A DNA stretch of 64,000 nt, from contig NZ_JACSMA010000002.1 of NCBI RefSeq assembly GCF_018618415.1, positions 558,001 to 622,000 of the forward strand. The letters are read 5' to 3'. Shown in pieces: positions 1 through 64,000 of the stretch. A program made the translations under genes and the position numbers. This DNA comes from Exiguobacterium sp. s146. GTDB taxonomy: Bacteria > Bacillota > Bacilli > Exiguobacteriales > Exiguobacteriaceae. Each line of letters starts with the position of its first letter. The first letter of the stretch is position 1. The notes beneath the pieces are model-generated. The model made no database searches. It worked only from the letters and a program-made list of their open reading frames with translations, and had not been told where the DNA came from.

Positions 1-1763
1 TAGTTATCTTTGAAGCGGTACGCCGCCTTGTTCGACCAGACGAGCGTCCCGTCATACATGCCGTTCAGCGTCAAGCGGTGCGGGATCCGGTTATAGATGC
101 CCATCCACTTGTTGATTGTGTAGAACATGAGCGTCCCGAGCAAGATGACACCGATCGTCATGAACAGTTCAGGCGTCAATCCGTGCCAGAAGTAGATGTC
201 GACTTTGACGTCTTGTCCGCTTGCGACGAGCGTCGGATAAATCGATTCGACGGCCGGTTTGATGAGCGAGTTCGATAAGACGTTCGGCACGAAACCGAGC
301 ACGACGACGAGGATGGCAAGAATCATTGGCGGGATGAGCATCCCGATTGGTGCCTCGTGCGGCTGTTTCGGCAACTTGTCGAACTGGGCTTTGCCCATGA
401 ACGTCCGAGTGAAAATGATCAAGCTGTAGATGAACGTGAACACGCTCGCGATGAACGCGACGACCGGAATCAAGATACCGATCGTATCGAGCGCGAAGAA
501 GTCCATCGAGAACACTTTCGTCGTCGCCTTCAAGAACATCTCTTTACTGAGGAAGCCGTTGAACGGCGGTAACCCAGCCATCGACAACGAACCGATGACG
601 GCGATCGTGAACGTGATCGGCATGACGGTCATGAGACCGCCGAGTTTGCGGATGTCACGCGTCCCCGTCTCGTGGTCGACGATCCCGACCATCATGAACA
701 GCGAGCCTTTGAACGTCGCATGGTTAATCAAATGGAAGATCGCGGCGATCGTCGCGACCATATAGATGTTGTCATCCATGCCGTCATAATGTAGCGCCGC
801 GGCACCGAGGCCGAGGAGCGACATAATCAGACCGAGCTGACTGACCGTCGAGAAGGCGAGAATCCCTTTCAAATCGGTCTGTTTGACCGCGTTGAACGAG
901 CCCCAGAACAAGGTGAACGTCCCGACCGCGGCGATTGTCCAGAGCCAAATCGGTGACTCTTGGAACACCGGGCTCATCCGTGCGACGAGATAGAGACCGG
1001 CCTTGACCATCGTCGCCGAGTGGAGGTACGCACTGACCGGGGTCGGTGCTTCCATCGCGTCCGGCAACCAGATGTGGAACGGGAATTGCGCCGACTTCGT
1101 GAAGGCGCCGAGCAAGATGAGAATCATCGCCGCGATAAAGAACGGGCTCTCCGCAATCACCGCCTGATTGGAAACCATCTCGCGGATGCTGAACGAGCCG
1201 ACAATCGACTCGAGAATCACAATCCCCCCGAGCATCGACAGCCCACCGAACACGGTGATCAACATCGATTTACGCGCCCCGTAGCGCGAGCGCTCTTTTT
1301 CGTACCAGTACCCGATCAAGAGGAACGACGAAATCGACGTGAGTTCCCAGAACATGTACATGACGACCATGTTGTCCGAGAGGACGACACCGAGCATCGC
1401 GCCCATGAACAAGAGCAGATACACATAAAAATGACCGAGCGACTCTTTGTCTTTATTCAAGTAATAAATCGAATACAAGACGACGAGCGCCCCAATCCCT
1501 GTAATCAGGAGGGCAAACAATAGTCCGAGCCCGTCCACGTAGGCCGTGAAGTTGATGCCGAGCGATGGCATCCATTCGACCGTTTCCGTCACCACGTCCC
1601 CCGCACTCGTGATTCCGATGAAGCGGAAGAAGTACACGAATAGGACGACCGGAACGATTAACACGAACCAACCCGTATGGATTCGTTTCAGCGCCCGGAA
1701 CAAGAACGGGATGAACGGTGCCGCGAGAAGCGGCAATAAGATAGCTAAATGTAACACCGACAA
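1..1763 (-). CDS. mrpA: Na+/H+ antiporter subunit A (MrpA/MnhA), 3' end cut by window edge
   Basis: Large polytopic subunit of the Mrp cation/proton antiporter, homologous to the NuoL/NuoM proton-pumping subunits of complex I. About 587 codons are visible; the rest and any mrpB-G genes lie left of the window. The N-terminus (MSVLHLAILLPLLAAPFIPF) and the stretch with MFWELTSISSFLLIGYW followed by KSAQFPFHIWLPDAMEAPTP are typical of the proton_antipo family, including the conserved Lys in GAFTKSAQFPFH and Glu in FWEL. The start is a TTG at 1761-1763: a perfect AAGGAGG (complement of 1771-1777) lies 7 bases upstream and no ATG fits. Function in Na+ and alkali tolerance is known for the family; operon membership is inferred. 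Confidence 0.93.
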   Translation of the reverse strand, partial: MSVLHLAILLPLLAAPFIPFLFRALKRIHTGWFVLIVPVVLFVYFFRFIGITSAGDVVTETVEWMPSLGINFTAYVDGLGLLFALLITGIGALVVLYSIYYLNKDKESLGHFYVYLLLFMGAMLGVVLSDNMVVMYMFWELTSISSFLLIGYWYEKERSRYGARKSMLITVFGGLSMLGGIVILESIVGSFSIREMVSNQAVIAESPFFIAAMILILLGAFTKSAQFPFHIWLPDAMEAPTPVSAYLHSATMVKAGLYLVARMSPVFQESPIWLWTIAAVGTFTLFWGSFNAVKQTDLKGILAFSTVSQLGLIMSLLGLGAAALHYDGMDDNIYMVATIAAIFHLINHATFKGSLFMMVGIVDHETGTRDIRKLGGLMTVMPITFTIAVIGSLSMAGLPPFNGFLSKEMFLKATTKVFSMDFFALDTIGILIPVVAFIASVFTFIYSLIIFTRTFMGKAQFDKLPKQPHEAPIGMLIPPMILAILVVVLGFVPNVLSNSLIKPAVESIYPTLVASGQDVKVDIYFWHGLTPELFMTIGVILLGTLMFYTINKWMGIYNRIPHRLTLNGMYDGTLVWSNKAAYRFKDN

Positions 1764-1844
1764 GAAAATTCCTCCTTCGAACAGAGTCTTACATACGATG
1801 GGTCAATTATTAAGGTCACTTGACGCCATCATGTCTTCTTCATG

Positions 1845-1850
1845 AGTATA
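1845..1850 (-). promoter_or_regulatory. candidate -10 of the mrpA promoter
   Basis: A TATACT hexamer on the minus strand about 80 bases upstream of the TTG start of mrpA. No good -35 is visible at 16-18 bases. The rest of the 330-base gap (1764-2097) holds no ORF or hairpin that I can support, so this would give a leader of roughly 75 bases. Confidence 0.35.
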
Positions 1851-2097
1851 GCGTAAATTTTCAGTCTGTTTCCATGATAAAACCTTGCCGCATTTTCCGG
1901 TCTCTTCAAAAATTCCCAAACTGTTAAATATGAAGGGAGTCGACAAAAAGCGACGAAAAAAAGTTAGAATCGCAGTTTATATGTATGCGTTTTCAGCTAG
2001 TGATTTTTCCGAATTCTCGCTCTTAATCCGTACCGAACCTTAACCGTTGTTATTCCATGCGACACGACTAAACTCCTTCTTCCCTAACACGCCCAAC

Positions 2098-2130
2098 AAA
2101 AAACAGCCGACCGGTTGCCCGGTCGGCTGT
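2098..2130 (-). terminator. intrinsic terminator of trxA
   Basis: A perfect 12-bp GC-rich stem (2103-2114 with 2119-2130), loop of 4, followed on the minus strand by six U residues. It lies directly behind the trxA stop codon. Confidence 0.93.
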
Positions 2131-2136
2131 ACGTGA

Positions 2137-2451
2137 TTATTGTGCTGTCGCGATAAACTCTTTGAGTGCTTCTTTTGGTTGGAAGCCCATTGTTTTCGAA
2201 ACAGGTTGTCCGTCTTTGAACATCATAAGTGTCGGGATGCTTTGGATTTGGAAAGCGCCCGCTACTTCTGGGTTCTCGTCAACGTCGAGTTTGACGATTT
2301 GGACTTGGTCGCCCATCTCTTGGTCAAGCTCTTCGAGTACCGGTGCAATCATGCGGCACGGTCCACACCAAGCTGCCCAGAAATCGACGAGGACGACGCC
2401 CTCTTTTACTTCTTGTTCGAATGTTTGAGTCGTTGCATGTTTAATAGCCAT
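2137..2451 (-). CDS. trxA: thioredoxin
   Basis: Small cytoplasmic dithiol/disulfide oxidoreductase of 104 residues, the usual thioredoxin length. The active site WCGPC is at residues 28-32 and the cis-proline segment [11 protein letters not shown] follows in the expected place. The start is set at the ATG at 2449-2451 ([11 protein letters not shown]) because a GGGGAGG lies 10 bases upstream; a longer reading frame would add 20 non-conserved residues. It follows etfA in the same direction, as in B. subtilis, but has its own extended -10 (2518-2523) in the 107-base gap, so it can be transcribed separately. Confidence 0.97.
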
Positions 2452-2517
2452 TTGGTAAATACCTCCCCAGTAAGATGTGAGAGTCGAATAAATCACTCTC
2501 ATGCATTTCATGTTCAG

Positions 2518-2550
2518 AGTATACCACGGAGGGTACGTTTCCCCAAACGT
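2518..2550 (-). promoter_or_regulatory. trxA promoter (extended -10) with an adjoining hairpin
   Basis: On the minus strand TGGTATACT gives an extended -10 (hexamer 2518-2523). Just upstream, where a -35 would sit, is a perfect inverted repeat ACGTTT-CCCC-AAACGT (2535-2550). The hairpin has no U tract, so an operator is more likely than an etfA terminator. Confidence 0.5.
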
Positions 2551-2558
2551 TCTGCATA

Positions 2559-3524
2559 TCAGCTATTGACGAGGTGTTTACGGAACTCTTCCGTCAAGAG
2601 TGGGACGACGTCGAACAAGTCGCCGACGATACCGTAATCGGCCACGCTGAAGATGTTCGCTTCCGGGTCCTTGTTGATGGCGACGATGACTTTGGCGTTG
2701 CTCATGCCGGCCAAGTGTTGAATCGCGCCCGAGATACCGCAGGCGATATACAGGTCCGGCGTGACGACTTTGCCGGTCTGACCGATTTGAAGCGCATAGT
2801 CGCAGTAGTCGGCGTCACATGCTCCACGTGAAGCACCGACGGCCCCGCCGAGCAGTTCAGCGAGCTCTTCGAGCGGCTTGAAGCCGTCTTCGCTCTTGAC
2901 GCCGCGGCCACCGGCGACGATGACTTTCGCTTCCGTCAAATCGACTTTCCCCGTCGCCTTGCGGACGACTTCTTTGACGATCATGGCGAGGTCTTTCAGT
3001 TCCACGCTCGGTGTCTCGACTGACACGCTCGCCCCGGCCGTGCGTGGGAGTGCGTCGATGTTGTTCGGACGGATCGTAAAGAACATGACCGAATCTTTGA
3101 ACTTCACTTTCTCGAACGCCTTCCCTGAATAGATTGGACGGACGAACTCGGCGTCTTTGCCTGACCCTTCGATTGAGACGACGTCACTGATGAGACCGGC
3201 GTCAAGACGCGCCGCGAGTTTCGGAGCGATATCTTTCCCGAGTGCCGTATGACCGAGCACGATCATGTCCGGTGACTCTTGGTCGATGACTTGGCGGAGC
3301 ACTTGTCCGTAACCGTCCGGCGTGTAGTGTTTGAGACGCTCGTCTTCGATAACGAGGACGCGGCCCGCGCCGTACTCCCCTAGTTCCGTCGCGAGTGATT
3401 TGACGTCATCTCCGATGACGACCGCCGTCACGTCGTCCGTCAGTTGCTTCGCTGCTGCGATCGCTTCAAATGATACGTTCCGTAACGCGCCTTCACGCGC
3501 TTCTGCGAGTACTAAAGCTTTCAT
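2559..3524 (-). CDS. etfA: electron transfer flavoprotein alpha subunit
   Basis: FAD-binding subunit of the ETF heterodimer that takes electrons from acyl-CoA dehydrogenases during beta-oxidation and passes them to the respiratory chain. It has 321 residues, normal for the family. The C-terminal FAD domain carries VAGGRGVKS and [20 protein letters not shown], the classic alpha-subunit signature, ending with [12 protein letters not shown]. It starts 14 bases after the etfB stop codon, so the two subunits are co-translated. The fatty-acid operon context (lcfA, fadR) supports a beta-oxidation role rather than a different ETF pathway. Confidence 0.96.
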
Positions 3525-3538
3525 CTATGTTGTCCCCC

Positions 3539-4312
3539 TTAAATGACTTTGGCTTCCGTGCGAAGTAATTGAACGAGCTCGCTCACTTGTGACGACGTAT
3601 CCCCTTCAAGGATGCGTCCGGCTTTCTTCTCTTCCGGCAAGAAACGTTCGATTGTCTCGATTTTCGCTTCGATCTCGTCTTCATCGAGGTCGATGTCCGA
3701 CAGGTCGAGCTCTTCGAGAGGCTTCTTCTTCGCTTTCATGATGCCTGGAAGGCTTGGATAACGTGGTTCGTTCAACCCTTGCTGTGCTGTCACGAGGAGC
3801 GGGAGCGCGACTTCAATCACTTCCGTGTCCCCTTCGACGTCGCGTGTGACCGTCGCCGTCGTGCCGTCGATGTCGAGCTTCGTGATTGTCGTCACGTAGT
3901 TCATGTCTAACAGTTCGGCGACACGTGGCGCGACTTGACCGCTCCCGCCGTCGATGGCGACGTTCCCCGCGAAGATGAGGTCTGGCGCCTGCTCTTTCAA
4001 GTATGTGGCGAGCACTTTCGAGATCGTCACGTGGTCGGCGTCCTCGACGTCATCCTCGATTGAGATGCGGACCGCTTTGTCCGCTCCCATCGCGAGCGCC
4101 GTCCGCAGCTCTTTGTCCGCGTCGTCCGGTCCGACCGTCACGACCGTGACTTCTCCCCCGAGATCGTCACGCTTACGGATGGCTTCCTCGACCGCATATT
4201 CGTCATACGGGTTGATGATGAACTCAGCGCCGTCTTCTTGAATTTCCCCATTCTCGAGCTGAATCGCTTCCTCTGTATCGAACGTACGCTTCAGTAATAC
4301 AAAAATATTCAT
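3539..4312 (-). CDS. etfB: electron transfer flavoprotein beta subunit
   Basis: AMP-binding beta subunit of ETF, 257 residues. It opens with MNIFVLLKRTFDTE, and the adenine-nucleotide segment around VTVVTVGPDDADKELRTALAMGADKAVRI matches the ETF beta pattern; LPLLVTAQQGLNEPRYPSLPGIMKAKKKP is the conserved recognition-loop region. It lies between fadR and etfA. In B. subtilis a fadB gene separates fadR from etfB; here only 80 bases do, with a FadR-like box at 4351-4368, so etfBA may be separately controlled by FadR. Confidence 0.96.
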   Translation of the reverse strand: MNIFVLLKRTFDTEEAIQLENGEIQEDGAEFIINPYDEYAVEEAIRKRDDLGGEVTVVTVGPDDADKELRTALAMGADKAVRISIEDDVEDADHVTISKVLATYLKEQAPDLIFAGNVAIDGGSGQVAPRVAELLDMNYVTTITKLDIDGTTATVTRDVEGDTEVIEVALPLLVTAQQGLNEPRYPSLPGIMKAKKKPLEELDLSDIDLDEDEIEAKIETIERFLPEEKKAGRILEGDTSSQVSELVQLLRTEAKVI

Positions 4313-4350
4313 CGTAGTTCCCCCTTATAAGTTGTTCGCACCATCATTCA

Positions 4351-4368
4351 TGAATCAGCGTTCATTTT
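4351..4368. promoter_or_regulatory. FadR-like box upstream of etfB
   Basis: TGAATCAGCGTTCATTTT matches the fadR-upstream box (5004-5021) at 13 of 18 positions and keeps the TGAAT...TTCATT core. It is the weakest of the three boxes in this operon. Confidence 0.45.
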
Positions 4369-4392
4369 TTGAGCTAGCGAGAGGGCTTACGG

Positions 4393-4977
4393 TTAAGCAA
4401 GCCCTTTTTTTAACATATGGTGTACTTTCGGTAGCGTCGACATCAAGTCATACTTGAAGCCGCTCGCCATCCAACTCGTGACCACTTCATCAATCGTGCC
4501 GAAAATCATCTGGCGCGCCAGGCGATAGTCGAGCTCGCGATCGAATTCGCCGGTGTCGATTCCGTGTTGTACGACCGCATCGATTAAGTTCAAGTACGGT
4601 TTGAGCACTTCGCTAATCTTTTGACGGAGCGCCAAGTTCGACTGCCGGAGCTCGATTTGCGTCACGACAGCGAGGTCGTAATCGGCCGACAATTGCTTCA
4701 AATGCGACTCAATCAACTGATACAATTTGTCGCCGGCCGTCGTCTCCCGCTCAATCTGTTGTTTCGAGTAGTCGATGAACAGGCCCATCTTCGTCTGGAA
4801 CAATTCAATCAACAGATGTTCCTTGTTTTTGAAGTACAGATAAATCGTTCCGTCGGCGACGCCCGCCTCTTTGGCGATGGCCGTCACCTTTGCACCGTGA
4901 TAGCCATGATCCGCAATCACTTTCACTGCCGCATCGATAATGCGGTCACTTTTTGATCCATTCTTTGTCATAAACAC
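4393..4977 (-). CDS. fadR: TetR-family fatty-acid degradation repressor FadR
   Basis: TetR-type repressor of about 194 residues. The N-terminal helix-turn-helix (IIDAAVKVIADHGYHGAKVT, AKEAGVADGTIYLYFKNKEHLL) is nearly identical in pattern to B. subtilis FadR, as is the ligand-domain stretch VVTQIELRQSNLALRQKI and the segment RLARQMIFGTIDEVVTSW. The family binds long-chain acyl-CoA and then releases DNA. It sits between lcfA and etfB as in Bacillus and has its own box upstream (5004-5021), so it is probably autoregulated. The start could be GTG at 4977 or ATG at 4971; AAGGAG lies 5 or 11 bases upstream, which slightly favours GTG. Confidence 0.94.
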   Translation of the reverse strand: MFMTKNGSKSDRIIDAAVKVIADHGYHGAKVTAIAKEAGVADGTIYLYFKNKEHLLIELFQTKMGLFIDYSKQQIERETTAGDKLYQLIESHLKQLSADYDLAVVTQIELRQSNLALRQKISEVLKPYLNLIDAVVQHGIDTGEFDRELDYRLARQMIFGTIDEVVTSWMASGFKYDLMSTLPKVHHMLKKGLA

Positions 4978-5003
4978 CCAAGCTCCTTACCGCTGCATAG
5001 AAA

Positions 5004-5021
5004 TGAATGATGGTTCATTCA
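5004..5021. promoter_or_regulatory. FadR operator in the lcfA-fadR gap
   Basis: TGAATGATGGTTCATTCA sits in a longer inverted repeat with perfect 10-bp arms (5001-5010 and 5015-5024). It has the known FadR consensus form TGAATGA-N4-TCATTCA and lies 27 bases upstream of the fadR start. Confidence 0.8.
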
Positions 5022-5051
5022 TTTATTATTCTATCATGTGACACCGTTGTG

Positions 5052-6725
5052 TCAACTGCTTTGTTTCACTTGTTTCGCCTTCTCTTCGTCGACGAGGACG
5101 CGGCGTAAAATCTTACCGACGAACGTCTTCGGCAACTCTTCCCGGAACTCATACAACTTCGGCGCCTTGTACGCTGCGAGCTTCTCGCGGCAGTGCTTGT
5201 CGAGCTCTTCTTCCGTCACGCTGGCACCGTCACGCGTCACGATGAACGCCTTGACCGTCTCGCCGCGATACGGGTCCGGTACGCCGATACAGACCGCTTC
5301 CTTGACGGCCGGATGTTCGTATAGCACTTCTTCGATTTCACGCGGATAGACGTTGAAGCCTCCGGCGATAATCATGTCTTTCTTCCGGTCGACGATATAG
5401 AAGAATCCGTCCTCGCCCATATAGCCGAGGTCACCGGTCGCGAGCCATCCGTCCTTCAAGACGGCCGCCGTCTCTTCCGGCTTCTGCCAATACCCTTTCA
5501 TCACTTGCGGGCCGTGCAGCATGATTTCCCCGATTTCACCGATCTCGGCCAGTGTCTCTCCGTCTGCCTTTACAATCTTAGCAGAAGTATCCGACAACGG
5601 CACCCCGATCGAGCCGACGATTCGTTTATCCCATAAGAAGTTCGCATGCGTGACCGGTGACGTCTCCGACAGGCCGTAACCTTCGACGATGCGTCCGCCC
5701 GTCACTTTCTCAAACTGCTCTTGCACCTCGATTGGCAGCGGGGCCGAGCCCGAGATACACGCCTCGATTGACGATAGGTCGTATTTCTTCAGTTTCGGGT
5801 CGTTCAAGATGCCGACATACATCGTCGGGGCGCCCGGGAAGAAGTGTGGTTTCTTCTTGTTGATCGTCTTCAACACATCGGTGACGTCGAAACGCGGCAC
5901 GAGGACGAGCTCATACCCGTTCGCCATCCCGAAGTTCAGGCAACACGACATGCCGTAAATGTGGAAGAACGGTACGACGCATAAGACGCGTTTCTCGTCG
6001 CCTCGGTTATATTTATAGAAGAAGTTCGAAATCTGGTCGACGTTCGCCGTCAAGTTGAAGTGGGTCAGCATGACGCCTTTCGGCATCCCCGTCGTCCCGC
6101 CCGTATACTGGAGCACGGCGACGTCTTCTTTCGGGTCGACCGCGACCGGCGTGATCGGGCCGAAGTCTTTATAGTCCTTGAACGCGACCGAACCTGTCGT
6201 GTCGATGACGATATTGTTCTCGCGCTTCACTTTGATCGGATACAGCTTGTTCTTCGGGAACGGCAGATAGTCGGCGATGCTTGTCGTGATAATCGTCTTG
6301 ACGTCCGTCTTCTGTTTGACGCGCAACGACTTTGGATACAGGAGGTCGAGCGTGACGATGATGCTCGCACCGGAGTCCGTGATCAAGTTCTCGAGCTCAT
6401 GCTCCGTATAGAGCGGGTTCGTCTGGACGACCGTGCCACCGGCGTAGAGCACCGCATAGAACGAAATGACGAATTGTGGACAGTTCGGGAGCATCAGACT
6501 GACGCGGTCCCCTTTTTGGAGCCCATTCGATTGAAGCATCGTCGCGAGCCGTTTTGCCGCATCGTCGACTTCGGCGAACGTCAACTCTTTGCCGATGAAG
6601 GAGATGGCGGTCTTGTTCGGGTAATCGGTCGCGGCCCGGGATAGCGCCTCATAGAGCGGCTTCACCTCATAGTCAATCGTTTCTGGCATGTCAGCTGGAT
6701 AATCTTGTAACCACGGTTTGTTCAT
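5052..6725 (-). CDS. lcfA: long-chain fatty acid-CoA ligase
   Basis: Activates long-chain fatty acids to acyl-CoA with ATP; first gene of the operon. 557 residues, ANL superfamily: P-loop YTGGTTGMPKGVMLTH near residue 210, VPFFHIYGM, the adenine motif GYGLSETSPVTH near 350, TGDLGYMGEDGFFYIVDRKKDMIIAGGFNVYPREIEE near 430-470, and the catalytic Lys in FVGKILRR near residue 540. The start ATG follows AAGGAGG. Upstream lie a FadR operator, a -10 and a cre site, so transcription should respond to acyl-CoA and to carbon catabolite repression. Confidence 0.95.
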   Translation of the reverse strand: MNKPWLQDYPADMPETIDYEVKPLYEALSRAATDYPNKTAISFIGKELTFAEVDDAAKRLATMLQSNGLQKGDRVSLMLPNCPQFVISFYAVLYAGGTVVQTNPLYTEHELENLITDSGASIIVTLDLLYPKSLRVKQKTDVKTIITTSIADYLPFPKNKLYPIKVKRENNIVIDTTGSVAFKDYKDFGPITPVAVDPKEDVAVLQYTGGTTGMPKGVMLTHFNLTANVDQISNFFYKYNRGDEKRVLCVVPFFHIYGMSCCLNFGMANGYELVLVPRFDVTDVLKTINKKKPHFFPGAPTMYVGILNDPKLKKYDLSSIEACISGSAPLPIEVQEQFEKVTGGRIVEGYGLSETSPVTHANFLWDKRIVGSIGVPLSDTSAKIVKADGETLAEIGEIGEIMLHGPQVMKGYWQKPEETAAVLKDGWLATGDLGYMGEDGFFYIVDRKKDMIIAGGFNVYPREIEEVLYEHPAVKEAVCIGVPDPYRGETVKAFIVTRDGASVTEEELDKHCREKLAAYKAPKLYEFREELPKTFVGKILRRVLVDEEKAKQVKQSS

Positions 6726-6739
6726 CGCTTTTCCTCCTT

Positions 6740-6757
6740 GGAATGAATATTCATTCA
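6740..6757. promoter_or_regulatory. FadR operator upstream of lcfA
   Basis: Contains the perfect 16-bp palindrome GAATGAATATTCATTC (6741-6756). It lies between the -10 (6767-6772) and the lcfA ribosome binding site, where repressor binding would block transcription. Confidence 0.85.
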
Positions 6758-6766
6758 GTCAACTCT

Positions 6767-6792
6767 ATTATAATGCCAAGAAAACGCTTTCA
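6767..6792 (-). promoter_or_regulatory. lcfA promoter -10 with overlapping CcpA cre site
   Basis: TATAAT (complement of 6767-6772) is the -10. On the minus strand TGAAAGCGTTTTCT (6779-6792) matches the CcpA cre consensus closely and covers the region between -10 and -35. CcpA control of lcfA is known in B. subtilis; here it is inferred from the site. Confidence 0.75.
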
Positions 6793-6827
6793 TCTACCCT
6801 TTACCCGATAATTTTCAGAAAATATCG

Positions 6828-6863
6828 AAAAAACGTGTGCGGATGAAAGTTTCCGCACACGTT
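6828..6863 (-). terminator. intrinsic terminator after the lipoprotein gene
   Basis: 12-bp perfect stem (6832-6843 with 6852-6863) followed on the minus strand by a U run. It begins at the last base of the stop codon and insulates lcfA from readthrough. Confidence 0.9.
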
Positions 6864-7330
6864 CAGATTCTCTTGAAATAGGCTTCCGTCTGTTCTTCGT
6901 TGCTGATTTTCTCGTCCAAGCGGTCCTTCAATTCCTTCTCCCACTTGATGGTCGAGAAGTTGATGTCGAGCCACGCCTCCATCTCCGGACGCGAGAACGC
7001 ATACGTCCGGTTCGGGAAGGCGAAGCGAACGATTTCCGCGTTATGGACGAGCGTAAAATACGTCGCAGCGTTGCGGATGGCCAACCGTTCTTGCTCGATG
7101 CGCTCGATTTCCGGGTCGCTGTAGCGTACCGTCAGCCCGTAAGGACGTTTCGAAGTCTGCAGCTCAATCGACTTGTAACAGTCATGCATCGGTAACGTCT
7201 GGGCGATGTTGATGACGGCACTGTTGTCGCCGACGTAAGAACCTTTATATTCGAATGCGTTCGGTGGATGGGTGGTTCCGCACCCTGCGAGCATGACGAG
7301 CAAGACGACGAGCAGACTGAGCCGTTTCAT
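6863..7330 (-). CDS. DUF4825-like lipoprotein
   Basis: 155 residues with a lipoprotein signal peptide: hydrophobic segment at residues 5-15 and lipobox LAGC, so Cys17 should be lipidated and the protein tethered outside the membrane. The mature part opens with YKGSYVGDNSAVINIAQTLP, the pattern of DUF4825 domains as I remember them (moderate confidence). It starts 11 bases after the ABC permease gene and is very likely the last gene of that GntR-controlled operon. No catalytic motif is seen; a substrate-binding or accessory role is a guess. Confidence 0.72.
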   Translation of the reverse strand: MKRLSLLVVLLVMLAGCGTTHPPNAFEYKGSYVGDNSAVINIAQTLPMHDCYKSIELQTSKRPYGLTVRYSDPEIERIEQERLAIRNAATYFTLVHNAEIVRFAFPNRTYAFSRPEMEAWLDINFSTIKWEKELKDRLDEKISNEEQTEAYFKRI

Positions 7331-7341
7331 GAGAATCCTCC

Positions 7342-8472
7342 TTACGATTTAAGTTTCAAGTTGAAGCGGTAGAGCAAGCGTTTCGCGAGCAAGTGGGCAA
7401 TGAAGCCGCCGAGCACGAAACCGATGATGTATAAGATGATATTTGGTGCGAACGTGATGGCTGACAGCAGGATACCGCCGAGCATACCGAAAGTAAGCAC
7501 CATGACAAGATGGACGAGCCAGAGCCAGTTTGAGAACATGAAGAAGCGGCCGTTGTTCTCTTGCGGGGCTCGGTTGAAAGCCCATAAGCCGAGACCGAAC
7601 GAGATGACGATTGAAGCGAGCGCACTGAGCGGTGCCACCGTGACAAAGTCTTCCCATAACCCGTTCGACCTGAAGATGTCATACGTGTCGATGTTGAAAA
7701 CATTCGCCAGCGGTGAGATGACGCGCAAAGGGATACTTTCCATCCACATTTGCGTCAAACTGTACGACACGTCAATAAAACGCTCGAACGTGTACAACGA
7801 TCCTTCAATCAACGTGACGATGCCAATCGGGAATAAAAGTGCGACGAATGACCAAAGTGCCTGAGAAATCGCTTCACCTCCGAATGAACCCATCCAAAGC
7901 GAGATCGAGAAGACCGAGATGCCGATCAACATCATAAATAGAACCATGATGGACACCTCTAAATCTTTTGGCTCAATCAAAAAGCTAAAGTCTGACAAGT
8001 GAATGATTGCCATCATGAGCGGGCCACCGAGCAGTGTTGCGACGATGAATCCACTGACCCCAATCAGCCATTTTGATATGTACAATTGGGTCCGTGTGAA
8101 CGGTAGCGACATCGCGAAATCAGACATTTGGCTGTTCCGTTCCCCACCGATCAGTACCGAGGCCATGAGCAGTCCGAAGACAACGTAAAGGAAGATGGCC
8201 ATCCCAAAAGGAATGAGTGACATCAGACCATTGTATAGCATCCCAATGCTATCGCCTGATTCAAAGAACCATCTGTTTGGCAGGTTCGAGGCATCCAATG
8301 GAACCCCCTCGAAAGACGAAGGGTTGGCCCGAATGTTCTCAATCTCTCGATTGAAATCATCCAGCTGCGTCCACGTCGGTACGGTGAACACGATGACGCT
8401 CAATACGACGAGCAACATCCATAAAATCGACACTTGTTTCCAATCTTTCTTTAATAGTACTTTAAAAGACAC
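7342..8472 (-). CDS. ABC-2 type transporter permease
   Basis: About 376 residues with an N-terminal membrane helix (residues 18-35), a short outer loop, then a cluster of helices and two hairpins near the C-terminus, the layout of ABC-2 permeases of the YtrC/D or bacitracin-exporter type. The start is placed at GTG 8472 because AGGAGG lies 8 bases upstream; the upstream GTG at 8481 touches the Shine-Dalgarno. It overlaps the ATPase gene by 11 bases. Substrate unknown; YtrA-type operons respond to cell-wall antibiotics in Bacillus. Confidence 0.85.
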   Translation of the reverse strand: MSFKVLLKKDWKQVSILWMLLVVLSVIVFTVPTWTQLDDFNREIENIRANPSSFEGVPLDASNLPNRWFFESGDSIGMLYNGLMSLIPFGMAIFLYVVFGLLMASVLIGGERNSQMSDFAMSLPFTRTQLYISKWLIGVSGFIVATLLGGPLMMAIIHLSDFSFLIEPKDLEVSIMVLFMMLIGISVFSISLWMGSFGGEAISQALWSFVALLFPIGIVTLIEGSLYTFERFIDVSYSLTQMWMESIPLRVISPLANVFNIDTYDIFRSNGLWEDFVTVAPLSALASIVISFGLGLWAFNRAPQENNGRFFMFSNWLWLVHLVMVLTFGMLGGILLSAITFAPNIILYIIGFVLGGFIAHLLAKRLLYRFNLKLKS

Positions 8473-9343
8473 TTGCCTCACCTCCTAATTGGACCCGGAA
8501 GATGTCTTCGAGCGACATCGGGATTTCTTCGACAAGCATCGGGTCGTGCGCATCGACGAACGTATCGAGTTCTTTCGTCCTTTCTTTCGCCATGAACAAA
8601 GCGACACGCCCTGTCACGTTAATGATTTCAATATCTTTTCGTTCGAGTAGTTCGACCGGTACTTGGTCGTTGAAGACGACTTGCAGTTTGACACTTGTCT
8701 CACGCGCCTCTTCGAGCGACATGATGGCTTTGACGCGTCCCTTCTCGATCATGATGATGCGGTCGGCGATTCGTTCGAGCTCATGTAACTGGTGACTCGA
8801 GACGATGATGGAACAGTTACGTGCCTCGACTTGGGCGATCATCAGCTTCAAAACGTCCGACTTGGCGACGACGTCGAGTCCGTCTGTCGGTTCATCGAGC
8901 AGATAATATTTCGCTTGGACGGCGAACGCGAGCGAGAGCGTCACCATCGCCTTCTGCCCTTTCGAGAGCTGGCGAATCTTCTTGTTGTCGATGTTATAGC
9001 GGGTGAGCGTCTCTCTGAAAATCGATCGGTTGAACGACGGATAAATCGATTCGTAGAGCGCTGCCGCTTCGTTAATCGTATAATGTTTGAGGGCGTCGGC
9101 TGAATCCGGGACGAAGATGACGTCGCGCTTCAACTCGGCTTTCTCAAAGATGCTTGACGGTCCGTAGCGGACATCCCCTTTGTCCGGCCGGATGATGCCG
9201 ACCATCGTGCGCAGGAGCGTCGTCTTGCCGGCCCCGTTCCGGCCGACGAGCGCGATGATTTCCCCGGAATTGACCGTAAAGTCGATATCTTCTAACACTT
9301 GCTGGCGATCGATCGTCTTACTCAGTTGCTGTACTGTCAGCAT
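8462..9343 (-). CDS. ABC transporter ATP-binding protein (YtrB type)
   Basis: 293 residues. Walker A GRNGAGKTT at about 34-42, Q-loop region IFVPDSADALKHYT, signature LSKGQKAM near 141 (a variant of LSGGQ that is usual in this subfamily), Walker B YYLLDEPTDGLD near 160 and the H-loop SSHQLHELE. The C-terminal 80 residues form the extra regulatory extension typical of YtrB/BcrA-like ATPases. ATG with GGGGAG 4-9 bases upstream. It overlaps the end of the GntR gene by 26 bases and supplies ATP hydrolysis for the adjoining permease. Confidence 0.92.
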   Translation of the reverse strand: MLTVQQLSKTIDRQQVLEDIDFTVNSGEIIALVGRNGAGKTTLLRTMVGIIRPDKGDVRYGPSSIFEKAELKRDVIFVPDSADALKHYTINEAAALYESIYPSFNRSIFRETLTRYNIDNKKIRQLSKGQKAMVTLSLAFAVQAKYYLLDEPTDGLDVVAKSDVLKLMIAQVEARNCSIIVSSHQLHELERIADRIIMIEKGRVKAIMSLEEARETSVKLQVVFNDQVPVELLERKDIEIINVTGRVALFMAKERTKELDTFVDAHDPMLVEEIPMSLEDIFRVQLGGEASVF

Positions 9344-9719
9344 GGTTCTCCCCTACTTTCTTATACTCTGTCTCAAATAGCGTCAGCGCTTCGGTGAGCT
9401 CAATGTTGGCATAATGGCAATCGATGGCGAGTTTCTTGATCGATTCAAGGATCGGCGCGCGCGGCGAGTCTTGGTCAATCCAGTCCTCGGACACGAACGT
9501 CCCGCGTCCGCGATGCATCTCGAGCAAGCCGAGCCGTTCGAGTTCCTGATACGCCTTGCTGACCGTGTTTGGATTGATGACGAGGTCGGTCGCGAGTTCA
9601 CGCACCGACATGACTTTATCCCCTGGACGTAAGATGCCACGGATGACGAGCGCCTTCGTCTGGTTGACGATTTGTTCATACAACGGTTCCGCGCTCTTCA
9701 TATCAATTTTATATAACAT
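9318..9719 (-). CDS. GntR-family (YtrA subfamily) transcriptional regulator
   Basis: 133 residues: an N-terminal winged helix (PLYEQIVNQTKALVIRGILRPGD, VRELATDLVINPNTVSKAYQELERLGLLEMHRGRGTFV) and only a short helical tail of about 40 residues, the hallmark of the YtrA subfamily, which has no large effector domain. First gene of the regulator-ATPase-permease-lipoprotein operon and probably its autorepressor; a candidate operator overlaps the -10 at 9752-9774. Confidence 0.93.
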   Translation of the reverse strand: MLYKIDMKSAEPLYEQIVNQTKALVIRGILRPGDKVMSVRELATDLVINPNTVSKAYQELERLGLLEMHRGRGTFVSEDWIDQDSPRAPILESIKKLAIDCHYANIELTEALTLFETEYKKVGENHADSTATE

Positions 9720-9751
9720 GGGTCACACCCTTTCTTGTGTACGTAACTTAA

Positions 9752-9774
9752 GTGTATTATATGTATTAGTACAC
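9752..9774 (-). promoter_or_regulatory. promoter -10 and candidate operator of the GntR/ABC operon
   Basis: The -10 TATAAT is the complement of 9756-9761. It sits inside a GTGTA...TACAC inverted repeat (9752-9756 and 9770-9774), the kind of spaced half-sites used by YtrA-type regulators. No strong -35 is visible. Confidence 0.5.
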
Positions 9775-9898
9775 GTAAAGATATTAGTTCTTCAAGGGCA
9801 CTCTCAGTTTACAGGCATTTGGTAATAAATTGAATACGACTTTGGACCGAGGTAGTACACTTCCATTTCAGGTACATTGGTAGAGAGGTGAATCAAAA

Positions 9899-10651
9899 AT
9901 GAGAAAACGATGGTTAGTCGTGACCGCTGTCGCCGTGACAGCAATTGGCACGACATGGTCGACGTATGCAAAACAAGATGAGGCAGAACGTTACGCATCC
10001 TATATTGAAGATACATATGGAGAGGACGTCGAGGTCACGCTGAAGCGCGACTGGAAGATGGGCGGCTATATGGCCGAGTTCACCCTGACCGATCCGCAAC
10101 TCGAAGGCGACTATTGGGCCGAGACGTATCGGAGCGATCAGACGATTCATGACAACGTGCTCGAACACGTCTGGCAACAGGAGGCCGAGGACACGATCAA
10201 GCAGCGGCTCGAGCAGCTCGATTTGTTGACCGAGGCGGAGACGGTACGCGCCAGTGTCCCGATAGGTGTCGATGAAGAGAGTGAGACGACCGTACGCCCT
10301 ACCCCGACGTCCGTCTTCGATGTCGAGTCGAAAGAGTTCTTGGACGTGTCGGTCATGTTCCACGAAGACTGGGCCAATACCGATGCGCAGAAAGAACGGA
10401 TGCTCGGCGTGATTCGCGCTTTGGAAGATGACGTCTACTCGATCCACTTCTCGTTCGACGGGACACCGTATGAGGATGACGACTTTACGGAGCGTTACTT
10501 AAACGTCGCTCGCGATTCCCTCCCAGGTGAACCGGCGATGCACGAGATTGAGTCGATTGACGACTTGAATCGTCACGACCGACTGTACGGCTTCGACGAG
10601 ACGACGTTCATTCATGATTACCATTTCGACGGCACCAAATATGAGGAGTGA
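9899..10651 (+). CDS. exported protein of unknown function
   Basis: 250 residues with a Sec signal peptide (RKR, then hydrophobic residues 5-22, cleavage likely near STYA). The mature part is acidic and rich in Asp, Glu and Tyr, without cysteines or motifs I recognise. ATG follows GAGAGGTG at 9 bases. It is a single-gene unit with its own terminator, divergent from the GntR operon. It resembles the many secreted alpha/beta proteins of Bacillales without a family name; function not assigned. Confidence 0.75.
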   Translation: MRKRWLVVTAVAVTAIGTTWSTYAKQDEAERYASYIEDTYGEDVEVTLKRDWKMGGYMAEFTLTDPQLEGDYWAETYRSDQTIHDNVLEHVWQQEAEDTIKQRLEQLDLLTEAETVRASVPIGVDEESETTVRPTPTSVFDVESKEFLDVSVMFHEDWANTDAQKERMLGVIRALEDDVYSIHFSFDGTPYEDDDFTERYLNVARDSLPGEPAMHEIESIDDLNRHDRLYGFDETTFIHDYHFDGTKYEE

Positions 10652-10661
10652 TCACCATTCG

Positions 10662-10688
10662 CCATTCGCACGAGCGGATGGTTTTTTT
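10662..10688 (+). terminator. intrinsic terminator after the exported protein gene
   Basis: 8-bp stem (10662-10669 with 10674-10681, one G-U pair), 4-base loop and seven T residues. Confidence 0.85.
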
Positions 10689-10726
10689 GTGAGCATTCTC
10701 CTTTACAGCACGTCGTGAATGTTTTA

Positions 10727-10759
10727 CATTTGACGAGTCAACAATTGACTTATCAAATG
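10727..10759. promoter_or_regulatory. large palindromic operator upstream of the MarR gene
   Basis: Two 15-base half-sites (10727-10741 and 10745-10759) read as reverse complements at 13 of 15 positions, separated by CAA. The core is GTCAA-CAA-TTGAC and the ends are CATTTGA/TCAAATG. It ends 20 bases before the MarR start codon and is probably its autoregulatory operator. Confidence 0.75.
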
Positions 10760-10779
10760 AGAGGGGTGAGATACCACAG

Positions 10780-11190
10780 ATGGAGTTACGAGACATCAGC
10801 CGACTGCTGTACCAAATCAAACTGGCGGACCAGCGTGTCGCAACCTCGTTCGAGAAAGAGACGGGCTTCAGCCTGACCCGCTACGAGATGCTCATGATCG
10901 TGCATGACAAGGGCGTCTGTTCGCAAAGCGAGATTCAGCAGGCGATGAAAATCGACAATGCGGCCATCACCCGCCATTTGAAGATCCTTGAAGAAAAAGG
11001 TTACGTCCGAAGGGAACGGAACACCGCGAACCATCGCGAAGTGTTCGTCCATTTGACCGACGAAGCCAAACACGACTTGAACAGTTGCGAGCGGGATCAC
11101 GACCGCGGCAAACATTTGATCACGAAAGTGCTGTCCGAGTCCGAAATCAACCAGCTATCAAGTCTGCTCCAAAAGCTTAACCAACTATAA
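10780..11190 (+). CDS. MarR-family transcriptional regulator
   Basis: 136 residues with a central winged helix: SQSEIQQAMKIDNAAITRHLKILEEKGYVRRERNTANHREVFVHLT, with the DxR-type wing (here NTANHRE). One Cys at residue 47 and one at 108 might allow redox sensing, but that is a guess. The gene is followed within 23 bases by a nitroreductase, an ABM-domain enzyme and a DUF1304 gene in the same direction, so it probably represses this electrophile/quinone detoxification operon through the palindrome at 10727-10759. Confidence 0.92.
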   Translation: MELRDISRLLYQIKLADQRVATSFEKETGFSLTRYEMLMIVHDKGVCSQSEIQQAMKIDNAAITRHLKILEEKGYVRRERNTANHREVFVHLTDEAKHDLNSCERDHDRGKHLITKVLSESEINQLSSLLQKLNQL

Positions 11191-11213
11191 CAAAAGAGAA
11201 AGAGGTAATCCCC

Positions 11214-11852
11214 ATGGCAACTACATTCGAAAACAACACATTCACTGACGTGATGCTCGGTCGTAAATCGATCCGTGTCTACGACGAGAACGTTAAAATC
11301 TCACAACTTGAAATGCTTCAAATGATTGAGGAAGCGACAACGGCACCGTCTTCAGTCAACATGCAACCGTGGCGCTTCGTCGTCGTCGAGAGCCCTGAGG
11401 CGAAAGAGACGCTCAAGCCGCTCATCCGCTTCAACGTCCGTCAAAACGACACGTCGGCTGCGATGGTCCTCATCTTCGGTGACATGGAGTGCTACGAGCT
11501 CGGTGAAGAGATTTACGATCAAGCTGTCGCAGAAGGCAAGATGCCACAAGAAGTGCGCGACCAACAGCTCGCTGCCATCCTCCCGTACTACAAAAACTTG
11601 TCGAAACAAGAGATGAACGACATCGTCAAAATCGACTCGAGTCTCGCTGCGATGCAATTTATGCTCGTCGCCCGTGCTCATGGTTATGACACGAACCCAA
11701 TCGGCGGTTTCGAAAAAGACCAACTCGCGGAAGCGTTCGGCTTAGACCAAGACCGCTACGTGCCGGTCATGATTCTCTCGGTCGGTAAAGCAGCAGAAGA
11801 AGGCTACCAATCGATCCGCCTCGACGCTGAAACAATCACATCATTTAAATAA
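11214..11852 (+). CDS. nitroreductase family protein (YdgI-like)
   Basis: 212 residues, FMN-dependent NAD(P)H oxidoreductase of the nitroreductase fold, expected to be a cytoplasmic homodimer. FMN contacts are visible: RKSIRVYDENV near the N-terminus, TTAPSSVNMQPWRFVVV around residue 43-59, and GYDTNPIGGFEKDQLAEAFGL near 163-183, followed by VPVMILSVGKAAE. The family reduces nitro groups, quinones and similar electrophiles; the exact substrate is not visible. Second gene of the MarR operon, with AGAGAAAGAGG as ribosome binding site. Confidence 0.92.
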   Translation: MATTFENNTFTDVMLGRKSIRVYDENVKISQLEMLQMIEEATTAPSSVNMQPWRFVVVESPEAKETLKPLIRFNVRQNDTSAAMVLIFGDMECYELGEEIYDQAVAEGKMPQEVRDQQLAAILPYYKNLSKQEMNDIVKIDSSLAAMQFMLVARAHGYDTNPIGGFEKDQLAEAFGLDQDRYVPVMILSVGKAAEEGYQSIRLDAETITSFK

Positions 11853-11867
11853 TCGGAGGAATTCTAC

Positions 11868-12161
11868 ATGATCTTAATCAACGCCATTTTCGACGTAAAA
11901 GAAACAGAGTTTGACAACTTCTTGGCAGACATCAACAAGCTCATCGACTCGTCGAAACAAGAAGAAGGCTGCTTGGGCTATGAGTTGTTCCAATCGACGA
12001 CATCAGAGAACCGTTTCGTCATGATCGAGAACTGGGCCGACCAAGCGGCCGTCGAGCAACACAACCAAAACCCGGACCTCATCGCATTCGCCCAAAACGT
12101 CGGCAACTACGTGTCGGCGAAGCCGGTGCTCCATGTGACGGAAGTCGCGACGGCCAACTAA
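11868..12161 (+). CDS. antibiotic biosynthesis monooxygenase (ABM)-domain protein
   Basis: 97 residues, dimeric ferredoxin-like fold. The ABM pattern is clear: a strand at the N-terminus, then SSKQEEGCLGYELFQSTTSENRFVMIENWADQAAVEQHNQNPD with the conserved WxxxxAxxxH. Related proteins (YgiN, YdhR types) act on quinols without cofactors or as heme-degrading enzymes; the neighbours favour a quinone/quinol role. It begins 15 bases after the nitroreductase stop codon, with a GGAGGAA site. Confidence 0.88.
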   Translation: MILINAIFDVKETEFDNFLADINKLIDSSKQEEGCLGYELFQSTTSENRFVMIENWADQAAVEQHNQNPDLIAFAQNVGNYVSAKPVLHVTEVATAN

Positions 12162-12162
12162 C

Positions 12163-12519
12163 ATGTCTGGACTCACCCTCGTCCTCGGGACGCTCGTCGC
12201 CATCGAGTTCTTCTACATCATGTATTTGGAGACGTTCGCCACTCGTTCGAACACGACGGCCCGTGTCTTCAACATGACGGAACAAGAGCTCGCGCGTGAC
12301 TCCGTGTCGGTGCTGTTCAAGAACCAAGGCGTCTATAACGGATTGATTGGCGTCGGCTTGCTGTACGGACTGTTCGTTAGCCAATCGACCGAGATCGTCA
12401 CGATGATCCTCATTTACATCGTGCTCGTCGCGTTGTACGGCAGTATGACGAGCAATAAAAAGATCATCCTCACACAAGGTGGATTGGCGATTTTGACGCT
12501 GTTATCCATGTTGTGGTGA
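12163..12519 (+). CDS. DUF1304 membrane protein
   Basis: 118 residues with four predicted membrane helices (about 2-20, 60-78, 80-95, 99-117). The N-terminal EFFYIMYLETFA and the loop with FKNQGVYNGLIGVGLLYGLF are characteristic of DUF1304. It starts one base after the previous stop codon and so is translationally coupled to the ABM gene. DUF1304 genes often accompany nitroreductases and MarR regulators; the biochemical role is unknown. Confidence 0.9.
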   Translation: MSGLTLVLGTLVAIEFFYIMYLETFATRSNTTARVFNMTEQELARDSVSVLFKNQGVYNGLIGVGLLYGLFVSQSTEIVTMILIYIVLVALYGSMTSNKKIILTQGGLAILTLLSMLW

Positions 12520-12527
12520 GCTGAAAG

Positions 12528-12555
12528 CGGTCGGCTTCGTGTCGGCCGTTTTTTT
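12528..12555 (+). terminator. intrinsic terminator of the MarR operon
   Basis: 8-bp stem with two G-U pairs (12528-12535 with 12541-12548) and seven T residues. Confidence 0.82.
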
Positions 12556-12596
12556 GTATGCGGCGTGCGGTATACTGAAAAGTGAGGTGATGTTCG

Positions 12597-12869
12597 ATGA
12601 AATATGCTTGCCCTTGTTGCGGTTATCAAACACTTAACGACGAACCACCCGGAACGTATGACATTTGCGGCATCTGTTTCTGGGAAGACGATGGCGTCCA
12701 GTTCAACGACCCGGACTATGAAGGTGGCGCCAATACGGTGTCGCTCCGACAAGCACAACAGAATTACATCCGCTTCGGAGTAAGCGAGCTGCTTTTTAGC
12801 GATTCTGTCCGTAAACCAACTGATCACGACATCAAAGACCCGAAATGGCGACCGTTAGCAAAAAAATGA
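12597..12869 (+). CDS. CPCC family cysteine-rich protein
   Basis: 90 residues. It begins MKYACPCCGYQTL and has a second CGICFWEDDG motif, so CPCC plus CxxC can form a zinc knuckle; the following DPDYEGGANTVSLRQAQQNY is the conserved tail of the Cys_rich_CPCC family. Such proteins are small cytosolic zinc-binding proteins of unknown role, often linked to toxin or polymorphic-toxin immunity loci elsewhere; no partner is seen here. A TATACT -10 lies at about 12571. Confidence 0.88.
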   Translation: MKYACPCCGYQTLNDEPPGTYDICGICFWEDDGVQFNDPDYEGGANTVSLRQAQQNYIRFGVSELLFSDSVRKPTDHDIKDPKWRPLAKK

Positions 12870-12875
12870 GCATAC

Positions 12876-12906
12876 AAAAACCGCTTCTACAAATGAGTAG
12901 AAGCGG
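12876..12906 (-). terminator. intrinsic terminator of the membrane protein gene (shared hairpin)
   Basis: 10-bp perfect stem (12881-12890 with 12897-12906), followed on the minus strand by five U residues. On the plus strand the hairpin lacks a good T tract. Confidence 0.85.
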
Positions 12907-12914
12907 CTGTTTGA

Positions 12915-14453
12915 TTATACGCCGAGAACTGCGAACGACACTCCGACGACTCCGATGAGCGCCATCGCGTAAACTGGTACGCGCGGCATTTCACCGTTGT
13001 TATCGAGCGCCTTCCCGAACATATAGAACACGAGCGGGTGGACGAGGAACGGCATCGAGAAGATGAGCGGGATAAGAAGCGACGCTCCCGTCCCGAACAT
13101 CCCACCTTGGACGGCTGCGAAGAGACCGAAGTGCGAGATGGCTGACGATTGAGCCATCGTCGTGTAGTCGAACGCGATTGTGCTGAAGCTGAGGATGACG
13201 AGTCCACCGAAGACCGCCATCATCTGCCAACCGAACGAGAACTGCATAAGTGCCTTTACTTCTTTGAAGTCTTCTCCGTCGGCACCGCGCAAGTTTTTGA
13301 GCGAGAGTGCCGTTAACGTGAGACCGACCAAGACGATGATTGCTGTCGGCCAAATCCAGAGCGCCCCGTTGTCGGCACTGACCGCCAAAATCGAGAACAC
13401 GAAGATGTGACCGAAGAACGGGATGTTGATCATGATTGGAGCACGTTTGGCTGCTACTTGACCGAAGTCACCGGCCGTACAAGCGCCTGTGAGACCACTG
13501 TGCGAGAGCGAACCGGCCATACCTGGTGCGAGGTTGCGGATATGTCCTGTGCGGGCGAACCACATAAGGAGCGCAATCCCACCGAACATCCAGAACAATT
13601 GACCGAAGAAACCGTACACGAGAATCGAGTTCATGCCTTCGATGGCAAACGCATCACCAATCCGTGAACCACCGACCATGAAGTTAGCGGCCAAGACGAC
13701 CGGGATCCCGGCGAACAGAAGCGCACGGACGGTCGGTCCATACGTCCAGTTGTGGAAGATGGCACCGAGTGCTGACGAGATCAACATGGCGAAGAAGATT
13801 TGCGGGAGCGCGATGATCGGCTGTACCGCCACAGCGATGCCGTACGACACGAACAAGATGACGAGCATCAATACCGTCTCGATGACACCTTTGCGCATGT
13901 ATACTTTCTTGTCGTCGATTTGCGCCTTGTGGTCGATCAAGAGGAACGATGCCGCGAGACCGATCAAAGCGAGGATCGGATAGTAGAGCATGATGCCCTC
14001 TGCCGCGCCCGGTTGAATCATCATGCGGAAGAACCCTTCGAGACCGACGAGCAAGAAGAATGAACGGAGGATGAAGATGAACTGTGTCCGTCCTGTCCCG
14101 AGGAACATCTCTTCTGTAGATGGCACGACGATGTCTTTCATGTCGAGCTCTTGTTTGCTCAAAATCTTGCGGAGCTCTTGGCCACCGACGAAGAATGAGA
14201 CAACGAGTGCGATAATTGTCGTGCGTGACATGAAGTCGACGAGCGGGAACTCAGGGAGGCCCGGTGTCGCGATGCCCATCTCGACCATGGCGAAGCCAAG
14301 TCCGAGACCGAAGATGACGATGACGAGGATTGGTGAGAACCGTGAACCGGCTACGACCATCCGTGATAAAATGACCATCGGGATAACGAAGGCCATGAGC
14401 AACCAGAATTGGTTGAGTAATTGTACTTGTGATAACTGCTGAACGATTTCCAT
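12915..14453 (-). CDS. polytopic membrane protein of unknown family
   Basis: 512 residues with around 12-13 hydrophobic helices spread over the whole length. Notable conserved-looking loops are FFVGGQELRKILSKQELDMKD near residue 88, a broken-helix-like AGSLSHSGLTGACTAGDFGQV near 325 and TMAQSSAISHFGLFAAVQGG near 430. These small-residue, polar intramembrane stretches suggest a secondary transporter with re-entrant loops, loosely like the GltS or citrate carrier types, but I cannot name the family. ATG with AAGGGG 7 bases upstream. Single-gene unit with its own terminator. Confidence 0.8.
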   Translation of the reverse strand: MEIVQQLSQVQLLNQFWLLMAFVIPMVILSRMVVAGSRFSPILVIVIFGLGLGFAMVEMGIATPGLPEFPLVDFMSRTTIIALVVSFFVGGQELRKILSKQELDMKDIVVPSTEEMFLGTGRTQFIFILRSFFLLVGLEGFFRMMIQPGAAEGIMLYYPILALIGLAASFLLIDHKAQIDDKKVYMRKGVIETVLMLVILFVSYGIAVAVQPIIALPQIFFAMLISSALGAIFHNWTYGPTVRALLFAGIPVVLAANFMVGGSRIGDAFAIEGMNSILVYGFFGQLFWMFGGIALLMWFARTGHIRNLAPGMAGSLSHSGLTGACTAGDFGQVAAKRAPIMINIPFFGHIFVFSILAVSADNGALWIWPTAIIVLVGLTLTALSLKNLRGADGEDFKEVKALMQFSFGWQMMAVFGGLVILSFSTIAFDYTTMAQSSAISHFGLFAAVQGGMFGTGASLLIPLIFSMPFLVHPLVFYMFGKALDNNGEMPRVPVYAMALIGVVGVSFAVLGV

Positions 14454-14545
14454 GGATAAACCCCTTATACATTTTTTTCACACTGTTTCGAAGTTTACAG
14501 GATTGAACATTCTGTGACAAGGGGGTGTGACGGATTGTAAACAAT

Positions 14546-14578
14546 GAAAGCGGAACCAACTGAAATGGTTCCGCTTTC
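14546..14578 (-). terminator. hairpin after the winged-helix gene
   Basis: 13-bp perfect stem (14546-14558 with 14566-14578) directly after the stop codon. The U tract on the minus strand is poor, so termination may be weak or factor-assisted. Confidence 0.6.
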
Positions 14579-14580
14579 GG

Positions 14581-14850
14581 TTACTTATTCGGTTGGCGAA
14601 GGCCCCATATGCCTTTATTTCCCGTGGAATAAAACAAGTCGTCTTTGCCATTGAAGCTGGCCGAATCGCTCGAATGAGCCCGAATCTGTTTATTGACGTG
14701 AGCCTTCCAATCTTTATAGCGATCGAGCTCGAGTTGATAGTACGATCGCTCGATATATTCGTTGATTTCTTTCAATGACGCCGTCCCGCCATGATGCTGA
14801 ATGGCGAATTGGATTTTGCGAAGTAGTGCGCGTTTCAAGTTATCCCTCAC
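14581..14850 (-). CDS. small winged-helix (HARE-HTH-like) protein
   Basis: 89 residues starting with GTG that overlaps the previous stop codon by GTGA. The C-terminal half, IRAHSSDSASFNGKDDLFYSTGNKGIWGLR, has the pattern found in winged-helix modules attached to restriction-type nucleases and in HARE-HTH domains. Here the module stands alone as the last gene of the helicase operon. A DNA-binding or target-reading role for the helicase complex is inferred from that position. Confidence 0.68.
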   Translation of the reverse strand: MRDNLKRALLRKIQFAIQHHGGTASLKEINEYIERSYYQLELDRYKDWKAHVNKQIRAHSSDSASFNGKDDLFYSTGNKGIWGLRQPNK

Positions 14851-15290
14851 CTTTCACTAAATACTTCTAAGTACTCTTCAAACTTTTGTTCCACTGCTTT
14901 AATAATTCTATCATGAGCCGCTTCACCTTCAATACGGTACTCTTCCCTCACATAAAACATATCATCAGTTAATTCAAAAGGTGGAGAAATGTTGCTAAAT
15001 CTGGTTGAAGTAGTAGATAAATACTTTAATGGCAGTGATCTTAAGTGGCGTTCTATTTTCGACTGTGAAAAGTTCGTTGTAAAATCTGCACTTATATTCT
15101 TAAGGTTATAAGTACAGAGTTGTTCGTTAACCAAATCATAATAAGGTTTTGCGAGTTCAGTTATCGAAATCGGCGCAGACCAATCTTGAGCACCTCGCTC
15201 CAACATTATTTTCAGTACGTTCATTTTATAAGGTCCTTGTCTATCGAACTCATCAATATACTGAATCAATCGTTTAAGTCGATTTTCCAC
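14847..15290 (-). CDS. free-standing paralogue of the helicase C-terminal domain
   Basis: 147 residues from a GTG at 15290 (AAGGTGA 7 bases upstream, just after the helicase stop codon). Its core (YKMNVLKIMLERGAQDW, PISITELAKPYYDLVN, then IERHLRSLP and SPPFEL) aligns with the last 120 residues of the upstream helicase (YKMIVLSIMLSRGKDGW, PLSASEAALPFYEFIN, IEKLLLRMP, GPFFVS). So the gene encodes a second copy of that C-terminal domain as a separate protein. The coding is more A/T-rich than the helicase. Either an accessory subunit or what is left of a second helicase gene; the intact start and coupled stop favour a working gene. Confidence 0.72.
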   Translation of the reverse strand: MENRLKRLIQYIDEFDRQGPYKMNVLKIMLERGAQDWSAPISITELAKPYYDLVNEQLCTYNLKNISADFTTNFSQSKIERHLRSLPLKYLSTTSTRFSNISPPFELTDDMFYVREEYRIEGEAAHDRIIKAVEQKFEEYLEVFSER

Positions 15291-15303
15291 AATTACGTCA
15301 CCT

Positions 15304-17661
15304 TCATTCTGAAGCTTTTCGACTGAAGTAGTGATGCAGTCGCACTTCAACGATTTGATTAACCCATTCGTAAACCAAAGGATGAGCAAACGCTTCATTA
15401 TGCTCAATATGTAACGACTCCCCTGACACGAAGAACGGTCCCTTAGCTATTTTATCAAACGGCATCCGTAAGAGTAACTTTTCGATTCGTTGTTGTCGGA
15501 ACGGCGATTGGAAGTCTTTCGTTTGCCCATCAATCTGTTGTCGATATGGGATCGCATTGATGAACTCATAAAATGGAAGAGCCGCTTCGCTCGCCGAGAG
15601 TGGCTGAAGCCATCCGTCTTTCCCACGGCTCAACATGATTGATAACACAATCATCTTATAGCTCTTCGTCATGTCAGTGTATTCCACTTCGAGCAACAAC
15701 GACTTCGACTCTTCAAACAGATGGTTCTCCTCGTCATTCAGTTCTCCTATCCGTTTGAGGAATCCGTAAAAACCACCGTCTTTCTTCCATTCAGACCGAT
15801 AGGCGTCCATTGAGTATTCCCCTCGTTGAATCAACTCTAGATAACTCGGTCGTCTCCCGAGTTCCTCCTTCACCATGAAGTAGTTCCGCTCCAGCTGTTG
15901 TCGGCGCGTCGAAGAACGGGTCACCATCCGCTTCAACAAATCGATGGCGTGTAAATCGAATTCAATCGTACATCCTTTTGGTAAATCAGCTCCTGCCGGA
16001 AGCGATTTGACGAGCGGTTGCCGCTTCGTTGTCAACAGCGCCAACTTCTTATCGATGTTCTTATAGTTCCCAATCAAGTCGATGATGGTGCAATGCGTCT
16101 TCCCACTCAATAGACGTAATCCACGGCCGATCTGTTGCGTAAAGACCGTCAACGATTCAGTCGGGCGACAGAACAATAACGTATCAATCTCCGGGATATC
16201 GACACCTTCATTGAATAAGTTGACCGCAAAGATAATATCGAGATGTCCTTGTTTCAATTGACTCATCACATCGGCGCGGTCATATTCGGTCTGGCTATGT
16301 AACGCGACGGCTTGAACACCTTGCAGGCGGAAATAGTCGGCCAAATATTCAGCCTGAGTGACCGACGAGCAGAATCCGAGCGCTCGCGTTTGATGATGCA
16401 TCTGCCATGCCTCAAAGATTTTTTGAGCAATACTTTCCTTCAACTGTTCCGCCAACAGTTCGTCCTGATCATAGCGACGGCCATTGATCAATCGAATCTG
16501 GGAATAGTCAATTTCATCATAAACACCGACATAATGGAACGGTGTCAAATACGACTCTTCAATCGCTTCAGTGAAGTGCATTTGATACGCGACATTGTCA
16601 TCGCACAATGCGTAGACGTCTCCCCCATCCAACCTGTCCGGCGTTGCCGTCAATCCGAGCAAGAATTTCGGCTCGAAGTAATCAAGGACACGCCGGTAGG
16701 ATGGCGCAGCCGAATGGTGGAATTCGTCGACGACAATTAAATCGAACTGATCTGGGGCAAGCTGTTGCATCCGATGTTTGGATGCCAATGTTTGAATCGA
16801 AGCGAAGAGTACGTCGGCTGACTGCTCATCTCTCGAGTCACCACCCAGTAATAGACCTGTCTTCCAGTCACTCGACACTCTTTTGTATGAAGCTTCCGCT
16901 TGGAGCAAGATTTCTTTCTGATGCGCGATAAAGAGCACCCGCTTGAACTGACGAGCGAAGAAAGCGCTCAAATACGTCTTCCCTAGTCCAGTAGCGAGCA
17001 CGAGCATCGCTTTACGTCTTCCTTCGTCTATCGTTTCCCGTAACGCCTTCAAGGCGGCGTCTTGCACAGTGTTCGGCGTGATTGTATCGTCCTCGATATA
17101 AACAGGTGGTGGTTCTGCAATCAGCTCCGCTTCCTTCATCCGCTGTTGCTTCGCATCGTATTCTTCGCGATAAGGCTGTAACGAGATTGGGTTCATGATT
17201 TGAGCATAATCACTATAAAACAGGTCATGAAACGCGTCGACGGACTGTTCGAACACATCCTCCGAGATGCTTGCCGGAATCTCGACGTTCCACTCGACAC
17301 CTCGATTCAAGGCACTATGCGACAGATTGGACGAACCCACAAAGAACGTCCCCCCATCTTTGGTACGGAACAAATAGGCTTTTGGATGGAAAGACTGTCC
17401 CTTCGAACGATACAGTCGCAGTTCAACGCCATCAATCTTCATGAGCATCTCGAGCGCATCCGGATTCGTCAAATAGAGATAATCCCCGATTAAAATCCGA
17501 ACTTGTGCCCCTCGTTCTACTGCGTTCTTTAGTGCCTCAGCGATTTCCTGAACACCTGATACTTGCGCAAACGCGACGACCATATAAATTTCAGTCGCCG
17601 CGTCGATTTGGTGTTGTAATGGAATTCGTAAATGACTCGTATGCAAGCGTAACTCACTCAT
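15304..17661 (-). CDS. PLD-family nuclease / DEAD-box SF2 helicase fusion
   Basis: 785 residues from ATG 17661 (GAGG 9 bases upstream; TTG at 17667 is only 3 bases from it). N-terminal HKD nuclease domain, residues about 1-165: FHPKAYLFRT then GSSNLSHSALNRGVEWN, i.e. HxK...GSxN of the phospholipase D fold. Then an SF2 motor: ATGLGKTYLSAFFA (motif I), VVDEFHH (motif II), LLGLTATPDR (III), FNEGVDIPEIDTLLF and QQIGRGLRL (V, VI) near 520-560. The C-terminal 250 residues are a DUF3427-type extension. This architecture is known from DNA restriction-like and defence loci. All catalytic motifs look intact. Confidence 0.88.
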   Translation of the reverse strand: MSELRLHTSHLRIPLQHQIDAATEIYMVVAFAQVSGVQEIAEALKNAVERGAQVRILIGDYLYLTNPDALEMLMKIDGVELRLYRSKGQSFHPKAYLFRTKDGGTFFVGSSNLSHSALNRGVEWNVEIPASISEDVFEQSVDAFHDLFYSDYAQIMNPISLQPYREEYDAKQQRMKEAELIAEPPPVYIEDDTITPNTVQDAALKALRETIDEGRRKAMLVLATGLGKTYLSAFFARQFKRVLFIAHQKEILLQAEASYKRVSSDWKTGLLLGGDSRDEQSADVLFASIQTLASKHRMQQLAPDQFDLIVVDEFHHSAAPSYRRVLDYFEPKFLLGLTATPDRLDGGDVYALCDDNVAYQMHFTEAIEESYLTPFHYVGVYDEIDYSQIRLINGRRYDQDELLAEQLKESIAQKIFEAWQMHHQTRALGFCSSVTQAEYLADYFRLQGVQAVALHSQTEYDRADVMSQLKQGHLDIIFAVNLFNEGVDIPEIDTLLFCRPTESLTVFTQQIGRGLRLLSGKTHCTIIDLIGNYKNIDKKLALLTTKRQPLVKSLPAGADLPKGCTIEFDLHAIDLLKRMVTRSSTRRQQLERNYFMVKEELGRRPSYLELIQRGEYSMDAYRSEWKKDGGFYGFLKRIGELNDEENHLFEESKSLLLEVEYTDMTKSYKMIVLSIMLSRGKDGWLQPLSASEAALPFYEFINAIPYRQQIDGQTKDFQSPFRQQRIEKLLLRMPFDKIAKGPFFVSGESLHIEHNEAFAHPLVYEWVNQIVEVRLHHYFSRKASE

Positions 17662-17983
17662 GATCAAGAACCTCTTCTAAGAAGAGACCTTTTTCAAACC
17701 CGCCCCGCTTCTCACGTTTCTCCTCACGAATACGATTCAATTCTTCAAAACTCGCACCATGCATCTTCCCTAACGTATAGACGAGTTCCAAAATGTCAGC
17801 AAGTTCTTCGAGCGATTCTTCATCGATGTTCGTCTCCTCATACTCTTTGATTTCTTCATAGAGTTTCAAGCGAGCCTGTTCGAAATGTTCGGCTTGATTA
17901 AGGTGTTTGACGACAGGAATTTGACCTGCTTCATGGATGATTTCAGGAATACGGTCGCGGATTAACTTACTATACTTAGTCAT
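17654..17983 (-). CDS. MazG-like nucleotide pyrophosphohydrolase
   Basis: 109 residues. It begins MTKYSKLIRDRIPEII and has YEEIKEYEE then EELADILELVYTLGKMHG, the EExxE...ExxD pattern of the all-alpha NTP pyrophosphohydrolases (phosphoribosyl-ATP pyrophosphohydrolase-like). Members cleave NTPs to NMP and pyrophosphate. Its end overlaps the helicase start by 8 bases, so the two are translated together. In this setting it might deplete or edit nucleotides as part of a defence response; that is inference. A promoter lies at 18006-18034. Confidence 0.88.
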   Translation of the reverse strand: MTKYSKLIRDRIPEIIHEAGQIPVVKHLNQAEHFEQARLKLYEEIKEYEETNIDEESLEELADILELVYTLGKMHGASFEELNRIREEKREKRGGFEKGLFLEEVLDHE

Positions 17984-18005
17984 TTAATCGCCACTTTCTG
18001 AATTA

Positions 18006-18034
18006 AATTGAAAGACTCTTGAGTAACAAGTCAA
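18006..18034 (-). promoter_or_regulatory. candidate promoter of the MazG-helicase operon
   Basis: On the minus strand TTGACT (complement of 18029-18034), 17 bases, then TCAATT (complement of 18006-18011). It lies in the 76-base gap behind the HEPN-like gene and would make the helicase module a separate transcription unit. Confidence 0.5.
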
Positions 18035-18059
18035 ACTCTTATTTACTTACTTTATTGAT

Positions 18060-19184
18060 TTATTTTAAATTTCTTAAATCGTTGGTCATTTCAATTACTA
18101 GTTCTTCAAACAAATCATTAATACTCTCGATCATATAATGATTTTCCATTGGAATACTTCTATATTCATGAACAAATAAGTTTCTAACATTGTAGAGAGC
18201 TTCTGATGGATCGGTAAACTGTTTCCTACCAATTGACCTTAAAATCTCATTACATGATTCCATTAATCGAATTTTAATGTCTTGCTTTCGAGTATAAACA
18301 GTAAAAAGCTTGTTAATGCGTTTTTTTTCTTTCGCTATATTTCCAAGGTCCTCTTTGATTTGAAATAGTGTTTTTTCGTCTGTGCCTAAACTATCTAACA
18401 TTTCACTAAATTCTTTCTTGAAGACTTTTTCAATTAATAATTCGATTACTTGATAAAGTAAATAAAATCTTACTAAATGATGATTATCTTGTAGTAGGAG
18501 TTTTTGAAATAACTGAATTATAAATTCGTCATTTCTAATTTCTTCTGATGTAACTTTTAAATTTAACCTTTTTCCATTACAACTTATAGGGGATTTATAA
18601 TTATAATTATCAGCATAATATCCCTTGCCATATAGAAATGGAAGATAATTAATAATACTGAAATTCTCAATGTCTCGTGTCTGATTTTTATTCAATACCA
18701 TAATTATCGTCTCATCAGCATTATAAAAATCACCCAAATTATACTCCCCATCTAAAGTAACTTCAGGAATTAAAGAATTAGGAAACTCTTCAATAATAAG
18801 TTTTTTAAAAGCCACTAAAGCATAAGGTAAAAAATGTTCATTATGTGCATAATCATGATTATTTGATAATAGTGATTGTAGCGGAAAAGTCCAACCTATC
18901 CGGGTACTACTCGCGTGATCATAAACTTGGTATATATCATTCTCTGCAAAAGAATTATTATAAAATGTAAATACCATATAATCATTCTCATTATGAATTT
19001 TATCCACATTTAACAGATGTTTAATTTTGTAAGTATATTCTATAGGGTTCATTTCTTTAAATACAATACTGGAGTCTTCTTGAAAAAATGCACCTTCACC
19101 TAAATTAACGATATTTTCATCACTTACCTTTAATTTTAAATTCATTTTTTTATTCCATTTGACTTCTGTATCTTTGATAGCCAT
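18060..19184 (-). CDS. unrecognised protein with C-terminal HEPN-like RNxxxH motif
   Basis: 374 residues if read from ATG 19184, which overlaps the upstream gene by 35 bases; ATG 19145 (361 residues) is the alternative and neither has a strong Shine-Dalgarno. I do not recognise the N-terminal 220 residues. The C-terminal part is all-helical and contains YNVRNLFVHEYRS, an R-N-x3-H motif at about residues 334-339, the catalytic signature of HEPN ribonucleases. Codon use is strongly A/T-rich, unlike the flanking genes, pointing to recent transfer. Coupled to the DGQHR-like gene; a toxin or phage-triggered RNase role is inferred, not shown. Confidence 0.65.
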   Translation of the reverse strand: MAIKDTEVKWNKKMNLKLKVSDENIVNLGEGAFFQEDSSIVFKEMNPIEYTYKIKHLLNVDKIHNENDYMVFTFYNNSFAENDIYQVYDHASSTRIGWTFPLQSLLSNNHDYAHNEHFLPYALVAFKKLIIEEFPNSLIPEVTLDGEYNLGDFYNADETIIMVLNKNQTRDIENFSIINYLPFLYGKGYYADNYNYKSPISCNGKRLNLKVTSEEIRNDEFIIQLFQKLLLQDNHHLVRFYLLYQVIELLIEKVFKKEFSEMLDSLGTDEKTLFQIKEDLGNIAKEKKRINKLFTVYTRKQDIKIRLMESCNEILRSIGRKQFTDPSEALYNVRNLFVHEYRSIPMENHYMIESINDLFEELVIEMTNDLRNLK

Positions 19185-20349
19185 TAGTCACTGCTTCACT
19201 TAAATTCAAATATGAATCACTGTCTTCATTAAATAGTTCTCTAAAGAACCAATAAAAATAGAGCCTTTGCGAATTTCCGATTTTTTTTGAATTAACTTTG
19301 ATTTTGTCCAAATGCCAAATTAAATCTAGAATCCAATCTTCGAATTCTCCATTAAAAGTAATGTTTTGAATTTTTGATTCCCATTCTTCAAAATCATTAA
19401 TCTTATTAAAATCTTTTAATTTCCCTAGTGCAGCTCCAAATCCAGTTATAGGTTGAGATTTATTAAATATTTTAAATACTACTCTACCAAACGGCTGTCC
19501 ATCCAACTTTCGCGAACTTACTTCCAATTCTTCTTGACTACTTTGATTGAATTCCCACCCATCAGATAATTCTTGTACTTTAATTATGAATGTATCATAA
19601 GCAATCAAGAAGTCTTTAAATAAATCTTTCTTATGATTTTCTACTGATAGTTTTTCAAGACCTTTGATGTTATTTAATAATTCAAACCGATCAATTGGTA
19701 ACTCATTTCTTTCCAAATAGGAATTAAATCCATCGATAATATCATTAAATTTGTACATTCTAATTTCATTGATACTGTCATTATCAACTTCTGAAACCAA
19801 ATTTATTCCATTTATATTTTGATCTAGATAGTCTTTATACAAAATTTCTAATTGATGTCGAATAGACATAGGGGTTTGACCTGTATTTAAAGTTAACATT
19901 CTGTAGAGTATTCCAAATTTGTTTATCCCCAAGTATAACTCCATTCTTAGTTTATGATTATAAAATTTTTGAAGTTGTTCTTCATCTTTTGAATTCATCA
20001 ATTCGAGTTCAACATCTAAAAAAGTGTATGTTCTTTGCAAACCATCCAAAATAATTAAGTTTTCTTTATGCTCACTCAAATAGTTAAGAATTTCTTCATC
20101 TGAGATTTCTGAAAGTTCTTGATGATTGTCATTTGACAAAGCTAATACAATAGGAGGCACTAAACAACCTTTCTTCAAGTCATTTCTTAACAAAGAGTAT
20201 ACCGTATTAGAAGATTTTACTCTCTTTCTTTGTAAAGGATTATTGAGTGTAATCAGTCGCGCAATTTCAATGTACTCCTTGTATGATAATTCAATAAAAA
20301 TATTTTCAGCATTAATTCTTGTATCAGTAATTCTAGATTTAATCTCCAT
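19150..20349 (-). CDS. DGQHR / DUF262-like protein
   Basis: 399 residues from ATG 20349, which has AAGGAGAG 5 bases upstream. Near residue 36 it has NNPLQRKR and near 100 the motif ILDGLQRTYTF, then LTLNTGQTPMSIRHQLE near 155: the NPxQR...LDGxQR...N layout of ParB/Srx-like domains in DUF262 (GmrSD-type) and DndB/DGQHR proteins. These domains use nucleotides or sense DNA modification in restriction systems. The C-terminal 200 residues are unrecognised. Very A/T-rich. First gene of a two-gene unit with the HEPN-like protein. Confidence 0.68.
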   Translation of the reverse strand: MEIKSRITDTRINAENIFIELSYKEYIEIARLITLNNPLQRKRVKSSNTVYSLLRNDLKKGCLVPPIVLALSNDNHQELSEISDEEILNYLSEHKENLIILDGLQRTYTFLDVELELMNSKDEEQLQKFYNHKLRMELYLGINKFGILYRMLTLNTGQTPMSIRHQLEILYKDYLDQNINGINLVSEVDNDSINEIRMYKFNDIIDGFNSYLERNELPIDRFELLNNIKGLEKLSVENHKKDLFKDFLIAYDTFIIKVQELSDGWEFNQSSQEELEVSSRKLDGQPFGRVVFKIFNKSQPITGFGAALGKLKDFNKINDFEEWESKIQNITFNGEFEDWILDLIWHLDKIKVNSKKIGNSQRLYFYWFFRELFNEDSDSYLNLSEAVTNGYQRYRSQME

Positions 20350-20378
20350 AAAATCTCTCCTTAACATTTTTTATTTCT

Positions 20379-20384
20379 AGTATA
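20379..20384 (-). promoter_or_regulatory. candidate -10 for the DGQHR-HEPN pair
   Basis: TATACT on the minus strand 30 bases upstream of the ATG, inside very A/T-rich DNA; the -35 is poorly defined. Confidence 0.45.
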
Positions 20385-20470
20385 ACTTATTTATAAAATA
20401 CAAAATTAATATTTCGAGCTTAAATTACATTCTAATAAAATTTTGGTTTAGTTTTTTTCTGATGAATATC

Positions 20471-20677
20471 TTACTCCACAATCTCAAACGCTTTCACATA
20501 TACGACATGGTCGAGGAAAATAATCCACTCGTCCTCGAACTGGACGAACCCGTCCGTCGCATGACGGAACGACTGATAAATCGATTCGAGTGCCGCATAA
20601 CGACTCTCCGTCTCCACCACTTGCGTCAACACTTCATCATTGATCATATGGAACTCAATCTCGAACTGTTTCATCAT
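20471..20677 (-). CDS. small protein of unknown function
   Basis: 68 residues from ATG 20677 (or 20674), with AAGGGAG upstream. The sequence begins MMKQFEIEFHMINDEVL and has a central helical stretch ESRYAALESIYQSFRHATDGFVQFEDEWIIFLDHVVYVKAFEIVE that looks like a beta-alpha-beta-beta unit. GC content matches the core genome rather than the adjacent low-GC genes. No family recognised. The opposite-strand frame over the same span looks like a shadow because it lacks a Shine-Dalgarno. Confidence 0.6.
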   Translation of the reverse strand: MMKQFEIEFHMINDEVLTQVVETESRYAALESIYQSFRHATDGFVQFEDEWIIFLDHVVYVKAFEIVE

Positions 20678-20739
20678 GTCCACTCCCTTTCAATCCATTT
20701 CATGTCCTATTATCTCTTTTCCCAACTTGAGACGTCCTT

Positions 20740-21309
20740 TTAACCACGCTCTGGCTTCCTCGCATCGATGATTAGTGAAGGAAACGCAAGCTGATCCCCT
20801 TGGTTTCGAGGATTGTACTTCTTGGACCGAAAGATGACCCCCTCGGCCCCATCCCAATCCTGTTGATGAAACGTCCCGTCCTCATCGCAGTATTCAAGCA
20901 GTTCAACCTCAAAGCCCGCACTTTCAAACAAATCGATGATCGTTTGATACGTATGAACAATTTTATGACTCGCTGCCGGGTGGTCTTTCGGACCGGGTCC
21001 ACCGACTTGAACAATATTTTGATACGATTCATCCGGAAAATATCCATCCGGTACTGCACAGCGAACGTAGCCTGAGGGCTTTAGATAAGTGAAACAGATT
21101 TCCGCTGCCGCCACCCCTTCCTCATACGTCAAATGTTCCCATACGTGTTCGGCTAGAATCGCCGTGATTGAATTCGGTTCGAATCGATGTTGCCACGTAT
21201 GTATGTCCAATATATTTAATTCTTCTTCCTGTGTATGAATCCAGCCTGGATTGTTGTTGTATTCCCCGGCACCAATCACCAGCTTGATGTCCTTCTCCGT
21301 TTCATTCAA
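20740..21309 (-). CDS. SAM-dependent methyltransferase (class I)
   Basis: 189 residues from a TTG start (AGGGG 9-10 bases upstream). Motif I region LVIGAGEYNNNPGWIH, then AEHVWEHLTYEEGVAAAEICFTYLKPSGYVRCAVPDG, the pattern of predicted methyltransferases of the COG4627 type in which EHVxEHL follows the SAM-binding strand. The C-terminal part includes FESAGFEVELLEYCDEDGTF. Substrate unknown. It stands alone; the small unknown gene lies 63 bases downstream. Confidence 0.83.
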   Translation of the reverse strand: MNETEKDIKLVIGAGEYNNNPGWIHTQEEELNILDIHTWQHRFEPNSITAILAEHVWEHLTYEEGVAAAEICFTYLKPSGYVRCAVPDGYFPDESYQNIVQVGGPGPKDHPAASHKIVHTYQTIIDLFESAGFEVELLEYCDEDGTFHQQDWDGAEGVIFRSKKYNPRNQGDQLAFPSLIIDARKPERG

Positions 21310-21517
21310 TTGTCACATCCCCTTTCACTCGATTCAGCAATCCCTCTTACACTCTTTTCCCCATTCCGTCCCATACTCCTCTCGAAACCAAGATGAAAAT
21401 TTTCTCGGCTATCAACAGGAAAGTTTTTCCTATACACTATGATAAATAGTCAGAAAATTACGTGTTCTTACATATTTAATATGACTATCGTAGTTCAACT
21501 TAGAGAGGAGCATTCCT

Positions 21518-22210
21518 ATGGCCTATGACTTTGAATGCAAACACGTGACGAAACGCTTTGATAACGGCGACATCGCAACGCTCGCTCTCGACGATGTGAA
21601 CCTCCACTTCGCCCACGGCGACTTCATCTCGATTATCGGTCCATCCGGTTCGGGCAAGTCGACGCTACTCAGCTTGATCGGCACGCTCGACCGTCCGACC
21701 GACGGCACGCTCTTGTTTAACGGCGAACCAATCTCGATCTTGTCCGCAAAACAGCTTGCCGACTTCCGCTTCGACAACATCGGTTTCATCTTCCAACAGT
21801 TCCACTTGATCCCGACGTTGACCGCGCTCGAGAACGTCATGGCACCGCTGTTCGGACGCAAAGTCGATTATGACGGGGAAGAACGGGCCCTCGAACTGTT
21901 AAAAGAAGTCGGTCTGAGCGACAAGGCGAACTCACTGCCGTCGCAACTGTCCGGAGGTCAGCAACAGCGCGTCGCCGTCGCCCGTGCCCTCATCCACCGT
22001 CCGAAGTGGCTGCTCGCAGATGAGCCGACCGGGAACCTCGACACGCATACGGGTGATATCATCTTCGACCTGTTGACGCGTCTGAATCGGGACAACGGTT
22101 GCGGCGTCTTGTTCGTCACGCATGACCCGGAGCTCGCCGACCGGGCGAACCGAAAAATCGAGATGCGCGACGGGCAGGTCGTCGCCATGAGCGACGTCCA
22201 TCATGCTTAA
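21518..22210 (+). CDS. ABC transporter ATP-binding protein (MacB/LolD type)
   Basis: 230 residues. Walker A GPSGSGKST at about 42-50, Q-loop FIFQQFHLIPTLTALENV near 89-106, signature LSGGQQQR near 146, Walker B WLLADEPTGNLD near 167 and H-loop VTHDPE near 204: the type VII (mechanotransmission) subfamily that pairs with FtsX-like permeases. The gene ends inside the start of the permease gene (8-base overlap). GAGAGGAG lies 8 bases upstream of the ATG. No histidine-kinase genes adjoin it, unlike the BceAB modules. Confidence 0.93.
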   Translation: MAYDFECKHVTKRFDNGDIATLALDDVNLHFAHGDFISIIGPSGSGKSTLLSLIGTLDRPTDGTLLFNGEPISILSAKQLADFRFDNIGFIFQQFHLIPTLTALENVMAPLFGRKVDYDGEERALELLKEVGLSDKANSLPSQLSGGQQQRVAVARALIHRPKWLLADEPTGNLDTHTGDIIFDLLTRLNRDNGCGVLFVTHDPELADRANRKIEMRDGQVVAMSDVHHA

Positions 22211-25200
22211 GTTCATTTGGAACTCATGGTGGCGGAATAAGGAACGCTTCATCCTGCTCATGGTCGGGATGCTCATCGTCAGTACCGGGCTCAGCTATTT
22301 GCTCGGGGTGACCCAGGCGAACAACGGCACAGTCGTCAACGAGCTACAAAAGCGTTGGGACTCCTCGTACCATATCGTCGTCCGTCCGGAAGGTAGCCGC
22401 AGTGTGACCGAAGACTTGAACCTACTCGAGCCGAACTATATGAGCGGGCTCGAGGGCGGAATCACGCGCGAGCAATACGAGACGATTCAACAGATTGCCG
22501 ACATCGATGTCGCCGCACCGATTGCCATGATTGGGTCGACCTATTCAAATTCGTTCACCCAAACGCATACGTTTGATAAAGTGGGTCTTTATCGACTCAA
22601 GATGAATACGCTCATCGATACGGGCATCGAAAAAATCAACGACTTCCAAGATTTGAAAGCTTATTTTTGGGTCGGCTGGATGCCGAACGGCGATTCGACC
22701 CATATCGGAATCGGCCCGACCGCCCTGTATGAAGAGTTTCCCCTCTCTTACGGGAGCGATGTCATGCTCGCCGGGGTGGACCCGGTCGCCGAAGCGAAGC
22801 TCGTCGGCTTAGACGATGCCGTCCAAGCGACAGAGTTCAGTCGTTATTTCAATGAAGAAGATGTCCCAGAGCCCTACGATCAGGACATCACGACGATTCC
22901 TATTTTGATGAGTTCAAAAGACTACGTCGATGCTTCGATCAACTACACGATTGAAGAAGTGGATGTCGATACGAGCGATCAAGAGGCGTTCATTAAAACG
23001 TATCTCGAGAAAGGGAAAGATGAATACCTCGATAGCTTGAAAGGGACGAAAGTCGCCTCATACGACTTTACAGCGCAACAAATGCACGACAATATCACAA
23101 AACACATTTTAGAAGGGAAACCTCAACCGCAAGACCCTCGTGTCACGGTTGACTATACTTGGCTTGCCGAAAAGGCGTCACCCCTCGTCTACGAGGGCGT
23201 GACGAGCCCGTTCCCGAAACGTTGGCCATACTCGTATCAAATCAAGCCGTTTCTCGCCGAGGGTCGCGTAGCTTATGGCCAAGAAAGTATGTATCGCAAG
23301 TCAAATAAATACGCGGAAGACATCAACGATGCGCCGAAAGTGAGATATAACTACATCGGCTTGTTCGACCCATCGAAACTGAATCTGTCAAAAGACCCAC
23401 TGACGGAACTGCCGATGGAGACGTATTTCCCGGCCAGTGCCGAATGGGTCATGAACTCGAAGGACGAACCGGTCAACCCACCGACGACGGTGAAGCCGAC
23501 GAACAACCCGTATAGCTTCCTCACGAAGCCACCGTCGATGTTGACGACGCTCGATGCCGCGTTCGCCATCGCCGGCGACAAAGCCATCTCAGCGATTCGC
23601 GTCAACGTCAAAGGCGTCGACGTGTTGAACGAAGCGAGTGAGGCAAAACTGCAAGCCGTGGCCAAAGAGATCGAAGACAAGACCGGTCTCATCACCGACG
23701 TGACGCTCGGCTCGTCGCCACAGTATGCCGTCACGTATTTACCAGGACTCAAAGGCGAGAGCGCCCTCGGCTGGATTCAACAGCCGTGGATCAAGCTCGG
23801 TTCGTCAATCACCATCTTCCAAGAAGCGAAACTCGGCTTCTCCGGTGTTGTCGCGAGCGTCATCCTCGTCGCGATGCTGTACGTGTTCAGCTCGAACATC
23901 ATCATGCTGTACGCCCGGAAAAAAGAGTTCGCCATTCTGCTGTCGCTCGGATGGCGCCCGAGCCAGCTGTCGAAGCTGTTGTTCCTCGAAGCGACGATTC
24001 TCGGTTCGATGGTCGCGCTCATCTCGTGGATGATTCTAGGGACATTCCTGTGGACGGCAGCCGGCTCGACGTCGATCACGCGCATCCTGTTGATCGGACT
24101 AGCCGGTCTGTTGATTTATTGGCTCGGGACGCTCATCCCGATTCGACTCGTCCGGCGCATCAAACCGTACGAGACGATGCAGTCAGGCGAGGTGTCGAAA
24201 GGACGTCGATTGCTCCGCTCCCGCTCGAGCGTCGGCATGAGCTTGAACCAGCTCGTGACGTATTGGCCACGGACGACGTTGTCGATTCTCGCCATCGCCT
24301 TACCGACGAGCCTGTTCGGCTTCTTCCTATTCGTCACCTTCCGCCTCCAAGGCGTCTTGTATACGACATGGATCGGCGAGTTCGTCGCCCTTGAAGTCGG
24401 GACGATGCATTACGTCGCCATGGGTGTCGCCTTGCTCATCGCGATGCTGACGACGACCGAGATCATGTGGCAAAACGTCTCGGAACGTAAACCGCAGCTC
24501 GCCGTCTTGAAAGCGCTCGGCTGGCAGAACTCGTCCATCCGTCGCCTCGTCTTGACAGAAGGCGCGCTGACCGGGTTCTTCGCCGGACTGCTCGGCGTGA
24601 CGGTCACCATCATCATCGTCACGATCATGTATCAGAAGTTCCCGACGTCCGAGTTGCCGTTCCTGCTCGCGACCATCCTCATCCCGGTCGTGACCGGTGT
24701 CCTCGGGGCGCTCCTCCCGGCGGAGCGGGCCGTCCGCATCACACCGGCTGAGGCCATCGGTGGGCACGTCATCAACCAGAAGAACGTCGAGAAACGGTTC
24801 CGAGTCGTGCTCGGGACGACGGCGACCGCTCTCGTTGTCAGTATCATCAGCTTGTTCGTCTTCACGTCACCAGAAGTGAAACCAGTGACGGAAGAAGCGA
24901 AGTCGACACCTGCCCCGACCGCGCAGACGACGGGTGCGAAACAGGCTGATTTAAAAGCTGATAAACCGAAAGAAGCCAAAGCCACCACACCAAAAGAAGA
25001 TGACCTTCAAAAAATCATGAACCTCGGTACGTTCCAAACGTATATCGGTGACCCGAAACTGAAGAAACGTGAATTCCAAGTCGGTGAACCGGTCTACGCC
25101 TCACCGGATGGGACCGAACCGGAAGCCGGAAAACGATTCGTCAGCCTGCCCATCTCTCTCTTTAATGAGGATGATGGGTATGGTGGCACTATGGACTATC

Positions 25201-25427
25201 GACCGAACGGGTTCCGCATGTACACGCCAGACGGCACAGAGTACAGTCCGGTCGACATGGTCAACCACAACAAGAAAGCATTTCGGGGTGGATTCATTTA
25301 CACACCAGGCGAAAAGTCCGAAATCGATTTAGTCTTCCTCGTTCCAGAGAAAGAGAAAACGCTCGTCTTGTATGCTTCAAGCGGTGCCATGCCGAAAACC
25401 TATACCGTTAAAATTGATGTGCCCTAA
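22203..25427 (+). CDS. giant FtsX-family ABC permease with C-terminal extracytoplasmic domain
   Basis: 1074 residues, much longer than usual MacB-type permeases (about 400-650). Helix 1 at about 15-35; then a ~500-residue extracytoplasmic region; three helices at about 545-660 (with the FtsX motif KKEFAILLSLGW); a helix near 700; three helices at about 740-845 (second FtsX motif ERKPQLAVLKALGW, then PAEAIGG). After this comes an extra helix (about 870-890), a Pro/Thr/Lys-rich linker and a ~140-residue outer domain. It forms a transporter with the overlapping ATPase. Such pumps move lipids, peptides or antibiotics without passing them through the bilayer; substrate unknown. Confidence 0.88.
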   Translation: MLKFIWNSWWRNKERFILLMVGMLIVSTGLSYLLGVTQANNGTVVNELQKRWDSSYHIVVRPEGSRSVTEDLNLLEPNYMSGLEGGITREQYETIQQIADIDVAAPIAMIGSTYSNSFTQTHTFDKVGLYRLKMNTLIDTGIEKINDFQDLKAYFWVGWMPNGDSTHIGIGPTALYEEFPLSYGSDVMLAGVDPVAEAKLVGLDDAVQATEFSRYFNEEDVPEPYDQDITTIPILMSSKDYVDASINYTIEEVDVDTSDQEAFIKTYLEKGKDEYLDSLKGTKVASYDFTAQQMHDNITKHILEGKPQPQDPRVTVDYTWLAEKASPLVYEGVTSPFPKRWPYSYQIKPFLAEGRVAYGQESMYRKSNKYAEDINDAPKVRYNYIGLFDPSKLNLSKDPLTELPMETYFPASAEWVMNSKDEPVNPPTTVKPTNNPYSFLTKPPSMLTTLDAAFAIAGDKAISAIRVNVKGVDVLNEASEAKLQAVAKEIEDKTGLITDVTLGSSPQYAVTYLPGLKGESALGWIQQPWIKLGSSITIFQEAKLGFSGVVASVILVAMLYVFSSNIIMLYARKKEFAILLSLGWRPSQLSKLLFLEATILGSMVALISWMILGTFLWTAAGSTSITRILLIGLAGLLIYWLGTLIPIRLVRRIKPYETMQSGEVSKGRRLLRSRSSVGMSLNQLVTYWPRTTLSILAIALPTSLFGFFLFVTFRLQGVLYTTWIGEFVALEVGTMHYVAMGVALLIAMLTTTEIMWQNVSERKPQLAVLKALGWQNSSIRRLVLTEGALTGFFAGLLGVTVTIIIVTIMYQKFPTSELPFLLATILIPVVTGVLGALLPAERAVRITPAEAIGGHVINQKNVEKRFRVVLGTTATALVVSIISLFVFTSPEVKPVTEEAKSTPAPTAQTTGAKQADLKADKPKEAKATTPKEDDLQKIMNLGTFQTYIGDPKLKKREFQVGEPVYASPDGTEPEAGKRFVSLPISLFNEDDGYGGTMDYRPNGFRMYTPDGTEYSPVDMVNHNKKAFRGGFIYTPGEKSEIDLVFLVPEKEKTLVLYASSGAMPKTYTVKIDVP

Positions 25428-25456
25428 CCCGAATCCATCTACCTGGGTCAAACAGA

Positions 25457-25500
25457 AAAAGGAAGATTGAACCGACTCGCATCGGGACAATCTTCCTTTT
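25457..25500 (+). terminator. intrinsic terminator, probably bidirectional
   Basis: 13-bp stem (25457-25469 with 25488-25500) with T-rich sequence on both sides, between the converging permease and GGDEF genes. Confidence 0.82.
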
Positions 25501-25521
25501 CTTTCGTCTTATTCAGTCTGT

Positions 25522-26475
25522 TCAATATGGTTCGTGAACGAATTTGAACGTTCGTTTTCCGGAAGACTTGGCACGGTACAGCGCCTCATCCGCTTGTTTC
25601 AACAGCATGTCTAATGTCGCACATTCGTCTGTTGTATATGTGACAATGCCGATGCTCGTCGAGACGTGATACGCCGTATCCCACGCACTCAACGTCTCGA
25701 TGATCCGATTGGCGAGGGTGCGCCATGTTTCCTGACTTGCCGCGTGAGCAAAGTGGAGGACGAATTCATCGCCTCCAATCCTCACGGCGAACGCCTCTCC
25801 ATGTTCATTCGCGATATGTTGCAGCCTAGACGCCACTTCTTGTAAGACCACGTCTCCGACATCATGGCCGTATGTGTCGTTCACGTTTTTGAATCCGTCC
25901 AAGTCGAGGAAGAAGAGCGCCCCGTGCTCGTTGACACGGTCTTCGAAGAATTTCGTCAAGTAGCGTCGGTTATACAGTTCCGTCAGCATGTCCCGCCATA
26001 CGAATCGTTCTAATTCTAAATAGTACGAGAACAGCTTCACGATTCGTTGCAACAACGCGATGCTCCTCGAATCTAACAGACTCGCCTCGTCGTTGACGGC
26101 ACAGAGCGTACCGAACTTTTCACCGTTCGTCAGCGAAATCGGGATGCCTAAATACGAGCGGATGTTCACGTCGTCAAGTAGCTTCTCCACTTCCTCCACA
26201 TCACAGTCCTGCTTGACGTCCTCATACAACAACGGTTGATTCTTCTCAAAATCGATGCGACCACAAACAGAATTGCTCAAATCCACGACCATGTTTTCCG
26301 TGATTTGAATCGATGATTTTTGATTTGAGAGTTTTAAAATCACCTGTTGTGAGTCCGTGAACGCAGTCAGATAGAACATTTGCTCGGGCAAGATTTCATT
26401 TGCGAGGTCCAGGACATCGTTGGCCAGCTCGTCAAAGCTCTCATACATCTTCAATTCTTCAAATTGCGTGTTCAT
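25522..26475 (-). CDS. GAF-GGDEF diguanylate cyclase
   Basis: 317 residues from ATG 26475 (MNTQFEELKMYES), chosen because GGTGGAAG lies nearby and upstream residues look non-coding. Residues about 15-150 form a GAF-type sensor (LGIPISLTNGEKFGTLCAVND is the usual GAF beta-sheet end). The GGDEF domain follows: FFLDLDGFKNVNDTYGHDVGDVVL and RIGGDEFVLHF, with all catalytic residues; no RxxD inhibitory site precedes the GGDEF. No membrane helix, so cytosolic. Makes cyclic di-GMP from GTP; signal unknown. Confidence 0.9.
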   Translation of the reverse strand: MNTQFEELKMYESFDELANDVLDLANEILPEQMFYLTAFTDSQQVILKLSNQKSSIQITENMVVDLSNSVCGRIDFEKNQPLLYEDVKQDCDVEEVEKLLDDVNIRSYLGIPISLTNGEKFGTLCAVNDEASLLDSRSIALLQRIVKLFSYYLELERFVWRDMLTELYNRRYLTKFFEDRVNEHGALFFLDLDGFKNVNDTYGHDVGDVVLQEVASRLQHIANEHGEAFAVRIGGDEFVLHFAHAASQETWRTLANRIIETLSAWDTAYHVSTSIGIVTYTTDECATLDMLLKQADEALYRAKSSGKRTFKFVHEPY

Positions 26476-26631
26476 ACATTCTTCCACCCCATCCCATTCT
26501 ACGTACAACCTATGGCATTGAAAGGTTGTGCTTCTTTCTTCATCTTTCTTCATCTTACCATGGGAAGATTGAAAATAGAGACAGACGTGTGGACGAACGC
26601 TCAATTTGATCACTCGCTACTTCGTTTTCGT

Positions 26632-27093
26632 TCATGCCTCGTCCATTACCTCAGTAACGACGCCCGTATCCCCGACTTTCCCTAAATCGAGCACGGTCGG
26701 ATCTTCGTATGCCAAGACATGAAACTCTTGCTCAATCGTGCGAATAACATAATGCGAGAGTTCGCCTCGGTCTGTATTGACCCGGTCCGTCCCCATCCAT
26801 TCCGTGGCGAACTTACTCAAAAGAGAGGTTTTCAATTTCACGATGGGATGCCCGTTCGCTAACCCTTCTTCTGGAATCCCATGTTCTTCAAGCGTCCCGA
26901 GAAACACCGCATATTGCTCAAAACGGATCATGATACGGTCGCGTTCCACGTCCCATGTCAGCAAAGGCGTCGGGTCACTCGCCCCGAAAAACGTCCACTC
27001 GAGTGGATAGTAGGTTACACCCTTCATTTGGAACGACTCCGTTTCGAGCACATAGTCTTCCGTCGTCATCAAAAAATTTAAATCAATCGTCAT
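26632..27093 (-). CDS. conserved hypothetical protein
   Basis: 153 residues, acidic, soluble, without signal peptide or membrane helix. ATG with GGGGGAAG upstream. It reads as alternating strands (YPLEWTFFGASDPTPLLTWDVERDRIMIRFEQYAVFLGTL) with a helical C-terminal half. I do not recognise a family. It lies 18 bases after the region upstream of the GGDEF gene on the same strand, with a gap of 156 bases to the GGDEF start, so operon linkage is possible but unproven. Confidence 0.7.
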   Translation of the reverse strand: MTIDLNFLMTTEDYVLETESFQMKGVTYYPLEWTFFGASDPTPLLTWDVERDRIMIRFEQYAVFLGTLEEHGIPEEGLANGHPIVKLKTSLLSKFATEWMGTDRVNTDRGELSHYVIRTIEQEFHVLAYEDPTVLDLGKVGDTGVVTEVMDEA

Positions 27094-27232
27094 TTATGCT
27101 TCCCCCAATCGATTCTTGTGATTGATCAGTACTGTCTTCATTCTCTACCGATAGAGATGATTATAATTCAAATCAGATTTACTCATTGCCCAAAATTCAA
27201 ACAGCAAGGGCATACGTTTTTAAGAAACCATT

Positions 27233-27268
27233 AAAAAACGGAGCGTCCATCTCGGACGCTCCGTTTTT
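27233..27268 (-). terminator. intrinsic terminator ending the zapA-mutS2 operon
   Basis: 11-bp perfect stem (27238-27248 with 27254-27264), six U residues on the minus strand, T residues on the plus strand as well. It directly follows the 28-codon membrane peptide gene. Confidence 0.9.
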
Positions 27269-27272
27269 CGAA

Positions 27273-27359
27273 TCAATAAAAGATAAACCACAGCGCCGCT
27301 GCCACTAAAAACAGGCCGGCCCCGATGAAGAGAATCTTCGCTAGTCTCTCGTATACCAT
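27273..27359 (-). CDS. 28-residue single-span membrane peptide
   Basis: Too short for routine calling. ATG 27359 is preceded by GAGGTGAAGAC, an excellent Shine-Dalgarno at 5-6 bases, located in the last codons of the DUF350 gene. The product begins MVYERLAKILFIGAGLFLVA and ends in AALWFIFY, i.e. a short charged head then one hydrophobic helix of about 20 residues. The stop codon lies 5 bases before the operon terminator. Position, ribosome site and sequence all support a translated peptide; a role with the DUF350 membrane protein is inferred. Confidence 0.65.
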   Translation of the reverse strand: MVYERLAKILFIGAGLFLVAAALWFIFY

Positions 27360-27363
27360 GTCT

Positions 27364-27780
27364 TCACCTCACCAACGCTGCGCCGACGACGAGCGAGACC
27401 CCAATCGAGAGCAGGAACGCCATCAGACCGACGGCGATGTTCCCTTTCCCGATCTCCTCGTTCACTTTGAGCGACGGCGTCAAAAATTCGAATAGCCAAT
27501 ACGTCACCAACAAGAGCACGAAACCGAAGCTCCCTCCGACCATCACATCCATCGTCTGGTCGTGATGACTCTCGACGACGCGGAAAATATTGGCGAGCCC
27601 GACGATCTTCCCGCCGGTCGCGAGCGCGACGGCGATATTGCCTTTTTGAATCTCACGCCAATTGCTGTACGGCGTCGTCACCTCAAAGATGGCGAGACCG
27701 ACGACAATCATGAGCCCGGCGATCGTATACAGACCGAGCGATTCAAGCAATACGTTGATGTTCACATTCCCCATTGCCAT
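27364..27780 (-). CDS. yshE: DUF350 membrane protein (YshE-like)
   Basis: About 138 residues with four membrane helices in two repeats (each ending in a KGNIAVALA or KGNIAVGLM motif), the two-fold DUF350 pattern. GTG 27792, ATG 27780 and ATG 27774 are possible starts; GAGGGG lies 4 bases from the first ATG and 10 from the second. It follows mutS2 directly, as yshE does in B. subtilis. The family is of unknown function and is usually linked to membrane stress genes. Confidence 0.88.
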   Translation of the reverse strand: MAMGNVNINVLLESLGLYTIAGLMIVVGLAIFEVTTPYSNWREIQKGNIAVALATGGKIVGLANIFRVVESHHDQTMDVMVGGSFGFVLLLVTYWLFEFLTPSLKVNEEIGKGNIAVGLMAFLLSIGVSLVVGAALVR

Positions 27781-27788
27781 TGTTCCCC

Positions 27789-30143
27789 TCACTTCAGTTC
27801 GACGACCGTGACACCGAGTCCGCCTTCACCCATCCCACCGGGGCGCTGACTCTTCACGTGACGATGTCCTTTGAGGTACTCCTGCGTCGCTTGGCGCATC
27901 GCCCCGGTCCCGAGACCGTGGATGATGCGGACGTTGTCATACCCGGACACGAGTGCCTCGTCGATATATTTGTCGAGGCGGGAAAGCCCTTCTTCGACCC
28001 GGACGCCGCGCAAGTCGAGCTCCGACTTCGTCGAGCTCTGACGTTTGAGCGAGCTGCCTTTCGACTGGAGCGACTGCTCTTTCGACGGGCCGATCTTTTG
28101 AAGGTCGTCCGCTTTGACGTTCACTTTCATAATCCCGACTTGGACGTTGTACTCGTTATCGTTCAATTGCTTCACGATATAGCCCTTTTGGTTGAACGTC
28201 GTCACTTTCACTTCTTCGCCTTTACTGAACGTACGTTTCTGTTGCGCTTTTTGTTTCACTTTTTGGATCTTTTTATCTTGTAGTGTCGGTTTCGCCGATT
28301 CGAGCTGTTTCTTCGCAGCGATAATCTCGTGCTCTTTGACGATGCCTTCCTCACGCAGCTTCTTCAAGCGGTCGATGACTTCGTTCGCCTGGCGCTTCGC
28401 CTGTTCGACGGCCTTCTCGGCACGTGCCTCGGCCTCGCCGTACATCGTGTCGCGCTCACGCTCGAACTCGGTCAGCTTCGCCTCGAACGCCGCCTGTTCT
28501 TCTTCGAGATGGTGGCGTTTGACAATCAATTCTTTCTCGAGCTGCTCGGCACGATGCTTGGCCGCTTCGAGCTCGTTGATCATCGATTCGACCGACTCGG
28601 CGTCGGTGCCGACATGGCTCCGCGCCTTGTCGATAACTTGTTCCGATAAGCCGAGACGTCGGCTGATCTCGAACGCGTTCGAACGTCCCGGTACGCCGAT
28701 CAAGAGGCGATACGTCGGGCTGAGCGATTCGATATCGAACTCCATCGAAGCGTTCATGACGCCTTCGCGGTTATAGGCGTACGCCTTCAGTTCCGAGTAG
28801 TGCGTCGTCGCCGCCACACGGGCGCCGCGACGTTTCACTTCGTCAAGGATGGCGATGGCAAGGGCCGCCCCTTCTTGCGGGTCGGTCCCGGCACCGAGCT
28901 CATCGAACAGGACGAGTGACATGAAGTCGATCTTGTCGAGCATGCTGACGATGTTCGTCATGTGCGAGCTGAACGTCGACAAGCTCTGCTCGATCGACTG
29001 CTCGTCGCCGATATCGGCGTAAATCGCGTCAAAGACGGACAGCTCCGTCCCGAATTCAGCCGGCACGTACAGACCTGACTGCACCATCAGTTGGAGCAGT
29101 CCGAGCGTCTTGAGCGTGACCGTCTTCCCGCCGGTGTTCGGTCCGGTGATCACGAGCGACGTGAACGCCTCGCCGAGCTCGACGGTGATTGGCACGACCT
29201 CGTCTTGCGGGATGAACGGATGTCGCGCCTGTTTCAATTTGATTTCGCGTTCGTCGTTCAGCTTCGGTTCCGTCGCCTTAAGCTCGTGGCCGTAGGCGAC
29301 TTTCGCGAACACGAAGTCGAGCGTGGCGAGCACGTCGAGGTTCGTCACGACCGAATCGGCGACACCACCGACGAGGTCCGAGAGCTCGCTCAAAATGCGA
29401 TCGATTTCAGCGCGCTCTTTCAAGCGGACTTCTTGAATCTCGTTATTGATCGATACGATTGCCTGCGGCTCGATGAAGAGCGTTTGGCCCGATGCCGATT
29501 GGTCGTGGACGATCCCGCCGAACGCTTGGCGGTACTCCATCTTGACCGGGACGACGTAGCGGTCGTTCCGAATCGTGACGATGGCGTCCGACAGCATCTT
29601 CGCGTTGTTGCGGAGGATGTTGTCGATCCGTGAACGGACGCTCCCCTCGAAGCTGCGGAGCTGGGTCCGGAGGCCACGGAGACGGTCGCTCGCCGAATCT
29701 TGGACCGTGCCTTGGTCGTCGATGGCGTGACGAATCGACTGCTCGACCTCGATCAGCTTCGTCAAACGCTCGGCATACTCGTCGAGACGCGGGATGCGGA
29801 GGTCTTCATTGTCCTCGTGCAGCTTCTCGAAGAAGTTCTTCACTTGGCGGCCGCTGTACATGACGGCGGCGACGGCGAGCAGTTCGCTCGTCGAGAGGAC
29901 CGAGCCGATGGCGGCCCGCTTCACTTCACTGCGGACGTCGGTCAGTCCGCCGAGCGGCAACCGGTCGCGGAGCCTTACGACCTCGGTCGCCTCGCGGGTG
30001 ACGTTCAAGTTTGACAATACTCGGTCGTACGTATAGTCGGGCTGCATGTTGAGCGCCCGTTCTTTCCCGAGCGAGCTCGCGGCGTGGGCGGCGAGCTGCT
30101 GGCGGAGTTTTTCATATTCTAAAACGCGTAACGCGTGATCCAT
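27789..30143 (-). CDS. mutS2: endonuclease MutS2
   Basis: 784 residues, full length for the family. Core and lever domains at about 1-300, MutS-like ATPase with GPNTGGKT near 335, DELGAGTDPQEGAALA near 415 and TTHYSELKAYA near 447; a long coiled coil at about 515-620; KOW-like region; and the C-terminal Smr nuclease domain with LDLRGVRVEEGL and HGLGTGAMR. MutS2 resolves collided ribosomes and suppresses recombination in Bacillota rather than acting in mismatch repair. It starts directly after the polX stop codon. Confidence 0.97.
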   Translation of the reverse strand: MDHALRVLEYEKLRQQLAAHAASSLGKERALNMQPDYTYDRVLSNLNVTREATEVVRLRDRLPLGGLTDVRSEVKRAAIGSVLSTSELLAVAAVMYSGRQVKNFFEKLHEDNEDLRIPRLDEYAERLTKLIEVEQSIRHAIDDQGTVQDSASDRLRGLRTQLRSFEGSVRSRIDNILRNNAKMLSDAIVTIRNDRYVVPVKMEYRQAFGGIVHDQSASGQTLFIEPQAIVSINNEIQEVRLKERAEIDRILSELSDLVGGVADSVVTNLDVLATLDFVFAKVAYGHELKATEPKLNDEREIKLKQARHPFIPQDEVVPITVELGEAFTSLVITGPNTGGKTVTLKTLGLLQLMVQSGLYVPAEFGTELSVFDAIYADIGDEQSIEQSLSTFSSHMTNIVSMLDKIDFMSLVLFDELGAGTDPQEGAALAIAILDEVKRRGARVAATTHYSELKAYAYNREGVMNASMEFDIESLSPTYRLLIGVPGRSNAFEISRRLGLSEQVIDKARSHVGTDAESVESMINELEAAKHRAEQLEKELIVKRHHLEEEQAAFEAKLTEFERERDTMYGEAEARAEKAVEQAKRQANEVIDRLKKLREEGIVKEHEIIAAKKQLESAKPTLQDKKIQKVKQKAQQKRTFSKGEEVKVTTFNQKGYIVKQLNDNEYNVQVGIMKVNVKADDLQKIGPSKEQSLQSKGSSLKRQSSTKSELDLRGVRVEEGLSRLDKYIDEALVSGYDNVRIIHGLGTGAMRQATQEYLKGHRHVKSQRPGGMGEGGLGVTVVELK

Positions 30144-31853
30144 CTAGCATGTTCCTTTCTGTCGCTTCGCGTCGATGAACGCCTTGGCGTCCTCGAACGA
30201 GAGGCAGTTGATGATGTCTGACGGTTCGAGATAGGCTTTTCGGGCGTGCAAGACGCCGAGTGCCATATCTTCCATCATATCAGGGTGGTGCGTATCGGTG
30301 TTGATCATCAGTTTGACGCCGGCCGCCTTCGCTTTCTTCAGCGTCGAGGCCGTCAAGTCGAGCCGGTTCGGGTTCGCGTTCAACTCGAGCGCCGTCCCCG
30401 TCTCTTTGGCGAGGGCGATCAAGCGCTCCTCGTCGATCGGATAGCCGTCACGACGACCGATGAGACGACCGGTCGGATGGGCGATGACGTTGACGTATGG
30501 CGAGCGGCAGGCGTTCTCGAGCCGGGCCATAATCTCGTCGACGGGTTGGTCCATCTTCGAATGAATCGAGGCGACGACGTAGTCGAGCGTCGCCAAGAAC
30601 TCCGGCTCATAGTCGAGCGTCCCGTCCGGGCGGATGTCCATCTCGACACCGCGCAGGACGTGCATGTCATGTTTCTTGGCGGCGGCGAGAATCTCTTCCC
30701 CTTGCGCCTCGAGCCGTTCCTCGGTCAAGCCGTTGACGAACGACATGTATTTGCCGTGGTCGGTGATGGCAATCCATTCATAGCCGCGTGCCTTCATCGC
30801 CGCGACGAGCTCGTCGACGGTGAGCTTCCCGTCCGACCAGACCGTATGCATGTGGGCGTCGGCCTTGATGTCATCGAGCGTGACGAGCTTCGAGAGGTCG
30901 TGCTCGAATTCCGCGTTTCCGGCGCGGAGCTCCGGCGGGATGAACGGCAGGCCGTATCGTTCGAACAGCTCGGCTTCCGTCTCCGGCTGCCATAGTCCGT
31001 CCGCGGTCTCGACGCCGTATTCGGAAATCGACTCACCTTTTGCTTTGGCGAGCTGGCGCATGCGGACGTTGTGGTCTTTCGAGCCGGTGAAGTGATGGAG
31101 CGTCGACGCGAAGGCGCCCGGTTCGACCATGCGGAAGTCGACCGACACCATCTCCTCACGTTCGAGGACGAGCGACACTTTCGTCTCGCCGGCCGCAATC
31201 ACCTCGTTGATGAACGGGAGGGCGAGCAACTTGTCACGGAGAGCGACAGGCTCTTCGGTCGCGATGATGAAGTCTAAGTCTTTACACGTCTCCTCGGCAC
31301 GGCGGAAACTGCCGCCGACCGAATGCCGGAGCACGAGCGGTTCGGCTTCGAGCACCGCTTCAATCTCTTCGACGACCGGGCGCATCATGGCGTACGCCAG
31401 GCGTTCCGGACGTGACTCGAGGTTCCGTGCCGCCGTGAGCAACTTCTCGACGCTCTTGGCGCCGAAGCCAGGCAGGCTCGCGGCCGTTCCGTCTTCTAAT
31501 GCGGTGATGAGCGTCTCGAGGTCGACGACGCCGACTTCCCGGAGTTTGGCGAGCTTCTTGCCGCCGAGCCCTTGGATTTTGAGCAACTTCATCATCCCGT
31601 ACGGAATCTCTGCTTGGAGCGACTCGAGCACTTCACTGCGTCCCGTGTCCCGCCACTCTTCGAGGACGGCGGCCGTCCCTTTGCCGATGCCGGAGATGGT
31701 CGTCAAATCCTCGATGTCCTCGAGTTCGAGCTCCGTGTTCTCGAGCGCCGTCGCGGCTTTGCGGAAGGCGTTGATTTTGAACGGGTTCTCCCCTTTAATC
31801 TCCATATATTGCGCGATTTTCTCTAGCAGCATCATCGCTTCGACTTTATTCAT
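30144..31853 (-). CDS. polX: family X DNA polymerase with PHP domain
   Basis: 569 residues from ATG 31853 (GGGGGAAG 7 bases upstream). N-terminal helix-hairpin-helix repeats (LTTISGIGKGTAAVLEEW, IQGLGGKKLAKLREVG), nucleotidyltransferase palm with GSFRRAEETCKDLDFIIA near residue 190, then a C-terminal PHP phosphoesterase domain (ADAHMHTVWSDGKLT near 330, AITDHG, HSKMDQP, NTDTHH) that supplies 3'-5' exonuclease and AP-site activities. Gap-filling base-excision repair polymerase. Third gene of the zapA-cvpA-polX-mutS2 operon, the same order as in B. subtilis. Confidence 0.96.
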   Translation of the reverse strand: MNKVEAMMLLEKIAQYMEIKGENPFKINAFRKAATALENTELELEDIEDLTTISGIGKGTAAVLEEWRDTGRSEVLESLQAEIPYGMMKLLKIQGLGGKKLAKLREVGVVDLETLITALEDGTAASLPGFGAKSVEKLLTAARNLESRPERLAYAMMRPVVEEIEAVLEAEPLVLRHSVGGSFRRAEETCKDLDFIIATEEPVALRDKLLALPFINEVIAAGETKVSLVLEREEMVSVDFRMVEPGAFASTLHHFTGSKDHNVRMRQLAKAKGESISEYGVETADGLWQPETEAELFERYGLPFIPPELRAGNAEFEHDLSKLVTLDDIKADAHMHTVWSDGKLTVDELVAAMKARGYEWIAITDHGKYMSFVNGLTEERLEAQGEEILAAAKKHDMHVLRGVEMDIRPDGTLDYEPEFLATLDYVVASIHSKMDQPVDEIMARLENACRSPYVNVIAHPTGRLIGRRDGYPIDEERLIALAKETGTALELNANPNRLDLTASTLKKAKAAGVKLMINTDTHHPDMMEDMALGVLHARKAYLEPSDIINCLSFEDAKAFIDAKRQKGTC

Positions 31854-31876
31854 CGTGCTTCCCCCTTTTCCATACA

Positions 31877-31916
31877 GAAAAGGCCGAGACACAAGCACTA
31901 GCTTGCATTCCGGCCT
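31877..31916 (-). terminator. branched hairpin between cvpA and polX
   Basis: Outer stem AGGCCG/CGGCCT (31881-31886 with 31911-31916) with an inner hairpin (GCAAGC-TAGT-GCTTG) and only three or four U residues on the minus strand. It may reduce transcription into polX rather than stop it. Confidence 0.45.
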
Positions 31917-31922
31917 GTCGTG

Positions 31923-32459
31923 TTACAACATCTTATTCGAGAACCATTCAGAGAGATATGGCGTATCTTGAATGATGTACGTCGCGAGCGACGAGTTGTC
32001 GACGGCGCTCTGGACGCTTGCCATCGGTACGAAGGCGATGACCCACAAAATGAAGAACGTGATCACGTACGCCTCGAAGAAACCGAGGACCGCTCCGATG
32101 ATCCCTTTCAATTGACGCAAAATCGGCAAGTCCGTCAAGAAGTCGAGCATCGATAGGATGAGATGCAGGACGAGCTTCGTGATGACGAACAAGACGACGA
32201 ACCAGAAGACGTTGTAGAACGTCATCTCGAGTCCTGTCAATGCGTTTAAATCGATGACACCTTCCGGTAATGACCCGTCGAGTTGCGACGGATATGGAAT
32301 CCATAGCTTGAACGCCTCGGCGAGATCACGGTAGTATGCATTGGCGACGAGGAAACTGATGATGAGCGCGACCCAATGGCCGAGCTGCAAAATCGCCCCG
32401 CGACGGAATCCGTTGATGATCCCGATGAACAAGAAAAACAGTATAAGTAGAGTAACCAT
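31923..32459 (-). CDS. cvpA: CvpA family membrane protein
   Basis: 178 residues with four membrane helices; the first segment (FLFIGIINGFRRGAILQLGHWVALIISFLVANAYY) holds the typical CvpA small-residue, GxxRG motif, and the last helix region (GAVLGFFEAYVITFFILWVIAFVP) is conserved as well. Corresponds to YshB in the same operon of Bacillus. The CvpA family is named from colicin V production but its basal role is in envelope homeostasis. The ribosome site (GGGAG) lies rather far, 13 bases, from the ATG. Confidence 0.9.
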   Translation of the reverse strand: MVTLLILFFLFIGIINGFRRGAILQLGHWVALIISFLVANAYYRDLAEAFKLWIPYPSQLDGSLPEGVIDLNALTGLEMTFYNVFWFVVLFVITKLVLHLILSMLDFLTDLPILRQLKGIIGAVLGFFEAYVITFFILWVIAFVPMASVQSAVDNSSLATYIIQDTPYLSEWFSNKML

Positions 32460-32467
32460 AAAGTGAT

Positions 32468-32689
32468 TTATTCTCCCGTATTTCGTTTAGTTTTGACGTG
32501 ATCACTCGCGATTTGGATAGCGGCGAGCACCGCTGCCTGACGAGCGTCTAGATGAGGGGACTGTTCACGAATCTCACGGATCTTCGTATCGACGAGAAAG
32601 CCCACTTCCCTCACATGATCGGCCGGCTCTTCGCTGACGATCGTATAGTCCTGACCCGCGATATGGATCGTTGTTCGTTGTACCTGCAC
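32468..32689 (-). CDS. zapA: cell division protein ZapA
   Basis: 73 residues, GTG start with AGGGGTGA upstream. TTIHIAGQDYTIVSEEPADHVREVGFLVDTKIREI fits the ZapA N-terminal domain; the rest is a short helix for coiled-coil dimerisation. ZapA cross-links FtsZ filaments in the cytoplasmic Z-ring. First gene of the operon; the rnhC gene that usually lies upstream in Bacillus is absent here, where a symporter gene diverges. Confidence 0.93.
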   Translation of the reverse strand: MQVQRTTIHIAGQDYTIVSEEPADHVREVGFLVDTKIREIREQSPHLDARQAAVLAAIQIASDHVKTKRNTGE

Positions 32690-32909
32690 GCGTCACCCCT
32701 CCTTTACGTCTATTCAAAATTAATCATAACATCGTTTGTATATTAGGAAAAGAAGAAGGTCCCTCCCTTTTCCACTCCAACATTTTGTGATACCCTATTT
32801 CAAAGTTGTCAAACGTCAATCTTCGTTGAAAAATGAAAGATAGGGTGGCAACACGCCGTTAAATGTGCGAAAATAGCAACAATTCAAACATTAAGAGAGG
32901 ATGATTTTT

Positions 32910-34115
32910 TTGAAATTACGTATTGGCCTTCTAGGTCGCATCATCATCGCTATCGCATTCGGGATTTTAGTCGGTAGCATCGTACCAGAAAGCCAGAACT
33001 GGATTGTCCGGACGTTTGTCACGTTCAACACAGTCTTTGGGCAGTTCTTAGGCTTCGCCATCCCACTCATCATTCTCGCCTTCATCATTCCAGGAATCGG
33101 GGAACTTGGAAAAGGCGCTGGGAAATTGGTTGGTTTGACGGCCGCCATCGCTTACATCTCCACAATCGTCGCCGGGACGCTCGCTTACTTCACGACGAGC
33201 ACGTTGTTCCCTCAAATTTTGTCACGTAGCAGGACGTCTGCCGAAAACCCGGAAGAAGCTCTTTTGAAAAGCTTCATGGAGTTTGAGATCCCACCAGTAT
33301 TTGGCGTCATGACGGCGCTCATTCTCGCCTTCGTCATCGGCATCGGGATTGCCGCCATCGAAAGCAAGCGCTCGCTCGACCTAGCTATGGATTTCCGCGA
33401 TATCATTGAACTACTCATCAGCAAAGTCATCATTCCACTATTACCGATTCACATCGCCGGAATTTTCATGAACATGACGTATGCCGGACAAGTCGCTGAG
33501 ATTCTCTCGGTGTTCTCGCTCGTCTTCGTCACGATTATCGTTCTTCACTTGACGATGCTCTTGATTCAATACTCAGTCGCAGGTGCTCTCAACAAAGAGA
33601 ACCCACTTCGTCTCTTGAAGACGATGATGCCGGCTTACTTCACAGCCATCGGGACACAGTCGTCAGCGGCGACAATCCCGGTCACACTTCGTCAATCGAA
33701 AGCGAACAACACGGACGAAGGCGTCGCCAACTTCGTGGTGCCGCTCTGTGCGACCATTCACTTGTCAGGGTCGACGATCACGCTCACGTCGGTCGGTGTC
33801 GCCCTCATGTACTTGAACGGCATGCCGATGTCATTCGCCATCGTGCTCCCGTTCATCCTCGCCCTCGGCGTCACGATGATCGCGGCACCAGGCGTACCAG
33901 GTGGAGCCGTCATGGCCTCTCTCGGTTTGTTCGGTTCGATGCTCGGATTCAGCGAAACGATGCTCAGTCTCGTCATCGCCCTCTATTTGGCACAAGATAG
34001 CTTCGGCACGGCGACGAACGTCACGGGAGACGGGGCCATCGCCAAAATCGTGCATTACTTCAAACGCAACACAAACATTTTGGATGACGCAAAAGAACGC
34101 GAGGAAATCGCGTAA
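32910..34115 (+). CDS. dicarboxylate/amino acid:cation symporter (DAACS family)
   Basis: 401 residues if started at TTG 32910: AGAGAGG lies 9 bases before it but directly abuts the ATG at 32901. Eight or so helices; re-entrant loop HP1 with the serine-rich TQSSAATIPVTL near residue 255, HP2 with SGSTITLT near 290 and helix 8 with QDSFGTATNVTGDGAIAKI, the substrate and Na+ ligands of GltPh-like carriers. Imports glutamate/aspartate, dicarboxylates or serine/threonine with Na+ or H+; the exact substrate is not readable. Terminator follows. Confidence 0.92.
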   Translation: MKLRIGLLGRIIIAIAFGILVGSIVPESQNWIVRTFVTFNTVFGQFLGFAIPLIILAFIIPGIGELGKGAGKLVGLTAAIAYISTIVAGTLAYFTTSTLFPQILSRSRTSAENPEEALLKSFMEFEIPPVFGVMTALILAFVIGIGIAAIESKRSLDLAMDFRDIIELLISKVIIPLLPIHIAGIFMNMTYAGQVAEILSVFSLVFVTIIVLHLTMLLIQYSVAGALNKENPLRLLKTMMPAYFTAIGTQSSAATIPVTLRQSKANNTDEGVANFVVPLCATIHLSGSTITLTSVGVALMYLNGMPMSFAIVLPFILALGVTMIAAPGVPGGAVMASLGLFGSMLGFSETMLSLVIALYLAQDSFGTATNVTGDGAIAKIVHYFKRNTNILDDAKEREEIA

Positions 34116-34145
34116 TCTCGTCTCTAATTTGATAGAATGAAAAAG

Positions 34146-34174
34146 ACGGGCAAGCCATCAGGTTTGCCCGTTTT
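34146..34174 (+). terminator. intrinsic terminator after the symporter gene
   Basis: 11-bp stem (34146-34156 with 34161-34171, one G-U pair), loop ATCA, then Ts. Confidence 0.85.
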
Positions 34175-34201
34175 GTATACATACGCTGAAAGGGTGTTCA
34201 T

Positions 34202-35047
34202 ATGGAACTGATTCGTTGGAACGACCTGTCCGGATTTGAAGAACGTGTCATGCCCTACCTGCTCGAACATGAGGCCGAAAACAGCTTGATGATCGGCGTG
34301 CTCGATGCCATCAAGCAAGGCCGGTACGAGACGTATCATCAACTGACGGTCGAAGAGGACGGTGAGGTGCTCGCGATCCTGCAAGTCACGCCACCTCATC
34401 CGCTCAACTATGTGCTCGTGAAGCCGGAGCGTGAGGATGACGTCATCCGTTTCCTCGTCCCTGAACTGATGGAGAGCGGTATCCCGTTCACCGAAGTCGT
34501 CTCTCAAGCCGACCAGGCGATGAACTTCTACACCGTCTGGTACATCCTGACGGCGCGCGAGCCAAAAGTATTCATGGAGCAAGGCCTGTATCGCCTCGAC
34601 CGCGTCAATGACATCCCGCTCGCAGAAGGATCGATGCGGCCGGCGACCGAGCACGATGAGACGTTCCTCGTGAAGGCGTATAACGCGTTCGAAAAGGAAA
34701 CTGGTCTTCCGGCCTCCTCGAAAGACGAGGCCCGGCACAAAATCGCCGTCATGCTCGACAAGCACGAAGTGTACGTCTGGGAAGTCGAAGGCGAGGTCGT
34801 CTCCTGCGCGAAGAAGTCGCGTGAGACAGCGAACGGGGTCACCGTCTCGTTCGTCTACACGCCGAAAGCGTTCCGCAAGCGTGGCTATGCCCGCTCGCTC
34901 GTCGCCGAGCTGAGCCGAGAGCTCCTGACGACGAAACAATATTGCACGCTCTATACGGATTTGAGCAACCCGACATCGAACAAGATTTACAAAGAAGTCG
35001 GCTATCAAAAAATCTTCACCTCGGCGTGGATTCGATTGCCTAGCTGA
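34202..35047 (+). CDS. GNAT-family N-acetyltransferase
   Basis: 281 residues. The C-terminal half holds the GNAT fold: VSFVYTPKAFRKRGYARSLVAELSRELL (acetyl-CoA motif A, RxxGxA) near 225-250 and YTDLSNPTSNKIYKEVGYQKI (motif B) near 255. The N-terminal half is a divergent, inactive GNAT-like repeat, as in other two-domain Bacillales acetyltransferases. Substrate unknown. ATG preceded by AAAGGGTG. Single gene. Confidence 0.9.
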   Translation: MELIRWNDLSGFEERVMPYLLEHEAENSLMIGVLDAIKQGRYETYHQLTVEEDGEVLAILQVTPPHPLNYVLVKPEREDDVIRFLVPELMESGIPFTEVVSQADQAMNFYTVWYILTAREPKVFMEQGLYRLDRVNDIPLAEGSMRPATEHDETFLVKAYNAFEKETGLPASSKDEARHKIAVMLDKHEVYVWEVEGEVVSCAKKSRETANGVTVSFVYTPKAFRKRGYARSLVAELSRELLTTKQYCTLYTDLSNPTSNKIYKEVGYQKIFTSAWIRLPS

Positions 35048-35089
35048 TTTGATGCGCCTCCCCTATACTGTAGGTGGAGGCGATTTTTG

Positions 35090-35296
35090 ATGAACAGATT
35101 ATTCGGTTGGTGGCAACGTATCCCGAGCCGGATCCGGATGACCGTCTTGACGCTTGTCACGCTCGCCGTGCTCGGCTATATGGTGTTTCTCGGGGGCCGG
35201 AGCATGCTTGACGACCCGAACCGGGACACGCTCTGGCTGAGCGTCATCGGTGCCGCCCTACTAACCTTTATCGCGTATAAGGCAACAAAAAAGTGA
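35090..35296 (+). CDS. small membrane protein
   Basis: 68 residues from ATG 35090 with GTGGAGG 9 bases upstream. Arg/Trp-rich head (NRLFGWWQRIPSRIRMT), two membrane helices (about 17-35 and 46-62) and a Lys tail. No family recognised. A TATACT at about 35063 may be its -10. Confidence 0.7.
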   Translation: MNRLFGWWQRIPSRIRMTVLTLVTLAVLGYMVFLGGRSMLDDPNRDTLWLSVIGAALLTFIAYKATKK

Positions 35297-35321
35297 TCGA
35301 CGCGTTCGTCGATCACTTTTT
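35288..35321 (+). terminator. bidirectional intrinsic terminator
   Basis: 15-bp perfect stem (35288-35302 with 35307-35321) with A and T runs on the two sides, between the converging small membrane protein and M23 peptidase genes. Confidence 0.93.
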
Positions 35322-35329
35322 GTATAGGC

Positions 35330-36631
35330 TTAGAAGAATGAAGCTGGGTTGACCGTGCTGCCCGCGCTCGAAGATGAGTACGAGTAACCGCCACGGTGGA
35401 TTTCGAAGTGCAAGTGTGAACCTGTCGAGTTCCCTGTGCTACCCATCGCTCCGATGTTTTGACCTTGTGTCACACGTTGACCGGCCGATACCGATACCGA
35501 GCTCATGTGTGCGTAGACTGTCGTCCAAACTTGACCGTTCAAGACGTGCGTGATGATGACGTGGTTCCCGTAAGCGCCACCCCATCCGGCACGTGTGACC
35601 GTACCTGTTTGGGCTGCGTTGATCGGTGTGCCGACCGGTGCTGCGATATCAAGTCCGTTGTGGAACGAGTAGCCGTTCGCACCGCTTGCCGCGCCCCATC
35701 CTTGTGAGAGACGACCGTTCGCTGGACGTTGGAACATACCGCCGCTCGCTGGAACAGATGCCGCTGCCGAAGCTGTCGGTGTGCTTGCCGCGCTAGCGCC
35801 CGTGTTTGATGCTTGTTGTTTCTTCGCAGCCGCTGCTGCCGCTGCCGCACGTTTCGCTTCTTCAGCCGCACGACGTTGTGCTTCCATTTCAGCTTTGATG
35901 GCTTTCTCTTGCGCTTTGAGTGTCGACTCCATTTCCTGGAGGCTCATCAATTTCGATTCGAACTTCACTTTCTCAGCGTTGAGTTTCTTAATCTTCGCTG
36001 CGCGCTCTTTCATTTTCTTGTTGAGCGTCTTTTGACGTTGTTCGAGTTCTTCTTTTTGTTTCACGAGAGCATCGCGCTCGGCTTTCAACTCAGCTTGCGC
36101 TGCAGCCAATTTTTCTTTCGTCGCTTGATACTCTTCGAAGATTTGTTTGTCGTTCTCTTGAATCGTACCTGCCGTGATCATGCGTGTGAGCAAGTCACCG
36201 AAGTCTTTCGATCCGAAGATGAACTCCGCCCAGTCGATTGAGCCGCCGCCATTTTTTTGCATCGTGGCCATGCGCTCTTTCATGAGCTCTTCTTGTGCCT
36301 TCATTTTCGCTTCATATTGCTTGATCTGCTTTTGAAGGGCTGCAATTTTTTGTTGTGTCGCACGAATCTCAGCTTTCTTTTGCGCGACGTCGTTGATGAC
36401 GTCTTGGAGTTCAGCATCTAACTTGTTGATTTCTTGCTGCTCTTTGCTGATCGCCTGTTCACGTTTTTTGATCGAGGCGTTCGCTTTGCTCTGTTCACTG
36501 TTATTCTGTTGTTGCTGCTGTTGCACCTTTTTCTGCTTGTCCGTAAGTGACGCTGCATAGCCAGGTGTCGTGCCGCTAATGAGAAGAGCTCCTAAAGTGA
36601 CGGTTGCTGCAAGTTTCTTCAAGTTAACCAA
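35330..36631 (-). CDS. secreted M23 peptidoglycan hydrolase with coiled coil
   Basis: 433 residues from TTG 36631 (GGAGGG 7 bases upstream). Signal peptide of about 27 residues (LVNLKKLAATVTLGALL, cleavage near GYAA), then a ~240-residue Gln/Lys/Glu-rich coiled coil of EnvC/CwlO type, an Ala-rich linker and a C-terminal LytM domain: HNGLDIAAPVGTP, VIITHVL, YAHMSS and HLHFEIHRGG supply the zinc ligands (H...D...HxH). Endopeptidase acting on peptide crosslinks in the wall. A WalR-like box upstream suggests control by the WalRK wall-stress system. Confidence 0.93.
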   Translation of the reverse strand: MVNLKKLAATVTLGALLISGTTPGYAASLTDKQKKVQQQQQQNNSEQSKANASIKKREQAISKEQQEINKLDAELQDVINDVAQKKAEIRATQQKIAALQKQIKQYEAKMKAQEELMKERMATMQKNGGGSIDWAEFIFGSKDFGDLLTRMITAGTIQENDKQIFEEYQATKEKLAAAQAELKAERDALVKQKEELEQRQKTLNKKMKERAAKIKKLNAEKVKFESKLMSLQEMESTLKAQEKAIKAEMEAQRRAAEEAKRAAAAAAAAKKQQASNTGASAASTPTASAAASVPASGGMFQRPANGRLSQGWGAASGANGYSFHNGLDIAAPVGTPINAAQTGTVTRAGWGGAYGNHVIITHVLNGQVWTTVYAHMSSVSVSAGQRVTQGQNIGAMGSTGNSTGSHLHFEIHRGGYSYSSSSAGSTVNPASFF

Positions 36632-36719
36632 TGTGCTTCCCTCCGCTGAGTTCTCTGAATTTCTATATAAAATAGATCGCATAAGTTATAAGGCGAAATT
36701 CGTTATCGCTCTGAGACTC

Positions 36720-36774
36720 ATTATAGCAATCTAAACCTAAAGTTATTTTACACTTATATTTCATTCCCGTTACA
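36720..36774 (-). promoter_or_regulatory. promoter and WalR-like box of the M23 peptidase gene
   Basis: TGCTATAAT gives an extended -10 (hexamer 36720-36725). At 36758-36774 on the minus strand TGTAAC-N5-TGAAAT matches the WalR direct-repeat consensus (TGTWAH-N5-TGTWAH) with one mismatch, placed about 33 bases upstream of the -10. Confidence 0.55.
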
Positions 36775-36857
36775 TTGACCTCTTTTAGGTTTTATCCGTT
36801 TAAAAATGGGGGTATAGATCGGTTTTGCATTACTTCATGTCACAAAAACGTTATAAA

Positions 36858-36891
36858 TAAAAAAGAAAAGCACTTCATGAAAGCGCTTTTC
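36858..36891 (-). terminator. intrinsic terminator after the VanZ gene
   Basis: 11-bp stem with one G-U pair (36865-36875 with 36881-36891), U-rich tract on the minus strand. The A/T-rich rest of the 36632-36917 gap holds only the M23 promoter region. Confidence 0.82.
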
Positions 36892-36917
36892 AAATAACTA
36901 CCTATACGATTTTTTTA

Positions 36918-37436
36918 CTACCTCGGAGCCACGAACCCCGATCGTGACCGATTATGACGTCTTTGTTTGAAAAGCAGAAATCCGCCGATGAGGAGGATGC
37001 CGCAGGCGGCACCAAAGCTGTCGAGCATGACGTCTTGAATGAGCGGCGTGCGCTCGGGCGTCAAGCTTTGATGGAACTCATCAAAGATGGCGACCGTGTT
37101 CGCGAGCGCCCAGGCGAACAAGAGTGTCAGCCCGGCATGGAGTCGCGTGCGCGACACCGCTTTGACGAGAAGGGCCCCGAGGGCGAAGAAGACGGTGAAG
37201 TGCGCCGCTTTCCGAATCAAGAACTCGATCAAGCCGGCGCTCCCTTTCGCCTCGAGCGATACCGGTCCTCCGGCGTACTCGAAGTCGACGGTCGAAAGGA
37301 CGGGCTCGGCCCACGTCCAATCGATGCGTTCGAGCGGTGAGACGATGCTCTGGTCCGAATATGGGGTCGCGCTCGAGAAGAATAAGCCAATCAGGATCAA
37401 TCCGATCCATATAAATTCATTTTTCAATATGTACAT
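36918..37436 (-). CDS. VanZ family membrane protein
   Basis: 172 residues from ATG 37436 (AGGAAAGG 4-8 bases upstream). Four to five membrane helices. RKAAHFTVFFALGALL in helix 2 and DEFHQSLTPERTPLIQDVMLDSFGAACG before the last helix are the VanZ signature. VanZ of enterococci gives low-level teicoplanin resistance; chromosomal relatives are of unknown role in the envelope. Single gene. Confidence 0.92.
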   Translation of the reverse strand: MYILKNEFIWIGLILIGLFFSSATPYSDQSIVSPLERIDWTWAEPVLSTVDFEYAGGPVSLEAKGSAGLIEFLIRKAAHFTVFFALGALLVKAVSRTRLHAGLTLLFAWALANTVAIFDEFHQSLTPERTPLIQDVMLDSFGAACGILLIGGFLLFKQRRHNRSRSGFVAPR

Positions 37437-37598
37437 GACACCTTTCCTTTCTACAACGAGTTTCATTATACGTCGTCCCATCCGTCTTCAGGTAACAACG
37501 ACATCATCGTTTCGTGACAATTTGATTGCGGGCAACCGATTCAAAGTCGTGTCTTGAAATCCCACTTGGTATAATAAAGAAAAAAAGGGGGAATCAGC

Positions 37599-38072
37599 AT
37601 GATTTATCAATATGAAGCGGCCGACATGAACGGCAAGCTCCAACCGCTATCGAAATATGAAGGAGATGTCCTATTGATCGTCAACACGGCGAGCAAATGC
37701 GGTTTCACCCCGCAGCTCGACGGCCTCGAGAAACTATATGAACGTTATCAAGGCCGAGGGTTCCATATCCTCGGCTTCCCGTGCAACCAGTTCGGCAATC
37801 AAGACCCGGGATCGAACGAGGAGATCAACGAGTTCTGTCAATTGAACTACGGCGTGACGTTCCCGATGTTCGCCAAGGTCGACGTGAACGGCAAGGACGC
37901 CCACCCGCTCTTCCAATACTTATCGAAAGAAGCTCCAGGCCTGCTCGGCTCGAAGACGATCAAATGGAACTTCACGAAGTTCCTCGTCGACCGGAACGGC
38001 AACGTCATCGAGCGATTCTCGCCGCAGACGACGCCGGACGAAATCGAGACGGCCGTCAAACGCCTGTTATAA
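37599..38072 (+). CDS. bsaA: glutathione peroxidase (thioredoxin-dependent type)
   Basis: 157 residues. Peroxidatic Cys34 in [12 protein letters not shown], then [19 protein letters not shown] and the tryptophan motif [19 protein letters not shown], the catalytic Cys-Gln-Trp-Asn set. In Bacillota such enzymes reduce lipid and organic hydroperoxides using thioredoxin. ATG follows AAGGGGG. Single gene near the ohr locus (another peroxide defence), but not co-transcribed with it. Confidence 0.95.
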
Positions 38073-38075
38073 GTC

Positions 38076-38116
38076 AAAGGATGGTCCGCCGCAAGCCGGC
38101 AGGCCATCCTTTTTTT
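38076..38116 (+). terminator. intrinsic terminator after the glutathione peroxidase gene
   Basis: 9-bp outer stem (38076-38084 with 38104-38112) with a GC-rich inner hairpin and seven T residues. Confidence 0.88.
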
Positions 38117-39038
38117 AGCGCGGCGTGATGAAATTGATCGTATAGAACGGGCTCGCCTCCTCATTGTAGACGAGACCGACCGATACGTGCGTGAAGCCAT
38201 CTTTCAAGATGTTCTCCCGGTGGCCGAGCGAGTTCATCAGTCCCCAGTGGGCGTGAAAGACGCTCATCTGCCCCATCGCCAAGTTCTCGCCGGCGAGGGA
38301 GTAGGCGATGCCGGCCTCGTTCATCCGCTCGAACGGGTCGCGGCCTTCAGGGTCGGTATGGCTAAAGAAATTGTGCCGGGCCATGTTCTCACTATGGGCA
38401 CGCACGACCGGTAACAGCGGTTCATAGTCGGCGAGCGCCGACAGGCCGAACTTCTGGCGGTCCCAGTTCACGAGCATCCGCATCAACTGCTCGTTCGCGA
38501 CGAGATTGTCTTCCGACACATCACCGTAATAGCCGTCACTCGACTCCTCGACGTCCTGGTCGACCGTGAGCACAGCTTTTAGCTTGTCGTCGTCGTGTTG
38601 ATCGAAGAAAAGCGTCACGTAGTCATCGTTCATGGCGTAGACCTTAAAGGACGGGTCGTCCGGAATCAAATAACGTTTCAGTCCTTTATTATAAGACTTG
38701 ACCTCATCGAAGCCGATTTGCTCGACTTGTTGTCGTGTCGTCTCGCCCACGATGAGCCCTTCAAAGATGCTGCCCGTCTCGAACTGATACTGGCCTTGCT
38801 TCGACCCGTCGGCATCAATCAATTCGAGGCTACGGTCGCCGCTCTTCTCGAGCAAGTACCAGTGGTGCCCGGCATATTGGCTCGTGAAGCGCGGGGCGTC
38901 GGTCGAGCGTTCTTGCTCCTCCGCCACTTCCGTCGACTTCACTTGAATGCTCGTCGGCGCCGACACGTTTGGCACTTCAAATTTCCAGGCCGCATACATG
39001 CCGAAGGCGAGCAATAAAATCACTAGTTTACGAAACAT
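38115..39038 (-). CDS. membrane-anchored CAP (SCP/PR-1) domain protein
   Basis: 307 residues from ATG 39038 (AAAGGAG 5 bases upstream). An N-terminal hydrophobic anchor (RKLVILLLAFGMYAAWKF), a CAP-associated N-terminal domain (SIFEGLIVGETTRQQVEQIGF...YNKGLKRYLI), then the C-terminal CAP domain with VRAHSENMARHNFFSHTDPEGRDPFERM, GENLAMG, and SLGHRENILKDGFTHVSVGL. The His and Glu of CAP are present. Similar to YlbC. The gene starts 20 bases after the ohrR stop codon and is probably co-transcribed with it. Confidence 0.92.
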   Translation of the reverse strand: MFRKLVILLLAFGMYAAWKFEVPNVSAPTSIQVKSTEVAEEQERSTDAPRFTSQYAGHHWYLLEKSGDRSLELIDADGSKQGQYQFETGSIFEGLIVGETTRQQVEQIGFDEVKSYNKGLKRYLIPDDPSFKVYAMNDDYVTLFFDQHDDDKLKAVLTVDQDVEESSDGYYGDVSEDNLVANEQLMRMLVNWDRQKFGLSALADYEPLLPVVRAHSENMARHNFFSHTDPEGRDPFERMNEAGIAYSLAGENLAMGQMSVFHAHWGLMNSLGHRENILKDGFTHVSVGLVYNEEASPFYTINFITPR

Positions 39039-39057
39039 CGCGTCTCCTTTCGAAAAC

Positions 39058-39504
39058 CTACTCCTCTCGCTCACCGAACGCACGCAACCGCGCCTTGATG
39101 TCGATGAGCATCTCCATATAAGCGACATACGTCGCCTCATCTATATTCAGCATACCACTCACTTTGAGCGGTACCTCCTCGGCCTGCTTACGCAATGCGC
39201 TCCCAGACGGCGTGAGTGACAACAGGACACGGCGCTCGTCGTCGGTCGCCCGCACTTTCTCTACATAACCGATTTGAATGAGCCGTTTGACGAGCGGTGA
39301 CAATGTGCCCGAATCAAGCGTGAGCCGCTCCCCGAGCTGTTTCAAATCGATATTGTCCTCTTCCCATAAAACGAGCATGACCAAGTACTGGCTATATGTC
39401 AGGTTTAACGGCGCCAAGATTGGGCGATATAATCTTGTAAGCTCTTTTGAAGCGGTATAGAGCTGAAAACAGATCTGATGCTCTAATGTTAACGAACTTT
39501 TCAT
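39058..39504 (-). CDS. ohrR: organic hydroperoxide sensor/repressor OhrR
   Basis: 148-residue MarR-family repressor. The N-terminal reactive Cys sits in LEHQICFQLYTASKEL (Cys12), aligned with Cys15 of B. subtilis OhrR; the two partner tyrosines are in LYRPILAPLNLTYSQYLVMLVLWE; the winged helix is QLGERLTLDSGTLSPLVKRLIQIGYVEKVRATDDERRVLLSLT. Oxidation of the Cys by organic hydroperoxides releases DNA. It diverges from ohrA across a 118-base gap with a clear operator. Confidence 0.96.
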   Translation of the reverse strand: MKSSLTLEHQICFQLYTASKELTRLYRPILAPLNLTYSQYLVMLVLWEEDNIDLKQLGERLTLDSGTLSPLVKRLIQIGYVEKVRATDDERRVLLSLTPSGSALRKQAEEVPLKVSGMLNIDEATYVAYMEMLIDIKARLRAFGEREE

Positions 39505-39544
39505 AGTATTTCCTCCGGCTATAGTCTTAGGACAAGCATATCAT

Positions 39545-39593
39545 TTGATTATCTGTTTGACTGCTCTATAATTAGATTGTGCACAACTTAATT
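39545..39593 (+). promoter_or_regulatory. ohrA promoter with OhrR operator
   Basis: -35 TTGATT (39545-39550), 16 bases, -10 TATAAT (39567-39572). A 24-bp inverted repeat (39570-39581 with 39582-39593; arms match at 10 of 12) overlaps the -10, with the AATTA...TTGTG|CACAA...TAATT layout known for OhrR operators. Confidence 0.9.
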
Positions 39594-39622
39594 GCCTAAA
39601 AACGAAATGGAGGAATTGAATC

Positions 39623-40036
39623 ATGAAACCATTATTCACAGCTTCTGCAACTGCAATTGGTGGCCGCGAAGGTCGCGTCACATCGTCGGACGGCGTCATC
39701 GACTTGAACGTTTCGATGCCTGGCTCAAAACACGCGGACGAAGCGACGAACCCAGAGCAATTGTTCGCAGCAGGTTATGCGGCATGTTTCGGTAGCGCCT
39801 TGAACCTCGTTATCGGCAAAGAACGTATTAAAACAGATGGCTCGAACGTCACAGGACACGTGACGCTCAACCAAGACGATGAAGGCTTCTTCATCTCGGT
39901 CGAACTCGAAGTCGAAATCAAAGGTGTCGACCAAGCGACGGCGGAACGTCTCGTCGAAGCGGCACACCAAGTTTGCCCGTACTCGAAAGCGACACGCGGC
40001 AATGTCGACGTCAAATTGACAGCTAAAGCAGCATAA
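39623..40036 (+). CDS. ohrA: organic hydroperoxide resistance protein
   Basis: 137-residue Ohr/OsmC thiol peroxidase. The two redox cysteines are in FAAGYAACFGSAL (Cys55) and AAHQVCPYSKATRGN (about Cys119). It detoxifies organic and lipid hydroperoxides using lipoylated partners; the odhB lipoyl protein of this window is one possible source of lipoyl groups, as known in other species. GGAGGAA 8 bases upstream of ATG. Expression should be released when OhrR is oxidised. Confidence 0.96.
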   Translation: MKPLFTASATAIGGREGRVTSSDGVIDLNVSMPGSKHADEATNPEQLFAAGYAACFGSALNLVIGKERIKTDGSNVTGHVTLNQDDEGFFISVELEVEIKGVDQATAERLVEAAHQVCPYSKATRGNVDVKLTAKAA

Positions 40037-40043
40037 TCCGATG

Positions 40044-40069
40044 GCCCGCTTCCGAGCGGGCTTTTTTTT
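40044..40069 (+). terminator. intrinsic terminator of ohrA
   Basis: 7-bp GC stem (40044-40050 with 40055-40061), TCCG loop, eight T residues. Confidence 0.92.
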
Positions 40070-40131
40070 GCGTCTCCCTACTCTACAGAGTAGAATGAAG
40101 AAACGAACGATTCATCGAAAGGAGGCGGACG

Positions 40132-40989
40132 ATGTTCAAAGGTAAACGCAAATATGTGACAATCGGCGTCGGGGTCGCATTCCTCTTCGCCGCTTTCTAT
40201 AATGGTCTGACCATCCGAAACTACGCAGTCGAGTCTGACAAAATCGCATCGGGACAATCGTTCCGGGTCGTCCTGTTGTCCGATTTGCATGGCTACTCGT
40301 ACGGGGACGACCAACGCGTCTTAATTGACAAGGTGCGGGAACAAGAACCAGACTTGATCGCCCTACCCGGCGATATTCTCGACCGCTTTCGCTCACCCGA
40401 CGCCTCCTTCGAATTGATTGAAGGATTGCAAGGTATCGCGCCGATGTATTTCGTGACCGGTAACCATGAGATTGACGGATCGGACGATTTCGTCCGTCAT
40501 GACGTCAAAGACGTGTTCCGCTCCTATGGCGTGACGGTGCTCGAGAACGAGGTGGTCTCGGTCAACGTCAACGGCGTTGACATTCTCGTCGGCGGGCTCG
40601 AAGACCCGCTCCGAACGTACACCGAAAATATCCATGCGAGATGGGAAGAGACGGCGTTGACTTCGCTAGGCGATGTCGATACGGAGACGGCGTTCAGTCT
40701 ATTGTTGTCACACCGGGCCGAACAGGTCGAGACGTACGCCGCCTTGCCGTTCGACCTCGTCCTATCGGGCCATGCCCACGGCGGTCAGGTACGCATCCCG
40801 TATCTATTGAACGGACTGTACGCGCCGGACCAGGGCTTCTTTCCGAAGTATGCCGGCGGTCTGTACGAGCACGAGTCGTTCACTCACGTCATCGGGCGCG
40901 GCTTCAACTATAGCGTTAGCGTACCACGTGTATTCAATCCACCGGAGATTGTCGTCATCGACGTCACTGGGACCGGGGCTCCTCAGTGA
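40132..40989 (+). CDS. membrane-anchored metallophosphoesterase (YkuE-like)
   Basis: 285 residues with an uncleaved N-terminal helix (about 8-25). Calcineurin-type motifs in order: LLSDLHG, LPGDILDR, VTGNHEIDG, LLSHRAE and LSGHAHGGQVR, i.e. the full two-metal site (DxH, GDxxD, GNHE, H, GHxH). YkuE-like enzymes act outside the membrane, on UDP-diacylglucosamine analogues or phosphodiesters; the substrate here is not visible. AAAGGAGG 8 bases upstream of ATG. Confidence 0.92.
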   Translation: MFKGKRKYVTIGVGVAFLFAAFYNGLTIRNYAVESDKIASGQSFRVVLLSDLHGYSYGDDQRVLIDKVREQEPDLIALPGDILDRFRSPDASFELIEGLQGIAPMYFVTGNHEIDGSDDFVRHDVKDVFRSYGVTVLENEVVSVNVNGVDILVGGLEDPLRTYTENIHARWEETALTSLGDVDTETAFSLLLSHRAEQVETYAALPFDLVLSGHAHGGQVRIPYLLNGLYAPDQGFFPKYAGGLYEHESFTHVIGRGFNYSVSVPRVFNPPEIVVIDVTGTGAPQ

Positions 40990-40998
40990 GCCCCTTTT
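40975..40998 (+). terminator. intrinsic terminator after the phosphoesterase gene
   Basis: GGGGCTC/GAGCCCC stem (40975-40981 with 40988-40994) that includes the stop codon, then four Ts. Confidence 0.75.
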
Positions 40999-41095
40999 CC
41001 TATTTTCCCCAAAAACCGGATTCGCATGCGTGTGAAACGGGTAGAATACTCTTGTTGTGACTTACCTGTTTTCAAAAAAAGGAGGAAGTGAACAT

Positions 41096-42235
41096 ATGCG
41101 TGCTGTCACCTATCAAGGAGCAAAGAACATCGAGGTCAAGGACGTGAAAGACCCGGAGATTGAGAATCGGGAAGAGATTATCGTCAAAATTACCTCAACG
41201 GCCATCTGCGGATCAGATTTGCACATCTACTTAGGCAATATGCCGACGCGACACGGCTACGTCATCGGCCACGAGCCGATGGGCATCGTCGAGGAAGTCG
41301 GACCGGATGTCACGAAAGTGAAAAAAGGCGACCGGGTCGTCTTGCCGTTCAACGTCTCATGCGGCCATTGTTTCTATTGCGAGAACGACATGGAAAGTCA
41401 GTGTGACAATTCGAACCACGCCCCGCATACGGACGCGGGCGGCTACTTTGGATTCACCGAGCAATTCGGGAACCATCCTGGGGGGCAGGCCGAGTATTTG
41501 AAAGTACCATATGGAAACTTCATGCCGCTCGTCATCCCGGAGTCGTGCGAACTCGATGACGAGGCGCTTCTCTTCCTCTCCGACGTCATCCCTACGGCGT
41601 GGTGGAGTTTGGACAGTTCCGGGATGAAAGCCGGCGACACGGTCGTCGTCCTCGGCTCAGGGCCCGTTGGCCTGATGACCCAAAAGCTCGCCTGGGTGCG
41701 CGGGGCGAAACGCGTCATCGCCGTCGACCCGGAATTGTATCGCTTGAACCGTGCCAAACTGTCAAACAACGTTGAGACCGTCCTCATGAAAGACCCGGTC
41801 GACACGGGCAAATACATTTATGAGATCACGAACGGCGGGGCCGACGTCGTCATCGACTGTGTCGGCTTCGACGGCAAGATGTCCCCGATCGAGAAAGTCG
41901 AGCAAAAGTTGATGGTCCAAGGCGGCACGCTCAGCGCCATCAAAGTCGCCAAAGAAGCGGTCCGGAAGTTCGGGACGGTCCAATTGACCGGGATTTATGC
42001 GATGAACTATAACCAGTTCCCACTCGGCGACTTCTTCACCCGCAACGTCAGCATCCGGACTGGACAAGCGCCAGTCATCCACTATATGCCTGAGCTGTTC
42101 CAGATGATCGTCGACAAGAAGTTCGACCCGACCGACATCATCACGCATCGCCTGCCACTCGAACAGGCGGCGGATGCCTACAAAATCTTTAACGACCATT
42201 TAGATGACTGTGTCAAAGTCGTTTTAAAGCCATAA
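41096..42235 (+). CDS. zinc-dependent alcohol dehydrogenase (formaldehyde dehydrogenase-like)
   Basis: 379 residues from ATG 41096, which has AAAGGAGG 10 bases upstream. Catalytic zinc site CGSDLH and [12 protein letters not shown]; structural zinc site [15 protein letters not shown]; Rossmann loop [12 protein letters not shown] with acidic VDPE after the second strand, favouring NAD. The insert around [21 protein letters not shown] is typical of the glutathione-independent formaldehyde dehydrogenase group. Oxidises an alcohol or aldehyde adduct; substrate unproven. Single gene. Confidence 0.92.
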
Positions 42236-42240
42236 CGAAA

Positions 42241-42268
42241 GCGGTCCCCGACTTCTGTCAGGGACCGC
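42241..42268 (-). terminator. hairpin between converging ADH and czcD genes
   Basis: GCGGTCCC/GGGACCGC stem (42241-42248 with 42261-42268) extended by GAC/GTC. T tracts are short on both sides, so termination is plausible in both directions but not strong. Confidence 0.65.
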
Positions 42269-42276
42269 TCGTTCGT

Positions 42277-43188
42277 TTACCAAATCGTCCGTTTGTCACA
42301 ACACTGTGCTTCACGTTCGATTTGAACGGTCGATCGCTCGAACGTGGCGAACTGGCGGATGCGTTCCGTCACGTCACGCAAGACGCGCTGGTCGTCCGTG
42401 TCCGCCTCGATGATGACGTGGCACGTGACGGCGAGTTCGTTCGATGAAATCGACCAGACGTGCAAGTCATGGACTTCTGTGACCCCGTCCACGCCTCCGA
42501 GTTCTCGTTGCATCGCCACGACATCGACTTGGTCAGGTGTCCCTTCCATCAAGATGTGAATCGCCTCCCTCGTCACCCGGTAGCCGCTGAGCAAGATGAG
42601 CACAGCGACGAACAGGCTCGCAATCGGATCGGCGAGCGTCCACCCGAACGCCATAATCAACAATGCCGCCGTGATGGCCCCGACCGAGCCGAGCAAATCA
42701 CCGAACACGTGCAGCAGCGCACTGCGGACGTTCAAATTGTCACGCTCTCCCCGCATGAGCAGCCACGCCGCGAGCACGTTGACGAGTAGCCCGATAATCG
42801 CGACCGTGAGCATACCGCCGCTTAAAATCTCAGGCGGTGCGAACAAACGCTGATACGCCTCGATGATGATATAGATGGAAATGACGAGCAACGTCAAACC
42901 GTTGACGAACGCCGCCAAAATCTCGAAGCGTCGATAGCCGAACGTCCGCTCCGGCGTCGCCTGCCGTGCCCCGAACCGGACGGCGAGGAAACTGAGCCCG
43001 AGCGCGGCCGCGTCGCTGAGCATATGGCCCGCGTCCGACAAGAGCGCCAAACTGTTCGTCCACAATCCGCCGATGACCTCGACGACCATGAACGTCGCAA
43101 TCAGGACGAAGGACCAGAATAATGCCCGTTGATTCGTCGTATGATGATGGTGATGGTCGTGTCCGTGATGATCGTGATGTGCGCCCAT
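42277..43188 (-). CDS. czcD: cation diffusion facilitator (zinc/cadmium/cobalt exporter)
   Basis: 303 residues from ATG 43188 (GGGGGAGA upstream). His-rich N-terminus (HHDHHGHDHHHHH), six membrane helices with the HxxxD and HxxxD metal sites in LLSDAGHMLSDAAALG and LHVFGDLLGS, and a C-terminal cytosolic ferredoxin-like domain with HDLHVWSISSNELAVTCHV. Metal/H+ antiport out of the cell. A palindrome at 43233-43254 overlaps its -35, suggesting control by a metal-sensing ArsR-type repressor. Confidence 0.95.
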   Translation of the reverse strand: MGAHHDHHGHDHHHHHTTNQRALFWSFVLIATFMVVEVIGGLWTNSLALLSDAGHMLSDAAALGLSFLAVRFGARQATPERTFGYRRFEILAAFVNGLTLLVISIYIIIEAYQRLFAPPEILSGGMLTVAIIGLLVNVLAAWLLMRGERDNLNVRSALLHVFGDLLGSVGAITAALLIMAFGWTLADPIASLFVAVLILLSGYRVTREAIHILMEGTPDQVDVVAMQRELGGVDGVTEVHDLHVWSISSNELAVTCHVIIEADTDDQRVLRDVTERIRQFATFERSTVQIEREAQCCDKRTIW

Positions 43189-43212
43189 TGTTTCTCCCCC
43201 TCTCCCTATTAG

Positions 43213-43254
43213 TGTATACCTTTCAACCCTAACATTCAAACTTTCATTTGAATG
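43213..43254 (-). promoter_or_regulatory. czcD promoter and palindromic operator
   Basis: On the minus strand TTGAAT, 17 bases, TACACT. The -35 lies inside the inverted repeat CATTCAAA-CTTTCA-TTTGAATG (43233-43254), resembling the TGAA...TTCA operators of CzrA/SmtB-type sensors. The sensor gene itself is not in the window. Confidence 0.6.
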
Positions 43255-43261
43255 AATGCTT

Positions 43262-43296
43262 AAAAACAATCGTCGAGAGGATGTCCTCTCGACGAT
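43262..43296 (-). terminator. intrinsic terminator of the ABC-F operon
   Basis: 12-13-bp near-perfect stem (43269-43281 with 43284-43296) and five U residues on the minus strand. Confidence 0.9.
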
Positions 43297-43301
43297 CGTC
43301 G

Positions 43302-44078
43302 TTATTTCTGTTCGAGCCGGACCCGCATGACGCCGTCATATGGGAACAGTTTCAACTGGCGGGTCTCGCCTTCATACCAACTGCCGGCGTTTTGGCTGCT
43401 CGTCGCCGTCACGTCAGGCGTCGCGACCGCTTGGCGGTCCCAATCGATTGCCTTCACTTGTTGGTCACGTACCATCAAGAAGAAGCCGTCATAGAAGTGA
43501 TATTCGTTCACTTGATCACGCTGGACCGCCTTCGGGGCACCGAGTTTGGCTCGGACGCTCTCGATGTCTTGGCCGAGCACGTCAAGTGTCGAAGCATCCG
43601 CCGCCGGGACGACGCTTTTCCATGCCTCGGTCACGTCGTCATCGGAGACGCTCGTCGCTTCCGTCGTCACTTGCGCTTCTGTCACCCAGCCGGTCGTCCG
43701 TTCATTCAATTGAAGCTTGACGAAACCGCTGACGGCCTCGAGCTGTTTGAACCGGTCACCGAGGTCGGCCTCATACATGACCGTCACGCGGTCATCGGCG
43801 AACACTTTCGTATACGGTGCCGCGATATAGACGTACGTTCCTGCTGATTCGTCGGACTCCGCTTCTGGCTCGCCCTCTTCTGCCGCCTCTGATTCATTGT
43901 TGACCGACTCGGTCGCGATGTCGTCTGTCTCCGGCACCGCCGACTTCTTCGTGTCCATGAGGGCCGCGAAGGCGATGACGCCGACGAGTGAAACAATCAA
44001 TGCGAGGACCGTCACCGTTTGCCATAGTCGCTTCCGTTTCCGTGACGCCGCCCGTGATGCCCGAACTTCTTCTTTCAT
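43302..44078 (-). CDS. single-span membrane protein with SH3-like outer domain
   Basis: 258 residues: a basic cytosolic head (KEEVRASRAASRKRKRLWQ), one helix (about 20-41), a Glu/Ser-rich acidic linker (about 45-78), and an outer part with YVYIAAPYTKVFADDRVTVMYEADLGDRFKQLEAVSGFVKLQL, which reads like a bacterial SH3 fold, then a region with LGQDIESVRAKLGAPKAVQRD resembling small SmpA/OmlA-like repeats. Probably binds the wall. It starts 12 bases after the ABC-F stop codon, so the two are one transcript. Confidence 0.75.
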   Translation of the reverse strand: MKEEVRASRAASRKRKRLWQTVTVLALIVSLVGVIAFAALMDTKKSAVPETDDIATESVNNESEAAEEGEPEAESDESAGTYVYIAAPYTKVFADDRVTVMYEADLGDRFKQLEAVSGFVKLQLNERTTGWVTEAQVTTEATSVSDDDVTEAWKSVVPAADASTLDVLGQDIESVRAKLGAPKAVQRDQVNEYHFYDGFFLMVRDQQVKAIDWDRQAVATPDVTATSSQNAGSWYEGETRQLKLFPYDGVMRVRLEQK

Positions 44079-44090
44079 ATTATTCCACCC

Positions 44091-45788
44091 CTATTTGTTT
44101 CGTCTGTCCTGTTCCGATTCGGCAAGGGGGATGCCGTTTCCTGCTTCGTCGAAGAAAATGTGTGGCTCACTCGTCAACGTCTCGAGCGTCTGCAGCGTCG
44201 CATCGACATCGACCGGCGGCGCGGCTTCTCCCGATTCGAGGACACGCACCGTCTCCCCGAGCTCAATCGTCCGGTCCGTCAAGCGGTGAAACGTCCGGTC
44301 ATGCGAGATGAGAATCAATCCACCTCGATACACCTCGAGCGCGGCCTCGATTTGTTCCCGTGTGGCCACGTCCAAATAGTTCGTCGGCTCATCGAGGGCG
44401 AGCAGGTCCGCGTCCGAGAAGTACAAGATGAGAAAGGCGATCCGGCATTTCTCGCCCATGCTTGCCTCTCGGATTGGCTTATATACCTCATCGCGGCGGA
44501 ACAAGAAGTGGGCGAGCAGCGTCCGCGCTTCCGTCTCGGTGATGTCACTCTCGGCCAGGAGTGCGTCGAGCAACGTTCCTTCTGCTGGCAGTCGGGCGAG
44601 CGTCTGTGAGAAGTAACCGATTTTCAGTTTCGGATGACGCTTGACGTCCCCCACGTCCGGGACGAGTTCACTAATCAATAGTTTTAACAGCGTCGTCTTC
44701 CCGCTCCCGTTCGGCCCGACGATGGAGATGCGGTCACCCCGGTTCACCGTGAACGAGAGCTGTTCAAAGATTGGCTCGTCATAACCGAACGAGACGTTAT
44801 CTACCTCAATCCACGTCTTCGCCTCGAGCGGGTCGGCTTGAAAGCGGACCGAGATGTGGGCCGCCTCTTTCGGACGGTCCGGTCGTGCCGCTTCGAGCTG
44901 TTCGAGTTTTCGTTCCCGGGCCTTCATCTTGATGGCGAGGTTCGCCGCGCCTTTTTGGGCGCCCGGACTTCGCACGCTCGCCGTCGCCTTCGCTTTCAAA
45001 TGCCAGCCCTTGTATTGGGCGATCATGTCGAGCAGTTCTGACTTCCGCGCCATATAGCGAGCATGGGCCCGTTCGTCGCGTACCCGTTCTTCAGCTTTCT
45101 GATGTTTATACGCCGTATAATTGCCCGGATAGCGGACGATCGTCCCCTCATCTAGCTCGAGGATGACCGTCGCGACGTCATCGATGAACTGACGGTCGTG
45201 AGAGATGGCGAGTACCGTCCCCGGAAACTCGTTCACCCAGCGTGTCAGCCATTCAATCGAATCCAAATCGAGATGGTTCGTCGGTTCGTCGAGCAAGACG
45301 ATGTCGACGTGTCGCATCGTGAGCCGCGCGAGTTGGACCCGTGTCTGTTCACCGCCGCTCAACTCACTGAGTCGGCTCGTCTCATGCCCATCAAGACCGA
45401 GCCGTTTGAGTGCTTGCCTCGCCTCCAGTTCGAGCCCGAAGGCTTCGGTCGCGATTGCTTCGTCATACGCCTCGAGCACGCGCTCCGAATCACCGGATGT
45501 GACGGCAACGTATAAGGCATACCGCGCGGAGTCGCCTTGCATGACGTAGTCGAGCGCGGTCGTTTCCCCGTCAAACACCGTCTGTTCGACGACACCGACC
45601 GTGCCCAAGACATCAATCACGCCCGACTGTGGGGACAGCTCACCGACGAGCAGCTTGAATAGCGTCGTCTTGCCGGACCCGTTCTGGCCGAACAAGATCG
45701 CCCGTTCGCCAGCTGCAACGTCGAACGAGACGTTATCGAATAATGGTTGCCGGTCGTGGTCGAACCGGACTTGCTTCATACTTAACAT
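44091..45788 (-). CDS. ABC-F ATPase, likely antibiotic-resistance or translation factor
   Basis: 565 residues with two ABC domains and no membrane segments. First domain: GQNGSGKTT, LSGGEQTRVQLARL, VLLDEPTNHLD. Inter-domain linker about 215-320, Lys/Arg/Glu-rich with PGNYTAYKHQKAEER and GWHLKAKATASVRSPGAQKGAAN. Second domain: GPNGSGKTT, ASMGEKCRIAFL (variant signature) and LLALDEPTNYLD. This is the Vga/Lsa/VmlR-like branch of ABC-F proteins that enter the ribosomal E site and displace antibiotics. The leader peptide and terminator upstream strongly favour a drug-inducible resistance factor. Confidence 0.9.
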   Translation of the reverse strand: MLSMKQVRFDHDRQPLFDNVSFDVAAGERAILFGQNGSGKTTLFKLLVGELSPQSGVIDVLGTVGVVEQTVFDGETTALDYVMQGDSARYALYVAVTSGDSERVLEAYDEAIATEAFGLELEARQALKRLGLDGHETSRLSELSGGEQTRVQLARLTMRHVDIVLLDEPTNHLDLDSIEWLTRWVNEFPGTVLAISHDRQFIDDVATVILELDEGTIVRYPGNYTAYKHQKAEERVRDERAHARYMARKSELLDMIAQYKGWHLKAKATASVRSPGAQKGAANLAIKMKARERKLEQLEAARPDRPKEAAHISVRFQADPLEAKTWIEVDNVSFGYDEPIFEQLSFTVNRGDRISIVGPNGSGKTTLLKLLISELVPDVGDVKRHPKLKIGYFSQTLARLPAEGTLLDALLAESDITETEARTLLAHFLFRRDEVYKPIREASMGEKCRIAFLILYFSDADLLALDEPTNYLDVATREQIEAALEVYRGGLILISHDRTFHRLTDRTIELGETVRVLESGEAAPPVDVDATLQTLETLTSEPHIFFDEAGNGIPLAESEQDRRNK

Positions 45789-45828
45789 ATTGTTTCACCT
45801 CGCTAATTTGTCCGATACGCGATGAAAC

Positions 45829-45859
45829 AAAAAACACCATCCGCAACGTGCGGTGGTGT
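45829..45859 (-). terminator. attenuator terminator in the ABC-F leader
   Basis: 11-bp stem with one bulged base (45834-45845 with 45849-45859) and six U residues on the minus strand, ending 40 bases before the ABC-F start. There is no gene upstream for it to terminate except the 8-residue leader, so it should act on the leader RNA. A competing pairing is described in the findings. Confidence 0.85.
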
Positions 45860-45959
45860 GAAGAGCTCCGGTCAAGCGGAAAGAAGGGTTACCCCCTAAG
45901 CCTGAAATTGGACACACTTCACCCGTGACTGTTCGTGCGAACAGTGATGATTCGTTTCA

Positions 45960-45986
45960 TCAGTTGAGTGAGTGTGACTTTTTCAT
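45960..45986 (-). CDS. 8-residue leader peptide of the ABC-F operon
   Basis: ATG AAA AAG TCA CAC TCA CTC AAC TGA on the minus strand (MKKSHSLN). AGGAAGG lies about 11 bases upstream, and a promoter-like TTGCGA-17-TACGGT lies 35-63 bases upstream. The CACACT inside the coding sequence is complementary to AGTGTG at 45913-45918, which can also pair toward the terminator. Drug-stalled ribosomes on such leaders are the known trigger for ABC-F induction. Confidence 0.6.
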   Translation of the reverse strand: MKKSHSLN

Positions 45987-46020
45987 GGCACGCGGTACCT
46001 TCCTTTCCTAATCTACTGTC

Positions 46021-46049
46021 ACCGTATCAAATTGAAAGCGGATTCGCAA
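46021..46049 (-). promoter_or_regulatory. candidate promoter of the ABC-F leader
   Basis: TTGCGA (complement of 46044-46049), 17 bases, TACGGT (complement of 46021-46026), giving a start point about 30 bases before the leader ATG. Confidence 0.45.
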
Positions 46050-46151
46050 GCGTTGACCCACAATCTCCCACTTTTTCTACACCTTCCGGCGGATGCGAGG
46101 GCGTCGGTCGAGCGGTATGATTAAACCATCTTAGATGATGAGGTGATGATG

Positions 46152-47063
46152 ATGCGATTACGTAACCTACTCGTCCCGAGCGCCGTCTTGGCGAGCGTCG
46201 GTACGTTCTTATATACGCGATTGAAACGAAGACTGCCTCGTCCGGTCTTTAAAGTCCCGGCGTCCAAACCGGACCTCGCCTCGTTCGATGAGACGATGGT
46301 CAGTGCCACCTGGGTCGGCCATTCGACCGTGCTCATCCATTGGTACGGGTTGAAAATTTTGACCGACCCGGTGTTCTCAAACCGAATCGGGGTCCACGTC
46401 GGCCCGGTCACGTTCGGCATGAAACGCCACACCGCGCCTGCCCTCTCCATCGAGGAGATCGGGCACGTCGACGTCATCTTGCTCAGCCACGCCCATATGG
46501 ATCACTTCGACCATAAGAGCCTGAAGCGGCTCATCACCCGCGACACGGTCGTCATCTCGGCACCGGGCACGAGCAAGCTGTTGCGCAAATACCCGAGCCT
46601 GCAGACGCTCGAGATGCATCCACACGACAAGTTGACGCTCGCGAACGGGCTTCACGTCCAAGCCGTCCCCGTCGCCCATTGGGGCAATCGTTTCCCGTGG
46701 GACAAACATATGGGGTATAACGGCTACGTCTTGAAATACAAAGGCGTCCGCATGCTGTTCGCCGGGGACACAGCGTACACCGAGTCGTTCAACGGGCTCG
46801 CCAACAAAGAACCGATCGACCTCGCCTTCTTCCCGATTGGCGCCTATCAACCGGAATCGTTCGAGGAGGCACATTGCACCCCCGAACAGGCGTGGACGAT
46901 GTTCAAACAGAGCGGCGCGAAACGTTTCTTCCCGATGCATTGGGACACGTTCGTCTTATCGTACGAACCGGTCGAGGAGCCGTATGAACGCCTCGTCGCC
47001 GCAGCCAAACTCGAACGTGACCAAATCGTGATCAAGGCGCACGGCGAAAGCATTCGGCTGTAG
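46152..47063 (+). CDS. NAPE-PLD-like metallo-beta-lactamase fold hydrolase
   Basis: 303 residues counted from the last of three tandem ATGs (46146, 46149, 46152), which has GAGGTG at 6 bases. Short N-terminal hydrophobic segment (VPSAVLASVGTFLY), then ATWVGHSTVLIHWYGLKILTDPVF, the metal motif SHAHMDHFD, VAHWGNRFPW and FAGDTAY, ending FFPMHWDTF: the UlaG/NAPE-PLD group of MBL-fold phosphodiesterases. It is paralogous in layout to 52379-53479. Substrate unknown, possibly lipids. Confidence 0.88.
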   Translation: MRLRNLLVPSAVLASVGTFLYTRLKRRLPRPVFKVPASKPDLASFDETMVSATWVGHSTVLIHWYGLKILTDPVFSNRIGVHVGPVTFGMKRHTAPALSIEEIGHVDVILLSHAHMDHFDHKSLKRLITRDTVVISAPGTSKLLRKYPSLQTLEMHPHDKLTLANGLHVQAVPVAHWGNRFPWDKHMGYNGYVLKYKGVRMLFAGDTAYTESFNGLANKEPIDLAFFPIGAYQPESFEEAHCTPEQAWTMFKQSGAKRFFPMHWDTFVLSYEPVEEPYERLVAAAKLERDQIVIKAHGESIRL

Positions 47064-47124
47064 CTTTCGCTTTCACTTCCGTCCGATTTTCGGTAACGTA
47101 AGAGTTAAGAGGGAGGGAATCAAT

Positions 47125-47958
47125 ATGGAATGGGCAACACTCAACAATGATGTGAAACTGCCGATGGTCGGGCTCGGGGTGTACAAAGTGGAAGACGGCG
47201 CGGTCACGGTCGATACGGTCAAAGCGGCGCTCGATACCGGCTATCGCTTGATTGACACGGCCGCCATCTATCAGAACGAGGAAAGCGTCGGCCAAGCGAT
47301 TCGCGAATCCGGTGTCCCGCGGGAAGACATCTTCGTGACGACGAAGCTATGGAACGAGTTCCACGGTTTCGACGAGGCGCTCCAAGCGTTTCAGGACAGC
47401 CTCGACCGGCTTGGTCTCGAGTATGTCGACTTGTTTTTGATTCACTGGCCGATGCCGCGCTTCGGCAAGTTCGTCGAGACGTATAAGGCGCTCGAACAAT
47501 TGTATGAAGAAGGCAAGGTCCGGGCCATCGGTGTCTCGAACTTTGAGATTAGCCACCTCGAGCAGATCATCCAGTCGTGCTCGATCGTCCCGGCGGTGAA
47601 CCAAGTCGAGATCCACCCATACTTGTCCCAAAAAGAGTTGATCGCATTCTGCCAACGGTACGATATTCAAATCCAGGCGTGGAGTCCGCTCATGAAAGGA
47701 CGCGAGGCGCTCGAAGATCCAGTCATCAACGAGATCGCGGCCAAGCATGGGAAGTCGCCGGCTCAGGTCATCCTGCGTTGGCACTTACAGAACGGCGTCG
47801 CCGTCATCCCAAAATCGGTCACGCCGAGTCGGATTCGCGAGAATATAGAGGTGTTCGACTTCACGTTGACGAAAGAAGAGATGCACGCGATCGACGGACT
47901 CAACCGAAACGAACGGACCGGGTCTGACCCGAACGAGATGCACAAAATCCACTACTGA
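47125..47958 (+). CDS. aldo/keto reductase
   Basis: 277 residues, cytosolic NADPH-dependent (beta/alpha)8 enzyme. Catalytic tetrad visible: Asp and Tyr in GYRLIDTAAIYQNEESVG, Lys in FVTTKLWN, His in LFLIHWPMP; NADPH segment VAVIPKSVTPSRIRENIEVFDFTL. Close in pattern to Bacillus YvgN/YtbE, which reduce methylglyoxal and other aldehydes. GAGGGAGGG upstream of ATG. It is followed after 13 bases by the YvbH-like gene, so co-transcription is likely. Confidence 0.94.
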   Translation: MEWATLNNDVKLPMVGLGVYKVEDGAVTVDTVKAALDTGYRLIDTAAIYQNEESVGQAIRESGVPREDIFVTTKLWNEFHGFDEALQAFQDSLDRLGLEYVDLFLIHWPMPRFGKFVETYKALEQLYEEGKVRAIGVSNFEISHLEQIIQSCSIVPAVNQVEIHPYLSQKELIAFCQRYDIQIQAWSPLMKGREALEDPVINEIAAKHGKSPAQVILRWHLQNGVAVIPKSVTPSRIRENIEVFDFTLTKEEMHAIDGLNRNERTGSDPNEMHKIHY

Positions 47959-47971
47959 GGAGAGATAAGAC

Positions 47972-48586
47972 ATGTTCAAAAAACTAGCTTCTGATTTGAC
48001 GGGATTCAGCGATATCGGTGAAGTCATCGACCCGCAAGACTTCGATAAGGCGGATTCAGATGATTACGTCCTCCATGAGGACAACGAGAAGATTTACTTC
48101 TTAATCAAGTCGAAATCAGACGAATATTGCTTTACGAACTTGGCGATGATTCACCTCGACGGGACGAGTGCAATGAGCTCGAAGCGCGTCCTCTATCGCT
48201 ATCCGTACGCCCACTTCCCGCTCAACAGCGTCATGTTCGAGACGGCCGGTACGGTCGACATGGACGTCGAAATCAAGTTCACCATCGGCGACAAGCCGTA
48301 TTCGATTGACGTGAACAAGAAACAAATCGAGCATGTGAAAGACTTGTATAAATCGCTCCTCGCCATCGCCGAGAAACAGCGCGAAGGTCGCAAGATGATG
48401 GAGTACGCCAACGCGTCACTCACGCATTCGGTGTCGATTTTGAGCGGGCTGCGTCAAGGCGATATGAACGTCGCCGCGACGTTCAAGGAATTGAACGAAC
48501 AGAGTTTCGATTGGCTCAAAGGCCACTATCACGAGTGGAACCGCAAAGACTTCGGTGATGTGTTCGAGAAATATATCAACAACTAA
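47972..48586 (+). CDS. yvbH: YvbH-like PH-domain protein
   Basis: 204 residues. The N-terminal 120 residues (FKKLASDLTGFSDIGEVIDP, YVLHEDNEKIYFLIKSKSDEYCFTN, FETAGTVDMDVEIKFTIGDKPYSIDVNKKQIE) match Bacillus YvbH, a bacterial PH-like domain; the C-terminal 80 residues are the helical YvbH extension. Soluble, function unknown. In the same transcript as the aldo/keto reductase. Confidence 0.9.
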   Translation: MFKKLASDLTGFSDIGEVIDPQDFDKADSDDYVLHEDNEKIYFLIKSKSDEYCFTNLAMIHLDGTSAMSSKRVLYRYPYAHFPLNSVMFETAGTVDMDVEIKFTIGDKPYSIDVNKKQIEHVKDLYKSLLAIAEKQREGRKMMEYANASLTHSVSILSGLRQGDMNVAATFKELNEQSFDWLKGHYHEWNRKDFGDVFEKYINN

Positions 48587-48590
48587 AAAC

Positions 48591-48626
48591 ATGGCCCTCG
48601 ATTCGTCTCTGAATCGGGGCCATTTT
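48591..48626 (+). terminator. bidirectional intrinsic terminator
   Basis: 13-bp stem with a bulge (48591-48604 with 48611-48623) and A and T tracts at the two sides, between converging genes. Confidence 0.85.
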
Positions 48627-49150
48627 CATTTACTTTCATCAATCAACTGTTCGGCGAGCCGTTGAAACAAATGGCTCATGTGCACGGCCGAGGCGATGGC
48701 AAGCGACTGTTGGATGCCGTTCGCCTCGTTCGTCCGCACGTTGGCTAGGAGCGTCTCGGCCTGTGCCTCGAACGCCTGCATGTTCTGCTCCTTCTGCACC
48801 TGGTACGCATCATAGAAGTCCTCGAGCGAGAAGCCCTCGTCCGACTCGTTCAACGGCCGGAGCGTCTCTTTGATGTCGTTGATCGAGAGCAACCCTTTCA
48901 TCTCGTAAATCAGGCTGAGCAACATCAAGTGCTCGTTCGTGTACTTCTTGTTTTTGACGGGGTGGAACAGCTTGCCCTTGGCGTAGTTATTGATCATCGT
49001 CTTCGTCAAAATCGTCTCGTCGTCACTGCGTTTCATCTTACCGTAATGTTGCTCGAACAACTGGATGACCTGATCCATATATAAGTCGATTGTCGGGAGC
49101 ACCTGCTTCGGGAGCGTCCCTTCCGTCTCTATAATCTCGTGCGGTTTCAT
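48626..49150 (-). CDS. DUF1836 protein
   Basis: 174 residues. The MerR-like core TKTMINNYAKGKLFHPVKNKKYTNEHLMLLSLIYEMKGLLSINDIKETL is the DUF1836 signature: a winged-helix-like domain, so DNA binding is plausible. The rest is helical. GGGGAGGTG upstream of ATG. It diverges from the hemolysin III gene with a 124-base gap, so it might control it; that is inference. Confidence 0.88.
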   Translation of the reverse strand: MKPHEIIETEGTLPKQVLPTIDLYMDQVIQLFEQHYGKMKRSDDETILTKTMINNYAKGKLFHPVKNKKYTNEHLMLLSLIYEMKGLLSINDIKETLRPLNESDEGFSLEDFYDAYQVQKEQNMQAFEAQAETLLANVRTNEANGIQQSLAIASAVHMSHLFQRLAEQLIDESK

Positions 49151-49274
49151 TGAATCACCTCCCCTTCAGTATACGGACAAACCGGATTTGTCGAAACAAA
49201 AACCTTGTTGTTATTTCGTATACAGCTTATCATGTAGTTATGGATACTACATGACGTGATAAGGAGTGTTTTAC

Positions 49275-49919
49275 ATGAATTCGATTTTTCGGGAACCGAT
49301 TAACGCACTGACCCATTTGGCCGGGGCCGTGCTCGCGTTCGTCGCGTTGATTGCGATGACGGTGAAAGCGTCACTGCTCGGCGAGCCGCTCGCCATCATG
49401 GCCGCGATTTTGTTCGGCATCAGCCTCGTCTTCCTCTATTTGTCGTCCGGTCTGTACCACAGCATCATCGCCTCACCGAACGTCATCGCCTTCTTCCGAA
49501 GAATCGATCATGCGATGATTTACGCCTTGATTGCCGGGACGTATGCCCCGCTCACGTTGCTCGCGCTCGAGGGACCGACGCGCTGGGTGCTGTTCGGCAC
49601 CGTCCACGCACTCGCCTTGTTCGGCATCGTCTTCAAGCTCGTCTGGTTCCACGCCCCGCGCTTTCTGTCGACAGCGCTCTATATCGGCATGGGTTGGTTA
49701 TCGGTCTTCTTCATCGGACCGCTCCATAACGTCATCGGCAACGCCGGCATCTTCTGGCTCATCCTTGGTGGCGTCATGTACACGATTGGCGGACTCATCT
49801 ACGGCTTCAAGCCGAAGTTCGTCAACTGGCGCGGTTGGGGCTTCCACGAGGTATTCCACTTGTTCATCTTGTTCGGTAGCTTCGCCCACTTCGTCTGCGT
49901 GTTCTGGTATGTCTTCTAA
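49275..49919 (+). CDS. yplQ: hemolysin III family (PAQR) membrane protein
   Basis: 214 residues from ATG 49275 (AAGGAG 8 bases upstream; a GTG at 49266 overlaps it). Seven membrane helices. The conserved zinc-site residues of the PAQR/YqfA superfamily are present: SSGLYHS, FRRIDHAMIYALIAGTYAPL and GFHEVFHLFILFGSFAHF. Alkaline-ceramidase-like metal hydrolase fold; named after a B. cereus hemolysin but a housekeeping membrane-lipid role is more likely. Confidence 0.93.
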   Translation: MNSIFREPINALTHLAGAVLAFVALIAMTVKASLLGEPLAIMAAILFGISLVFLYLSSGLYHSIIASPNVIAFFRRIDHAMIYALIAGTYAPLTLLALEGPTRWVLFGTVHALALFGIVFKLVWFHAPRFLSTALYIGMGWLSVFFIGPLHNVIGNAGIFWLILGGVMYTIGGLIYGFKPKFVNWRGWGFHEVFHLFILFGSFAHFVCVFWYVF

Positions 49920-49943
49920 GCCCTCCTCGTGAGGGCTTTTTTT
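49919..49943 (+). terminator. intrinsic terminator after the hemolysin III gene
   Basis: 7-bp stem (49919-49925 with 49931-49937) and a T tract. Confidence 0.88.
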
Positions 49944-50006
49944 CGTGAGCACATTGATTTACTTCGAATTCAAGACATCCTACACTGACTATAGGAGGGA
50001 TTCACT

Positions 50007-50702
50007 ATGAAAATTGAAGTTTGGTCAGATTACGTCTGCCCGTTCTGTTATATCGGCAAGCGTCGTTTAGAAGAAGCGCTTGAGCAGTTCCCGCACGCGG
50101 ACAACGTCGAAGTGGAGTTCAAGAGCTTCGAGCTCGACCCGAACGCCCCGACGACGGACTCACGCTCGATTTACGAAGTGCTCGCCAAGAAATACAGCAT
50201 GCCACTCGAGCAGGCGAAAACGACGACGGCACAAGTCGCCGCCCAAGCCCGCACGGTCGGTCTCGACTACGATTTTGACAACATGGTCGTCACCGGCACG
50301 CTCGACTCGCACCGCTTGACGCACTATGCGAAAACGGTCGGCAAAGAGAAAGCCTTGTCGGAAGCGCTCCTCAAGGCGTACTTCGTCGATGCGAAACATA
50401 TCGGCGACCACGACATCCTCGTCGAGATCGCGACGAGTGTCGGACTCGATGCTGACGCCGTGAAAGACGTGCTCGCTTCAGACGTGTACACGGAAGATGT
50501 CCGTGCTGAAGAGAAACGCGCGAGCGACCTCGGCATCACCGGCGTCCCGTTCTTCGTATTCGACAACAAATACGGCGTCTCTGGCGCGCAGCCGACCGAG
50601 GCGTTCACGCAAGTGCTCGAGAAGACGTGGGCTGAATCGGCACCGACGCTTCAAGTGCTTTCGGGCGGTGCGACGTGCACGGATGACAACTGCGATATTT
50701 GA
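50007..50702 (+). CDS. DsbA-family oxidoreductase (FrnE type)
   Basis: 231 residues, cytosolic. Opens with MKIEVWSDYVCPFCYIGKRRL: CPFC at residues 11-14 is the redox site; the cis-Pro segment LGITGVPFFVFDNKYGVSGAQ near 175-195 matches FrnE. A C-terminal CxxxxC (TCTDDNC) adds a second thiol pair, unusual enough to note. FrnE proteins are tied to thiol stress tolerance in Bacillota and Deinococcus. ATAGGAGGG upstream. Confidence 0.93.
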   Translation: MKIEVWSDYVCPFCYIGKRRLEEALEQFPHADNVEVEFKSFELDPNAPTTDSRSIYEVLAKKYSMPLEQAKTTTAQVAAQARTVGLDYDFDNMVVTGTLDSHRLTHYAKTVGKEKALSEALLKAYFVDAKHIGDHDILVEIATSVGLDADAVKDVLASDVYTEDVRAEEKRASDLGITGVPFFVFDNKYGVSGAQPTEAFTQVLEKTWAESAPTLQVLSGGATCTDDNCDI

Positions 50703-50720
50703 TGTTAAATGAATAAAAGC

Positions 50721-50756
50721 AAAGCATTCGCCCATATTTGGACGAATGCTTTTTTG
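50721..50756 (+). terminator. intrinsic terminator, shared by converging genes
   Basis: AAAGCATTCG/CGAATGCTTT stem (50721-50730 with 50743-50752) with inner CC/GG pairs and T tract. Confidence 0.9.
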
Positions 50757-50975
50757 TTAATTTAAATCTTTCATCATATCCTCAAATGAAACGGTTTCAG
50801 GACGTTCTTTATGCCTACGCATTGCTTCGTTGTAAAATTTCGAATCGAGTTCATTCTCGATACGTTCAAAGACAGTGTCTCGAACGAGAGTCGAGAGGGA
50901 CAGGTTCTTAGACTTCGCATACGCTCTAATCAGACGCTCGTCTTCTTCGTTGAGTTCAAAAGATATCGTTCTCAT
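50757..50975 (-). CDS. orphan RelB/DUF6290-like antitoxin
   Basis: 72 residues: ribbon-helix-helix start (MRTISFELNEEDERLIRAYAKSKNLSLSTLVRDTVFERIE) and the tail NELDSKFYNEAMRRHKERPETVSFEDMMKDL, the pattern of RelB-type antitoxins that wrap a RelE toxin. No toxin ORF follows: the stop codon abuts a terminator. GGAGGTCGATTGT precedes ATG. A TTGTA-T-TACAA palindrome at about 50999-51009 may be its operator. Possibly an antitoxin remnant or a stand-alone regulator. Confidence 0.82.
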   Translation of the reverse strand: MRTISFELNEEDERLIRAYAKSKNLSLSTLVRDTVFERIENELDSKFYNEAMRRHKERPETVSFEDMMKDLN

Positions 50976-51047
50976 ACAATCGACCTCCTAAATGGAACAT
51001 TGTATTACAAAATGGAAATGTTCATGTAGTCAAAACTTATATCTCTC

Positions 51048-51073
51048 GGAAGCCGAATCCCGGCTTCTTTTTT
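51048..51073 (+). terminator. intrinsic terminator upstream of the MFS gene
   Basis: GAAGCCG/CGGCTTC stem (51049-51055 with 51061-51067), AATCC loop, six Ts, located 66 bases before the MFS start and behind no plus-strand gene. Candidate attenuator. Confidence 0.75.
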
Positions 51074-51138
51074 GTAGCTTTCTAAATCGTTCTGAAGGAT
51101 ACTTATTATCATCTGATAAGAATCGAGGACTTAACCAT

Positions 51139-52353
51139 ATGTGGAAAAATCGCAACGTCTGGATCATCTTGACCGGGGAGTTCGTAGCCGGTCTCGGGCT
51201 TTGGCTCGGCATCATCGGTAACTTGGAGTTCATGCAGGAAAAAGTACCGTCTGACTTCGTCAAAGCGCTCATCCTCGCCGGCGGCTTGCTCGCCGGGGTC
51301 GCCATCGGGCCGCTCGCCGGCCGCCTGACCGACCAAGGCTCGAAAAAGAAAATCATGCTCATCTCGAGCGTCGTCCGGGCGCTGAGCGTCTTGTTCATGT
51401 TCGTCGCTATCGAGACCGGAAGCGTCCTCTGGATGGTCATCTTCCTCGTCTTCCTGCAAGGGTCGGCCGCGTTCTATTTCCCGGCGCTCCAGGCGGCGAT
51501 TCCGCTCATCGTCAAGGAACGGGAACTTCTCGCCTTGAACGGGATTCATATGAACGTGTCGACGCTATCCCGGGTCATCGGGACGGCCATCGCCGGGATC
51601 TTGCTGACGCTCATCTCGCTCCGGGACGTGTATGCGCTCTCGCTCGTCGCCTATCTGCTCCTCGCCGTGGCGACGTGGTTCTTGAACATCGATGAGACGG
51701 TCGCTCCGTCCGGGAAGAAAGTCGACAAGTCGTCCGGCGGGTTCAAGGACGTCTTCCCGATCATCAAGTCGATTCCGGTCATCTTCATGACGCTCGTCAT
51801 GACGCTCATCCCGCTCCTCTTCATCGGCGGGTTCAACCTGCTCGTCATCAACATTAGCGAGTTGCAGGATTCGACGGCCATCAAGGGATGGATTTATACG
51901 GCCGAAGGGATTGCCTTCATGGCCGGTGCCTTCCTCATCAAGCGGATCGGTGAGAAGTTCTCGGTGTTCTCCATCTTATTCACATTCTCGTTCTTGATCG
52001 GCGTCGCCCAGCTCATGCTCTACTTCGCCGACATCCCAGCCGTCTCGATTGCGGCGTTCGTCTTGTTCGGCTTCTCGGTCGGCTGCTTCTTCCCGACCGC
52101 GGTGACGATTTTCCAGACACGGATGCCAAAAGACTATCACGGCCGCTTCTTTTCGTTCCGGAACATGCTCGACCGCATCGTCTTCCAAGTCGTGTTGCTC
52201 GTCACCGGCTTCTTCCTCGACTTGATCGGCTTACAGCTCATGGTCGTCATGTTCGGGATTAGCTCGATTCTCATGACGGGAGCATTCCTCGTCTATACGC
52301 GTAAACACAAACTTCATATCGAGACGGACGAGGCCGAACGCCTCTCTTCGTAA
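51139..52353 (+). CDS. MFS transporter (drug-efflux type)
   Basis: 404 residues from ATG 51139 (MWKNRNVWIILTG; GAGG 10 bases upstream); the longer frame includes the terminator hairpin and cannot be coding there. Twelve membrane helices; motif A variant GRLTDQGSKKKIMLISSVVRALSVLF after helix 2; LALNGIHMNVSTLSRVIGTAIAG is the proline-poor motif-C region. Similar in layout to MefA/YfmI-type macrolide or multidrug exporters. Substrate unknown. Confidence 0.9.
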   Translation: MWKNRNVWIILTGEFVAGLGLWLGIIGNLEFMQEKVPSDFVKALILAGGLLAGVAIGPLAGRLTDQGSKKKIMLISSVVRALSVLFMFVAIETGSVLWMVIFLVFLQGSAAFYFPALQAAIPLIVKERELLALNGIHMNVSTLSRVIGTAIAGILLTLISLRDVYALSLVAYLLLAVATWFLNIDETVAPSGKKVDKSSGGFKDVFPIIKSIPVIFMTLVMTLIPLLFIGGFNLLVINISELQDSTAIKGWIYTAEGIAFMAGAFLIKRIGEKFSVFSILFTFSFLIGVAQLMLYFADIPAVSIAAFVLFGFSVGCFFPTAVTIFQTRMPKDYHGRFFSFRNMLDRIVFQVVLLVTGFFLDLIGLQLMVVMFGISSILMTGAFLVYTRKHKLHIETDEAERLSS

Positions 52354-52390
52354 AAAAACAAGCGCTGACCGAATTTGGTCAGCGCTTGTT
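52352..52390 (-). terminator. intrinsic terminator between converging MFS and hydrolase genes
   Basis: 14-bp perfect stem (52357-52370 with 52377-52390); seven U residues on the minus strand. It includes the stop codon of the hydrolase gene. Confidence 0.9.
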
Positions 52391-53479
52391 CGTGTCCTCT
52401 ATGTCACGCCACCATTCACGCGTGTCGTTTCGTCCGTCGAGCGTGATCCGTTCCCCGATCACCGGTGTGAGCACATCCTCGCGCGGCAACAGGCCGACCA
52501 TCTGTTCGGCCGGGTCGAACCAGGCGTGGAACGATAACGTGAACGCGCCCCAGTGAATCGGGAGCACCTTGTCGGCTCGGACGTCACGGAACGCCTGTGC
52601 CGTCTCACTCGGTTGCATATGCACGTCCGGCCAGCGCTCGTCATATTGCCCACACTCGAGCGCTGCGAAGTCGAACGGTCCGTACGCGTCGCCAATCTCT
52701 TTGAAGTGGGGCCCATACCCGCCGTCCCCACTGAAGAACAGGCGGTCCGTCTCACCGATGACGACCCATGACGCCCAGAGCGTCGCGTTACGGTCGGTGA
52801 GCGAACGGCCCGAGAAGTGCCGCGCCGGCGTACAGACAAACGTCCATGGCCCGAACTCGTACATCTCGCCCCAATCGCGCTCGACGATGCGTTCCGCCCC
52901 GACGCCCCAGCGTTTCAAGTGGCTGCCGACGCCGAGCGGGACGATGAAGACGGCGACCTTGTCTTTGATTGCTTGAATCGTCGCATAGTCCAAATGATCG
53001 TAATGGTCGTGCGTGAGCAAGACGACATCGATGTCTGGTAAGTCATCGAGCTCGAACGGCAAGTCCTCGCTGAACCGCTCGTTCTTCGCGAACGGCAGCG
53101 GCGACGGGCTCCGGCCGAACATTGGGTCGACGAGCATCGTCTTGCCGTCCATTTGGACGAGCATCGCCGAATGGCCGAGCCAATAGATACGGGTGAAGCT
53201 CGAGCCGAGTTTCTCGCTGAAGTCGATTGGGACGACCGGCAACCGTTCGCTCGGTTTCCGGAGCGAGTCCGGATTCAAATATTCCTTCGACATCGAGATC
53301 ATGTCGTCCGATGAGAACCGCATCGGCGTGTCGAGCTGGTTCCGGAACTTCCCGTTCACGAGGTTCGACGACCGGAGCGCCTTCGGCTTTTGCCCGAGCG
53401 GTTTATATTGGGTGAGCACCGTCCCTGTCACGGCAGCCAAACCCATCAATGAAAATAATAACGTCTTCTTCAATCTCAT
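52379..53479 (-). CDS. NAPE-PLD-like metallo-beta-lactamase fold hydrolase, second copy type
   Basis: About 366 residues (ATG 53479 with GAGGAG 3 bases upstream, or TTG 53473 at 9 bases). N-terminal anchor LKKTLLFSLMGLAAVTGTVL, then IYWLGHSAMLVQMDGKTMLVDPMF, the metal motif LTHDHYDHLD, CTPARHFSGRSLTDRN, LFFSGDGGYGPHF and LPIHWGAFTLSFHAWFDP: the bacterial NAPE-PLD/RomA group. Compared with 46152-47063 it has the extra N-terminal SKEYLNPDSLRKPSE segment. Role unknown; membrane-lipid phosphodiesterase is a family-based guess. Confidence 0.9.
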   Translation of the reverse strand: MRLKKTLLFSLMGLAAVTGTVLTQYKPLGQKPKALRSSNLVNGKFRNQLDTPMRFSSDDMISMSKEYLNPDSLRKPSERLPVVPIDFSEKLGSSFTRIYWLGHSAMLVQMDGKTMLVDPMFGRSPSPLPFAKNERFSEDLPFELDDLPDIDVVLLTHDHYDHLDYATIQAIKDKVAVFIVPLGVGSHLKRWGVGAERIVERDWGEMYEFGPWTFVCTPARHFSGRSLTDRNATLWASWVVIGETDRLFFSGDGGYGPHFKEIGDAYGPFDFAALECGQYDERWPDVHMQPSETAQAFRDVRADKVLPIHWGAFTLSFHAWFDPAEQMVGLLPREDVLTPVIGERITLDGRNDTREWWRDIEDTNKR

Positions 53480-53536
53480 CCACTCCTCTACGTTTCCATT
53501 ATACGCCACGAGCGCCGATTCCCCTGTTTTTGAAGA

Positions 53537-53562
53537 CAGAAAAGACGGCACGAGGCCGTCTT
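53537..53562 (-). terminator. intrinsic terminator of the bdbD-bdbC-sco operon
   Basis: 8-bp stem (53542-53549 with 53555-53562) with U-rich tract on the minus strand. Confidence 0.82.
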
Positions 53563-54139
53563 AAGACTCTTGTAAAATCTTGATGTCGTTGACGATATCC
53601 TCAATCGGCACGTCTTGGAACCCTTGATACGCTTTGATGATTTTCCCGTCCTCGTCGACGAGATAGAACCACGTCGCGTGGTCAACTTGCGTGCCTACTG
53701 ACGGTTTGCGGACGAGCGCTTTGAAGTTCTGTTGCGCGAACGACTCAATCTCCTCTTGCGAATAGCCCGTCAAGAACTGCCAGTCGGCTTGTGCTAAGTC
53801 ATAACCGGCCATAAACTCCTGAATCTTGTCCGGCGTGTCGACGGTCGGGTCGACGCTGAACGACACGAACTGGACGTCTTCAACGCCTTCCTCGACGAGC
53901 GCCTCGTTGAGTTTCGTCATGTTGTACGTCATCGGTGGGCAGACCGTCTCACAGCTCGTGAAGACGAAATCGGCCATCCAGACTTTCCCTTTCAAATCGT
54001 CGAGACTGACTTGCTCCCCCTCTTGGTTCATATAGTCGAACGACTCAATCTCCCAATTGAGCGGGTCTTCAATTTCCTGGCCGCATGCGGCGAGCACCGC
54101 CATGAGACTGATCAATCCGATGAGCATCCATTTCTTCAC
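53561..54139 (-). CDS. SCO1/SenC copper-chaperone lipoprotein
   Basis: 192 residues from GTG 54139: AAGGAG lies 9 bases upstream and the two nearer ATGs precede or touch it. Lipobox LAAC (Cys19). Thioredoxin fold with the copper-binding CETVC in FVFTSCETVCPPMT and the distal His in VDHATWFYLVDEDG. Known role: copper insertion into the CuA site of cytochrome c oxidase. It is third after bdbD and bdbC, all acting on thiols outside the membrane. Confidence 0.93.
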   Translation of the reverse strand: MKKWMLIGLISLMAVLAACGQEIEDPLNWEIESFDYMNQEGEQVSLDDLKGKVWMADFVFTSCETVCPPMTYNMTKLNEALVEEGVEDVQFVSFSVDPTVDTPDKIQEFMAGYDLAQADWQFLTGYSQEEIESFAQQNFKALVRKPSVGTQVDHATWFYLVDEDGKIIKAYQGFQDVPIEDIVNDIKILQES

Positions 54140-54159
54140 ACGTTCCATCTCCTTCATTG

Positions 54160-54576
54160 TCAGTTGCGTCTCACGCGCCAGACGAGGAGCGTGATCAAAG
54201 TAAATGCCGTCAAGGCGAGGAACGGAATCGTCACGAACCCGAACCAATTGATGTACTGCACGTTGCACGGAACGCCTTGCACACACGGCTTGATATCGGC
54301 GAAACCGGGTACTTTTTGAACCAAATAATGGTACAGTGAAATCAGACCTCCGATGATAGAGAGCGGCAATACATACTTCTTCACCGCCCGGTCATCCGTG
54401 AATACGGCGACTCCGAGCAAGATGACGAGCGGATACATAAAGATGCGTTGAATCCAGCAGAGCTCACATGGCACGAACTCGCGAATCTCGCTGAAGTAGA
54501 GACTGCCGAGCGTCGCCGTCAAGGCGACGAGCCAAGCAAGATATAGACCGTAGCGGGTCAAGAATGACTGTTTCAT
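54160..54576 (-). CDS. bdbC: disulfide oxidoreductase BdbC (DsbB-like)
   Basis: 138 residues, four membrane helices. The first outer loop carries CELC in FVPCELCWIQRIFMYPL, the quinone-linked pair; the second pair is in DIKPCVQGVPCNVQYINWFGF. It reoxidises BdbD by passing electrons to quinone. ATG overlaps the bdbD stop codon (ATGA), so the two are co-translated. Confidence 0.95.
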   Translation of the reverse strand: MKQSFLTRYGLYLAWLVALTATLGSLYFSEIREFVPCELCWIQRIFMYPLVILLGVAVFTDDRAVKKYVLPLSIIGGLISLYHYLVQKVPGFADIKPCVQGVPCNVQYINWFGFVTIPFLALTAFTLITLLVWRVRRN

Positions 54577-55244
54577 GGTGTACCTTGCTCAATCAAGCGC
54601 TCAATCGTCTCATAATCGAACGGGTCTTCGAGCATGACGCCGTTAATCATGATTGATGGCGTGAACTGGACCCCGTGCTCTTTGACGAGGCCGTCATCGA
54701 GACTCACTTGTTCGAGCACGGTCGAGTTCTCACTCAAATCATCCTCGAGCTTCGCCACGTCGACCGATGTCGTCTCGCTCGCAATCTCTGTCAACCGCTC
54801 GACCGTGACCCATGCCTCGTCATGCTGCTGACTCGCCGGTTGCGCGTCGTAAAGTGCCTTATGGAACTCCCAAAATGCGTCCGGGTCTTGCTTATACACC
54901 GACTCAGACGCGAGCGATGCCAAAATCGACTCTTGTCCGTGGAACAGGACGTTGATGTAGCTGAAACTGATTTTACCGGTGTCGATATAGTCTTGCTTCA
55001 GCTTCGGATAGACCGTCTCGCCCCATTGCTTACAAGACGGGCATTTGTAATCCCCGAACTCGACGACCGAGACAGGTGCGTCCGCATCGCCGAGCGTCGG
55101 CTGACCTTCTGTCGACACGTGTTCCGTCTTCGCCGGTGACGCCGTTTCGGCTTGGTCGGTCGGTTGATTCATCAAGACGACCACGACGGCCACGAGGGCG
55201 ACCGCGAAGAGCGTCGCAATGACCAATAGTTTATTCTGTTTCAT
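54573..55244 (-). CDS. bdbD: thiol-disulfide oxidase BdbD (DsbA-like)
   Basis: 223 residues from ATG 55244 (AGAGGTGAG upstream; GTG 55253 overlaps the site). One N-terminal anchor helix (about 5-27), then a thioredoxin fold with helical insert: active site FGDYKCPSCKQWGE near residue 70 and cis-Pro region HGVQFTPSIMINGVMLEDPFDYE. Introduces disulfides into exported proteins; in Bacillus needed for competence proteins and others. Confidence 0.95.
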   Translation of the reverse strand: MKQNKLLVIATLFAVALVAVVVVLMNQPTDQAETASPAKTEHVSTEGQPTLGDADAPVSVVEFGDYKCPSCKQWGETVYPKLKQDYIDTGKISFSYINVLFHGQESILASLASESVYKQDPDAFWEFHKALYDAQPASQQHDEAWVTVERLTEIASETTSVDVAKLEDDLSENSTVLEQVSLDDGLVKEHGVQFTPSIMINGVMLEDPFDYETIERLIEQGTP

Positions 55245-55401
55245 TCGTCTCACCTCTATTTATATCGATTCGTCTTTCATTATAACGAAAGCGCTATCTG
55301 TTTCCACGAAATCGACCTTGTTTTTTCTCAACTTTGCTTCATGTCACGGAAAAGATGACGATGAACAAAGTGGATGTTGTTATGGTAGGAGGAATTTACG
55401 T

Positions 55402-56997
55402 ATGAAATCATTTTCGATGCGCCTCGGTCTCATCTTGGCGCTCAGCATCGCCACGCTCGTCTTTTTGCTCACCATCACGTTGACGTACATGACGAGTCAA
55501 CGTTCCGCCGCCTCACTCGAAGCAGAGATTGGGGAACGGCTGTCGATGACGTCCCATCAGCTCGTCGACAAGCTCGACTTTTACATGTGGTCACGCTATC
55601 AAGAAGTCCAATTGCTCCAAGGGCTCGACGCCTTGAACGACCCCGCCTCGAGCCGGGCGTTGCTCGACCAGGTCCAGACGAATATCCCCGCTTTCTCGTG
55701 GATGGGCGTGACCGACGCGTCGGGTAACGTCGTCGCCTCGACGAACGGGATTTTAGAAGGCGCCAGCATTAAAGAACGCCCCGTTTTCCTCGAGGCACAG
55801 AATGAGCCGTTCATCGGGGATGTCCATGAGGCGGTACTCCTCGCCGAACTGTTACCGAACCCGAGTGGTGAACCGCTCCAGTTCGTCGATATCAGCGTCC
55901 CGCTCGTCCGTGATGGGGCCTTCCAAGGCGTGCTCGCGACCCACCTCAGTTGGGAATGGGGCAAGGAAGTGCTTCGCCACTTCAATCGGACGCTCCATCA
56001 TCAATCCGACTATACCGATTTGTTCGTCGTCAGCGGACGTGACAACACGGTGTTGCTCGGGCCGGACCACCTTATCGGCAAGCCGCTCCCGACGTCATTG
56101 AAAGAGGGCTGGCACGTCGACACGTGGCAGGATGGAACGTCTTATTTGACTGGTGTCGCCACCGGTGAAGGGTATGAAGAGTATGCTGGTCTCGGTTGGA
56201 GCGTCGTCGTCCGCCAACCGACCGAGGTCGCGTTCGCCCCAGTCATCGAACTCGAGAATAAGATTTTATGGATCGGTCTCATCGCCTCGCTCGTCACGTC
56301 GACGCTCGGATGGTTTCTCGCCTCGATTGTGACGCGGCCGCTACAACGGATCACCGAGACGGCCGCCCTTATGAAACAAGGGAAGGCAAAGACGTTCCCG
56401 CATCAGTCCGGGATCCATGAGATCGAGTCGCTCGCGTTCGCCCTCGAGTCACTCGTCACGTCGCTCACCGAATCCGAGACGGAACGGGTCCATTACGAGT
56501 CGCTCGCCAACCACGACGTCTTGACCGGACTCGCCAATCGGACGGCGCTCCGTCACTATTTGAACGAAGCGCAGGAGACAAGTAACGAGTTTGTCTGCTT
56601 TTATATCGACCTCGACGGCTTCAAAGCGGTCAACGACACGTACGGCCACGCCACAGGTGATGTCGTCTTGATTGAGATTGCGGAACGGTTGAAGCGTGTG
56701 ACACTCGACGGTGCCTATCCGGTCCGGTTGAGCGGGGACGAGTTCTTCCTCTTGTTTAAACGGAATGGACAGAGTGAACAATCGATCACCCAAATTGGAC
56801 AAGACATCATCGCTTCCTTGTCCGAACCGATTACGATTGACGGTGGGGCGACTAGCGTCGGGGCAAGTATCGGCGCGTCGCTCTGGCAGACGGAGACGGT
56901 GCCGCACGCCGCCATCGAACGGGCCGATCAGGCGCTCTATCGCTCGAAAGCGAACGGGAAGCATCAAATCACGCTCGATGAGACACTCATCGCATAA
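55402..56997 (+). CDS. Cache-HAMP-GGDEF membrane diguanylate cyclase
   Basis: 531 residues from ATG 55402 (AGGAGGAA 7 bases upstream). Helix 1 at about 8-30, a double-Cache sensor outside (about 32-285: WMGVTDASGNVVASTNGILEGASIKERPVFLEA), helix 2 near 290-312, HAMP with IVTRPLQRITETAALMKQGKAKTFP, then GGDEF with HDVLTGLANRTAL, FYIDLDGFKAVNDTYGHATGDVV and RLSGDEFFLLF. The signature is SGDEF rather than GGDEF, a variant found in both active and inactive enzymes. Signal unknown, small ligand likely. Confidence 0.9.
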   Translation: MKSFSMRLGLILALSIATLVFLLTITLTYMTSQRSAASLEAEIGERLSMTSHQLVDKLDFYMWSRYQEVQLLQGLDALNDPASSRALLDQVQTNIPAFSWMGVTDASGNVVASTNGILEGASIKERPVFLEAQNEPFIGDVHEAVLLAELLPNPSGEPLQFVDISVPLVRDGAFQGVLATHLSWEWGKEVLRHFNRTLHHQSDYTDLFVVSGRDNTVLLGPDHLIGKPLPTSLKEGWHVDTWQDGTSYLTGVATGEGYEEYAGLGWSVVVRQPTEVAFAPVIELENKILWIGLIASLVTSTLGWFLASIVTRPLQRITETAALMKQGKAKTFPHQSGIHEIESLAFALESLVTSLTESETERVHYESLANHDVLTGLANRTALRHYLNEAQETSNEFVCFYIDLDGFKAVNDTYGHATGDVVLIEIAERLKRVTLDGAYPVRLSGDEFFLLFKRNGQSEQSITQIGQDIIASLSEPITIDGGATSVGASIGASLWQTETVPHAAIERADQALYRSKANGKHQITLDETLIA

Positions 56998-57003
56998 GCA
57001 AAA

Positions 57004-57032
57004 GTCCATGCCGCGTGGCATGGACTTTTTTT
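57004..57032 (+). terminator. intrinsic terminator after the Cache-GGDEF gene
   Basis: 9-bp perfect stem (57004-57012 with 57017-57025), GCGT loop, seven T residues. Confidence 0.93.
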
Positions 57033-57035
57033 GGA

Positions 57036-58313
57036 TTACGCTTCGAACAACAATTGTTCTGGATCTTCAATCATGTCTTTGATGTGCTTGAGGAACGTCA
57101 CGGCCTCACGACCATCGACGATGCGGTGGTCATACGAGAGTGCCACATACATCATCGGACGGTTCTCCATCGTTTCCGCGTCGATGGCGATCGGACGGAG
57201 TTGAATCGAGTGCATCCCGAGGATGGCGACTTGAGGGCCGTTCAAGATTGGTGTCGACAAGAGTGAACCGAAGACACCACCGTTCGTGATGGTGAACGTT
57301 CCACCTGTGAGGTCGCTCAACCCGAGCTTGTTGTTACGGGCCTTATCGGCGAGGTGCAAGATGTCCTTCTCGATTTCCCCGAAGTTTTTGCGATCCGCTT
57401 CGCGCACTACCGGGACGACGAGGCCGTCCGGAGCCGACACGGCGATGCCGATGTCATAGTACTTCTTCAAGACGATCTCGTTGCCTTGAATCTCTGCGTT
57501 CAAGTATGGCATCCGTTTGAGTGCCGCCACGGCCGCCTTCGTGAAGAACGACATGAACCCGAGTTTGACGTCGTTGTCTTTGACGAACTTCTCTTGGCGA
57601 CGTTTACGGAGCGCCATGACAGCTGACATATCGATTTCGTTGAACGTCGTCAACATCGCTGCCGTCTGTTGCACTTCGACGAGGCGGTTGGCAATCGTTT
57701 GACGACGGCGTGTCATTTTGATGCGTTCTTCGTCTTTGCCGCTCGCCGCCGGTTGTGGTGCCGCAGCTGGTGCTTTCGGTACTTGTGGCGCTGGCGTCGA
57801 TGCCGGTTTCGACTCATGGTTCGTCACGTCATGGACGTTGATGCGGCCAATCGGGTCGTTCGTTTGGATGGCTGACAAGTCGATGCCTTTCTCACGGGCC
57901 AATTTACGGGCCGCTGGCGTCGCAATCGGTCCTTTCCCTGGGCTCGCGACGTGCTCTTCACGACGCTCGACTTTCTTCGCTTCCCCGACCGCTTCGACTT
58001 TCGTCTCAGCTGGTGCCGGAGCCGCTTCTGTCGCTGCTTCCGTTTTTGTCTTCGTCGCGACGGCCGTGCCGCCACCCGAGCCTGAGCTGAGGCGAGCGAT
58101 CACTTGTCCGACTTGTACCGTGTCCCCTTCGGCCGCCAATTGCTCGTCGAGCGTGCCCGACTCATCGGCCGGCACCTCGATGTTGACCTTGTCCGTCTCT
58201 AGTTCGACGATGGCTTCCCCTTTTTCGACGTGGTCGCCTGGCTGTTTAAGCCACGACGCGACCGTTCCTTCCGTAATGGACTCTGCTAATTCCGGTACTT
58301 TAATTTCGATCAC
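57036..58313 (-). CDS. odhB: 2-oxoglutarate dehydrogenase E2 (dihydrolipoamide succinyltransferase)
   Basis: 425 residues. Lipoyl domain at 1-78 with the lipoylated Lys in ELETDKVNIEVPA; a Pro/Ala/Lys linker; peripheral E1/E3-binding domain near 125-160 (SPGKGPIATPAARKLAREKGIDL); catalytic domain from about 195 with the active-site LSYDHRIVDGREAVTFL near the C-terminus. Core of the TCA-cycle complex that makes succinyl-CoA. It begins 18 bases after odhA. The E3 gene is not in the window. Confidence 0.97.
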   Translation of the reverse strand: MIEIKVPELAESITEGTVASWLKQPGDHVEKGEAIVELETDKVNIEVPADESGTLDEQLAAEGDTVQVGQVIARLSSGSGGGTAVATKTKTEAATEAAPAPAETKVEAVGEAKKVERREEHVASPGKGPIATPAARKLAREKGIDLSAIQTNDPIGRINVHDVTNHESKPASTPAPQVPKAPAAAPQPAASGKDEERIKMTRRRQTIANRLVEVQQTAAMLTTFNEIDMSAVMALRKRRQEKFVKDNDVKLGFMSFFTKAAVAALKRMPYLNAEIQGNEIVLKKYYDIGIAVSAPDGLVVPVVREADRKNFGEIEKDILHLADKARNNKLGLSDLTGGTFTITNGGVFGSLLSTPILNGPQVAILGMHSIQLRPIAIDAETMENRPMMYVALSYDHRIVDGREAVTFLKHIKDMIEDPEQLLFEA

Positions 58314-58331
58314 AATGAGTTCCCCCTTAAC

Positions 58332-61178
58332 TTATTTACGATCTTTTTGGTATGTGCTCGTGCCGGCAGCAGCCGAGACGGCGTCACGTGAGATAGCTTC
58401 ACGGATGATGCGTGCTTGCTCTTGTTTATGGGCTGTCGGATTTCCTTCAGCCGGGCTCGAACGACGGCGACGGCCGACGTAACGGACGTTCAGACGGTTC
58501 GATGTGACCGCTTCAAGACGTGGCTCGATATACGTCCATGCCCCCATGTTCTTCGGCTCTTCTTGCACCCAGACGATTTCTTTCGCGTTCGGGTAGCGGC
58601 TAATCAATTCACGGATCTCACGTACCGGGAACGGATAGATCTCTTCGACGCGGATGATGTGCAAGAAGTCAAGTGACTCCTCTGACTTCATCGTCGCTTC
58701 TTGCAAATCGATTGCCATCTTCCCTGAACAGAAGACGAGACGCTCGACTTGCTCCGGATTCTCACCGAGACCGGCTTGTTCGATAATCGGACGGAAGCTG
58801 TTGTCTGACAGTTCATCGACCGATGAGGCTGCAAGCGGATGACGGAGCAGGCTCTTCGGTGTCATGATGATCATCGGACGGACTTGTTCCGTGCCGAGCA
58901 TCTTCGCCTGACGACGCAAGATGTGGAAGTACTGCGCGGCCGTCGACAAGTTCGCGACCGTCCAGTTTTTCTCTCCGGCGAGCGTCAAGTAACGCTCCAT
59001 ACGGGCGCTCGAGTGCTCTGGCCCTTGGCCTTCATACCCGTGCGGCAACAGCATGACGAGACCTGACTTCTGTCCCCATTTGGCGCGACCGGCCGAGATG
59101 AACTGGTCGAACATGACTTGGGCCGAGTTGGCGAAGTCACCGTACTGCGCTTCCCAAAGCACGAGCGTGTCTTGGGCGAACACGTTATAGCCGTATTCGA
59201 AGCCGAGCACCGAGCCTTCCGAGAGCGGACTATTGTGGACCGAGAACGAGGCGTTCGCCGTCGACAAGTGATGGAGCGGCGAGAATTTCTTGCCCGTCTC
59301 AACATCGTTCAACATGATGTTCCGTTGCGCGAACGTGCCGCGCTCCGAATCTTGACCACTCAAGCGAATCGGTGTGCCGTCCGAGATGATCGAAGCATAC
59401 GCGAGTGTCTCGGCATGACCCCAGTCGACTTTCCCGTTGTCCGCGAACGCGTCACGACGACGGTCGAGTACTTTTTGGAGCTTATGGAACACGCCGAAGC
59501 CTTCCGGCCAGACGAGTAGTTCGTCATTCAATTGTTGAAGCACGTCACGTTCGACACCCGTCTCGACGAACGGGAACCCTTTGTGGACGGCGTCCGGCAA
59601 GATGATGTCGGCATCTTCTTCTTCGGCCGGGACGAGGTCACGGGCCGATTTGAGACGTTCTTCAATCGATTGCTCGATTGTCGCTTTGTCTTCTTTCGAC
59701 ATGACACCTTCCGCTTCGAGCACGTCTGCATAGACGTGACGGACCGATTGGTGTTCTTTGATGGCCTTATAGAGCACCGGGTTCGTGTTCATCGGCTCAT
59801 CCATCTCGTTGTGACCGTAGCGGCGGTAACCGATCAAGTCGACGAGGATGTCTTTATGGAACTTGGCGCGATATTCGCTGCACAGTTTCGCGACAGCGAC
59901 ACACGCTTCCGGGTCGTCCGCGTTGACGTGGAACACCGGAATCTCATAGCCTTTGGCGATATCGCTCGCATAACGTGTCGAGCGCGAGTCGCTCGGGTCA
60001 GTCGTAAAGCCGATCGTGTTGTTGGCGATGACGTGGACCGTCCCGGCCGTGCGATAGCCTTTCAAGTTCGTCATGTTGAGCGTCTCGGCGACGATGCCTT
60101 GACCTGGGAACGCGGCGTCCCCGTGAATCAAAATCGATGCCGCTTTGTCGTCATGTTGTACGGCCATCCCTTTTTCTGAGCGGTCGTCTTGCGCGGCACG
60201 CGTATAGCCTTCGACGACCGAACCGACGAACTCGAGGTGACTCGGGTTGTTGGCGAGGTTCAAGCGGACTTCTTTCTTCTCTTCTAACACCTTGCGATCG
60301 AGACCGAGGTGATATTTCACGTCGCCGGACCAACCGAAGTTGATTCCGATTGACCCTTCTGACGGAATCAATTCTTTATTCGGGGCGTGCTGGAACTCGG
60401 CAAAAATCATCTCATACGGTTTGCCGAGCACGTGCGCGAGTACGTTCAAGCGTCCGCGGTGGGCCATCCCGATGTTGATATGCTCGGATCCGCTCGAGAT
60501 CAAGCCGCCGACCATCGCGTCAAGGAGCGGCACCATCGCGTCGAGCCCTTCGATCGAGAAGCGCTTCTGTCCGACGTATGTCTTGTGAAGGAACGACTCG
60601 AACAGTTCTGTCTCGGCGAGGCGTTGGAACAACTCGATTTTCTCGTTCTTCGAGTATTTCGCTTTCAACGCGCCCTGCTCGATGCGGCGGCGAATCCAGC
60701 GTTTCTCTTCCATGTCGTCCAAGTGACGGAGTTCGATGGCGACCGTGCCTGTATAGACGTCAAGCAAGTGACGCACGAGCTCGAGCGCGTTCGCACCCGG
60801 CTTCGGAACGTCTTCCGACAACAAGTGGGCCGGTACTTGCTCGAGGTCTGCCTCACTTAACCCGTAGCGGTCAAACGCAAATAAGCCGTGCTCGCGCGGG
60901 TGGTCTTTGAGCGGATAAATGTCGGCCGCTTTATGGCCGAGTGCCCGAATATCATTGACCAACCGTGTCGCTGCCACGACTTTCTCTAAATCAAACGATG
61001 CAGCCGGTGCGACTGGTGAGCTAGCTTCCGGTGCCCCGTGTTCGTCAAAGTATTGACGCGTCTCCGCATCGACTGATTCTGGGTCTTCCACATACTGCTC
61101 GTACAATTCAACGATGTAGCCTAAGTTTGGACCATAAAATGCTTGTACTTCTTCGCGACCGTTCGACGACTCTCCCAT
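58332..61178 (-). CDS. odhA: 2-oxoglutarate dehydrogenase E1
   Basis: 948 residues, thiamine-diphosphate decarboxylase of the TCA cycle. N-terminal FYGPNLGYIVELYEQYVEDPESVD, substrate/ThDP regions GMAHRGRLNVLAHVLGKP near 245, IHGDAAFPGQGIVAETLNM near 355, and GYRRYGHNEMDEP near 455; pyrimidine domain with ALGFEYGYNV-type VLGFEYGYNVFAQDTLVLWEAQYGDFANSAQV near 680. ATG with AGGGGG upstream. First gene of odhAB; its promoter overlaps a cre site, so catabolite repression is expected. Confidence 0.97.
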   Translation of the reverse strand: MGESSNGREEVQAFYGPNLGYIVELYEQYVEDPESVDAETRQYFDEHGAPEASSPVAPAASFDLEKVVAATRLVNDIRALGHKAADIYPLKDHPREHGLFAFDRYGLSEADLEQVPAHLLSEDVPKPGANALELVRHLLDVYTGTVAIELRHLDDMEEKRWIRRRIEQGALKAKYSKNEKIELFQRLAETELFESFLHKTYVGQKRFSIEGLDAMVPLLDAMVGGLISSGSEHINIGMAHRGRLNVLAHVLGKPYEMIFAEFQHAPNKELIPSEGSIGINFGWSGDVKYHLGLDRKVLEEKKEVRLNLANNPSHLEFVGSVVEGYTRAAQDDRSEKGMAVQHDDKAASILIHGDAAFPGQGIVAETLNMTNLKGYRTAGTVHVIANNTIGFTTDPSDSRSTRYASDIAKGYEIPVFHVNADDPEACVAVAKLCSEYRAKFHKDILVDLIGYRRYGHNEMDEPMNTNPVLYKAIKEHQSVRHVYADVLEAEGVMSKEDKATIEQSIEERLKSARDLVPAEEEDADIILPDAVHKGFPFVETGVERDVLQQLNDELLVWPEGFGVFHKLQKVLDRRRDAFADNGKVDWGHAETLAYASIISDGTPIRLSGQDSERGTFAQRNIMLNDVETGKKFSPLHHLSTANASFSVHNSPLSEGSVLGFEYGYNVFAQDTLVLWEAQYGDFANSAQVMFDQFISAGRAKWGQKSGLVMLLPHGYEGQGPEHSSARMERYLTLAGEKNWTVANLSTAAQYFHILRRQAKMLGTEQVRPMIIMTPKSLLRHPLAASSVDELSDNSFRPIIEQAGLGENPEQVERLVFCSGKMAIDLQEATMKSEESLDFLHIIRVEEIYPFPVREIRELISRYPNAKEIVWVQEEPKNMGAWTYIEPRLEAVTSNRLNVRYVGRRRRSSPAEGNPTAHKQEQARIIREAISRDAVSAAAGTSTYQKDRK

Positions 61179-61215
61179 TGAATAAATCCCCCTATCCGTT
61201 CCTGCGCGTCCGATG

Positions 61216-61234
61216 TGTGAACGCTTTCATTTTA
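61216..61234 (-). promoter_or_regulatory. odhA promoter (extended -10) with CcpA cre site
   Basis: On the minus strand TGTTAAAAT is an extended -10 (hexamer 61229-61234). It overlaps by one base the cre-like TGAAAGCGTTCACA (61216-61229), which would cover the transcription start. Confidence 0.65.
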
Positions 61235-61347
61235 ACATTAAGCACGAAGCAGTTCATCCTTCTGATTCGTGCTGCAAAAAGAGCCAAATCTTGCCTCTTT
61301 CTCTCCTCTTCATACTACACCTTTCCTTATAGAAAGACCCTTTCAAA

Positions 61348-61401
61348 TTCACAATTCGTCCATACTATTTCGATAAGTTTTACTTATCAACAAATTGTGA
61401 A
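61348..61401. repeat. nested inverted repeats between odhA and the ABC exporter
   Basis: Outer arms TTCACAATT (61348-61356) and AATTGTGAA (61393-61401), both perfect; inner hairpin GATAAGT-TTT-ACTTATC (61372-61388). A/T-rich and without ORF. The remainder of the 61179-61512 gap holds the odhA promoter and, near 61455-61500, the leader of the ABC gene. Confidence 0.6.
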
Positions 61402-61512
61402 ATCGGCGTTTTTTTCAACAATTTCAAAAATAGGTGAAACCTTGTTTCAATCTGTCCCGTATATACGAGTAATCCAGTTGGAAAATACTCTCAACGAAAG
61501 CAAGGTGACCTT

Positions 61513-62448
61513 ATGTTATCCGTACAAAACGTACACAAGAAAATGGGACAGACGAACGTCTTGACGAACGTCAGCTTTGACGTCACCCCTGGAGAAATCT
61601 TCGGATTCCTCGGACCGAACGGTGCCGGGAAGACGACGACGATCCGAATCATCACCGGCCTCATGCCGGCATCGCACGGAACCGTCATCGTCGATGGGTT
61701 CGACGTCTCGACAGATCGCCAACAAGCGCTCAGTCGCATCGGAGCCATCGTCGAGAACCCGGCCTTCTATCCGTACTTGACGGGCCGCGAGAACTTGATT
61801 CATGCGATGAACTTGATTCCCGGCCTGAAGAAAGTCGACTTGAACGCCCTAGGCGCCCTCGTCGGACTCGAGACGAAGCTCGATATGAAAGTGAAACAAT
61901 ACTCGCTCGGGATGAAACAACGCCTCGGGATTGCCCGTGCCCTGCTCCATAACCCGAAAGTCTTGATTCTCGACGAACCAACGAACGGGCTCGACCCAGC
62001 CGGCATCGCCGATTTGCGCAACTACTTACGGCACTTGGCCGACCATCGCGGCATCGCCATCCTCATCTCGAGTCACTTGTTGAGCGAGATGGAACTGATC
62101 ACCGACCGGTTCGCCATCATCGACCAAGGACAAATCAAGTCGATTCAAGGTGACGGCGAAGCGAAGACGGAGAGCGTCATCCTCTGTAAAGTCGACCGCA
62201 AACAGATGAACGAAGCGCTCGATGTCGTCGCGCTCGCGTTCGATGACGTGAAAATCATTCAAGAGTCGGCCGAGACGTTCATCGTCCCGCGTCCGGAAAC
62301 GGATATCCCACACTTGTTGAAACACCTCGTCGACCGTGACATCGCCGTCTATCAAATCGGCATGAAGCACGAGACGCTCGAGGAACAGTTCTTGAAAGTG
62401 ACGAAGAAAGAAGGAGGCACGAACAATGCGTTCATTACTAGCCAATGA
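61513..62448 (+). CDS. ABC transporter ATP-binding protein (BcrA type)
   Basis: 311 residues. Walker A GPNGAGKTTT near 37-46, Q-loop IGAIVENPAFYPYLTGRENL, signature YSLGMKQRLGIARALL near 137, Walker B VLILDEPTNGLDP near 156 and H-loop SSHLLSEME. The LGMKQR signature and the 90-residue C-terminal extension are those of BcrA/lantibiotic-immunity ATPases. It overlaps the permease gene by 23 bases; the permease ribosome site AAGGAGG lies inside it. Confidence 0.93.
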   Translation: MLSVQNVHKKMGQTNVLTNVSFDVTPGEIFGFLGPNGAGKTTTIRIITGLMPASHGTVIVDGFDVSTDRQQALSRIGAIVENPAFYPYLTGRENLIHAMNLIPGLKKVDLNALGALVGLETKLDMKVKQYSLGMKQRLGIARALLHNPKVLILDEPTNGLDPAGIADLRNYLRHLADHRGIAILISSHLLSEMELITDRFAIIDQGQIKSIQGDGEAKTESVILCKVDRKQMNEALDVVALAFDDVKIIQESAETFIVPRPETDIPHLLKHLVDRDIAVYQIGMKHETLEEQFLKVTKKEGGTNNAFITSQ

Positions 62449-63163
62449 ATTTATGAAGTGGCGGCGCACGATCAAACCGTTGATCGCGCTCGGCATGTAT
62501 ACCGGGATCATCGTCTTGACGTACTTTATCGTCCGGAGCGGCGACAATCCAGGTACCGCGGAAACATTCGTCAACTATGCGACGATGGCCGCCATGACGT
62601 TCCTCGGGATTTTCACGATCGTGTTCACGGCCGAGATGATCGGGAATGAATTGAAATTTGATACGTTGAAGCATTTGCTCATGAGTCCATACTCCCGCGA
62701 CCGCATTTTACTCTCAAAACTCGTCGCCGCGCTCTTGATCATGCTCGTCCAGTTCGTGTTCATCCTTGTCGTCACATACGGTTTCGCCTGGACACTCGAC
62801 GGCGCGTTGACGTTCGAGCAGTTCCGCAACATCTTACTTAGTGTCTCGAGCGGCGTGTTCGTCATCTTCTTGACGCTCATGTTCTCGGTCGTCTTCAAGT
62901 CCGTCGGGGTCGTCATCGGATTCACGGTGCTCGCGAACTTCCTCTCGACGATGATTGGTGGTCTTCTCATCACGTGGAAACCGGACATCGCCAAATGGAT
63001 TGTCTTCCTGCACACCGACCTGTCGATTTACTACCAAAGCCCTGGCTTCATGGAGACGATGGATGTCACGATTTGGTTCTCGGCGTTCTACGTACTGATT
63101 CATATCGTCGCGTTCTACGTCATCACGGCGTTCGTGTTCCGGAGCAAAACTTTTGCGGAATGA
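62426..63163 (+). CDS. ABC-2 permease
   Basis: 245 residues with six membrane helices (about 16-36, 52-72, 100-122, 140-162, 170-190, 218-238) and the ABC-2 layout: ANEFMKWRRTIKPLIALGM head and TAEMIGNELKFDTLKHLLMSPYSRDRILLSKL coupling region. Works with the preceding ATPase, probably as exporter of a peptide, lipid or antibiotic. Without a two-component system next to it, regulation is unclear. Confidence 0.9.
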   Translation: MRSLLANEFMKWRRTIKPLIALGMYTGIIVLTYFIVRSGDNPGTAETFVNYATMAAMTFLGIFTIVFTAEMIGNELKFDTLKHLLMSPYSRDRILLSKLVAALLIMLVQFVFILVVTYGFAWTLDGALTFEQFRNILLSVSSGVFVIFLTLMFSVVFKSVGVVIGFTVLANFLSTMIGGLLITWKPDIAKWIVFLHTDLSIYYQSPGFMETMDVTIWFSAFYVLIHIVAFYVITAFVFRSKTFAE

Positions 63164-63229
63164 CGATTAGCGCCGGCGACGGAGTGGTACCTCATAAAGT
63201 GAGACTCACTTTTAAATGGAGGGACCACG

Positions 63230-63778
63230 ATGTCAAAGACGGCGTTACTCATCATCGACCTGTTCAATGATTTCGACTTTGTCGGCGGGGAGGACCTACT
63301 TCGAAACACGGTGCCGATTGTCGACCCGATTCTGAAACTGAAGCGTCATTTTAAGGCGAACGACTTGCCTGTCATCTATTGCAACGACAACTTCGGACAA
63401 TGGAAAGACAGCACCGAAGACATCATCCGTCACGTCGAGTCGTCGAAAGGCAGCGCCATTGCCAAACGGATCGCGCCGGAAGAGAAAGAATACTTCATCA
63501 TCAAGCCAAGGCATTCGACGTTTTACGGGACGCAGCTCGACATCTTGTTGCGACAACTTGACGTCACCTCGCTTGTCCTGACCGGCGTCGCCTCGGACAT
63601 CTGTATTTTGTTCTCAGCGAACGACGGGTATATGCGCGAGTATGAGCTCCACGTCCCGCGCGACTGTGTCGCAGCCGAGACAGATAAACGAAATGACAGC
63701 GCCTTAATCGTTATCCATGAGGCGCTCGGCATCCCGATTGACGATGCCGAGACGTACATCGATCAACAAAACGTGTGA
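63230..63778 (+). CDS. isochorismatase-like cysteine hydrolase
   Basis: 182 residues. Catalytic triad of the family: Asp in LLIIDLFNDFDF (Asp10), Lys in FIIKPRHSTFYGTQLD and Cys in LVLTGVASDICILFSANDGY (Cys near 124), with the usual cis-peptide GVAS. Such enzymes hydrolyse amides or isochorismate (nicotinamidase, ureidoacrylate and others); substrate not readable. ATG with GGAGGGA upstream. Followed by a strong terminator. Confidence 0.92.
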   Translation: MSKTALLIIDLFNDFDFVGGEDLLRNTVPIVDPILKLKRHFKANDLPVIYCNDNFGQWKDSTEDIIRHVESSKGSAIAKRIAPEEKEYFIIKPRHSTFYGTQLDILLRQLDVTSLVLTGVASDICILFSANDGYMREYELHVPRDCVAAETDKRNDSALIVIHEALGIPIDDAETYIDQQNV

Positions 63779-63780
63779 TA

Positions 63781-63829
63781 AAAGCCTCTGATTGTTGGAC
63801 ACAGAATCCCAACATTTCAGAGGCTTTTT
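63781..63829 (+). terminator. intrinsic terminator after the hydrolase gene
   Basis: Outer stem AAAGCCTCTGA/TCAGAGGCTTT with an inner TGTTGG/CCAACA stem, then Ts. Confidence 0.92.
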
Positions 63830-63884
63830 CGTTTCGTTTTCAGTTATGCTTAATCTATGAAGAAACAATGAAGGAAGTGACAAC

Positions 63885-64000
63885 ATGTATCTCATCATCG
63901 GATTATCATTGCTCGTTTGCTTGCTCGCCCTCATCTTTACGATCATGGTCGGGCTTGGTAAAGACAAATCGGATTACAGCCAGAAGAAAAGTTGGTCGAT
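63885..64000 (+). CDS. small membrane protein, 3' end cut by window edge
   Basis: 38 codons visible from ATG 63885, with AAGGAAG 7 bases upstream. One hydrophobic helix (YLIIGLSLLVCLLALIFTI) followed by a charged stretch (GKDKSDYSQKKSW). The look recalls small membrane proteins linked to bacillithiol genes in Bacillus, but the fragment is too short to say. Confidence 0.6.
   Translation, partial: MYLIIGLSLLVCLLALIFTIMVGLGKDKSDYSQKKSWS

Follow-up and report, generated by a model that had tools for sequence, protein, structure and literature searches.

A conserved leader upstream of a Sal-like ABC-F gene in Exiguobacterium has the architecture of a ribosome-mediated transcription attenuator

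The window analyzed here is the whole 64,000-nt stretch of the Exiguobacterium sp. s146 genome; its minus strand carries an ABC-F gene preceded by a structured leader, and the gene upstream of that leader is divergent. The elements of the locus, listed in the direction of leader transcription after the divergent gene, are the following.

46143–47063, plus strand: divergent gene for a metal-dependent hydrolase
46021–46049, minus strand: leader promoter, with a −35 element TTGCGA (46049–46044), a 17-nt spacer and an extended −10 element TGATACGGT (−10 hexamer at 46026–46021)
45998–46008, minus strand: ribosome-binding site of the leader ORF, GGAAAGGAAGG, paired with CCCTTCTTTCC in the predicted repressed fold (minimum free energy)
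45960–45986, minus strand: leader ORF (uORF) ATGAAAAAGTCACACTCACTCAACTGA, reading MKKSHSLN and a stop
45966–45976, minus strand: segment 1, CACACTCACTC, within the uORF (including CACACT, 45976–45971); partner of segment 2 in the anti-antiterminator
45954–45961, minus strand: GATGAAAC, at the end of the uORF; predicted partner of GTTTCATC, the 5′ arm of the hairpin that sequesters the ABC-F Shine–Dalgarno sequence
45928–45962, minus strand: two small local hairpins, TGATGAAACGAATCATCA and ACTGTTCGCACGAACAGT, inside the anti-antiterminator (a small hairpin ACTGTTCG-CAC-GAACAGT spans 45945–45928)
45913–45924, minus strand: segment 2, the switch strand GGGTGAAGTGTG, complementary to segment 1 and to the terminator arm
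45904–45917, minus strand: GTGTGTCCAATTTC motif, common to vmlR leaders (there GTCTGCCCATTTTC)
45872–45905, minus strand: upper antiterminator stem, TCAGGC (45905–45900) with GCTTGA (45877–45872), and an apical hairpin AGGGGGTAACCCT (45897–45885)
45880–45885, minus strand: TTCTTT, directly after the apical hairpin, fitting the NusG-dependent pause motif TTNTTT
45878–45888, minus strand: CCCTTCTTTCC, complement of the uORF ribosome-binding site
45855–45863, minus strand: segment 3, CTTCACACC, the antiterminator 3′ arm, overlapping the terminator 5′ arm (CTTCAC at 45863–45858)
45829–45859, minus strand: intrinsic terminator ACACCACCGCA-CGT-TGCGG-A-TGGTGT followed by TTTTTT (stem 45859–45834 plus six T)
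45792–45828, minus strand: SL-4-like hairpin GTTTCATCGCG...GCGAGGTGAAAC over the ABC-F ribosome-binding site GAGGTG (45801–45796)
44091–45788, minus strand: ABC-F ribosome-protection gene (565 aa, Sal-like clade)

A preliminary description of this DNA had proposed the leader ORF, the small hairpin, the switch segment and the terminator, and we recovered all of them base-exactly in the proposed positions. The promoter-like site that it also named is aligned in all 19 Exiguobacterium genomes (TTGCGA-17-TGnTACGGT, 46049–46021), but it is a weak match to the consensus, and a consensus scan with a threshold of 9 of 12 matches returned no site. The AGTGTG:CACACT pairing is present as described, although it is merely the center of a far longer predicted minimum-free-energy hairpin (46008–45878), which also encloses the ribosome-binding site and start codon of the leader ORF. 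Parts that had not been listed before are the sequestered uORF ribosome-binding site, the TTNTTT pause motif and the hairpin over the ABC-F ribosome-binding site. A chance origin of these elements is disfavored by the predicted folding energy of the 191-nt leader (−75.1 kcal/mol versus −50.6 ± 4.2 in 200 shuffles; z = −5.9), and by conservation, since all 19 genomes of the genus keep the elements and all 19 of the sister genus keep an equivalent architecture. A search of the leader against 4227 Rfam models gave no match at the gathering score and none at E values up to 1.

Two further observations concern the surroundings of the leader ORF. A second, 13-codon frame (MKRIITVRTNSHG, 45960–45919) overlaps the leader ORF stop (TGATG or ATGA) and is open in 19/19 Exiguobacterium genomes. 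We considered coupled translation through this frame and rejected it, since neither the frame nor its stop is kept in the sister genus; the frame is probably a by-product of the local hairpin. Separately, a block at 46060–46100 (minus strand GGTGTAGAAAAAGTGGGAGATTGTGG), between the leader promoter and the divergent hydrolase gene, equals the promoter in its degree of conservation within the genus, and is possibly a divergent promoter or operator.

The protein encoded downstream matches the ribosome-protection ABC-F model NF000355 with 446 bits against a cut-off of 380. In a phylogenetic tree it joins Sal(B) and other ABC-Fs of Bacilli (support 99/98), so that by sequence it counts as a member of the ARE-ABCFs, although the exact placement of Sal(B) is unsure because its row is long and of odd composition. 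The protein falls outside the clade made up of VmlR and VmlR2 (support 100/100). Since it scored 389.5 bits on the Sal family model NF000169, short of the curated cut-off of 725, we refer to it as Sal-like rather than Sal. Its closest relative of solved structure is Sal(B) (PDB 7p48, E = 2.2e-83), and it resembles Sal(A) and Sal(B) in a gap-free antibiotic-resistance loop (ASVRSPGAQKG.../ASVRSPYAQKQ...). No leader upstream of Sal genes was described in the literature we found, the coverage of which is incomplete, and a plasmid search for close relatives returned only matches below 60% identity. The genome has another ABC-F gene (L095, at G000 C1:79221–80738), which scores 451.7 bits on the ribosome-protection model, slightly above the gene in the window.

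An ABC-F gene with such a leader was found in all 38 genomes, 19/19 of Exiguobacterium and 19/19 of the sister genus; the sister-genus orthologs have ~48–53% identity to the window protein. A covariance model built from the genus gave a single full-strength leader match per genome, always at the ABC-F gene (19/19; E = 1e-27 to 6e-32). Besides the promoter, the uORF start, the switch strand and the terminator are aligned throughout the genus. The ATG and a short reading frame are kept in every Exiguobacterium genome (MKKSHSLN, MKKSHALN, MKNTRSLQR and others) and in every genome of the sister genus (MKHSLATV, MKQSLVHVA, MKQSLANV, MYTTLANV), the peptide sequence itself being only loosely conserved. 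The sequence of the sister-genus leader has diverged strongly, with the order of its elements kept: AGGAGGT, uORF, two small hairpins, switch strand, TTCTTT and terminator. Nevertheless, the sister-genus covariance model on its own matches the leader of the window (46005–45898, E = 0.0059), and its matches among 301 Bacilli genomes are confined to these two genera. With both models matching at the ABC-F gene, the window leader belongs to an ABC-F leader family of the Exiguobacteriaceae. TTNTTT occurs in the corresponding interval of 15/19 Exiguobacterium and 18/19 sister-genus genomes, and the predicted pairing of the uORF ribosome-binding site has an energy of −12.5 to −20.8 kcal/mol across the 19 Exiguobacterium genomes, with AGGAGGT/ACCTTCTTT as its equivalent in the sister genus. 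One Exiguobacterium locus (L014, in genome G003) was reported with an in-frame TAA in its ABC-F match, which may be just the gene's own end.

The competing pairings converge on a shared segment, GGGUGAAG, which is invariant and can pair in two ways: with the leader ORF, giving the anti-antiterminator, or with CUUCACACC at the terminator, giving the antiterminator. Segments 1 and 2 can form 11 pairs, and 95.7% of the cells of this helix are paired over the 19 genomes; three of the 11 pairs vary, by G–U type changes only, and the variation consists mainly of one-sided changes, which counts against the pairing. The eight pairs between segments 2 and 3 are all invariant in 19/19 genomes. Invariance of the switch strand and of its terminator partner is what a double role predicts. 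More direct support comes from the upper antiterminator stem, where 17 cells changed on both sides, compared with 5.9 ± 2.0 expected by shuffling (0/500 shuffles reached this value), and from the sister-genus fold, a long hairpin comprising the uORF and its neighbors, with 26 such cells compared with 11.1 (0/500); relatedness of the genomes inflates these counts. Controls in which the partners were slid retain this relatedness, yet they fall well below, with at most 64% of cells paired versus 98.7% in the antiterminator. The terminator pairs are also kept, with two compensatory positions. When the halves of the outer helix were swapped between sub-clades we saw no consistent weakening; one swap of the two equaled the native helix in stability, which made this assay uninformative about co-adaptation.

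The best point of comparison is the vmlR leader of Bacillus subtilis, which has been dissected experimentally: its uORF (MIN) lies within an anti-antiterminator hairpin and is followed by a pause hairpin containing TTNTTT, by a terminator and by a further hairpin that covers the vmlR ribosome-binding site, and mutation of the uORF start codon or ribosome-binding site abolishes induction by lincomycin (Takada et al, 2022; PMC9226507). As in a vmlR-type attenuator, the leader of the window has a short ORF with its ribosome-binding site (~11–14 nt from the ATG) inside a 5′ anti-antiterminator hairpin before the ABC-F gene, and an intrinsic terminator between the two. Anti-antiterminator and antiterminator are mutually exclusive through one strand common to the uORF and the terminator arm; between the two folds lies a small hairpin with a candidate NusG-type pause motif, TTNTTT. 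Both leaders also have a hairpin with a competing pairing over the main ribosome-binding site, and the motif GTSTGYCC(A)WWTTC 3′ of the switch strand. They differ in the uORF, which is MIN in vmlR and has 8–9 codons in the window-type leaders, in the sequence of the switch strand, in the uORF ribosome-binding site, which is single-stranded in vmlR whereas it is paired in the repressed fold of the window leader, and in the ABC-F clade of the protein. The leader of cplR in Clostridioides difficile is similar in its uORF-dependent ABC-F induction, terminator and hidden ribosome-binding site, but has a tripeptide uORF (MRI) and a terminator stem that itself hides this site (PMC10201436). For the ABC-F gene msrD of Streptococcus, premature termination is likewise countered by stalling on a leader peptide, although the arrest there is macrolide-specific and the window leader has no such conserved peptide (PMC10314930).

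To mimic a ribosome on the uORF, we folded the transcript up to the terminator 5′ arm while blocking the bases that a ribosome would cover at codon 1, 3 or 5. Without blocking, the expected numbers of pairs were 11.7 for the anti-antiterminator and 0 for the antiterminator; with the uORF blocked they became 0–0.5 and 5.8–7.9, before the terminator 3′ arm is made. The same swap was predicted for four of the five Exiguobacterium leaders tested, the fifth (L014) being mostly in the antiterminator fold at that length even when unblocked. As positive controls we recovered vmlR-like genes, their products being up to 89% identical to VmlR, and the leaders of these genes behaved likewise (from ~14 and 0 to 0 and 7). 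In the complete window leader at equilibrium the terminator prevails over the antiterminator even when the ORF is masked, and the switch must therefore be kinetic, with the antiterminator forming first. Such dependence on the order of folding is usual in attenuation. The two states are closer in the vmlR controls than in the window leader; in the sister genus, the predicted antiterminator varies with the position of the ribosome and the terminator dominates at equilibrium. The proposal that the segment alternates between the leader ORF and the terminator arm is thus supported by the invariance of the shared strand, the compensatory changes in the antiterminator and sister-genus hairpins, the cross-genus covariance-model match and the vmlR-like folding under masking.

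The leader had also been described as apparently distinct in sequence. A vmlR-leader covariance model gave no match at the window leader, and homology by sequence is not proved. The description nevertheless needs qualification because GTSTGYCC is common to vmlR and other Bacilli ABC-F leaders and is similarly spaced from the leader ORF in them. The pattern GT[CG]TG[CT]CC was fixed from the window and vmlR sequences after some of the leaders had been seen, so that the search was not fully blind; among 20 leaders of ABC-F genes from other Bacilli, 8 matched it (5/12 genera), compared with an expectation of 0.3 and a maximum of 2 in 500 shuffles, statistics that rest on leaders and shuffles. Where a uORF was recognized (MK*, MRFDR*, MRKDR*), the motif lies 76–87 nt from its start, compared with 69 nt in the window. 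One explanation would be that the leaders of the VmlR-like and Sal-like clades share across several Bacilli families one old RNA core, absent from Rfam, made of a very short uORF and, 69–87 nt further on, a GTSTGYCC motif immediately 3′ of the switch strand. The attenuator itself would then be ancestral or exchanged, and the motif would have a function beyond base pairing, e.g., in polymerase pausing. We put this forward tentatively, as a possibility with the odds against it. As a separate observation, most of the ABC-F orthologs from other Bacilli families (L075–L094; 40–45% identity) are preceded by a ribosome-binding site and a very short ORF (MK*, MNN*, MKN*, MDIQ*, MRFDR*, MRKDR*, MWTPLFVF*), in several cases with a GTSTGYCC-like motif 75–90 nt later and a terminator; these leaders form a wide, fast-changing family that is not in Rfam.

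Among other readings of the locus, the strongest is that the leader works mainly at translation, through a ribosome-site hairpin opened by the stalled ribosome, with the terminator secondary or serving only to remove leakage. The hairpin over the ABC-F ribosome-binding site is stable (−11.8 kcal/mol), both of its arms are near-invariant in 19/19 Exiguobacterium genomes, and it has a predicted competitor of nearly the same energy, the 11-bp duplex GATGAAAC:GTTTCATC (−11.7 kcal/mol); moreover, translational attenuation alone is enough in cplR (PMC10201436). However, the terminator and antiterminator hold conserved and compensatory pairs, and the sister genus retains both while lacking an equivalent hairpin, the one 3′ of its terminator leaving the ABC-F ribosome-binding site uncovered. 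We therefore regard a mainly translational mechanism as unlikely. Much less probable is a ligand- or protein-binding leader (a riboswitch, a T-box or a target of an RNA-binding protein) whose ORF is there only by coincidence. A conserved, structured leader of over 100 nt would suit it, and the invariance of the ATG and Shine–Dalgarno sequence could be structural, but the Rfam search was empty, the inner loops differ between the genera while Shine–Dalgarno sequence, ATG and short frame are kept in 38/38 genomes, and related Bacilli leaders carry ORFs down to MK* at the same place. We give very little credence to a classical amino-acid attenuator, in which the peptide would sense a shortage of charged tRNA instead of a drug: the competing folds have the geometry known from biosynthetic attenuators, but no residue is enriched or kept among peptides such as MKKSHSLN, MKNTRSLQR, MKHSLATV and MYTTLANV, and the controlled gene encodes a ribosome-protection protein. 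Equally implausible is an unregulated terminator or processing hairpin, e.g., against upstream read-through: the terminator is indeed strong and thermodynamically favored, but the neighboring upstream gene is divergent, and a constitutive terminator would have no need of a compensating antiterminator stem.

On the basis of sequence, conservation, compensatory changes and competing folds, we conclude that the leader is very probably a ribosome-mediated transcription attenuator controlling the Sal-like ABC-F gene, with a probable translational layer. In the absence of drug, ribosomes would complete or leave the 8-codon ORF, and the leader would fold as the single long hairpin, locking up the switch strand, so that the terminator would form. 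In the presence of drug, a ribosome stalled on the first codons would block the long hairpin, the freed switch strand would pair with CTTCACACC, on the 5′ arm of the terminator, and transcription would continue into the ABC-F gene, the polymerase being perhaps delayed by a pause at TTCTTT. Leaky translation would be curbed further by the hairpin that covers the ABC-F ribosome-binding site, which the GATGAAAC:GTTTCATC pairing may open. Judging from the Sal-like protein, the variable short leader peptide and general knowledge of Sal, the most likely inducers would be pleuromutilins, lincosamides and streptogramin A.

This kind of attenuation is already known, and the evidence supports well that the Exiguobacterium leader is a further example of it. 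The resistance genes under ribosome-stalling control would thereby come to include a Sal-like ABC-F gene from an environmental genus, and the 38 diverged leaders offer a natural set for testing how a switch strand changes under the constraint of two partners. Should the GTSTGYCC core prove real, one RNA family might serve to locate drug-inducible, intrinsic resistance genes across many genomes of Bacilli, and the joint evolution of regulators and ABC-F clades would become a question that can be asked.
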